A stretch of DNA of 29,795 bases. Source: a virus. The notes beneath the pieces were generated by a model. The model saw only the letters and a program-made list of their open reading frames with translations. It was not told the DNA's origin and searched no databases. The stretch's first letter is position 1. Each line of letters begins with the position of its first letter. Of the stretch, positions 1 through 29,795 are shown piece by piece. Position numbers and translations under genes: made by a program. Where the stretch lies: the IMG/VR virus record IMGVR_UViG_3300037795_000338, positions 1 through 29,795 of that record; one strand, 5' to 3'.

Positions 1-3000
1 ATGCAAGAGTTGATTGATAAAGGATTGCTTGAGCAGGTAAAAGATATATCAATTTTTAACGAAAAATACGTTGCTACTACATCTCCTGATGATATGTTAG
101 TGGGTAATATATTTATAAATGGTGATTTGAAAGCGGAAGGTAATGGAGGTGTTTTCTTTGTTACTAAATTTGGTGATGTTTGGGCCTCTTCCAATAAAAT
201 GATAGCTGATCAAATAGCTAAGAGAATAAATAAATCTTTAGGGATTAATGGAGGGAAAGGATATTTAGTTTTGGTAAAAGGTACTGATGCTAAATTAATA
301 AGCAGTCCTCAAGGTGCTTCTTCAAGTTTAAAAATAGTAGAAGCATTAGCTTCTGATGGGTTAATCTCTCCTTCTGATTTTAGAAAATCTATAATTTCTG
401 CATTACAAAATAACAAGGATACAAAAGCAAAAATAAACCTCTCAGTAAAATTAAGTTCTGAAGATATGATATCAGCAGTAGATTCATTGTTTGATGATGT
501 AAGTAAATCTTCATTTGACAACAGAGGAACTCTGTTAAAATCAATAGTAGTTGAACTTGGTAAAACAGAATCAATAAAAAACAATAATAAAAAAATTATT
601 GAATTCTTAGGTGGTGACACTTCTAAAAATATTGGTTGGTCAGCAACTTCAAAAAACACAAACACAAGTCAATCAGCAATAGATTTGATAGCTGGTGCTT
701 CTAGAGAAGAATTAACAAAAGGATTGAATGGTGGAGACATATATGCAGTAATAGAGGTTGATGATGAGGTTATAGTTAGTAAAGATTCTCACCAAAGTTA
801 TCCCTTTCATATCAAACAAAAAAATGGAAAATCACCTAAATTAATACTTCTTGAAAATAGACAGAATGGACGTGAAGTGATGGTGTCTTCATCTAATGAA
901 AGTGTTGATGAATTAGGTAAAAGCTTCGATGGTAAGGTACTAGGAAGAGCATCAAACGGATATGGAGATGGATATGTTGATACTGAAAAGTCTTCTAAAT
1001 CAAAAAAACAAATAAAGAAACAAAGAACTGATAAAGCTTCTGAAAAACTTCAGCAATTATTTAAAAGAGACGACATACCATTAACATTACAAGAAGCAAA
1101 AGAAATAGTGAATGAGGTTATAGATTGGACTACTTGGTATGATGGGCTTGCTACATATGTAGATGATATATTTGGAGAATACTCTGAAGATATATTATCT
1201 ATGCTTCCTTTAGCTTCTATGGCAGCTAATAGTGCTGCTACTGTAGGATTGTCTATAAATAATGCAGAGAAAATATACAGAGGAGAAAAGCCATCTGGAG
1301 TAGCTGAATATTATGGATATGTTACAGATTTTTTAGAAGGTAAAGGTATAAAGTCAGATAAAATGTCTGAATTCTTTAAAGCTCTAACTGGAAATAAGGA
1401 TGCTATAGCAGTAGATATGCATGTTTACTCTATAATAATGGGTAAGAATCCTAATAAAAAACAAGTAAATCCAAACAATAAACAAGAATTTGATAAGGCA
1501 AAAGAATTTGTCAGAACATTAGCTACTGAATTAGATTTAGCACCAAGAGAAGTACAAGCTGCTTTATGGGCTGCTAATATATTGAGAACAGGTGGGAGGC
1601 CTGACAGTTATGAACAATACTTTAAAAAACAACTAGATGGAAAAGGACTTAAACAAAGAATCGAAACCTGGAGGAACGAAGGCTATAAGCCATTTTCTGA
1701 AATTCGTAAAGAAAAAGAAGGATCTAAATCAAAAAAACAAATAAAGAAACAAAAGTCAACTATCAAAATATACGGAGAAGACTTTACTGAAATTTTTGAA
1801 AAATATGGAATTCCTTTTGCATATCTTTCTGATATTAAAAATAGAAATATACCAGAATTCCTTGGAGGAGAAAATAAAAAGATAACTGAATTAAGAGAAA
1901 ATATTTTAAACTCAATAAATATATCTTTAGAATATTGGAAAAATGATTTATCAAAACAATCAAAAAAAATATATGATTCAGATAGCAGTTTAGAATTTAG
2001 AAAGTCATTAATAAACAAAAAATCTGATAGAATACTATCACTTGAAAAACTTAAATCTAATGTTGAAAATAATTTGCTTTCTTTATCAGATATTGAAATA
2101 GGTAATGTTGCTGAAGGATCTAAATTCAAAAAACAAAAAGGTGAAAAACTAACAGAACCAGTAGCTGGAAACAAGTTGTTCAATGAGCCTTTGAAGGATG
2201 CCGAAAAGATAGCTCAATCTTACATGCAATCTATTGGTATGGAATACGTGCCAGTAGAAAAGATAACAAAGCTAGATGAGGACCTATCTAAAAGAATATC
2301 TGACGCTTACGATCAGATGGAAAACAATCCAAACGATCCAGAGGTAAAGGCCGCTTATGAGGCGATGGCCAAGGAAACATTAGACCAGTATGACGCTATA
2401 TTATCAAAAGGATACAAGGTTGAGCTAAATAATAACGATCTATACTCTTCTTCTGAGGACATGATAAAGGATCTTAGAGATAATAGCAAGATGAATGTAT
2501 TCCCTACAGAGTCTGGATTTGGTGATGAGCCTATTACTGACGAACAGAGATCTGAAAACTTACTGTTAAAAGACTCTGGTAGAAAAGATATAAATGGTGA
2601 GACTTTATTGATCAATGACGTATTTAGATTTGTACATGATTTCTTTGGTCATGCTAAACTAGGAAATAGTTTTGGGCCAATAGGAGAAGAAAATGCATGG
2701 AGGGTTCACTCTGAGATGTATTCACCAGAAGCTAAAAAAGCGATGACATCTGAGACCAGAGGACAAAATAGTTTTGTCAATTTTAGCGGTGTTAATGACG
2801 CTGTATTTAAAAAGAGAGACAAGGCAAGAGAGCTACGAAAGGAAGGGAAGATAGATCAGGCCAACCAGATGGTTGAAGAGGTTTATAATGAGATGAAGTT
2901 TGCTGATCAAAAGATTGGTCTGTTGCCTAGCTTTGCTATCGAAGAAGGAGCTCCGTCTAAGATTAAATTCCAGAAGACTACAACTAAACAGGAGGCCATT

Positions 3001-6000
3001 CAAAAGGCAAAGGATGAACAAGAAGTTAATGCAGCCATTGATAACTTACAAAAATCCGACTGGTATGAAAACGCTGACGATACAGCAAGAGAGGATGCAG
3101 TTAGGGAGATCAAGGCATTCTTCGGTGAGAAGATTAAGAAAGCCCCATCTGTAGCTAAGATATTAGGCAAGCCAAAACCAGAGACGCAAACAAAGACTGT
3201 TGATGCATTACGTAAGGAATTTTTTACCGCTTGGAATAAATCAGCAAGAGAAGCGAAGGCCGATCTGAATGCCAAAAGAAAAGCCATTGGAGCGATTGTC
3301 AAGTCAATGGTACGATCTGGCAAAATCACAATCAAACAATCTGCTTCTATAACTGATAGGGCTAGCAGCATAAATCTTGATAATCCTGTAATAGTTCAAA
3401 GATTTTTGGATTATGTAGCTAAAGTTTTCGCTGACGCTAACTACCAAGAGAAGTTAAGAAACGCTTTCACCATAAGAAAAGCGATAAGAAGACTAACTAA
3501 ATCAAACAACCAAGCAGAGGTTATTGGAATGGCTAAGATGTTCCTAAATATCGACCCATCAATGGTTGAGGATATCGATACATACAACGAGATAGCCGAT
3601 TCAATTAAAAATGCCATGGCTCCATCTGTTGTAAGAGGAGAGCAGGTTAAATTTAAGCAGCCAGCCAATATAGCTGACGTGAATGAATACACGATGGATG
3701 AGCTGTCAAGACAAGAAGAGATCAGAAAGGATCAACTGTTGGCTGAATATGACTACCTTAAGGAGGCTGGTTTGATATCTAAAGACATGACACTCAATGA
3801 AATAAAAAGTATCATTGAGGAGATGAAGTCACCAGAGGCAGAGTTAGAAAATGACAAGGTGAATGAATTCGTTACAAGAAGGCTGGATATGATGCTCGGA
3901 GATGTGTTGTCTATCATTAGAACTGGAGTCAACCCAATCACTGGGGAAGATATGGAGATATCTGAGAAGAACAAAGATATCCTAAAGGCCATAATGAAGA
4001 TGGACCTAAAAGAACTTGACATAAGAAGTTTGATCTATCTATCTGAATCTGTAGACAACTTCCTAAATAACGGAATAACAAGCGGTCTTGAGGCCAATGT
4101 GAAGTCGTATATTGGAGCTATGAATGTTAAGGCTCTTGTTAATGCTGGCGTAAAATCTGTCTCAATAAGAACAGTGATATCTAGAAGTGCGTCTAAAGAG
4201 ATACTTAGCATTCCTTTATTTTTTGAAAAAATATTTAGAGGTACTATTATCGGAAATAAAGTGATGAAAGAAATGGGGTTGTTAGACCTTGTTAGAGGTA
4301 AAAACACGGCAGACATGATCTATAATATGATTATGGAAGAATACACAAAGCAAGATTTTTACGGTAAGGACTTTATGACTCATCAAAATATTATAGAGAG
4401 GGGTATGCTTGGTTACTTAATGAGGAATGTCAACGGTAATACATTACAAGTAAAGTCTGAACTAAACAGAAGAATTGAAAGTGTATCTCAAAGTATTGAT
4501 AGACTAAAGGAAGGTAACAAGGATGAGCAGAAACTAGCAGAGATGTATGAGATCGCATACTCTAAATTGAACTTAAAATCTAAAGACATTGACCTCATAA
4601 GGGCTAACTCATCTAAAGAAAACAGACAAGCTGTTGACTGGTGGATTGATCAGTGGAAACAACACTATACAGATCTATATGATGTCAGTTTATCTGTTTA
4701 TAACACCATGTTGAGTGGTGACATAAACTATACACCAGATAAACAAAAATTAATATCTTCAAGACAAACGGCAGATCAAGATATTTCTAAATCTGATAGT
4801 AGTTTTGGATCAAACCTTCAATATACAGACACGAAAAAATCTGGTGTGTTAATGGAAAATTCAAGAACTCTAGGTAAAAATAGATATATTGATTTAAACT
4901 TTGATAGCAACAATGCAAACTCATTAAGAAATGCCCTTGTTGATATCAAAACAGCTGGTACTATAAGACAATTAAAAGGTTTTATAGACTCTGAAAACTT
5001 TTATAAACTAGCTGGTGATCAAGCCACAGTAATAAAGGACAGGGTAAATACTTACGTAAAAAGAATGAAGGGTAAGGGTGTAATGAGTAAAGACAATTAC
5101 CAAGAGGTGATGAAATATTTTAATGCACTGTCTAAAGCTGGTACTATTAGAGCTCTTGGCGGAATAGGCTCTGCAATTAAACAGTTTTCACCTATTATAA
5201 ACACTTTGATCAATTCTGGTAGGTTTACATCATTAACACCAAGTAGCAGTGCGTGGATAAATAGACTAGGTATGCCTATATCTAACCGTGGAATACAAGC
5301 AGAGGCAAATATTGATTCAATTAATAAAAAAACTAATGCCTTATCTGAATCTCCATTAGGAAAGGTTTACGATGGTGTATCAGCAGTTGGTGATATGTGG
5401 TTGAAGGCATTGATTCAATATCCAGATGTTTATGTAGCTAGATCATCATTTATTACTTACTACCTAAAAAGCTTAAGGGATCAAGGTCTTAGTGAGAAGA
5501 TAGACTGGGACAATCACGTTGAGAATAAAAAAGCTTCTGAGTATGCACAAATAATGTTAGATAGACAGCAAAACATTTCTGATCCTTTACTGGCTGGCGA
5601 TCTCTTTATGAGCGAAAACAATGTAAAGACAATGGTTACTAAAATTATTATGCCATTTACTTCTTTTGTTTGGAATCAAAGGGCTAGGATGATAAATGAT
5701 ATACAGATATCATTTTCTAAACATGCATCCAATGAAGACAAAAAAATAGCTAGGTTGTCATTAGTTGGTCTTTCAGCAGAGATTATAGTATTTAACATGC
5801 TAGGTGCTGCTATAACAGGAATGATAGACGCTATAACAAATTTCTTATACGGAGAGGATGATGATGAGGAAGAGGTGTTATTCTATGTTTTTGGTATGAA
5901 GATTACTAAGGATAACATTCAATGGTTGAAGACACCTATTAAAGCTATGTTAGTAGACCTATTTTCACCCCTTCCAGGTATGACTGATGAACCATTGGTT

Positions 6001-6759
6001 GCTGGATTAAATAAGTTATTTGAACAATTCCCATTAATTGGTGATGATGAGATATCAGAACTAGTTAAAGTTGAAAATGATATAAGGATAGCTAACGGAG
6101 AAAAGCCGATGGACGATAAACAAAAAGAAAAGTTTATTGAACAAGAAAAAGAAAAAAGAAAGTTTCAGCTATATGAAGATATGGAACCTACTGGACTGGA
6201 GAGGTACATACCTGGTGCTCCAGGGGTAGCCTTAAAGACATACACTGAACTATATGATGCTATGTCATTGGCACTTACTGGTAAGTACGAAAAGGAAGAC
6301 GAATTTGGTAAAAAAACTATCAAATATATATCTGATGAAGACAGAAAAAAGATTGGATACGGATTATACTTCCAAATACCACAAGCTATAGGTTTACTAC
6401 CTCGTGAGGCTGGGACAATTACAAATAAAGGTATTCGAAATATCAAGAGGGGAGCATCTACTGAAAATAAAAAGACAAAGACTGAAGAGCTTGAAAAAAT
6501 GATCAATCGTCCAGTAGGTAAAATTGAAAAGGTATTGATTGATAAAAATGTATCTAGCGAAAATATATTTAAAGAGATAAGGTATATAGATAAATCTGGA
6601 GGCTTTACTGAAAGTCAACAAAATGAATATGCTAAACTAAGAAAAGTTATTAGTAAAACTAATTCTTATCTTATAAAAAGCATAAAAAGCGGAATGACTT
6701 CAGAAGATATAATAAGAAGAATTGTTGAAGCGAGAAAAAAGAAGGTTTCTACTTTTTAA
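1..6759 (+). CDS. Giant polyvalent phage protein, probably 5'-truncated
   Basis: 2252 codons are open from the first base of the window, so the true start may lie upstream. It resembles the large multidomain polyvalent proteins of phages, thought to be packaged and ejected with the DNA. Lysine/glutamine-rich linkers recur at about 332-341, 575-584, 707-712, 986-992 and 1216-1220 and cut it into modules. Residues 1-330 are an unrecognised N-terminal region. Residues 342-574 are helical, with WYDGL near the start and VDMH near 470, like a phage helix-hairpin-helix domain. Residues 714-986 carry HDFFGHA at 879-885 followed by EENAW and ETRGQN, a conserved phage domain whose His/Asp residues could bind metal. 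Residues 992-2252 form a long C-terminal region with a hydrophobic segment near 1921-1950. Modules 1-710 look more AT-rich than 714-1400, suggesting mosaic assembly. The overall class is fairly sure; activities are inferred. Confidence 0.85.
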   Translation: MQELIDKGLLEQVKDISIFNEKYVATTSPDDMLVGNIFINGDLKAEGNGGVFFVTKFGDVWASSNKMIADQIAKRINKSLGINGGKGYLVLVKGTDAKLISSPQGASSSLKIVEALASDGLISPSDFRKSIISALQNNKDTKAKINLSVKLSSEDMISAVDSLFDDVSKSSFDNRGTLLKSIVVELGKTESIKNNNKKIIEFLGGDTSKNIGWSATSKNTNTSQSAIDLIAGASREELTKGLNGGDIYAVIEVDDEVIVSKDSHQSYPFHIKQKNGKSPKLILLENRQNGREVMVSSSNESVDELGKSFDGKVLGRASNGYGDGYVDTEKSSKSKKQIKKQRTDKASEKLQQLFKRDDIPLTLQEAKEIVNEVIDWTTWYDGLATYVDDIFGEYSEDILSMLPLASMAANSAATVGLSINNAEKIYRGEKPSGVAEYYGYVTDFLEGKGIKSDKMSEFFKALTGNKDAIAVDMHVYSIIMGKNPNKKQVNPNNKQEFDKAKEFVRTLATELDLAPREVQAALWAANILRTGGRPDSYEQYFKKQLDGKGLKQRIETWRNEGYKPFSEIRKEKEGSKSKKQIKKQKSTIKIYGEDFTEIFEKYGIPFAYLSDIKNRNIPEFLGGENKKITELRENILNSINISLEYWKNDLSKQSKKIYDSDSSLEFRKSLINKKSDRILSLEKLKSNVENNLLSLSDIEIGNVAEGSKFKKQKGEKLTEPVAGNKLFNEPLKDAEKIAQSYMQSIGMEYVPVEKITKLDEDLSKRISDAYDQMENNPNDPEVKAAYEAMAKETLDQYDAILSKGYKVELNNNDLYSSSEDMIKDLRDNSKMNVFPTESGFGDEPITDEQRSENLLLKDSGRKDINGETLLINDVFRFVHDFFGHAKLGNSFGPIGEENAWRVHSEMYSPEAKKAMTSETRGQNSFVNFSGVNDAVFKKRDKARELRKEGKIDQANQMVEEVYNEMKFADQKIGLLPSFAIEEGAPSKIKFQKTTTKQEAIQKAKDEQEVNAAIDNLQKSDWYENADDTAREDAVREIKAFFGEKIKKAPSVAKILGKPKPETQTKTVDALRKEFFTAWNKSAREAKADLNAKRKAIGAIVKSMVRSGKITIKQSASITDRASSINLDNPVIVQRFLDYVAKVFADANYQEKLRNAFTIRKAIRRLTKSNNQAEVIGMAKMFLNIDPSMVEDIDTYNEIADSIKNAMAPSVVRGEQVKFKQPANIADVNEYTMDELSRQEEIRKDQLLAEYDYLKEAGLISKDMTLNEIKSIIEEMKSPEAELENDKVNEFVTRRLDMMLGDVLSIIRTGVNPITGEDMEISEKNKDILKAIMKMDLKELDIRSLIYLSESVDNFLNNGITSGLEANVKSYIGAMNVKALVNAGVKSVSIRTVISRSASKEILSIPLFFEKIFRGTIIGNKVMKEMGLLDLVRGKNTADMIYNMIMEEYTKQDFYGKDFMTHQNIIERGMLGYLMRNVNGNTLQVKSELNRRIESVSQSIDRLKEGNKDEQKLAEMYEIAYSKLNLKSKDIDLIRANSSKENRQAVDWWIDQWKQHYTDLYDVSLSVYNTMLSGDINYTPDKQKLISSRQTADQDISKSDSSFGSNLQYTDTKKSGVLMENSRTLGKNRYIDLNFDSNNANSLRNALVDIKTAGTIRQLKGFIDSENFYKLAGDQATVIKDRVNTYVKRMKGKGVMSKDNYQEVMKYFNALSKAGTIRALGGIGSAIKQFSPIINTLINSGRFTSLTPSSSAWINRLGMPISNRGIQAEANIDSINKKTNALSESPLGKVYDGVSAVGDMWLKALIQYPDVYVARSSFITYYLKSLRDQGLSEKIDWDNHVENKKASEYAQIMLDRQQNISDPLLAGDLFMSENNVKTMVTKIIMPFTSFVWNQRARMINDIQISFSKHASNEDKKIARLSLVGLSAEIIVFNMLGAAITGMIDAITNFLYGEDDDEEEVLFYVFGMKITKDNIQWLKTPIKAMLVDLFSPLPGMTDEPLVAGLNKLFEQFPLIGDDEISELVKVENDIRIANGEKPMDDKQKEKFIEQEKEKRKFQLYEDMEPTGLERYIPGAPGVALKTYTELYDAMSLALTGKYEKEDEFGKKTIKYISDEDRKKIGYGLYFQIPQAIGLLPREAGTITNKGIRNIKRGASTENKKTKTEELEKMINRPVGKIEKVLIDKNVSSENIFKEIRYIDKSGGFTESQQNEYAKLRKVISKTNSYLIKSIKSGMTSEDIIRRIVEARKKKVSTF
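994..1024 (+). repeat. 31-bp direct repeat, copy 1, inside the giant gene
   Basis: An exact 31-base match to 1723-1753, encoding the linker SKSKKQIKKQ. The two copies are 729 bp (243 codons) apart and in the same frame, so they flank the 342-574 module precisely. Confidence 0.9.
1723..1753 (+). repeat. 31-bp direct repeat, copy 2, inside the giant gene
   Basis: Second exact copy of the sequence at 994-1024. Recombination between the copies would remove or insert one protein module without shifting the frame. Confidence 0.9.
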
Positions 6760-6913
6760 AATAATCAAGAGCGACTCCATAACAGTAGTTTAGCTTACTT
6801 AAGTCTGATTGTATAAAGAAAGGGTGGTGTCGTAATTCGATACGCACCCTTACTTTTTTTTTCTCGTAGATATAATTCTCTACAACTTCAATCATTTCTT
6901 CAACTGTTATCAT
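6749..6913 (-). CDS. Small protein of 54 residues, unknown function
   Basis: An ATG at 6913 overlaps the stop of the phosphoesterase gene by one base (TAATG), a typical translational-coupling junction. The 54-codon frame ends with TAG at 6749-6751, running 11 bp antisense into the end of the giant gene. The product begins MITVEEMIEVVENY, has a lysine run near 18-20 and HH at 29-30, and ends in a Tyr/Leu-rich stretch. No family is recognised. The junction and ordinary-looking composition argue that it is real. The hairpin and T-run at 6821-6862 lie inside this frame on the other strand. Confidence 0.6.
   Translation of the reverse strand: MITVEEMIEVVENYIYEKKKVRVRIELRHHPFFIQSDLSKLNYCYGVALDYFKK
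6821..6862 (+). terminator. Rho-independent terminator for the giant gene
   Basis: AGGGTGGTGTCG pairs with CGATAC(G)CACCCT, a 12-bp stem with one bulged G and loop TAATT, followed by T9 at 6854-6862. It sits 62 bp after the giant gene's stop, at a convergent junction. On the minus strand the same stem is followed by TTTCTTTAT, so it might work weakly in both directions. It lies within the antisense 54-codon gene. Confidence 0.75.
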
Positions 6914-8028
6914 TAGAATAAATGTGTTAATCTTGCAACTTGACCATATTTAGGATGATGTATAAATGCCTCTACTGCCTTTGGTGCATGTTGATAAGCA
7001 TTACGGTGATGCCAAGAGTCAGTGCCAGAAGGACTCCTTAAGGTTTCCACACATACAGACATGTAATCTTTAGCTGTTTTATGGTGAACATGATGACCAT
7101 AAATATACCTATGTTTACAATTAGCCCAATCTGTAGGTGCTTCGTGAGCCATTAATAATGGCAAATCTTGTGCTTTAGCACCATCCATATGTGTGGATCC
7201 TATTAAATTATTCCCATAAACTGTATATTTGCGATGGGACATATCGTTATTAAATGTTATATTTTTACATTTAGAGAACCAAGCCTCAATACATTGTAGT
7301 AGCATAAACCCAGACATATAGTCGTGATTACTTGGGTTATAAACAACCTCAACATCAGCCACAGACATTAATCTCTCTATTATATCTATCAACAGTTTTT
7401 TAGCCATGATAAAATTGTCATACCACATGCCATCTGTATCTTGAGGAGTGCCAGCGGTTGTTGTTCTCTTTGTGTTGTCGGTGTGCAAGATGTCATTCCC
7501 TGCAATAAATATAATCTTATCAATGTTAAATGGACTTGACTTAGAAAGTATTCCCTCAAGCCCAGACAATACCCTTTGAACTGCTATCTGGCTGTTGTAT
7601 TCCTCTCCAGTTTCAAATATTGAACATATCTTACCTATGTGTATGTCTGCTGGATCAAATACAAGACAGTGAGATTCAGATGTAGGGTTTTTACGAGCGA
7701 TCTTAGCGTACTTAGGACTCCATGTCTTTATCTCGTTAACTAGATCAAATATAAACTCTTTAGGATCAAAATCTGACCCTCCATTTACGTTTATACTGTA
7801 GTGCTTGCCTTTGTACCAGTAGTGCTTAACTTGAGACTCATCTATACCTACTCTTTCACACTCATCAATCAGTCCTCTATTATTAATATGATAAGATATG
7901 CTTCTTCTTAATGTTTCTATATCTTTAGATGTGCTTGGGTCCTCTTCAAATATTATCCTAGCTATCTCTGTTTTGTTTTGAGTTACGTTATCGTAAAGAT
8001 CAAAAATTCTATTTCGATTATGTTTCAT
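6913..8028 (-). CDS. Calcineurin-like metallophosphoesterase
   Basis: 371 residues. The dinuclear-metal phosphoesterase motifs appear in order: D128-x-H130 (DIH), G177-N-D179, N234-H-D236, H280, and G311-H-x-x-H315 (GHHVH). Residues about 15-55 look like a helix-turn-helix with IARIIFEED and SISYHINNR, and could bind DNA. Phages often carry such enzymes, related to Mre11/SbcD nucleases or to 2',3'-cyclic phosphodiesterases; the substrate cannot be told from sequence. It is the second gene after the promoter at 8188-8195, overlaps the 53-codon gene upstream by 11 bp and touches the 54-codon gene downstream. Fold assignment is confident; the role in DNA or RNA processing is inferred. Confidence 0.9.
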   Translation of the reverse strand: MKHNRNRIFDLYDNVTQNKTEIARIIFEEDPSTSKDIETLRRSISYHINNRGLIDECERVGIDESQVKHYWYKGKHYSINVNGGSDFDPKEFIFDLVNEIKTWSPKYAKIARKNPTSESHCLVFDPADIHIGKICSIFETGEEYNSQIAVQRVLSGLEGILSKSSPFNIDKIIFIAGNDILHTDNTKRTTTAGTPQDTDGMWYDNFIMAKKLLIDIIERLMSVADVEVVYNPSNHDYMSGFMLLQCIEAWFSKCKNITFNNDMSHRKYTVYGNNLIGSTHMDGAKAQDLPLLMAHEAPTDWANCKHRYIYGHHVHHKTAKDYMSVCVETLRSPSGTDSWHHRNAYQHAPKAVEAFIHHPKYGQVARLTHLF

Positions 8029-8179
8029 GGGTTTTTAGAAGGTCTTTAAGTAATTTAATTAGATTTTCTATATTTGATTTCATTGAGATGTATTCAGCAT
8101 CTGTAAGATCTTCATATATGCAGTCAGTTAGATCGTTGATCTCCCTCATCACTGCATTTATATAATTGATGTGTTCCAT
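8018..8179 (-). CDS. Small helical protein of 53 residues
   Basis: Open from ATG at 8179 to TAA at 8018-8020, overlapping the phosphoesterase start by 11 bp. The product starts MEHINYINAVMREINDLTD and is mostly amphipathic helix with a leucine/lysine-rich end (LIKLLKDLL), so a coiled-coil or partner-binding role is possible. It is the first gene after a TATATTTG box whose last base is 8 nt from the ATG, which supports the start and implies a very short leader. No family recognised. Confidence 0.6.
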   Translation of the reverse strand: MEHINYINAVMREINDLTDCIYEDLTDAEYISMKSNIENLIKLLKDLLKTHET

Positions 8180-8187
8180 TTACGCCT

Positions 8188-8195
8188 CAAATATA
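8188..8195 (-). promoter_or_regulatory. Bacteroidota-type -7 box TATATTTG
   Basis: The minus strand reads TATATTTG immediately upstream of the 53-codon gene and the phosphoesterase. It matches the Bacteroidota sigma-ABfr -7 consensus TAnnTTTG. A TTTG at the usual -33 distance is not seen, so strength is uncertain. The stretch 8180-8224 is otherwise AT-rich and non-coding. Confidence 0.6.
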
Positions 8196-8224
8196 ATTGA
8201 TTATAACCAAAGAATTATAAATTG

Positions 8225-8458
8225 TTAATAATTAATATTTGATAAAAAATTAAGAACGTCAAGATTATATGTGACCTTATACTTGGTTAGGTCTTTCACC
8301 TTTAGGTATTTATTAGTGAATTTCTTATCGAGAGGCTCAAGATGCTCATCAAGTGCCAGCGGTATCTTCGTCTCTTCTTTTATTATAATACCTAGTCTAC
8401 TTGTGTTAGATAAAGGCACCGCCTTTATAATAACATTTACACAATATACACCTCTCAT
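8225..8458 (-). CDS. Conserved-looking small protein, unknown function
   Basis: 77 residues starting MRGVYCVNVIIKAVPL, with alternating hydrophobic residues that suggest a small beta-rich fold. The start overlaps the upstream stop as ATGA (4 bp), supporting this ATG. It is the last gene of the 8225-16945 run before the promoter at 8188. The plus-strand frame at 8271-8519 over the same bases is a shadow. I do not recognise a family. Confidence 0.7.
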   Translation of the reverse strand: MRGVYCVNVIIKAVPLSNTSRLGIIIKEETKIPLALDEHLEPLDKKFTNKYLKVKDLTKYKVTYNLDVLNFLSNINY

Positions 8459-8877
8459 CTACATACTTTTACTATTGATTCTGGATTATCCTCACATGCG
8501 TCTAAATAATTTTGCGTAAAATTTAAAAGACCTTCATAAGTTCCCCATCCGTTTTCTGGATTAAACTTTTTAAACTTACCTGTATTATCTCGGAGTCTAG
8601 ATAAGCCTTTCTTTAAATACGGTATAATATCTTTAGCTAGTATTTCTTGCTTGTCTTCAAACTCATACTCTGACTTGTGGTCTTCCTCTGGAATGTTATA
8701 GCCATCAATAAGTCTGTGAGGTCTCCATAAGGCTTCATATAGTCCAGCTGCATCGGCCATCTCTGTCAGATTGTGCGTTATATTGTCCGAGTACAAAGTC
8801 TCGTATTCTATTTCATGGGTCTTAAACTCATCATAGCTTACCCATTTCTTTTTTGTTAAATCTACATCTAAACTCAT
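8455..8877 (-). CDS. Phage protein of unknown function, 140 residues
   Basis: Acidic 140-residue protein with the stretch NITHNLTEMADAAGLYEALW near 32-51, then a charged middle and EGLLNFTQNYLDACEDNP near the C-terminus. I recognise this as the kind of small conserved protein seen repeatedly in phage genomes, but no function is known to me. It is coupled to both neighbours by 4-bp ATGA overlaps, so the three genes 8225-9131 are probably co-translated. Confidence 0.75.
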   Translation of the reverse strand: MSLDVDLTKKKWVSYDEFKTHEIEYETLYSDNITHNLTEMADAAGLYEALWRPHRLIDGYNIPEEDHKSEYEFEDKQEILAKDIIPYLKKGLSRLRDNTGKFKKFNPENGWGTYEGLLNFTQNYLDACEDNPESIVKVCR

Positions 8878-9131
8878 ACATTAAATTTTAAACCCCACAT
8901 TAAACCTATCATTGACATCTCTCGTTCAGCCATCCTAGCATTCATACGAAATTTTTCTCTTAAATACTTTTTGCCCCAAGATTTCCAATTGTCGTACTGA
9001 TCTTCAGTCATGGTCCAGTCCGTATACCAATCATCCTTTCTGTCTTTTACATCATCGTATGTTACGTCATGCCCAGCTATTCTGAACATCTCGTTGATCA
9101 TATCGACAACCATTTGATTTTTTTTATCCAT
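8874..9131 (-). CDS. Phage protein of unknown function, 85 residues
   Basis: 85 residues, rich in Trp and Met (WYTDWTMTEDQYDNWKSW, then REMSMIGLMWGLKF). The pattern looks like a conserved soluble phage protein; no enzyme motif is seen. The start overlaps the upstream 202-residue gene by 34 bp, longer than most junctions here, but no better ATG is available. It shares a 4-bp ATGA overlap with the next gene. Confidence 0.75.
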   Translation of the reverse strand: MDKKNQMVVDMINEMFRIAGHDVTYDDVKDRKDDWYTDWTMTEDQYDNWKSWGKKYLREKFRMNARMAEREMSMIGLMWGLKFNV

Positions 9132-9706
9132 TTTTCTCTAAGTATCAATTCGTAATAGTTTGTTTTTTCTTCGTGCTCATTTTTATATGTTGTCCATATC
9201 TGTGGAAAATCTTTTATACACTGTTCAATTCTTTCCTTCTTTGACTTGGTTTTGTCTGTGTAGTATTCATAATATATCCAACATTCCCAGTAATGATCTT
9301 GCTCATAAGCATTTACAGACACAACTATCTGCCATTTAAAGAAAACAAAAGATATTCCTGGTGCATATTCAAAACGTATGTTATCACTTCTCCATTTAGT
9401 TTTCCATCCAAGACCCCAAAAGTTAAACCCAAACTTTTTAGGTACTGCATATGAGCATCGCATTTTATCTGCAAATATTTCATCATAAGATTTTATCCTA
9501 TAAGTATATTCAGAGTTACGTTTATTAAACTCCTCAGTGCTTTTTATGCAATCCAAAGTAGCTTCATGAGCTCTTTCTGGTGTTGCCTTTACCCACTTAC
9601 GAGGGTAGAAGTGTGGAGTGCCTCTAGCAATTTTACCACAATACCAATTCAACTTGAACGACTTAAAAGGGGACCATAAGGCTTTTATAAATCTCAAGTC
9701 TCTCAT
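9098..9706 (-). CDS. Aromatic-rich phage protein, unknown function
   Basis: 202 residues, strikingly rich in Trp, Tyr and Phe (FGFNFWGLGWKTKWRSDN, WECWIYYEYY), suggesting a compact beta-rich domain. The N-terminus MRDLRFIKALWSPFKSF is basic. Similar aromatic proteins occur in other phages as hypotheticals. It overlaps the upstream gene by 4 bp and the downstream gene by 34 bp. Function unknown. Confidence 0.75.
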   Translation of the reverse strand: MRDLRFIKALWSPFKSFKLNWYCGKIARGTPHFYPRKWVKATPERAHEATLDCIKSTEEFNKRNSEYTYRIKSYDEIFADKMRCSYAVPKKFGFNFWGLGWKTKWRSDNIRFEYAPGISFVFFKWQIVVSVNAYEQDHYWECWIYYEYYTDKTKSKKERIEQCIKDFPQIWTTYKNEHEEKTNYYELILREKWIKKIKWLSI

Positions 9707-9984
9707 AAGTTCCTAAGCCAATGATTAAACGCAACTCCAAGGTCGTTTATCTGCTGATAGAATTCCATCAACTCCTTGTCATCCTCTCCAGCAATTTTTT
9801 TGTAAAGATTATCGCCATTTCGCTCGACCTCTTTGATAAAGTCATTGCCTAGCATTTTTATTCTCTTGTTATACACCTTTGGGTATATCTCCTTGATGTC
9901 CTCCATGTAGTCCATCATTACTGGCAAAATACCTACCAAGGCTGCCATCTTCTTCTCGTTGGTGATAGATTTCTTTTTCTCCAT
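9703..9984 (-). CDS. Small helical protein, unknown function
   Basis: 93 residues, highly charged, starting MEKKKSITNEKKMAALVG and ending in a helical EFYQQINDLGVAFNHWLRNL. It ends in a 4-bp ATGA overlap with the next gene. Its first 116 bp overlap the end of the gene at 9869-10258 in another frame. The in-frame ATG at M13 would reduce but not remove the overlap. This frame looks the more protein-like of the two in the shared region. Confidence 0.65.
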   Translation of the reverse strand: MEKKKSITNEKKMAALVGILPVMMDYMEDIKEIYPKVYNKRIKMLGNDFIKEVERNGDNLYKKIAGEDDKELMEFYQQINDLGVAFNHWLRNL

Positions 9985-10258
9985 AACTTAAATTTTCGTA
10001 ATTATATTCTATTGTATTTAACATCTCTTCCTCTGACAGGAAGTCGTCTATTTTCTTGTAACCAAACTCCCCCTTCGTATCGTGTGAAGGTCCTATTGCG
10101 TGAATTAAATTATCTATTAGAAAGTGCCATGATATGTTGTACTTACTTGGCAGGTTCTCTATTAGCTCGCCATTTATTATGTCTCTCCTAAGTTGGTGTC
10201 TAAGATCAATCAATCTCGATAAATCCTTCACCGTTGTAATACGTTGCCTTGATTCCAT
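9869..10258 (-). CDS. Phage protein, unknown function, with overlapping 3' end
   Basis: 129 residues. Residues 13-100 look like a soluble helical protein (LSRLIDLRHQLRRDIINGE, SWHFLIDNLIHAIGPSHD). The last roughly 38 residues, over the neighbouring 93-residue gene, are Gly/His-rich and may be a by-product of the other frame. The start is uncertain: ATG at 10258 overlaps the nuclease gene by 53 bp, while TTG at 10213 or GTG at 10231 would give a tighter junction. Confidence 0.6.
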   Translation of the reverse strand: MESRQRITTVKDLSRLIDLRHQLRRDIINGELIENLPSKYNISWHFLIDNLIHAIGPSHDTKGEFGYKKIDDFLSEEEMLNTIEYNYENLSYGEKEIYHQREEDGSLGRYFASNDGLHGGHQGDIPKGV

Positions 10259-10469
10259 GTGATTTTATTTCTTTTATTCTATAAACTTGAAGTGGCCTAG
10301 GTTTCTGTCCAGGTCTCTTTACCTCAACAAACAAAGCACTACAGTCCTTTGGTAATGCTAATAGGTCTGGTATACCGTTCTTGTTTGTCATAATTAACTT
10401 TATGACATAATACCCCTCACTCTCAAGTTGCTTGATTAGTTTTGATTGTATCTGCTGTTCTGTTGCCAA
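10206..10469 (-). CDS. VRR-NUC domain nuclease
   Basis: 87 residues covering a complete stand-alone VRR-NUC domain of the PD-(D/E)XK superfamily. E4 lies in the N-terminal helix, G32-I-P-D35 supplies the first metal-binding Asp, E49-V-K51 is the ExK core, and Q61 follows after PRPLQ. Phage members are thought to cut branched or replication-intermediate DNA and often sit beside helicases, as here (the SF2 helicase ends 340 bp upstream). It overlaps both neighbours (53 and 47 bp). Family assignment is confident; the exact substrate is inferred. Confidence 0.9.
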   Translation of the reverse strand: MATEQQIQSKLIKQLESEGYYVIKLIMTNKNGIPDLLALPKDCSALFVEVKRPGQKPRPLQVYRIKEIKSHGIKATYYNGEGFIEID

Positions 10470-10683
10470 ATGTTGTATAGTATTTCTTAAGATGTGGCGT
10501 TACCTTCTCGAGATCAGCAAACTTAACGAATTTTAAATTACTATCCAATACTTGAATTGAATTTATTATTATTTTTCCATCAACATATGCGTAATCACAC
10601 ACATTTAATACTAATTGTTCTGGTGCTTCTAGATCGAAAGTTTCTATCAACTTCACAATCATTGGATCATTTAACATCTTCAT
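10423..10683 (-). CDS. Small protein, unknown function
   Basis: 86 residues starting MKMLNDPMIVKLIETFDL, with an alternating strand-like middle (IINSIQVLDSNLKFVKFADL) and a charged tail. No family recognised. It overlaps the nuclease gene by 47 bp and the coiled-coil gene upstream by 17 bp, so it belongs to the same co-translated chain between helicase and nuclease. Confidence 0.65.
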   Translation of the reverse strand: MKMLNDPMIVKLIETFDLEAPEQLVLNVCDYAYVDGKIIINSIQVLDSNLKFVKFADLEKVTPHLKKYYTTFGNRTADTIKTNQAT

Positions 10684-10828
10684 AAAAATTTATTTTTAGT
10701 TGATTATGAGCCTCTAATATGAGAGCCTCTAGTTCTTGTTCTGCCTCAAGTTTAAATCTCTTTAACTTAATAATATCCAATTCGATATCCCTAATCAATT
10801 GAAGTTGATTTTTAATTTTTGTTTCCAT
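10667..10828 (-). CDS. Small coiled-coil protein of 53 residues
   Basis: ATG at 10828, TGA at 10667-10669. The product starts METKIKNQLQLIRDIELD and is a continuous heptad-like helix rich in Leu, Ile, Glu and Lys up to about residue 45, so a dimeric coiled coil is likely. It overlaps the helicase stop by 17 bp and the next start by 17 bp, filling an otherwise unexplained gap. Function unknown; perhaps an accessory of the helicase. Confidence 0.6.
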   Translation of the reverse strand: METKIKNQLQLIRDIELDIIKLKRFKLEAEQELEALILEAHNQLKINFYEDVK

Positions 10829-12059
10829 AGTCTTTCTTAAAAATATTAACTGTATATTTCTTTTTTGCTTTTACTGAATCATAAATTTTATCTTCTATTC
10901 CTCCATCAGAGAATATCCAGTATACCTTGTTAAACTTTCTTGTCATTGTAGTCATACGATCACGAGCTTGCCAGTATGATGTAGCACTGAAATCTATGTT
11001 ATAGAACACAACATAGTCAGCATTTTTTAAGGATATACCCTCACGTCCTGATACAATTTGTAAGGCAATAGCCTTATATTCCTCATCGTCAAATTTATGT
11101 AGCTCTGTAGTTAGATCGTCACCAAATACTTGCTTGAGTACGTTAAGCTCTTCTTTAAACTTGTAGAATATGCCAATTCTTTCAGTCGCAAATCTCGACT
11201 TGATAAACTCAGCCTTTGTGGTATCTAGTATCATGCTATTGCCACTTTCAAACTTTACAGTACCGCTCCATAGTTGGTGTAGCTTCTGCATCAGCTTGAC
11301 TGGTGTGTCTGCTAATATTACCTCATCTTTACCTTCGACAACTAAATCTCGCTCTAATTTTTTGATTATGTTTTTTGTCGTATCGCTCATCGCAATATGC
11401 AATATCTCTTCCTCTATCTCAGTAGAGAACCCAGCTTGCTTCTGTTGGAAGGTTATCATGTATTCATTAACGGCTGACATTATCTTATGCTCGATACCTT
11501 TGTCGTACTCGTTTATCATGATGCCATTTATACTTCTCTGATACTTATTTACATAGTCATCGGCCCACCTGTAGAAATTAACGTAGTGACTAAACGGACT
11601 ATATAAACTTACCCAGAACTGATGATAGATCTGACTGTATGACTCTGGTGTTGGTGTCCCAGATAAAAATATCATAGGCTTACTGCCAAACATCTGTTTA
11701 TATATCTTGGTGTGCATCCCTGGTTTAGGGAACGCCCCAAACCTATGATGCTCATCGTGTATTATCAAGTCATAATCTACGCTAATTTTATGCATAGACT
11801 CGTCATTTATTACGGTGAGATCAAAGTGTTCCGAAAATCCAAAGTCTTTATAGTCGTTCTCTATAGACTTTATAGCTTTCTTTTTTGTCAGAAACAAAAC
11901 CCTTTTAGATCCATACAGCCTAGCTATTTCAAGGGATGTTGCTGTCTTGCCAGTCCTAACCTCCATTGCAAGGTAAACGATATTTTTACGAAAAAGTATT
12001 TCATTCGCTTTCCGTGATATTTCTAATTGATAGTCTCTTAAGTTCATTGTAGATTTCAT
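10812..12059 (-). CDS. SF2 (DEAD/SNF2-like) DNA helicase
   Basis: 415 residues with the SF2 helicase motifs in order: the RDYQ entry at 8-11, motif I V34-R-T-G-K-T39 (a short Walker A), motif II D102-E-H-H105, motif III S133-G-T-P136, and C-terminal motif VI Q364-A-R-D-R368 preceded by GREGISLKNADYVVF (motif V region). The length suits a compact phage helicase of the UvsW/SNF2-like sort. It probably remodels replication forks or recombination intermediates, working near the primase-helicase and VRR-NUC nuclease. An in-frame ATG at M5 (12047) may be the true start, since RDYQ normally follows within a few residues. Confidence 0.9.
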   Translation of the reverse strand: MKSTMNLRDYQLEISRKANEILFRKNIVYLAMEVRTGKTATSLEIARLYGSKRVLFLTKKKAIKSIENDYKDFGFSEHFDLTVINDESMHKISVDYDLIIHDEHHRFGAFPKPGMHTKIYKQMFGSKPMIFLSGTPTPESYSQIYHQFWVSLYSPFSHYVNFYRWADDYVNKYQRSINGIMINEYDKGIEHKIMSAVNEYMITFQQKQAGFSTEIEEEILHIAMSDTTKNIIKKLERDLVVEGKDEVILADTPVKLMQKLHQLWSGTVKFESGNSMILDTTKAEFIKSRFATERIGIFYKFKEELNVLKQVFGDDLTTELHKFDDEEYKAIALQIVSGREGISLKNADYVVFYNIDFSATSYWQARDRMTTMTRKFNKVYWIFSDGGIEDKIYDSVKAKKKYTVNIFKKDYGNKN

Positions 12060-12276
12060 TTAATTCATTTTGATTTTTAGAACGTGACAGCTCCTTTAAA
12101 GAATAGTAAGGCCGATAGTCTAAAAATTCCCTACTGCCACACAAGAAGTCATGCGTCATTGTATAGTCGCTGTGCATCTCTTTTAATTCAGCATGTCTCC
12201 TTGTGCTGTTAGCGGTAACGCTCAATAGCTTGTCTATAACACCTATTTTTTCTTTAAGTTTAGCTATTGCGTTCAT
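12001..12276 (-). CDS. Helical protein, unknown function
   Basis: 91 residues, helical, starting MNAIAKLKEKIGVIDKLLSV and ending NELKRLSIRNITESE. No motif or family recognised. The ATG follows the primase-helicase stop after three bases. The 3' end overlaps the helicase start by 59 bp (47 bp if the helicase starts at its M5). Probably part of the replication module by position only. Confidence 0.65.
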   Translation of the reverse strand: MNAIAKLKEKIGVIDKLLSVTANSTRRHAELKEMHSDYTMTHDFLCGSREFLDYRPYYSLKELSRSKNQNELNEIYNELKRLSIRNITESE

Positions 12277-12279
12277 AAT

Positions 12280-14622
12280 TTAGAAATTTAACCTACTCTG
12301 CTCATTTTGCTTAATCTTAAATTCTACATTCTTACCATTTGCTCCACGAGTAATCTCTGGCTTCATTCCGTACTGATAATCACCAAACGAATCTAACCAT
12401 CGGTAGAACTTTATCTGTGATATCTTGTGACTACCATAATTACCAAAGTCTGGATACTCTGAAACAAAAGTATTATATAGACTATTACCAAGTGTTGGCA
12501 TATTTGCTTTTGTGTCCATGTTATCCTTAGATGTACACCATTCCCAAAAGTCAGCACTTGTTTCTGCAATAAATTTACGAGTTTTTAAGTTCTTGAATTC
12601 ACTCTGCATTAGCCCCTTGTTTAAGTATAACTGTAGGTTGTATATCATGTAGTTATCAAACTTAATCCACTCATTGTCAGACCAATCCGCAAATAGCATA
12701 TGCCCGAATTCACTCTCTGGTGTATAGTTTTTTGAGTAGTGTTGTTTGAATTCAAGGTCCCACTTACGCCTTTCAAAAGAATTACCTGCACCCCTTATGG
12801 CATAATTTGTTGTTATAACTATCTTTGGTGAGTCTTCAAATTCAATCTTTATCTCGTCCTTGTTTTTCTTTTCAAGTGTTATACCCTCAGTGATAACTGA
12901 GAATAATCTCTCAAAGTCAAAGTGACGAGCCACGTCATCAAACACCAAGACCTGTGTGTCTACCTGTACACGTTGGTAAGGGAATGACTTTTGGAAGCTG
13001 AAGCCTTTTCCATCAATTATTACCATCTTCTTCATGTGACTTATAGACTTAACAAAAATACCCTTACCAGTACCACCCTCTGGGTTGTCACTGATTACCT
13101 CATCGTTAAGTATTATCGCTGGTGCATAACTTTGTGGCTTATGGGAGTGCATTAAATATCCGATGGTAGACTCAACAGAACGCTGTCTGTCTGGAGTATC
13201 GCCAGCAATATTATTTATGAACTTCTTGTACTCACAATCCTCATATTTTGATAACGTAAAGATACGTTGGATCTTTTGCTTTTCCCATACATAACCAGAT
13301 AAGTCCTTGTAGTCTATCATCTCAATATGTGACCTTGATACACGTACAGCACAGTTTAAATAATACAAGTATGCCGTATCTGCTGTATCTTTTATGAAGT
13401 CAGCGTCTATCTTTGAAACGTAATTTAGAAATGTCTCTTGAAAGAACTTCGTGTTTATAGCAAAGAAATTGTAAACCGACATGTCTTCACGCTCGTGTAG
13501 ATATTTTAAAACAAAGTCTTTTATTACGTCCTCGTTTACATCACTGATGGTATTGTTTACAACTCTCACAAAAACAAAATTTATAGAAGTTGGAGGGTAA
13601 TACTTGTAGAATCCACTTCCTTCTAAAAAATTCCTAAACAAATGAGGGACTAAATCAATCTTGCCCTTGCTACTCTTTGTCCAGAAGTCCTCGTCTGTGG
13701 ATGGGACCTCCTCTATGTTATACTTTTTTGCCACTTGATCGATTGGAACACCCATCTTTATATCGTTCCTTATAGAGGTCTCCTTATCTTTGTCTTCAAA
13801 GTACTTAGTGTTGAAAAGGTTAGTGTTCTTGTATGCACTATAAATAATGGTAGGTATTTCGCTTGACATAGAGCCATCCGAATCGTGATTATTAAGCACA
13901 GAAAATGCATCCTCCTTGGTTATACCATACTCGTTCAGTGCCGATGCCAATATAAACAAGTTGTTGTTGCGTTGGCCAGCGACCATGCCGTGGTTCTTTG
14001 TCCACCATAGATTAAGTCTACGAACTATCTCTTGATGGTCCTCAACAACAAACATAATAGGCTTACTTTCTACTGGCCTATCAACGTCAACCTCCATCTG
14101 AGTCCATGTTGTTGATAACTCGTTTACGTATATCTCTGGGTCATATGACTCATAACAGACCCTAGATATGTTTCTTGATGTTGTGTCAAATTGTGAGATG
14201 TTGTAATGAGTCTTTAGTGCGTTGAAGTATTTCTTGTGATGCATAGGGTCTTTTGGTATCCTTACGAGAACCTTTAGCCCATCACCAGATGGTGATAAGA
14301 AACACGAATAGGTGTATTCATCTTTCTCTATATTCTTACGAAATTCGGATAGATGTGCATCATTATCAAAACCATCGAAGTCTATACATATGAGTCCACT
14401 GTGGTTTATGCAAGCCGTATCTGCACGTTTGGAGAACTGACCAGAGAAACATATTGCTGGAAGAAATTTCTTCTTATCGTTTCTTTTATTCTTGTCTGTC
14501 TCTGATCGAACGTCCGTTACCAAATGCATAGACTTGCCGTCTCTTATCCTTGATATAGCTACCGTAACGTCTACGTGATAGGGTGATAATGTGTCGTTGA
14601 TTGATTTAAAGTATGTTATCAT
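12280..14622 (-). CDS. Primase-helicase (BT4734/VirE-N domain plus SF3-like ATPase)
   Basis: 780 residues in two parts. Residues 1-170 match the BT4734/VirE N-terminal primase-like domain: D81 and D83 in CIDFDGF, the SPSGDGLK loop at 110-117, and TTSRNISRVCYESYDPEIY. Residues about 480-670 are a D5/SF3-like ATPase: Walker A E515-G-G-T-G-K-G521, Walker B VFDD with D562/D563, sensor I asparagine in VITTN606, and arginine candidates at R618/R619. A mixed linker (175-470) lies between. It should prime and unwind DNA at the phage fork. It overlaps the DnaA-IV-like gene upstream by 17 bp. The architecture is typical of Bacteroidota phages and mobile elements. Confidence 0.9.
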   Translation of the reverse strand: MITYFKSINDTLSPYHVDVTVAISRIRDGKSMHLVTDVRSETDKNKRNDKKKFLPAICFSGQFSKRADTACINHSGLICIDFDGFDNDAHLSEFRKNIEKDEYTYSCFLSPSGDGLKVLVRIPKDPMHHKKYFNALKTHYNISQFDTTSRNISRVCYESYDPEIYVNELSTTWTQMEVDVDRPVESKPIMFVVEDHQEIVRRLNLWWTKNHGMVAGQRNNNLFILASALNEYGITKEDAFSVLNNHDSDGSMSSEIPTIIYSAYKNTNLFNTKYFEDKDKETSIRNDIKMGVPIDQVAKKYNIEEVPSTDEDFWTKSSKGKIDLVPHLFRNFLEGSGFYKYYPPTSINFVFVRVVNNTISDVNEDVIKDFVLKYLHEREDMSVYNFFAINTKFFQETFLNYVSKIDADFIKDTADTAYLYYLNCAVRVSRSHIEMIDYKDLSGYVWEKQKIQRIFTLSKYEDCEYKKFINNIAGDTPDRQRSVESTIGYLMHSHKPQSYAPAIILNDEVISDNPEGGTGKGIFVKSISHMKKMVIIDGKGFSFQKSFPYQRVQVDTQVLVFDDVARHFDFERLFSVITEGITLEKKNKDEIKIEFEDSPKIVITTNYAIRGAGNSFERRKWDLEFKQHYSKNYTPESEFGHMLFADWSDNEWIKFDNYMIYNLQLYLNKGLMQSEFKNLKTRKFIAETSADFWEWCTSKDNMDTKANMPTLGNSLYNTFVSEYPDFGNYGSHKISQIKFYRWLDSFGDYQYGMKPEITRGANGKNVEFKIKQNEQSRLNF

Positions 14623-14860
14623 ATTCCTTTATGTCGTTTAAAAGTAATTGGTCATTAACTGATAGTAGGTACTCGTACTTGTTTATCCAATAGTGGACCG
14701 CACTATGGTCCCGATTGAATAAATGACCTATCTCTTTTAATGTAAGACCTGCCTTTCTCAACTGAACATAAAGGTGTGCCCTCTTGTGAACGAGATGCTG
14801 TTTTCTTGATGGAGAGTTTAAACTGTCTCTATCAATTATCGATTGGATTATTGTTTTCAT
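14606..14860 (-). CDS. DnaA domain IV-like helix-turn-helix protein
   Basis: 84 residues. TLKEIGHLFNRDHSAVHYW at about 40-58 closely resembles the DnaA C-terminal signature (RDHTTV), the helix-turn-helix that reads DnaA boxes. No AAA+ domain is present, so this is a stand-alone DNA-binding module. Directly upstream of the primase-helicase (17-bp overlap), it may be an origin-binding or loading factor, and the iteron-like array at 20521-20791 is an obvious candidate target. It has a 4-bp overlap with the ABC-GNAT gene. The fold is likely; the target is inferred. Confidence 0.8.
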   Translation of the reverse strand: MKTIIQSIIDRDSLNSPSRKQHLVHKRAHLYVQLRKAGLTLKEIGHLFNRDHSAVHYWINKYEYLLSVNDQLLLNDIKEYDNIL

Positions 14861-15981
14861 TTTCTCATTTCTTTTATTGGTAATAATAATTCTTCATAAC
14901 CGCTTATGCTTTCTCCTATGTATTCGTGGCAGTAAGAAGCTCTTTCTAATCTGTTAGATGCTTTTTTATCAGTATCTTCTTTTATAGTTCTTTTTTTACC
15001 ATTATTTACTGTTGGTCTCCATTTATTACTTTTGTTAAAGTACACACCTAACGCTGGGTTTACTGTTTTTATAAAACAAAGACCTCCTTCATTTCTTATA
15101 ATACCTCCTGCAAATTCAGATAACTTAACGCCCAATCCCATTCCTTGAAAATCTGGCATGACAACTATTCTACTTATAGCAAAACCATTAGGGCAACCTT
15201 TCCTTGGTTGATTTATTATAGCAATAATTGCAATAGGTTTGTTTTGCCATTCAAATAATAAAAACTTACAACTTTTATTTACTTCTTCTGTTAGATAATG
15301 ATGTTTTTTGAAGAGGTTCCAAGTTTCAGATTCGACTCTACTAATTTGTAGTTCGATTTTTGGTCTGCCGTGCCTTCGATAGTCGCACCTTTCGAGTACG
15401 CCTCCTTTTTGCGGTGAACAAGTCCAATCTGGTATTAACCATTCTAAAATATCATAATGACAAGATGCTAAAATAATCCTCTTGTTTTCTCTACGAATGT
15501 ATTTTTGTAATGCAAAACTCATAGCTTTAGCAACATCTCTATCAATAACAGATGTATATTCATCTATTAGTATTACTTCACCATCCTTAGCAGATGCAAC
15601 CAAGTAAGCTAATGTTGCCCTGTATTGTTCGCCATTGCTTAATGCATTAAATGGTCTTAACCAAGTTGGTACTGATGATAAACCCATTGAAGTTAAAACT
15701 AATGTAGCTTCTTTTGGCTCTAGCCAATTAAAGTTGCTTATTAATGGTTTATTGTAATCAAATTTAGGTTGTTTTAACTCACCACATTTTTTCAAAATTG
15801 TAGTCTTTCCACTACCACTACTACCGAGTATAACACCTATATTCCAATCAAAAGTTTTTGCTTCTCCTAAACTCATAGGAATAGATACAGATGTTTCTTC
15901 TCTGTTCTGAATATCAAATGATTCATATACATAGTCTGTATATTTATCATTAATTATTTTTGATTTAAGTTCTATTTTCAT
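14857..15981 (-). CDS. ABC-type ATPase fused to a GNAT acyltransferase
   Basis: 374 residues. Residues 1-195 are an ABC ATPase without membrane segments: Walker A G53-SSGSGKTT61, signature LSNGEQ at 114-119, Walker B VILIDE at 136-141, H-loop H175. Residues about 205-330 are a GNAT fold with the acetyl-CoA motif R271-IVVMPDFQGMGLG284 and HHYL at 227-230. Such fusions occur in phages and mobile elements. One possibility is modification of a nucleic acid, as phage Mu Mom is also GNAT-fold, with the ATPase scanning DNA; this is not shown. The gene looks visibly more AT-rich than its neighbours, suggesting later acquisition. It overlaps the gene upstream by 17 bp. Confidence 0.88.
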   Translation of the reverse strand: MKIELKSKIINDKYTDYVYESFDIQNREETSVSIPMSLGEAKTFDWNIGVILGSSGSGKTTILKKCGELKQPKFDYNKPLISNFNWLEPKEATLVLTSMGLSSVPTWLRPFNALSNGEQYRATLAYLVASAKDGEVILIDEYTSVIDRDVAKAMSFALQKYIRRENKRIILASCHYDILEWLIPDWTCSPQKGGVLERCDYRRHGRPKIELQISRVESETWNLFKKHHYLTEEVNKSCKFLLFEWQNKPIAIIAIINQPRKGCPNGFAISRIVVMPDFQGMGLGVKLSEFAGGIIRNEGGLCFIKTVNPALGVYFNKSNKWRPTVNNGKKRTIKEDTDKKASNRLERASYCHEYIGESISGYEELLLPIKEMRK

Positions 15982-16342
15982 GTCTGTATTTAATTTCTTT
16001 TTTTAATAATTCTAGGTGCCATTCTGCACCACCATATTCAAGTATCGCACTGATGTGGTCGTCTGTTAGATGTGCAACTGGTATCCATATCAAAGGTTGC
16101 TTGCCATCTATTCCTCGACTGCCTCTTGTTGCGAACTGCCGAACAATCTCAAAGTCATCATCGTCATTTATTACATATGAGTGTAACTTAGTCATGTCTT
16201 TTGCACCGTACCTTTGATAGTATGAACCGCCATCTACGAATGCTTCGTTTGGACATCCACACTTCTTAAAGTCATGGACGTGTCGGCTTACTAGTGTTTC
16301 CAAACACTGTAAACACGTTGCTGAGTTATATACAATCGCCAT
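15965..16342 (-). CDS. Putative zinc-binding phage protein
   Basis: 125 residues. C10-x2-C13 and C28-x-C30, with H21 and H23 between, could bind zinc. The second half has GSRGIDGKQPLIWIPVAHL and DDHISAILEYGG, a pattern I recognise from uncharacterised phage proteins. No catalytic assignment is possible. It overlaps the neighbouring genes by 17 bp each. Confidence 0.75.
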   Translation of the reverse strand: MAIVYNSATCLQCLETLVSRHVHDFKKCGCPNEAFVDGGSYYQRYGAKDMTKLHSYVINDDDDFEIVRQFATRGSRGIDGKQPLIWIPVAHLTDDHISAILEYGGAEWHLELLKKEIKYRHENRT

Positions 16343-16514
16343 TTTCTAGTTCTTCTTTTATGTCTAAATAATAATCTATATACAATAAGCTACACACACT
16401 GGACATAAGATCGACCGATTCAATGGCCGACCGTCTGGCATATTCTGGACTCATGTCGTGACTTATATTTAAAAATCTTTCGTATATCTTTTTTGCTTCT
16501 TCTTTTGCTGTCAT
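16326..16514 (-). CDS. Small phage protein, unknown function
   Basis: 62 residues from the chosen start, MTAKEEAKKIYERFLNISHD, followed by ARRSAIESVDLM. Helical, of a type common in phage early regions. An in-frame ATG exists at 16538, but ATG 16514 lies one base after the upstream TAA (16516-16518), fits the tight packing and gives the familiar N-terminus, so it is preferred. Function unknown. Confidence 0.75.
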   Translation of the reverse strand: MTAKEEAKKIYERFLNISHDMSPEYARRSAIESVDLMSSVCSLLYIDYYLDIKEELENGDCI

Positions 16515-16515
16515 G

Positions 16516-16704
16516 TTAGTTATTTTTAAAGGTCTCATTGTAATATTGTTTTGCTGTCATCATTGATATGTGGCTTGTTTCATAAGCATCTATCACCTGC
16601 TCTTCAAACATTTTGTTGGCTTGGTTAAACTCACTATACAAAGTCAAATCAAGACCATGATTCTTTTTTAGATTATCTACCAACCATTCTAATGCTGTTT
16701 TCAT
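16516..16704 (-). CDS. Small phage protein, unknown function
   Basis: 62 residues: MKTALEWLVDNLKKNHGL, then KMFEEQVIDAYETSH and QYYNETFKNN. The ALEWLVDNL start and YYNETF end recur in small proteins of Bacteroidota phages, and the gene upstream has a related opening (SAVEYLAEKL), suggesting paralogues. The start overlaps the upstream stop by 4 bp. Confidence 0.78.
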   Translation of the reverse strand: MKTALEWLVDNLKKNHGLDLTLYSEFNQANKMFEEQVIDAYETSHISMMTAKQYYNETFKNN

Positions 16705-16862
16705 TGTTCTGATTTTAAGTTAATTTGTTCTATTTGCTTTGCACGTTGTACTAAGTATTGAAAGTGTTCAACGCTTATATCTATAATTACATAACCATCC
16801 CTATCGTAGGTTTGATTCTCTAGTAATTTTTCTGCTAAGTATTCTACTGCTGAATTATCCAT
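16701..16862 (-). CDS. Small phage protein, probable paralogue of the next gene
   Basis: 53 residues from ATG 16862: MDNSAVEYLAEKLLENQ, then VIIDISVEHFQYLVQRAKQIEQ. The open frame reaches 16916, but the extra 18 residues are Asn-rich and coincide with the 33-codon membrane gene in another frame, so the later start is preferred. It resembles the 62-residue protein downstream at its N-terminus. Function unknown. Confidence 0.7.
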   Translation of the reverse strand: MDNSAVEYLAEKLLENQTYDRDGYVIIDISVEHFQYLVQRAKQIEQINLKSEQ

Positions 16863-16945
16863 GATGCTACATTTAAAATTAAAGCTATTGTATATATTAT
16901 TATTGTTATTATGCACACTCTTAGTGCGATATCGTGAAACTTCAT
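16844..16945 (-). CDS. 33-residue single-span membrane protein
   Basis: ATG 16945 overlaps the stop of the gene at 16942 as ATGA, and TAG lies at 16844-16846, overlapping the next start by 19 bp. The product begins MKFHDIALRVCIITIIIYT and is hydrophobic for about 22 residues after the basic R9, consistent with one transmembrane helix. Too short for family assignment. Coupling and hydrophobicity support it; holin-like, regulatory or superinfection roles are all possible. Confidence 0.55.
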   Translation of the reverse strand: MKFHDIALRVCIITIIIYTIALILNVASWIIQQ

Positions 16946-17283
16946 AGTATGCTTTTTATTTTCTCAAGATATAACGCCAGATCCATAGCCTCTTGTTTGG
17001 CATTCTCTACCAATTCCTTTATAGTTAAGTCATTACGATCTGTAGCCATCCCAACGGCAGATCGATCTCTCAACTGATTGACCAACGACTCGACAATGCT
17101 ATCTGACTTTATAAATTCAGAGTTGTTGTACCATCTGGTTGTCTGTTGTCCAAGCTGATTTATACCTGTTAGCCAACATCCGTGGTCTTTAGCTTCCTCA
17201 ACGCTAACCACCTCATACTTGTCAAAGTATCGTTTATCATCAGATAAACTGATGATGTAGACTTTTTCTCCTTGTTTATACAT
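16942..17283 (-). CDS. Phage protein, unknown function
   Basis: 113 residues from ATG 17283: MYKQGEKVYIISLSDDKRYFDKYEVV and so on, with a small beta-barrel-like first half and a helical C-terminus ending NAKQEAMDLALYLEKIKSIL. The frame extends to 17322, but those residues fall in the terminator at 17297-17332, so ATG 17283 is the likely start. This gene follows the terminator and may need its own promoter or read-through. Confidence 0.75.
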   Translation of the reverse strand: MYKQGEKVYIISLSDDKRYFDKYEVVSVEEAKDHGCWLTGINQLGQQTTRWYNNSEFIKSDSIVESLVNQLRDRSAVGMATDRNDLTIKELVENAKQEAMDLALYLEKIKSIL

Positions 17284-17296
17284 GTTTTTTGATTTT

Positions 17297-17332
17297 AAAA
17301 AAAAAAGACAGACTGACCACAATCATCTGTCT
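17297..17332 (-). terminator. Strong rho-independent terminator, leftward
   Basis: On the minus strand AGACAGA-TGA pairs with TCA-(G)-TCTGTCT around loop TTGTGG, followed by a run of T at 17305-17297. It lies about 100 bp after the DUF3127 gene's stop and just before the next start, splitting the leftward block into two transcription units or allowing attenuation. Confidence 0.8.
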
Positions 17333-17394
17333 AGAGTTTTTACCTAAGTGGAGGCTAACCACAGAACCCTAACTGTAACCATAAAAAAATGTCT

Positions 17395-17468
17395 TGGTAA
17401 TCAAAGGGGGAGTCGAACCCCCTATGATAAAATTTAGAAGGGTAAACTGTCCTCTTCTTTTTTTGATT
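17395..17468 (-). other. tRNA 3'-half look-alike overlapping a gene end
   Basis: The minus strand has GGGGG-TTCGACT-CCCCC (17422-17406), a perfect T arm with a TTCGANT loop, then TTTGATT, A and CCA. AATCAAA at 17468-17462, inside the last codons of the DUF3127 gene, would pair with TTTGATT as a 7-bp acceptor stem at about tRNA distance (74 nt in all). The middle does not make proper D and anticodon arms; it folds as one hairpin (AGAAG(A)GG/CCCTTCT). It could be an attP-like tRNA remnant, a tRNA mimic or chance. Confidence 0.3.
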
Positions 17469-17772
17469 CTTGTTTTGGAGCCTCTTGACCTCCCTCAATT
17501 TTCCATCCTTGCAAGGTGTTGAAGTACTTAACGTCACCTGTTGGTGATGTCCACTCACGACCTCTCAGATTGAAAGACAGCTCGATCTCTTGACCTTCTA
17601 TCACATTATCAAGTAAACTGGTCTTGTCTTGTGTAAACTCAAAGCTAACGTACTGAGGATACTTGTCATCGCTGTTGTCAACCATAACCAACTCCCTCTT
17701 CGAGAACTTCTCACTCACACTCATCGTCTGTCCAACCTTGTGGACAAACCCCTTCATTTTAAAACTACTCAT
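17434..17772 (-). CDS. DUF3127-like, SSB-type ssDNA-binding protein
   Basis: 112 residues. The order matches the DUF3127 family of Bacteroidota: KMKGFVHKVG, FSKRELVMVD, KYPQYVSFEFTQDK, LDNVIEGQEIELSFNLRGREW, FNTLQGWKIE, then a charged tail ending EEDSLPF. The acidic tip resembles the SSB C-terminal DDLPF peptide that recruits replication proteins. It probably coats ssDNA during phage replication. It overlaps the next gene upstream by 4 bp and sits with an exonuclease, as in recombination cassettes. OB-fold assignment is by family. Confidence 0.88.
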   Translation of the reverse strand: MSSFKMKGFVHKVGQTMSVSEKFSKRELVMVDNSDDKYPQYVSFEFTQDKTSLLDNVIEGQEIELSFNLRGREWTSPTGDVKYFNTLQGWKIEGGQEAPKQESKKEEDSLPF

Positions 17773-18014
17773 AATTTATTTGATTTAATTAATAATTTTA
17801 ACAGAGCCACTATCTCTGCCCTCTTCCTCACCGTAGTTAAGACCACACTCTGATCAGGCCCAACTTCCTCCATGTCTTGATTTACGAATATCACAGCTTC
17901 TTTTACCTGCAAGTCTATAGTTATGCTTAGTGTGTCCTCGTACTTAAATTCATATTGGTCGATTAAGCTCTCAACGAAGCCCTGCTCTAGTAACCATTCT
18001 CTTGTTATGTCCAT
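17769..18014 (-). CDS. Small protein, unknown function
   Basis: 81 residues: MDITREWLLEQGFVESLIDQ, a strand-rich middle (LSITIDLQVKEAVIFVNQ) and a helical end. Similar short proteins occur in Bacteroidota phages without assigned function. It overlaps the DUF3127 gene by 4 bp and the exonuclease gene by 10 bp, so it is likely part of the recombination cassette. Confidence 0.75.
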   Translation of the reverse strand: MDITREWLLEQGFVESLIDQYEFKYEDTLSITIDLQVKEAVIFVNQDMEEVGPDQSVVLTTVRKRAEIVALLKLLIKSNKL

Positions 18015-18745
18015 CTTTGTCTGTATTTATTTGCGTAATCAATAGCTATCTCTAGACGCTTGTCTATCTTTTTTATGTCATCGTCAGTCAAAACAACTGG
18101 CACGATTACCTGTCTCATGTTGTCAGTAAGATCGTCCATGTAGTGCAAGCTGTCGCTATCACTCTCTGGTATCAACTCCTCTGGTGTGTTGACCAACATA
18201 TATGCAATGCGTCCTTGACTCCATTTCACTCCAGTAGTCTTTGTCAACATAAATAAGTAAAGTTTTACCTGCCACTCGTACTGTGAGTTACGTGCCTTCT
18301 CCAATGTCTTAGGAAAGGTCTTCTTCGACCAAGGGGACTTTATATCTATGACGACATTTGTCTTGTCATTAGCAATGTCTGGATGCCCAGTAAGTATGCC
18401 CTTGTAAGATAGACTTATATCAGACTTGGTGTGGTTGGTGAAGTTTAGCCTATTGTAAAGCTCTATGGAATCATTTTCTACCATTATGCCCTTTGTGGTC
18501 TCCCGACTACTGAACGATGGCTTGTATCCCCACAACTCCTCCTCAACAGCCTCCTCTATGAGGGTCTTGGCTCCAGTAGACAGCTCGTATGGAGCGTCAC
18601 GCTTTGCTATCAACTCGTCACGAAGTGTTGCCTGCTTGTCAGTTAACTTTATCTTGTCAAGTAAGCCATCAAGTGTCTCTTGCTGTTTGGCTGTAAGCCC
18701 AGCATCCCCTAAGAATAGGGGGTATGCTGATGAACACCTAAACAT
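18005..18745 (-). CDS. PD-(D/E)XK exonuclease, YqaJ/lambda-exo type
   Basis: 246 residues. After a helical N-terminus come KGIMVEND with E90, GHPD with D123, VIDIKSPWS with D134-I-K136, and YEWQVKLYLFML with Q159, the ordered motif set of YqaJ-like viral recombinase nucleases (the ExK glutamate is Asp here). It should resect double-stranded ends for single-strand annealing. Its neighbours (conserved 160-residue protein upstream, DUF3127 protein downstream) make a recombination cassette. Confidence 0.87.
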   Translation of the reverse strand: MFRCSSAYPLFLGDAGLTAKQQETLDGLLDKIKLTDKQATLRDELIAKRDAPYELSTGAKTLIEEAVEEELWGYKPSFSSRETTKGIMVENDSIELYNRLNFTNHTKSDISLSYKGILTGHPDIANDKTNVVIDIKSPWSKKTFPKTLEKARNSQYEWQVKLYLFMLTKTTGVKWSQGRIAYMLVNTPEELIPESDSDSLHYMDDLTDNMRQVIVPVVLTDDDIKKIDKRLEIAIDYANKYRQRWT

Positions 18746-19217
18746 CTTGAAATGATTTTAATTGGTCAGATGTTAGGCTGTACTGCTTCTGTATCTTCTC
18801 AATGGTAGTCGTTCCAGACTTGACAGCGTTTACAGCACTATCAAGCTTTTCGTCTGGCAGTTGAGGTAACTCCTTTTTAGGTAATGGACGAGTGCTGAAT
18901 CTAAGTGCATCGACCATGCCTTGAGGACTCTTTACCTTCTCAGTGCCTAAGACTATCTGCTTGCCAAGGTAGTCGTTGTGATCGAATGAGTTGAAGAATG
19001 TCTCAAGCCTCTTGAAGTTAGATCGGTTGCAAACCATTGGCTTGTCAAACTCTTTTAACTTTGCGAAGACCTTGTCCTCCCTACCCATCTCACCAACAAA
19101 AGTGTCTTGGAATATGCGTTCGATTGTTACTAATTTCGGCTCGTAATTGCCGTTGACCTCTAAGTCCCATGCTCCGAGGTACTTGTTGTCTTTCATTAAA
19201 TTTCTCCAGTGTGCCAT
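18738..19217 (-). CDS. Conserved phage protein of the recombination cassette
   Basis: 160 residues from ATG 19217: MAHWRNLMKDNKYLGAWDL, then KPMVCNRSNFKRLE, YLGKQIVLGTEKVKSPQG and ALRFSTRP. This pattern is familiar from phage proteins next to YqaJ-type exonucleases, though the role (possibly DNA-binding) is not established. A TTG start at 19229 is possible but overlaps the upstream gene by 8 bp. It overlaps the exonuclease by 8 bp. Confidence 0.8.
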   Translation of the reverse strand: MAHWRNLMKDNKYLGAWDLEVNGNYEPKLVTIERIFQDTFVGEMGREDKVFAKLKEFDKPMVCNRSNFKRLETFFNSFDHNDYLGKQIVLGTEKVKSPQGMVDALRFSTRPLPKKELPQLPDEKLDSAVNAVKSGTTTIEKIQKQYSLTSDQLKSFQDV

Positions 19218-19221
19218 AATT

Positions 19222-19602
19222 TTATACAAATTTATTTAACTTTTCTTTATAATCCAACAGTTTGTCAGTATTTTTTTTTATTCTTTGATCAATTGACTCC
19301 TTGTCATCAGAATATCGCATGCAGTGATGTAGCCAGTCAATACGCTCCTCTATAGTGTCTATGTTTACCTTTAGACAGCCAACATACCAACCGTGATTAG
19401 TGAAGTAAGTCCCTTGTGTATCGTTAATGAGTCTGTACTTCTCGCTGTTTGTCATGGTGTCGTGTATGACGATGCGACCATCTGACTCGTAACGCTCTAT
19501 CTTTACACCCATGTCAAGATACCATCTTGTCGTTGGGTTGTCTTCGTCTCCTGTCCAAAATAGGGAGACGGTTTTCTCTAGTTCTTCCCAAGCCTTAATC
19601 AT
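19222..19602 (-). CDS. Phage protein, unknown function
   Basis: 126 residues with several Trp residues (FWTGDEDNPTTRWYLDMG, YFTNHGWYVGCL, IDWLHHCMRYSDDKES) and a lysine-rich helical C-terminus. No family recognised. A 4-bp ATGA overlap couples it to the putative secreted protein upstream. Confidence 0.75.
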   Translation of the reverse strand: MIKAWEELEKTVSLFWTGDEDNPTTRWYLDMGVKIERYESDGRIVIHDTMTNSEKYRLINDTQGTYFTNHGWYVGCLKVNIDTIEERIDWLHHCMRYSDDKESIDQRIKKNTDKLLDYKEKLNKFV

Positions 19603-19973
19603 GGTAGGTATCCGTAGTTTAGTCCATCAACACTAAAGTAAAAGGTCTCCTCTCGTCTGTGTTCGAATAGGTAGATGTCGTAGTTACCCTCCTCGTTCTC
19701 CACAACAGCCATAGTTTTAACCTTAGTTGATGTCTCCCAACTACGGAAGAAAGGAACTGGACTCTTAGAGTTGAATATCATCGTGTCCAAGATGTAGTTG
19801 TTGTTGGTTAGAACGATGGTAACCATTGTTCGTATTATTCTTCTTGAATGATTCTTTAGAACACGAGTGTGTTCGTTAACCTTCTTGAAGTTCTTTTTGT
19901 TTGCTATCCATTGTGCATCAGCAACAAATGGAGCGGTCATCATAGCGACCGTTAAAATAATCGATTTATACAT
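19599..19973 (-). CDS. Putative exported protein with signal peptide
   Basis: 124 residues. K3, a hydrophobic core IILTVAMMTAPFV and an ADA-Q cleavage-like site at about 19-21 make a convincing Sec signal peptide. The mature part is basic, then strand-rich (TVDGLNY-like end, LFEHRREETFYFSVDGL). Export to the periplasm in a replication-region gene is unusual; superinfection exclusion or envelope modification could explain it. It lies directly after the 33-codon membrane gene (22-bp overlap). Confidence 0.72.
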   Translation of the reverse strand: MYKSIILTVAMMTAPFVADAQWIANKKNFKKVNEHTRVLKNHSRRIIRTMVTIVLTNNNYILDTMIFNSKSPVPFFRSWETSTKVKTMAVVENEEGNYDIYLFEHRREETFYFSVDGLNYGYLP

Positions 19974-20053
19974 AAGATTGAAATTATTAGTAAAACAAAT
20001 GATGCAGAAAATAGTACTGCTAAGAATAGAATTAATTTGATGGTATTTCCCAT
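19952..20053 (-). CDS. 33-residue single-span membrane protein
   Basis: ATG 20053, TAA 19952-19954. The product begins MGNTIKLILFLAVLFSASF and is hydrophobic to about residue 29, ending INRLF, so it should span the membrane once. It overlaps the upstream gene by 22 bp and the exported-protein gene by 22 bp. The pairing with an exported protein hints at a shared envelope function. It is the second 33-codon membrane gene in the block; the two are not obviously related in sequence. Confidence 0.5.
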   Translation of the reverse strand: MGNTIKLILFLAVLFSASFVLLIISILCINRLF

Positions 20054-20202
20054 ATGTTTATATTTATTTGGACAACTGACTCCTCGTATTTTATTATGGT
20101 CACTCCAAGCATAGATGACAGTATATCTATCGTCTCGTCTATGTCGTTTGTCGTTACCCTTATAACGTCATCGTTGTCGGTTGTTACGTTATATGTTTTC
20201 AT
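20032..20202 (-). CDS. Small acidic protein of 56 residues
   Basis: ATG 20202, TAA 20032-20034. The product starts MKTYNVTTDNDDVIRVTTND and has alternating hydrophobic residues (VTIIKYEESVVQININIWEI), so a small beta fold is likely. No family recognised. Overlaps on both sides (13-bp and 22-bp) fit the local gene chain. Confidence 0.6.
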   Translation of the reverse strand: MKTYNVTTDNDDVIRVTTNDIDETIDILSSMLGVTIIKYEESVVQININIWEIPSN

Positions 20203-20269
20203 TTTTTGCTTTTAGTATTTGCATGTATAACTCCCAATTGAAGTTAGTCCACCATCGATAGTTTTTCAT
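20189..20269 (-). CDS. Candidate 26-residue peptide
   Basis: ATG 20269, TAA 20189-20191, overlapping the neighbouring genes by 26 and 14 bp. It starts MKNYRWWTNFNWELYMQIL, unusually rich in Trp and Tyr, which is unlikely for a random frame. It fills the only gap between the genes at 20244 and 20202. Short length keeps confidence low. Confidence 0.4.
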   Translation of the reverse strand: MKNYRWWTNFNWELYMQILKAKNENI

Positions 20270-20474
20270 CTTTTATTTTTTTAATTGTTGCACATATTTC
20301 ATAGTACTCTAAATCCATAGCACAATCAGACAACTCATCAAGCATATTAACGAAGCTATCGTGCTGGCTTTTTTTGTACGTGGAAATAAGTATATTAAAC
20401 CTATCCTCGTAGGTCATGTCTTTTAAACTCTCCATAGTCTTTACGAAAAGTTCTTTGAAAATTTGTTGTATCAT
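20244..20474 (-). CDS. Small helical protein, unknown function
   Basis: 76 residues, helical, starting MIQQIFKELFVKTMESLKDM and with MLDELSDCAMDLEYYEICATIKKIKDEKL at the C-terminus, reminiscent of the paired helices of UvrB/C-type interaction motifs, though that is only a resemblance. An internal ATG at M14 is an alternative start. It is the first gene downstream of the repeat array at 20521-20791, which may contain its promoter. Confidence 0.7.
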   Translation of the reverse strand: MIQQIFKELFVKTMESLKDMTYEDRFNILISTYKKSQHDSFVNMLDELSDCAMDLEYYEICATIKKIKDEKLSMVD

Positions 20475-20520
20475 AGTATGTTAGTAAATTTAATTATTAT
20501 TTCTTCAGTCAATCGGGTTT

Positions 20521-20791
20521 GTGTTGACTTTTGGGGTTTTGTGTTGACTTTATTACGACTTTGTGTTAACTTTTTCTAGTATCTATAAAGGAAGTGTTAA
20601 CTTTACAACTTTTTTTTAATTTTCAAGAAATATATATAAATAACTTTATAGTAGTAGTATATAAAAATATTTCACCACCATGGTGGAAAAGTCGTAAAGT
20701 TAACACAAAAATGGTTAAGTGATTGATATTGCGTTAGTTAGGTCTAAAAAAGTCGACACAAAGTTAACACAAAGTCAACACAGGTTAACAC
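20521..20791 (+). repeat. Inverted array of nine GTGTTRACTTT elements, candidate origin
   Basis: Forward copies start at 20521, 20541, 20563 and 20594. Inverted copies (AAAGTYAACAC) lie at 20696-20706, 20749-20759 (one mismatch), 20760-20770, 20771-20781 and 20781-20791 (diverged). The last four are spaced 10-11 bp, one helical turn. Between the halves is an AT-rich core (20605-20674) with A/T runs and a perfect 12-bp palindrome CCACCATGGTGG at 20675-20686. This is the layout of an iteron origin or a dense operator. The last copy overlaps the end codons of the next gene. Apart from the array I see no gene in this gap. Confidence 0.8.
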
Positions 20792-21273
20792 AAACCATTT
20801 ATAACACTCTCTATGTAGCTGATTCTCTGAGTCATAGTGCCAGTTAATTGAAGCGTTGGTAGAGAAGTCACAATCATCGTTGAGGTGTCTACCATAGGAT
20901 GCTCGTTAGTCATCGCATGACGTAGTGCCGAACGCTTGTCTTTGTGGCATGTTAATACGGATAGCTTTAGTACCTCACCATCGAAATCACCGAACATCAT
21001 GTCGGCTGTCATTCCGTTCTGTCGGACGAATGCCCGAACACTTGCCTCAATGTCCTCGAGAGATAGGCAGATGTAATTGTTCGTCCGATCAAGTGTGGTG
21101 TATCTTGATGTGTAGTTTAACGATGCCGTAGCCTTCTTGTCATCATTGACTGACTGGCTGAATTTAATTAAGTTTATCATGTATTCTGCGTATTTGGTTA
21201 GTAATGTGTCTATTCCCTTTCCGTTTGTGACGTGTGTGCCACATGTCTTTTGGATGAATTGTCTTGGTGTCAT
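20785..21273 (-). CDS. Unknown protein of 162 residues
   Basis: MTPRQFIQKTCGTHVTNGKG, then mixed helix/strand with DRTNNYICLSLEDIEASVRAFVR and Thr-rich stretches. No recognised motif. Its stop codon TAA is inside the last inverted element of the repeat array, so the array's edge is coding. If the array is an origin or operator, this adjacent gene could encode a factor acting on it, but nothing in the sequence shows DNA binding. It is the distal gene of the ribozyme-bearing operon. Confidence 0.75.
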   Translation of the reverse strand: MTPRQFIQKTCGTHVTNGKGIDTLLTKYAEYMINLIKFSQSVNDDKKATASLNYTSRYTTLDRTNNYICLSLEDIEASVRAFVRQNGMTADMMFGDFDGEVLKLSVLTCHKDKRSALRHAMTNEHPMVDTSTMIVTSLPTLQLTGTMTQRISYIESVINGLC

Positions 21274-21276
21274 TTG

Positions 21277-21492
21277 TTACATTTCAATTCCATACTCTAT
21301 TGCTCTCATTTCATCTATGTCGCCATCATTGGTTAGTATCCCGACCTCAATTAATCGGGATGCCATCCGTCCGTAATGACCTTGTAACGACCATGCGTTA
21401 CCATTTTTTACAAGTTCAGCGAACATGTATACCATCTCTGCACCATCAAGCATTCCGCTCTCGTATGCGATTATTCTGTCTATCGTGTCCAT
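21277..21492 (-). CDS. Conserved small phage/mobile-element protein
   Basis: 71 residues: MDTIDRIIAYESGMLDGAE, then NAWSLQGHYGRMASRLIEVG. The DTIDRIIAYE opening and SLQGHYGR motif are shared by a widespread small protein family of phages and mobile elements with no known function (recognised, not searched). The start is fixed by the conserved leader ending at 21493. It ends three bases before the next ATG. Confidence 0.82.
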   Translation of the reverse strand: MDTIDRIIAYESGMLDGAEMVYMFAELVKNGNAWSLQGHYGRMASRLIEVGILTNDGDIDEMRAIEYGIEM

Positions 21493-21514
21493 AAGTTCTA
21501 GGTTTTATAGGTTA
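21493..21514 (-). promoter_or_regulatory. Conserved leader, type 1 (AAACCTAGAACTT-ATG)
   Basis: The minus strand reads TAACCTATAAAACCTAGAAC then TT and the start codon. The upstream gene's last codons and stop (AAC CTA TAA) are part of it. No ribozyme here. Confidence 0.7.
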
Positions 21515-21642
21515 CAAAAAAAATCTTCCTCAACAAATATTGTCGAGCTGAATTTATCTTTTAATTGGTCGATTGTCATACCATCTCTGTCGGATAATTC
21601 AAGCAACTCGTCTTGGGTCAATTGGTCTATTGTTCTGTACAT
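21505..21642 (-). CDS. Small acidic protein of 45 residues
   Basis: ATG 21642, TAA 21505-21507. It starts MYRTIDQLTQDELLELSDRD and ends VEEDFFCNL. The TIDQL/LKDKF pattern looks like a short helical pair. It lies exactly between two copies of the conserved leader, and its last three codons form part of the next leader. Function unknown. Confidence 0.65.
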   Translation of the reverse strand: MYRTIDQLTQDELLELSDRDGMTIDQLKDKFSSTIFVEEDFFCNL

Positions 21643-21665
21643 GGTTCTAGGTTTTAAAATGTTAG
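21643..21665 (-). promoter_or_regulatory. Conserved leader, type 1, no ribozyme
   Basis: Minus strand CTAACATTTTAAAACCTAGA followed by ACC and ATG. The TAA is the stop of the upstream gene, so stop and leader are fused. Confidence 0.65.
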
Positions 21666-21878
21666 TTTATCAAATTCTTGGTACATGTCTGTATACTCCA
21701 AAGGGAATCTATCTTTCAATGCTTGGAGTATCATGTAATTGTCGTAGTAGTCCTCTCCATCTCTTTCTGCATTTACGATTGGTTGGATGACCTCAGCGAT
21801 TTGGTCGTCTTCTAAGGTAGTCAATAGGTAGAAGTCCTCTTCTGACCATGCTGATGTGTTGATTCTAATTACTCTCAT
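21654..21878 (-). CDS. Small phage protein, unknown function
   Basis: 74 residues: MRVIRINTSAWSEEDFYLLT, then acidic and aromatic (EDYYDNYMILQALKDRFPLEYTDMYQEF). Similar small proteins occur in Bacteroidota phages and conjugative elements as hypotheticals. It is the first gene after hammerhead A; predicted cleavage would leave 24 nt before its ATG. Confidence 0.78.
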   Translation of the reverse strand: MRVIRINTSAWSEEDFYLLTTLEDDQIAEVIQPIVNAERDGEDYYDNYMILQALKDRFPLEYTDMYQEFDKLTF

Positions 21879-21901
21879 AAGTTCTAGGTTTTATTGGTTA
21901 A
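21879..21901 (-). promoter_or_regulatory. Conserved leader, type 1, released by hammerhead A
   Basis: Minus strand TTAACCAATAAAACCTAGAA then CTT-ATG. TTAACC is stem I of the ribozyme; the rest would be the free 5' leader after cleavage. Confidence 0.75.
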
Positions 21902-21952
21902 GACAGCACCTTGTGAGTGCTGTTTCGATTATTTAAATCTCGTCAGTCAACC
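21896..21952 (-). ncRNA. Hammerhead ribozyme A (type I)
   Basis: On the minus strand: GGTTGA (stem I), CTGACGA core (21946-21940), hairpin II GATT/AATC with loop TAAAT, GAAA (21926-21923), hairpin III of 7 bp including A15.1-U16.1 with loop TCACAAG, G-U-C at the cleavage position (C17 = 21902), then TTAACC closing stem I (one G.U pair). All invariant core residues are present. The upstream gene's stop codon TGA (21945-21943) is inside the core. Cleavage is predicted between 21902 and 21901. Confidence 0.85.
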
Positions 21953-22203
21953 TTGCAATCACCAATGAATAGCTTGCCATCTTTGAATGATGGTTGATAC
22001 TCACTATGAATATCTGCTGTCATATCATGTGTATCATGAAACCCACTGTAGCTAGCTAACTTTAATTCATGAGATACAACTATCACCTCTGCCTCGTCAC
22101 CATAGAATGGATGCTCGAAGAATTCGATTTCTTGACCTTGGTCGTTAATCATTTTGCCGTAGCTTGTAGGCTCTTGAGCCATTAATTTTTTGTAGTTTAA
22201 CAT
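21943..22203 (-). CDS. Conserved small phage protein, unknown function
   Basis: 86 residues: MLNYKKLMAQEPTSYGKMIN, then GQEIEFFEHPFYGDEAEVIVV, a strand-rich protein ending GKLFIGDCKVD. I recognise the KLMAQEPTSYGKM...EFFEHP pattern from small proteins of Bacteroidota phages; no function known. Its last codon and stop are read through hammerhead A (stem I and core), so ribosomes finishing this gene would unfold the ribozyme. Confidence 0.8.
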   Translation of the reverse strand: MLNYKKLMAQEPTSYGKMINDQGQEIEFFEHPFYGDEAEVIVVSHELKLASYSGFHDTHDMTADIHSEYQPSFKDGKLFIGDCKVD

Positions 22204-22226
22204 AAGTTCTAGGTTTTTATTGGTTA
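22204..22226 (-). promoter_or_regulatory. Conserved leader, type 1, no ribozyme
   Basis: Minus strand TAACCAATAAAAACCTAGAA then CTT-ATG. It overlaps the last codons (AAC CAA TAA) of the upstream gene. Confidence 0.7.
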
Positions 22227-22441
22227 TTAAATTGTTCGTTAGTTCCCTTATCGTGTATTATTGTTCGTAGTTCAAGGAAGTAGTTTATGTCATAGTCATT
22301 TGCTGTCATAAGCAATTGCCTGAGCATTTGGTCTTCCATACCAACACCTCTTAATATAAATTCCATTGTTTCTCCATCAACGTCCATTTCTCTTAAGTAC
22401 TCGATGATGTGATTTGCCGTTTGCATTTGATTGTTGTCCAT
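22217..22441 (-). CDS. Small phage protein, unknown function
   Basis: 74 residues, helical: MDNNQMQTANHIIEYLREMD, then GETMEFILRGVGMEDQMLRQLL. A short conserved-looking phage protein; no motif. Start fixed by the leader at 22442-22465, just downstream of hammerhead B. Its C-terminal NNQ and stop coincide with the next leader, suggesting that the leader's sequence constrains the protein end. Confidence 0.78.
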   Translation of the reverse strand: MDNNQMQTANHIIEYLREMDVDGETMEFILRGVGMEDQMLRQLLMTANDYDINYFLELRTIIHDKGTNEQFNNQ

Positions 22442-22465
22442 AATTTCTAGGTTTTAATTGGTTAA
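22442..22465 (-). promoter_or_regulatory. Conserved leader, type 1, released by hammerhead B
   Basis: Minus strand TTAACCAATTAAAACCTAGA then AATT-ATG, starting exactly at the predicted cleavage point. Confidence 0.75.
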
Positions 22466-22516
22466 GACGGCACATCTCTATGCCGTTTCGGATATTAAAT
22501 CCATCGTCAGTTAACC
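22460..22516 (-). ncRNA. Hammerhead ribozyme B (type I, one extra base)
   Basis: GGTTAA, CTGACGA, one extra T, hairpin II GGAT/ATCC, GAAA, hairpin III ACGGCA/TGCCGT with an 8-nt loop, GUC, then TTAACC. Stem I is a perfect 6 bp. The T between core and stem II departs from consensus and might slow it. The stop TAA of the upstream gene (22513-22511) is the last half of the 5' stem I strand. Cleavage predicted between 22466 and 22465. Confidence 0.75.
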
Positions 22517-22738
22517 TTGGTGAAACATGCTCTTCTTGAATCTAATCAAGTGACCCTCCTCGTACTTGAGTAGATCATCTAGCTTGTCTCTGTCAACAGA
22601 TATTATTCCGTGTATCGGATGCTTGATGTCGTTGATGCCAACAAACTGCTTGTTACGAATCAATTGCTCTCTGATTGTCAATTGTCTGATAGTGCCTTCC
22701 GTCTTGTGGAAGCCTACGTTGTTCATTCTCTTTTCCAT
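22511..22738 (-). CDS. Small basic phage protein, unknown function
   Basis: 75 residues: MEKRMNNVGFHKTEGTIRQL, then REQLIRNKQFVGINDIKHP, basic overall. M5 is an alternative start, but TAGAAATT-ATG before M1 resembles the conserved leader end, and the TAG is the upstream stop. The gene ends GGT TAA inside stem I of hammerhead B. Confidence 0.75.
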   Translation of the reverse strand: MEKRMNNVGFHKTEGTIRQLTIREQLIRNKQFVGINDIKHPIHGIISVDRDKLDDLLKYEEGHLIRFKKSMFHQG

Positions 22739-22743
22739 AATTT

Positions 22744-22884
22744 CTATTTGTTATATACCTCGTCTAATTGGTAGCCGTAACGCTTCTGCATGTAAGCTAC
22801 ATAGTTACTGAAATGTTGTTCGCTATCAAATTCCTTCGTGATGATTATCTGCTCTCTACGATGGTTAAAAAATACTAGTATCAT
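22744..22884 (-). CDS. Small basic protein of 46 residues
   Basis: ATG 22884 overlaps the upstream TGA as ATGA; TAG at 22744-22746 is five bases from the next ATG. The product starts MILVFFNHRREQIIITKEFD and has YVAYMQKRYGYQL near its end. Looks like a real small soluble protein; no family recognised. Confidence 0.65.
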   Translation of the reverse strand: MILVFFNHRREQIIITKEFDSEQHFSNYVAYMQKRYGYQLDEVYNK

Positions 22885-22991
22885 CGTGATGTGAATGGAA
22901 TTAATAATCTCTTAGTCTTAACTAATGTTCCGTTTAGAAAGAATCCCCATACCTCGAAGTTCCCCTCAATCTTTAAAATTTTTGTACTCAT
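22881..22991 (-). CDS. Small protein of 36 residues
   Basis: ATG 22991, TGA 22881-22883. The product starts MSTKILKIEGNFEVWGFFLN and has a basic stretch KTKRLL, suggesting two or three beta strands. Its start is preceded by a type 2 leader released by hammerhead C. ATGA overlap with the next gene. Function unknown. Confidence 0.6.
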   Translation of the reverse strand: MSTKILKIEGNFEVWGFFLNGTLVKTKRLLIPFTSR

Positions 22992-23014
22992 GGCTATTAA
23001 ATTTAATTGGTTAA
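22992..23014 (-). promoter_or_regulatory. Conserved leader, type 2, released by hammerhead C
   Basis: Minus strand TTAACCAATTAAATTTAATA then GCC-ATG. It shares TTAACCAAT with type 1 leaders but differs near the start codon. Confidence 0.75.
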
Positions 23015-23060
23015 TACGGCCCGAAGGCCGTTTCGTCTAGCTAAGACTCATCAGTTAACC
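23009..23060 (-). ncRNA. Hammerhead ribozyme C (type I)
   Basis: GGTTAA, CTGATGA, hairpin II GTCT/AGAC with loop TAGCT, GAAA, hairpin III ACGGCC/GGCCGT with tetraloop TTCG, A at the cleavage position (GUA, 23015), then TTAACC. A complete consensus match in 52 nt. The upstream membrane gene ends TAG with its G as the first base of stem I (23060). Cleavage predicted between 23015 and 23014. Confidence 0.87.
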
Positions 23061-23173
23061 TATATGTATATCGGTGGAATGTTTTCCGATACAAGTTGAT
23101 ACACGGCATATCCAATACCGAAAAACAAGCTAACTACAAGACTGCTTGTCCATAATACAAATACTACTTTCAT
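23060..23173 (-). CDS. 37-residue single-span membrane protein
   Basis: ATG 23173, TAG 23060-23062. The product starts MKVVFVLWTSSLVVSLFFGI and is hydrophobic to about residue 28, then SENIPPIYI: one transmembrane helix or a signal anchor. It is bracketed by hammerheads D and C, so it would become a monocistronic mRNA if both cleave. Function unknown. Confidence 0.65.
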   Translation of the reverse strand: MKVVFVLWTSSLVVSLFFGIGYAVYQLVSENIPPIYI

Positions 23174-23195
23174 GGTTATAAATTTAATTGGTTAA
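23174..23195 (-). promoter_or_regulatory. Conserved leader, type 2, released by hammerhead D
   Basis: Minus strand TTAACCAATTAAATTTATAA then CC-ATG, nearly identical to the leaders at 22992-23014 and 23884-23904. Confidence 0.75.
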
Positions 23196-23239
23196 GATGC
23201 CTCACGGCATTTCGGTCATTCAGACCTCATCAGTTAACC
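23190..23239 (-). ncRNA. Hammerhead ribozyme D (type I)
   Basis: GGTTAA, CTGATGA, hairpin II GGTC/GACC with loop TGAAT, GAAA, hairpin III ATGCC/GGCAT with loop GTGA, C at the cleavage position (AUC, 23196), then TTAACC. All core residues match in 50 nt. Stem sequences differ from A-C while pairing is kept, the covariation expected of a functional RNA. Cleavage predicted between 23196 and 23195. Confidence 0.88.
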
Positions 23240-23254
23240 TTCATTTGCTTTCAT
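23234..23254 (-). CDS. Six-codon mini-ORF between leader and hammerhead D
   Basis: After a type 1 leader the strand reads ATG AAA GCA AAT GAA GGT TAA, encoding MKANEG. Its TAA is the last part of the 5' strand of stem I, just as in gene 22511-22738. It could be a regulatory leader peptide that lets a ribosome reach the ribozyme, or a cassette whose gene was lost. Too short to call a protein gene. Confidence 0.3.
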   Translation of the reverse strand: MKANEG

Positions 23255-23270
23255 AAGTTCTAGGTTTTAA
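23255..23270 (-). promoter_or_regulatory. Conserved leader, type 1, before the mini-ORF
   Basis: Minus strand TTAAAACCTAGAACTT then ATG. The TAA is the stop of gene 23267-23578. Confidence 0.65.
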
Positions 23271-23578
23271 CGCTCTTCTTTGAAAAATATATCGGCATCA
23301 TATTCACCAATAATATCAATTACGGTTTCATCAGATGTGTTTATCTGTAAACCACCCTCACTATTGTCTTCAAGACCATATACTAATAAACATGGTTTAG
23401 CATCTTTATCATCATCCCAAAAGAAATTGATATCCCATTCAACACCTTTTGATGTAGTGATAGAGTTCCAACTATCAGATAAATCACCTTCCGTGATATC
23501 TACTGTGAACATTTCTCCTTGGAATTTGAATGTGATTAACTTTGTTTCACAATTCAATGTTGCCGTGTTGTTTCTCAT
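23267..23578 (-). CDS. Acidic phage protein, unknown function
   Basis: 103 residues, acidic and strand-rich: MRNNTATLNCETKLITFKFQ, then DLSDSWNSITTSKGVEWDINFFWDDD and a Glu/Asp-rich end. Looks like a soluble small-domain protein; no recognised family. Start set by the leader at 23579-23602. Confidence 0.75.
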   Translation of the reverse strand: MRNNTATLNCETKLITFKFQGEMFTVDITEGDLSDSWNSITTSKGVEWDINFFWDDDKDAKPCLLVYGLEDNSEGGLQINTSDETVIDIIGEYDADIFFKEER

Positions 23579-23602
23579 TTGTTCTAAGGTTTTATAGGTT
23601 AA
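23579..23602 (-). promoter_or_regulatory. Conserved leader, type 1 variant, no ribozyme
   Basis: Minus strand TTTAACCTATAAAACCTTAG then AACAA-ATG. TAA is the stop of the upstream gene. One extra T in CCTTAGAA versus the other copies. Confidence 0.65.
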
Positions 23603-23883
23603 ACTGAATAAATTGTAAATTGGTCGAAGTCGTCTATTCTATCTGCATACTTAAAATCAATATGGCTTAATTTTTTTCCACTTCGTTTTATTATATCATT
23701 AACGACTTTTTCAAGGTTAGTTATCGTACCATCAAAACCTGCAAACCCATCCAAGTCGGAAATGTTTGTACCATCTTGAAACTCGTAAATAAATAACTCA
23801 TAATGTATTCCATCGTAGTCTTTTGGTATTCTGTCAATGCATTTTTTAATTAGTGCCTTGTGTTCTGCTGATATTTTGTTCAT
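23599..23883 (-). CDS. Small protein, unknown function
   Basis: 94 residues: MNKISAEHKALIKKCIDRIP, an acidic middle (SDLDGFAGFDGT) and a tail with FKYADRIDDFDQFTIYSV. No motif. It is the first clear gene of the leftward operon after the 900-bp non-coding region and has a type 2 leader. Confidence 0.75.
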   Translation of the reverse strand: MNKISAEHKALIKKCIDRIPKDYDGIHYELFIYEFQDGTNISDLDGFAGFDGTITNLEKVVNDIIKRSGKKLSHIDFKYADRIDDFDQFTIYSV

Positions 23884-23904
23884 GGTTATAAATTTAATTG
23901 GTTA
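23884..23904 (-). promoter_or_regulatory. Conserved leader, type 2, at the operon head
   Basis: Minus strand CTAACCAATTAAATTTATAA then CC-ATG. It is preceded by a structured RNA without a hammerhead core. Confidence 0.7.
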
Positions 23905-23906
23905 GT

Positions 23907-23953
23907 GCCGTGCTGAGTTTCGCTCTCAGTTAATGACTCGCAGTCAACACGGC
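23907..23953 (-). other. Structured leader RNA, possibly a degenerate ribozyme
   Basis: Minus strand GCCGTG pairs with CACGGC, enclosing two hairpins: GACT-GCG-AGTC and CTGAG-AGCGAAA-CTCAG, a three-way junction. It holds CTG-CGA (a hammerhead core lacking one A) and GAAAC, in the position other leaders have a ribozyme, but a hammerhead fold cannot be drawn. Confidence 0.45.
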
Positions 23954-24107
23954 TATAATGTACCTTGCGTAACAAGGCTTTTATCTTTATCTGTAACCTA
24001 CCATGCGTGAAATAGGAGTAGTCTTAATTGCTTTTCAGCTTTGGCTTTTTTGATGTTATCGTAGGCGACGCATGTTCCAAGATGTCAAAGACCGATGTTT
24101 TTTTAAT

Positions 24108-24173
24108 TTACTTACTTTTTATTTTCCATATTGACCAAAACATTTCCCTTTCGGTGTTTCTTATCGGTTTCAT
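24108..24173 (-). CDS. Candidate 21-residue peptide in the leader region
   Basis: ATG 24173 to TAA 24108-24110, starting MKPIRNTEREMFWSIWK. Basic with two Trp residues. It lies upstream of the leftward operon without a conserved leader or neighbour overlap, so it may be chance. Confidence 0.2.
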   Translation of the reverse strand: MKPIRNTEREMFWSIWKIKSK

Positions 24174-24321
24174 TTAGACTTTATGCACTAGGCTAGTCGC
24201 ACCCTTATTCAGTTCAAAGTTTTCAAGTAAGAAGTATTGTTGTTAGCTCGTTTGCTTATATCAAAGTAACGGCAACTTATTTGATTGATAACAATTTTTT
24301 TTTAATCGTTTTGAAAAATAC

Positions 24322-24335
24322 GTGTTTATACGTAG
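24322..24335. repeat. 14-bp direct repeat GTGTTTATACGTAG, copy 1
   Basis: Exact copy of 24346-24359, 24 bp apart centre to centre. Contains palindrome TACGTA. A candidate operator or phage-specific promoter for the leftward operon (CTACGTATAAACAC on the minus strand). Confidence 0.65.
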
Positions 24336-24345
24336 AGGGATCTAA

Positions 24346-24359
24346 GTGTTTATACGTAG
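24346..24359. repeat. 14-bp direct repeat GTGTTTATACGTAG, copy 2
   Basis: Second exact copy; the spacing of 24 bp, about two helical turns plus, would put both on nearly the same face of the DNA. Confidence 0.65.
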
Positions 24360-24662
24360 TGTAGACAAGATTGGAGACAACGTCAATTAGCCTCAAAGCC
24401 TTGTCGGTGCTAGGTGTTAGAAAGATTAGTATGCTGATTGGTGTAATCGTTTGCGAGATGGAAGGACAAGGTGTGGTAACCCCTACCCTCCAATCATTCG
24501 CTCTGAAACGTAGAACGGACGGGCGATTGGGCGATTGGTCGGTCGGTCTATTTAACATAATGCTAATTATATTACAAGTTGGTCGGGCGATTTTAAGGCA
24601 TGGCTGATTGGTCTCAGATAACAACACACCACCCCACCCCACACACACGACCACCCACCCCT

Positions 24663-24674
24663 ACGCACGTGCGT
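24663..24674. repeat. Perfect 12-bp palindrome ACGCACGTGCGT
   Basis: Perfect dyad in the GC-rich half of the non-coding region; could bind a dimeric regulator. Confidence 0.5.
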
Positions 24675-24684
24675 GTAACGTACG

Positions 24685-24712
24685 GGCAGGCAGGCAGGCA
24701 GGTAGGCAGGTA
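24685..24712 (+). repeat. Tetranucleotide repeat (GGYA)7
   Basis: Seven GGCA/GGTA units in a row followed by A5. Prone to slippage, so unit number may vary between isolates. Confidence 0.8.
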
Positions 24713-24826
24713 AAAAGCTAGAAATTCAGACCGAACTTTTGGAATTCAACACCCCCCCCATCGATTTTCTGGCGGTTCGGTCGATCGGTCCATCGCGTCA
24801 GACACCCATATTACCTAAAATCTCCG

Positions 24827-24834
24827 TATATTTA
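24827..24834 (+). promoter_or_regulatory. Candidate -7 box TATATTTA
   Basis: One mismatch from TAnnTTTG, ending 13 bp before the ATG at 24848. No TTTG at -33. Weak evidence but well placed. Confidence 0.4.
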
Positions 24835-24847
24835 ACAAAAAATATAT

Positions 24848-25093
24848 ATGCCTGGCAGAAAAAAGATAACAGTAAGAGACAACACCTATGTAAGTAATGG
24901 TAAGGGTGGTATGGTTAAGGCCCCTTGGATGGCTGGCGACATTGACGTAACGAAGACAATACAGACTCCAAGAAAGACCAAGACAGTCAGAGACTACTCA
25001 TACACTGATGCTGGCGTTAAGAAAACATTCAGAGACGTTACGGTAGTTAAAAAGGGTAAAACGGTCAAGCAAAAAACAATTAGTCGTAGTTAA
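24848..25093 (+). CDS. Small basic protein, unknown function
   Basis: 81 residues, strongly basic, with repeated strand units: KKITVRDNTYV, KTKTVRDYSYTD and KTFRDVTVVKKGKTVKQ. It begins MPGRKK. Such Lys-rich short proteins in phages often bind nucleic acid or sit in the virion; neither is shown. First gene of the rightward operon. Confidence 0.75.
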   Translation: MPGRKKITVRDNTYVSNGKGGMVKAPWMAGDIDVTKTIQTPRKTKTVRDYSYTDAGVKKTFRDVTVVKKGKTVKQKTISRS

Positions 25094-25118
25094 AAAAATA
25101 AATTACTATCTTTACAGC

Positions 25119-25253
25119 ATGACAATACTCCTACAGTTCAGTATGCCTTACGGCCTCAATATTGGTTTTGAATATTACAAAGCTGAGGAGGGTTTAGAGA
25201 ATGAGTTTCATCTCAATTTATTAATTTTTAAAATTATGTTACTATGGCACTAA
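25119..25253 (+). CDS. Small protein of 44 residues
   Basis: ATG 25119, TAA 25251-25253, overlapping the next start by 10 bp. The product starts MTILLQFSMPYGLNIGFEYY and ends LLIFKIMLLWH, hydrophobic at both ends with an acidic middle. A TATCTTTA box (25107-25114) sits four bases before the ATG. No family recognised. Confidence 0.6.
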   Translation: MTILLQFSMPYGLNIGFEYYKAEEGLENEFHLNLLIFKIMLLWH

Positions 25254-26533
25254 TGAAAACTGGTCGTAAAATGATGATTGGCGACCCACCAAGTCTTCCT
25301 AAGAGACCACAAGACATTCAGAAGGCAATGAGTGATCTACAGCAGGTAAGAATAAGTGGCCCTAAAGATGATATTGGGGTTGGCACATTTGCTAGAAGGG
25401 GAGATATTGAAGAAGCTAAATCTAAGAACAAAGCAGCTACAGAGGCTTACAATAAATCTTCTTCTGAATACAAACAAAAGTCTGAAGCAAAAATGTCTTA
25501 CGACAAGCAAAAGTCTGCATACGATGATTTTGTAAAAAGTAAACCAACCACAAAGGCGAAAGGTACTATTGATGATATGACTGAACAGCAACGTAAAAGG
25601 GTTTATGGTATGGGCACTATTACTGGCAAGGAAAGAGAGGATTATTTACGTGCTAATCCAGATGTAGCTAAAAGTATTCTACCTAATCAAAATATAAATG
25701 TATATGGTTATACTAAAGGAGAACCTGGTAAGTTTGATCCTGTATATCAGTCCAGAAGATACACTGACGAGCACATAGCATCTGGTAACGTTGAGGGAAA
25801 GATAGGTAAAACAAAAAGGTTCATACAGTTTGAATCATCCTACAACGACCCTGGTGCTGACCCAGGGGGTCCAGGGCAACAACCAGTCGCCCCAACAAAC
25901 GTCAAGCTTAAAACAACTACTACTACAAAACCTAAAACAGAAGAGGCAGAATCATGGAATGCTCCAACAAGAACTAGAGGTGGTGGGTCTGTATTTAAAG
26001 GCGACAAGATACCTGTTAAAAAATCAAACGAAAAAGAACCAAAGGGATACACATACGGCAAGGAAAAAAAGATGGCTACTGCTTACTATGGTATTGGTGA
26101 TGCTGTAGGTGAAGAAGGCAGATATGCCACTAGTGGTGAGTTGAGCGACTTTCAAAAAAGACGTAAGGGGGAGATAAAGGATATGAAATCGCAAAGATCA
26201 GGGGCACAAGGCAGAGTAGCTAAAAGAGAAATCACAGAAGGTATTAAATCAGGTAGAAAAGATGTTAGAGAAGCCAAACTCGGCCAGAAATACGTAGAGT
26301 CTTTACCTAACAGATATCAATCGATAGCTGGTGTAGCAAGGGGGGATATACGTAGAAATACAGCTAATGAAGAGGTAATAGAAGGTGCAAACAAACCAAA
26401 ACGAGTGATCAGAGATCTCACTCCAGAGGCAATGAAGGGATCTACAGCACAAGAAAGACAAGCAATGCTAACAAAAAAGAAAAAAGTCAAAAATTTAGGT
26501 CAAAAAGAAATAATACGACCAAGAAATAGATAA
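25244..26533 (+). CDS. Large basic, disordered protein, probably virion-associated
   Basis: 429 residues, rich in Lys, Gly, Ser, Thr and Pro, with few hydrophobic stretches and a TTTTTKPKT run near 222-230. Starts MALMKTGRKMMIGDPPSLPK. Predicted largely disordered. The position next to other basic proteins and the conserved phage gene at 29656 suggests a scaffolding, DNA-condensing or internal virion protein, but no motif supports a specific role. It ends six bases before a strong terminator. Confidence 0.78.
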   Translation: MALMKTGRKMMIGDPPSLPKRPQDIQKAMSDLQQVRISGPKDDIGVGTFARRGDIEEAKSKNKAATEAYNKSSSEYKQKSEAKMSYDKQKSAYDDFVKSKPTTKAKGTIDDMTEQQRKRVYGMGTITGKEREDYLRANPDVAKSILPNQNINVYGYTKGEPGKFDPVYQSRRYTDEHIASGNVEGKIGKTKRFIQFESSYNDPGADPGGPGQQPVAPTNVKLKTTTTTKPKTEEAESWNAPTRTRGGGSVFKGDKIPVKKSNEKEPKGYTYGKEKKMATAYYGIGDAVGEEGRYATSGELSDFQKRRKGEIKDMKSQRSGAQGRVAKREITEGIKSGRKDVREAKLGQKYVESLPNRYQSIAGVARGDIRRNTANEEVIEGANKPKRVIRDLTPEAMKGSTAQERQAMLTKKKKVKNLGQKEIIRPRNR

Positions 26534-26538
26534 AACAG

Positions 26539-26560
26539 CCCTCCAATCGGAGGGTTTTTT
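26539..26560 (+). terminator. Rho-independent terminator CCCTCC-AATC-GGAGGG-T6
   Basis: A 6-bp GC-rich stem with a 4-base loop and six T. It ends the 24848-26533 unit. The T tract doubles as part of the -33 element of the groEL promoter. Confidence 0.88.
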
Positions 26561-26589
26561 GTTTTATATCACTAAATTTGTTATATTTG
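26558..26589 (+). promoter_or_regulatory. Bacteroidota promoter TTTG-N20-TATATTTG for groEL
   Basis: -33 TTTG at 26558-26561 and -7 TATATTTG at 26582-26589, spacing 20, close to the known TTTG-N19-TAnnTTTG. It implies a short leader before ATG 26607. The terminator immediately before it insulates the chaperonin genes. Confidence 0.85.
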
Positions 26590-26606
26590 TGACAAAATAT
26601 AATAAA

Positions 26607-28175
26607 ATGGTAGTAAAACATGTTCATTTAGGTCAAGATGGCCAAAAAAAGCTCAAGAAGGGCATCAAAACAATCGCTGGGGCAGTCAAAAGTACATTAG
26701 GTGCACGAGGACGCACAGTTCTAATCGAGTCAGAGCATCATGTGGGTGGTATAACGGTAACAAAGGACGGTGTGACAGTCGCTAAGTCTATAAACCTGTA
26801 CGATCCGACTGAGAACTTGGCAGTGATAATGATCCGTCAAGCAGCTGAGAAGACAGCCACCGTTGCTGGAGATGGCACAACAACATCCATAGTACTTGCG
26901 GAGGCTCTCATTGACGCATCAGATAAATACTTGTCAGACACTGACAACGTGACTGAGGTGATAAGGGAGATCAACGTACTAACTCAAGACGTTGTAAGTT
27001 ATCTAACAAAAAAGAGTAAAAAGGTTAAGGGTAAAAAGCTAATCGATGTGGCCACTATAAGTGCAAACAACGACAGGGAGATTGGTAAGATGATTGCCAG
27101 TGCTTTCGATGAGGTTGACGTTGTTACCGTTGAGAACAGTATGACAAGCAGCACATATGTTGAGATAATAAAAGGCATGAAGATTGATCGGGGGATGACA
27201 TCTCCTTACTTCATAACAGATCAAAAGAAACAAGAGTGTGTTCTTGACAACCCATACGTATTGATATGCGACCATGAGATCAACAACTTGATATCTATAG
27301 AGAACATATTAAAGCACTGTGTGGTAAACCAAAAGCCACTCCTGATCATCGGCACACTGGGTCAGAACGCCATGAACACATTAAACCTAAACGTATCCAA
27401 GGGGCAGATAAAGGCTTGCAACATACAGCCACCATCATTTGGTTACCGCACTAAAGACTTAATGGAGGACATTGCTGCTGCAACTGGCGGCACATTTTTC
27501 TCTGAGTCTACTGGTGATGACTTGTCTTTAATAACTGTTGCTGACCTAGGTCGATCTAACCGTGTTGTTGTTAGTAAGGGCATGACGGTATTTATGCCAA
27601 ACGCTGATAGGGCTGATTCAATAGACGGTCAGGTATATCAGCTAAAGGAGTCTAGGTCTGAGATGTCATCCAACAAGGAGCTGTTAGACTTCACAAACGA
27701 GCGTATAGCCAATCTATCTGGTGGTGTTGGTGTTATATATGTAGGGGCAATGAGTGACATTGAGCAGAAGGAGAAGAGGGACAGGATAGATGACGCTGTG
27801 TGTGCTGTTACTGCGGCAATAGAGGAGGGGATACTTCCTGGTGGTGGTATAGCACTTTTAGAGGCTAGGTCTTTTGTTTTAAATGGTGACTCAAAGGCTA
27901 TTAAAATATTAAGGGATACAATTATATCTCCATTCAATCAGATAATTTTAAATGCTGGTAAGGACCCAGAGGAGATACTTTCAAACATGCTACCAATAGA
28001 GAACGAGGGCTATGATGTGAAGAACGAACAGTATGGTGACATGATGAAGTTAGGCATCATAGACCCAGCGAAAGTCACCAAGAACGCACTGTTAAACGCT
28101 GTCTCTGTGGCGACCACGATAATGAGCACAAATGCAATAATAACAAATGTAAGAGCAGATGAAAGTATTAAATAA
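26607..28175 (+). CDS. groEL: Phage chaperonin GroEL (Hsp60)
   Basis: 522 residues from ATG 26607 (an earlier in-frame ATG at 26559 lies inside the terminator and promoter). ATP-site residues are present: TKDGVTVAK with D54, GDGTTT at 88-93 with D89, D396 in RIDDAVCA, and PGGG at 411-414, matching E. coli D52, D87, D398 and GGG414-416. It ends NVRADESIK, without the Gly-Met tail of bacterial GroEL, and is diverged elsewhere. It should form a folding chamber for phage structural or replication proteins. It is followed by groES (17-bp overlap), the reverse of the bacterial order. Confidence 0.95.
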   Translation: MVVKHVHLGQDGQKKLKKGIKTIAGAVKSTLGARGRTVLIESEHHVGGITVTKDGVTVAKSINLYDPTENLAVIMIRQAAEKTATVAGDGTTTSIVLAEALIDASDKYLSDTDNVTEVIREINVLTQDVVSYLTKKSKKVKGKKLIDVATISANNDREIGKMIASAFDEVDVVTVENSMTSSTYVEIIKGMKIDRGMTSPYFITDQKKQECVLDNPYVLICDHEINNLISIENILKHCVVNQKPLLIIGTLGQNAMNTLNLNVSKGQIKACNIQPPSFGYRTKDLMEDIAAATGGTFFSESTGDDLSLITVADLGRSNRVVVSKGMTVFMPNADRADSIDGQVYQLKESRSEMSSNKELLDFTNERIANLSGGVGVIYVGAMSDIEQKEKRDRIDDAVCAVTAAIEEGILPGGGIALLEARSFVLNGDSKAIKILRDTIISPFNQIILNAGKDPEEILSNMLPIENEGYDVKNEQYGDMMKLGIIDPAKVTKNALLNAVSVATTIMSTNAIITNVRADESIK

Positions 28176-28419
28176 ATTCCTCTTAGTAAAGAGAGAGCAA
28201 GAGAACAATATGTCAACAACTGGATTCATGTATGGAGCTGACGACATGAGGGAACTACGGTACCAGAAGGCTACCGTGGTGTCTTTCGGTCAGAACGTGA
28301 TGGGCCTTGAGGAGAACAGTGAGATACTGTTCGACAAGGTAGCTGGGCATGACGTGTTGATAGAGAACGAGAGACTAACTGTTATTCAAGAGAAGGACGT
28401 TGTTTGTATTCTTCGTTAA
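28159..28419 (+). CDS. groES: GroES-like co-chaperonin
   Basis: 86 residues. NKFLLVKREQ corresponds to the GroES N-terminal strand (RVIVKRKE), the Gly-rich STTGFMYGADD to the mobile loop, and KATVVSFG, EILFDKVAGHDVLIE and VIQEKDVVCIL to the remaining beta barrel with the C-terminal ESDIL-like strand. Weak identity but the right order, length and location. An ATG at M18 would be too late. The loop's GFM probably replaces the GroEL-contacting IVL tripeptide. Confidence 0.85.
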   Translation: MKVLNKFLLVKREQENNMSTTGFMYGADDMRELRYQKATVVSFGQNVMGLEENSEILFDKVAGHDVLIENERLTVIQEKDVVCILR

Positions 28420-28879
28420 AATTTATTATAGCCTTAGCTAAAGTTTTTTGATGAAATGGGGCGTTCTTACGAAACGCCTTATTTCTTCTTTCTGAAGAAG
28501 GTATTGGTTCTATTCCGTTCAGTTTTTTGTATATACTGTTGATCATTTTTTTGCCCTTATGTGTAAGGTCAAATATCTCTGAGTTCCCCCATCCTCCCTT
28601 TCTCCATGTGTATATAAAACCTCCGTCTATAAGACGGTTAAGTAATTGAGAGTCCCAGGACATAAAGTTTGTTTGCTCTCTTATAACTTTTCTTGTAAAT
28701 AATTTCTCTGAGTACAAGAAGAACATTAGCTCTAACTCTGAGAAAGATTTTAGTTCGTAATGCATTATAGCCCACCTTCTAACTACTGAGAAGTTTTTAA
28801 GATAATTGTCATCGCTGACCCATCCTTGATACCTTTTAGGTTTATACCTAAAATATTTATTTACAATCTTTCGTTTCAT
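28382..28879 (-). CDS. Putative winged-helix DNA-binding protein
   Basis: 165 residues on the strand opposite to its neighbours. Residues about 35-115 read like a winged helix: SFSELELMFFLYSEKLFTRK, then LLNRLIDGGFIYTWRKGG and IFDLTHKGKKMI, as in MarR-type proteins. The rest is basic. It overlaps the 3' end of groES by 38 bp tail to tail and diverges from the gene at 28914. It might regulate the rightward late genes; not shown. Confidence 0.72.
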   Translation of the reverse strand: MKRKIVNKYFRYKPKRYQGWVSDDNYLKNFSVVRRWAIMHYELKSFSELELMFFLYSEKLFTRKVIREQTNFMSWDSQLLNRLIDGGFIYTWRKGGWGNSEIFDLTHKGKKMINSIYKKLNGIEPIPSSERRNKAFRKNAPFHQKTLAKAIINFNEEYKQRPSLE

Positions 28880-28884
28880 TTTAT

Positions 28885-28892
28885 TATATTTG
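28885..28892 (+). promoter_or_regulatory. -7 box TATATTTG for the 28914 operon
   Basis: Perfect TAnnTTTG match 21 bp before ATG 28914, in the short divergent gap (28880-28913). No clear TTTG at -33. Confidence 0.6.
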
Positions 28893-28913
28893 TAGAAGCA
28901 AATTTATGAAATT

Positions 28914-28936
28914 ATGAGAAACGTAAAACTACAACC
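28914..28936 (+). repeat. 23-bp direct repeat at gene start, copy 1
   Basis: From the ATG onward, 23 bases are identical to 29294-29316, covering codons for MRNVKLQ and most of the next. Confidence 0.9.
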
Positions 28937-29297
28937 TAAAAAACCTTCATCAACGAATGGATCTACTAATCCTAAAAATGAAGTAAGACTTGTTCCGAAA
29001 AAAGAGTATTATGGAATGGGAGAAAGAGAACTTAAAGAGTCAATGAGAGCAAGCAAAATAGGAGCTCAATCAAATCCTGACAAACTTATGAAAGATAGAC
29101 ATGAAACTAACTACTCTACAGCTCAGTTGATGCGTTATGAAAATAAAGGAAAACTAAACGCAGTATTGCCTACAAAAAAAGCATCTGAAGTCATAAAAAA
29201 TGTTGGTAAACCAAAACCAATGAATAACACTCAAAAAGATATGATGTCAAAAAAAGTTCAAACGGCTTATTCATCTTCTAAAAAAAATAAAAAATGA
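28914..29297 (+). CDS. Basic disordered protein with shared N-terminal tag
   Basis: 127 residues, Lys-, Ser- and Asn-rich, likely disordered, beginning MRNVKLQPKK and ending SSSKKNKK. The first nine residues are identical to those of the next gene. It overlaps that gene by 4 bp (ATGA). The shared opening suggests a sorting, packaging or processing signal. Confidence 0.75.
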   Translation: MRNVKLQPKKPSSTNGSTNPKNEVRLVPKKEYYGMGERELKESMRASKIGAQSNPDKLMKDRHETNYSTAQLMRYENKGKLNAVLPTKKASEVIKNVGKPKPMNNTQKDMMSKKVQTAYSSSKKNKK

Positions 29298-29316
29298 GAA
29301 ACGTAAAACTACAACC
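29294..29316 (+). repeat. 23-bp direct repeat at gene start, copy 2
   Basis: Identity stops after the eighth codon except for the shared K9, so the genes are not simple full-length duplicates. Confidence 0.9.
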
Positions 29317-29656
29317 AAAAGATTTAATCCCGATGAAAAATTCTTCCATTGATAAATTAAATTCTTTAATGGAAAAACAAAAAAATCAAGAGGGTTATAA
29401 AAATGTAAGTGATGCGGAACTTAGAGATCCATATTTTTATAACGATAAGCCTCTCAAGGGTACATATGGCATATCGAAAGAATTTGATGGTAATGAGGTT
29501 GAGGGCACTCTAAAAATCAAAAAAACTTTAGGTGGTAAGTATAAAGGAGTTGAGAAATTTAATTTCCCTAATGGTGGAACTAGGATTGAAAAAACTGTTT
29601 ATAACAACGAAGGCCGACCAATCAGAAGAACAACAAAGGATAAAAAGATAAATTAG
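29294..29656 (+). CDS. Small basic protein sharing the MRNVKLQPK tag
   Basis: 120 residues. After the shared MRNVKLQPK come a helical region (SSIDKLNSLMEKQKN) and a strand-rich second half (KGTYGISKEFDGNEVEGTL, GGKYKGVEKFNFPNGGTRIEK) that resembles a small repeat of MORN-like Gly/Tyr motifs, only weakly. ATGA overlap upstream; TAGTG overlap with the next gene. Confidence 0.72.
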   Translation: MRNVKLQPKDLIPMKNSSIDKLNSLMEKQKNQEGYKNVSDAELRDPYFYNDKPLKGTYGISKEFDGNEVEGTLKIKKTLGGKYKGVEKFNFPNGGTRIEKTVYNNEGRPIRRTTKDKKIN

Positions 29657-29795
29657 TGAAAGACCCTCGATTAGAGCGAGCTGGAGTCGAGGGATTTAAT
29701 AAGCCCAAGCGAACACCAAGTCATGCGACCAAGAGTCATATTGTTGTAGCTAAAGAAGGCGATCAGATTAAGACGATACGATTTGGCCAACAGGG
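29656..29795 (+). CDS. Conserved phage protein, 3'-truncated by window end
   Basis: GTG at 29656 overlaps the upstream TAG by one base. The 46 visible residues include RAGVEGFNKPKRTPSHATK, then SHIVVAKEGDQIKTIRFGQQG, a pattern I recognise from a family of short uncharacterised phage proteins (DUF6321-like, from memory) found among head or structural genes. The frame is open to the window edge. Confidence 0.75.
   Translation, partial: MKDPRLERAGVEGFNKPKRTPSHATKSHIVVAKEGDQIKTIRFGQQ
29664..29693 (+). other. Hairpin CCCTCGA/TCGAGGG at the start of the last gene
   Basis: A 7-bp stem begins 6 bases after the GTG codon, with a 16-base loop. No T-run follows, so it is not a terminator; it might modulate translation of the GTG-started gene. 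Confidence 0.35.

Follow-up and report, generated by a model that had tools for sequence, protein, structure and literature searches.

Hammerhead ribozymes cleave their own RNA after nucleotide H17, which leaves a 2',3'-cyclic phosphate on the upstream product and a 5'-OH on the downstream one. In insulators of the RiboJ type, the hammerhead sits immediately before a start codon, and cleavage leaves a fixed 5' end. Clusters of hammerheads in prophages flank single genes or short gene blocks, and processing into single-gene mRNAs has been proposed for them (Perreault et al., 2011; PMC3088659). The dataset of that study comprised more than 10,000 hammerhead sequences. A triple array around ardA was described in Agrobacterium, and further arrays in Azorhizobium and Clostridium scindens; three tandem arrangements cleaved in vitro and one triple array, that of Agrobacterium, in E. 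coli (PMC3088659). A review from 2017 again reported hammerheads located close together and flanking small ORFs of unknown function, and called their prokaryotic role open (PMC6155905). According to a paper from 2023, self-cleaving ribozymes cluster near one another and near genes of Mu-like phages.

The window analysed here is the complete 29,795-nt (29.8-kb) virus record IMGVR_UViG_3300037795_000338, whose nearest named relatives are Elemovirus phages; its host is probably flavobacterial. Four hammerhead motifs are arranged in the window around blocks of one, three and two genes. As in the arrays of Perreault et al. (2011), several hammerheads flank single genes or short blocks, both in the window and in related records, and gene-length mRNAs are proposed. 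The window array differs from those arrays in its carrier, a phage near Elemovirus, in its single compact type I form with a 6-bp stem I and a UNAAU loop, and in the overlap of stop codons with the ribozyme. The suggestion in the sequence-only reading that no repeated operon-processing array was on record has to be withdrawn, since clustered arrays and the processing proposal appear in PMC3088659 and are repeated in PMC6155905. What is new here is the subclass, the stop-codon overlap and the cassette turnover, while clustered arrays were already known. The compact subclass, the stop-codon overlap and the turnover are not described in the literature searched, which covered few subscription papers and did not extend to a comparison with the Perreault dataset. 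Our main reading, to which we assign a probability of about 0.82, is that four catalytically competent compact type I hammerheads process a small-gene operon of this Elemovirus-related phage by predicted self-cleavage.

All four motifs lie on the minus strand, the coding strand of the array region, and show the same order of elements: stem I GGTTRA, CTGAYGA, hairpin II, GAAA, hairpin III, the NUH triplet, and TTAACC. Hammerhead A (23190–23239; predicted cut 23196/23195) reads, 5' to 3', GGTTAA CTGATGA GGTC-TGAAT-GACC GAA ATGCC-GTGA-GGCAT C^TTAACC. Hammerhead B (23009–23060; predicted cut 23015/23014) has stem II GTCT-TAGCT-AGAC, stem III ACGGCC-TTCG-GGCCGT, and A at H17. Stem II of hammerhead C (22460–22516; predicted cut 22466/22465), GGAT-TTAAT-ATCC, is preceded by an extra U between A9 and the stem, and stem III is ACGGCAU..AUGUGCCGU. 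Copy C is the least certain of the four; several relatives with other stems also have the extra U, which is therefore probably tolerated. Hammerhead D (21896–21952; predicted cut 21902/21901) has stem I GGTTGA/TTAACC with one G-U pair, stem II GATT-TAAAT-AATC, and stem III ACAGCAC..GTGCTGT. The core CUGANGA, GAAA, and NUH with A15.1–U16.1 is present at every site. The hammerhead is the exact minimum-free-energy fold for each of the four copies (z about −2.9 to −3.4), and the pattern CTGANGA..GAAA..TTAACC gave four matches against 0.01 expected from shuffles. The topology is that of type I, with stem I open-ended and stems II and III closed by loops, as judged from the minimum-energy folds and from covariation in stems I, II, and III. 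Sequence, pattern search, and folds thus bear out the positions, strand, element order, and cut sites that had been proposed from the letters alone.

A search with Rfam at gathering thresholds gave no match anywhere in the window, and no hammerhead was reported across 20 hammerhead-bearing loci. At relaxed thresholds, RAGATH-1-hammerhead (RF03152) matched copy D with 23.7 bits against a cut-off of 56.3, and Hammerhead_1 (RF00163) matched copy B with 18.6 bits, its best score in the window, against a cut-off of 34; by score, the motif falls outside both families. The Rfam check proposed in the sequence-only reading was consequently negative at the gathering thresholds, with sub-threshold matches on copies D and B. 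Hammerhead_1 shares type I topology and the catalytic core with the window motif. RAGATH-1-hammerhead is alike in the core and in a stem II bounded by C-G, whereas the 5' hairpin of that family has no convincing counterpart in the window motif. Because Rfam was blank at its own thresholds, relatives were collected by pattern scans of viral contigs and genomes, and a covariance model, R1, was built from 59 diverse sequences, with the window and its closest relatives left out. R1 found exactly four sites in the window, at 54.8–67.9 bits: A (67.9 bits, E 5e-16), B (61.4 bits, E 3e-14), C (54.8 bits, E 2e-12), and D (59.2 bits, E 1e-13), with rough E-values owing to a short calibration. The next match had 13 bits. 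A model built without the window thus recovers precisely the four sites claimed as hammerheads.

Pattern scans revealed the motif to be common in aquatic phage contigs, and the following figures refer to the matches listed. Stem I has 6 bp in 201 of 212 distinct sequences and is flanked by a conserved A (95% before, 94% after). Stem II has 4 bp and a UNAAU loop, and stem III is variable. Pairing of stem I is kept across many different sequences, with full compensatory change. Because pairing was a filter criterion for the covariation alignment, its 99.9% of paired cells prove little alone. An unfiltered test was made with raw matches to the core and stem II only: among the matches listed, stem I was found in 136 of 161 distinct ones, always with 6 bp, in comparison with a mean of 11 and a maximum of 21 when 5' flanks were swapped between loci. 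For a subset of 140 raw matches, stem I, stem III, and the NUH triplet had played no part in the choice. Both stems were present in 119 of these (again among the matches listed), stem I had 6 bp in all 119, and the NUH rule held in 119/119, with U at 16.1 and C or A, never G, at 17. This fits a catalytic demand; a mere structural element would have no such need. As far as sequences can tell, the NUH conservation is a signature of selected self-cleavage.

The A residues conserved on either side of stem I, together with the UNAAU loop, may hint at the usual tertiary contact between stems I and II; the alignment showed no pairing partner for the loop. Some copies seemed by eye to allow loop II to pair as a pseudoknot with the 3' flank of stem I (UUAAU with AUUAA). 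This option was dropped: the window has the same flank beside differing loops, and the copies of Elemovirus and pelagiphages lack that flank. Very long insertions in stem III, with 65–129 nt between GAAA and the cleavage triplet, occur in four loci (L143, L163, L191, and L248). A terminator-like stem III (AAAGGCCCC..GGGGCUUUUAU) was seen in eleven loci (L019, L020, L061, L062, L066, L067, L071, L077, L095, L096, and L107), where it could possibly couple termination with cleavage.

The motif was also identified in cultured phages. R1 matched the Flavobacterium phages elemoB and elemoC (53 bits) and elemoF (43 bits, with a damaged stem II), as well as the pelagiphages HTVC019P, HTVC131P, HTVC201P, and Jormungand (50–52 bits); the same match in elemoA was obtained by BLAST only. 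These cultured Elemovirus and Pelagibacter phages have one copy each, and none of the named Elemovirus and pelagiphage records annotates a hammerhead. A near match in Erwinia phage Alexandra failed the R1 model. Only one of 149 genomes of one flavobacterial family, namely the seed genome, contained the motif, which is therefore a phage element and not a host element. Other features of the window include a phage GroEL-type chaperonin (26559–28175, plus strand; phrog_5725, Pfam Cpn60_TCP1), a tRNA-Val with anticodon TAC (28440–28527, plus strand), and a 2252-codon ORF at the contig start (1–6759, plus strand) with local matches only (DUF7178, phrog_3170).

All genes of the array are small and encoded on the minus strand. 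The array opens with a 94-aa ORF (23599–23883), followed by a 103-aa ORF (23267–23578), neither of a known family, and by a mini-ORF of six codons (M K A N E G stop; 23234–23254), whose TAA lies within stem I of hammerhead A. Between A and B is a hydrophobic 37-aa ORF (23060–23173) with homologues in L072 and other loci; its TAG stop takes the first G of stem I of hammerhead B. The next block includes a 36-aa ORF (22881–22991), which in relatives is often the gene next downstream of a hammerhead, a 46-aa ORF (22744–22884) joined to it by an ATGA overlap, and a 75-aa ORF (22511–22738), whose TAA stop is within stem I of hammerhead C and which is directly followed by a hammerhead in many relatives too. 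Hammerheads C and D enclose a 74-aa ORF (22217–22441) and an 86-aa ORF (21943–22203; phrog_11770), and the TGA stop of the latter coincides with the catalytic-core UGA of hammerhead D. Downstream of D is another 74-aa ORF (21654–21878) with an Elemovirus homologue. The ORF lengths agree with the division of the message proposed earlier (94 + 103 and the mini-ORF; 37; 36 + 46 + 75; 74 + 86; 74 and onward). No informative family was found for the array proteins, and no tRNAs near the array.

This placement recurs among the listed sites located away from contig ends. A same-strand ORF ends near the ribozyme in 187 of 195 cases and starts after it in 157. Both an ORF end upstream and an ORF start downstream were found at 150/195 sites on the strand of the ribozyme versus 35 on the opposite strand. 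Counted from the first base of stem I, the end of the upstream stop codon falls at offset 0, 1, 6, or 10 in 111 of 187 cases, which corresponds to TAA or TGA just before stem I, TAG with its first G, TAA at its end, and the UGA of the core. The downstream start codon lies at a median of 26 nt 3' of the predicted cut.

The leaders after the window ribozymes are nearly identical. A further, non-hammerhead structured element precedes the first array gene (23900–23954, minus strand) and ends in the same CTAACCAATTAAATTTATAACCATG leader. It folds strongly and is kept in L311, L286, and other loci, where the same CTAACC leader follows; its conserved form is GCCGUG..GACU[GCG/AUG]AGUC..CUGAGAGCGAAACUCAG..CACGGC. 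We rejected this element as a fifth, degenerate hammerhead, as it has no correct core and the version of the relatives differs mainly in a loop. The leader AACCTAGAACTTATG is common to several genes without a hammerhead (window 21480–22220 and 23260–23600, minus strand) and is possibly a general translation leader of the window phage.

The array is not special to the window phage. Among 46 records in which the motif is known to occur, 30 carry two to five copies, an upper estimate because the records were partly chosen for having several copies. The results for strand and spacing are independent of this choice: mixed-strand copies were found in none of the 30 multi-copy records, and 49 of 50 gaps between successive copies are shorter than 2 kb (median 619 nt). 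One locus, L008, has a twister-P3 ribozyme (174–241, plus strand; RF03154, 42.5 bits) about 370 nt upstream of a same-strand hammerhead (609–662, plus strand), that is, two ribozyme classes in one array.

The hammerheads occupy the gaps between the small genes of one operon. During transcription, each of them would fold and cut itself after H17. The upstream message would then have its stop codon at the edge of the ribozyme and hairpin III at its 3' end with a 2',3'-cyclic phosphate, while the downstream message would have a 5'-OH end, followed by a short, A-rich leader whose first letters are UUAACCAAU. In this way, the operon RNA would be split into messages of one to three genes. The structure, the conserved catalytic positions, the gene context, and the same-strand recurrence are observed; self-cleavage, its operation during infection, and a possible effect on message stability or translation are inferred. 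The earlier proposal of operon processing finds good support in the NUH conservation, the co-directional gene placement, and the same-strand arrays. The cleavage of comparable natural arrays in vitro and in E. coli (PMC3088659) is counted in its favour as well.

Comparison of related contigs, fetched via three array genes, suggests that whole gene blocks are gained and lost at hammerhead sites. R1 gave 71 matches in 57 related loci, some of which are overlapping or near-identical. The window block of hammerhead C, the 74-aa and 86-aa genes, and hammerhead D corresponds in L311 to a single hammerhead, whose upstream side matches C and whose downstream side matches D. The same locus has an extra hammerhead and gene ahead of the 36-aa gene. 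Identical stem III sequences are combined with two to four different stem II sequences; the converse is also seen. These observations, together with the near-identical leaders in the window, would be expected if gene cassettes were exchangeable, with the hammerheads as their natural RNA insulators and as joints for recombination. Any inserted gene would acquire a standard 5' leader and a standard 3' end through cleavage, and swaps could rely on homology among the copies of ribozyme and leader DNA; this idea adds to message processing and does not replace it. We regard it as tentative. No case of recombination between stems II and III emerged from a strict four-combination test, and in the close pair L310 and L329 the mosaic boundary lies inside a gene and not at a ribozyme. 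Moreover, recombination is expected of any repeated sequence, and insulation is putative.

A less probable explanation, which we consider rather unlikely, is that the copies are selfish or passive and spread by gene conversion, cleaving with no selected role for the phage. The copies are clustered and recombining, and one and the same junction between two genes has a hammerhead in L285 and none in L287; given this case and the damaged stem II in Elemovirus F, single copies are dispensable. Passive spread accords poorly, however, with catalytic positions that are strict in 119/119 sites, with full compensatory change in stem I, and with the invariable strand and the fixed position with respect to start and stop codons. 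It is very improbable that the motifs are non-catalytic RNAs resembling hammerheads, such as terminators or protein or ribosome binding sites: some metagenomic copies do have a terminator-like stem III and the motif extends into regions where translation stops and starts, but the NUH rule has no exception where unselected, a terminator has no use for the core nucleotides, and stem III of the window copies lacks a U run.

The role of phage hammerheads has been open since 2011 (PMC3088659, PMC6155905). For the processing reading, the present data supply simple constraints, namely a fixed 6-bp stem I, a stop codon in the ribozyme, a start codon some 26 nt downstream of the cut, and same-strand arrays spaced by genes. 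Annotation based on Rfam overlooks a common phage ribozyme. Since the motif has cultured carriers, i.e. Elemovirus on Flavobacterium sp. BAL314 and pelagiphages HTVC019P, HTVC131P, HTVC201P, and Jormungand, the processing hypothesis is testable in infection. RiboJ-type insulators were engineered from plant satellite RNA, whereas the phage elements are intergenic and overlap the upstream stop codon; the likeness is one of analogy, not of relationship. It is conceivable, if doubtful, that the hammerhead serves these phages as a standard intergenic part, which ends one gene, leads the next, insulates both, and acts as a joint for swaps of accessory genes. If so, it would be a natural counterpart of the engineered ribozyme insulators, in a hammerhead subclass missed by current RNA databases.
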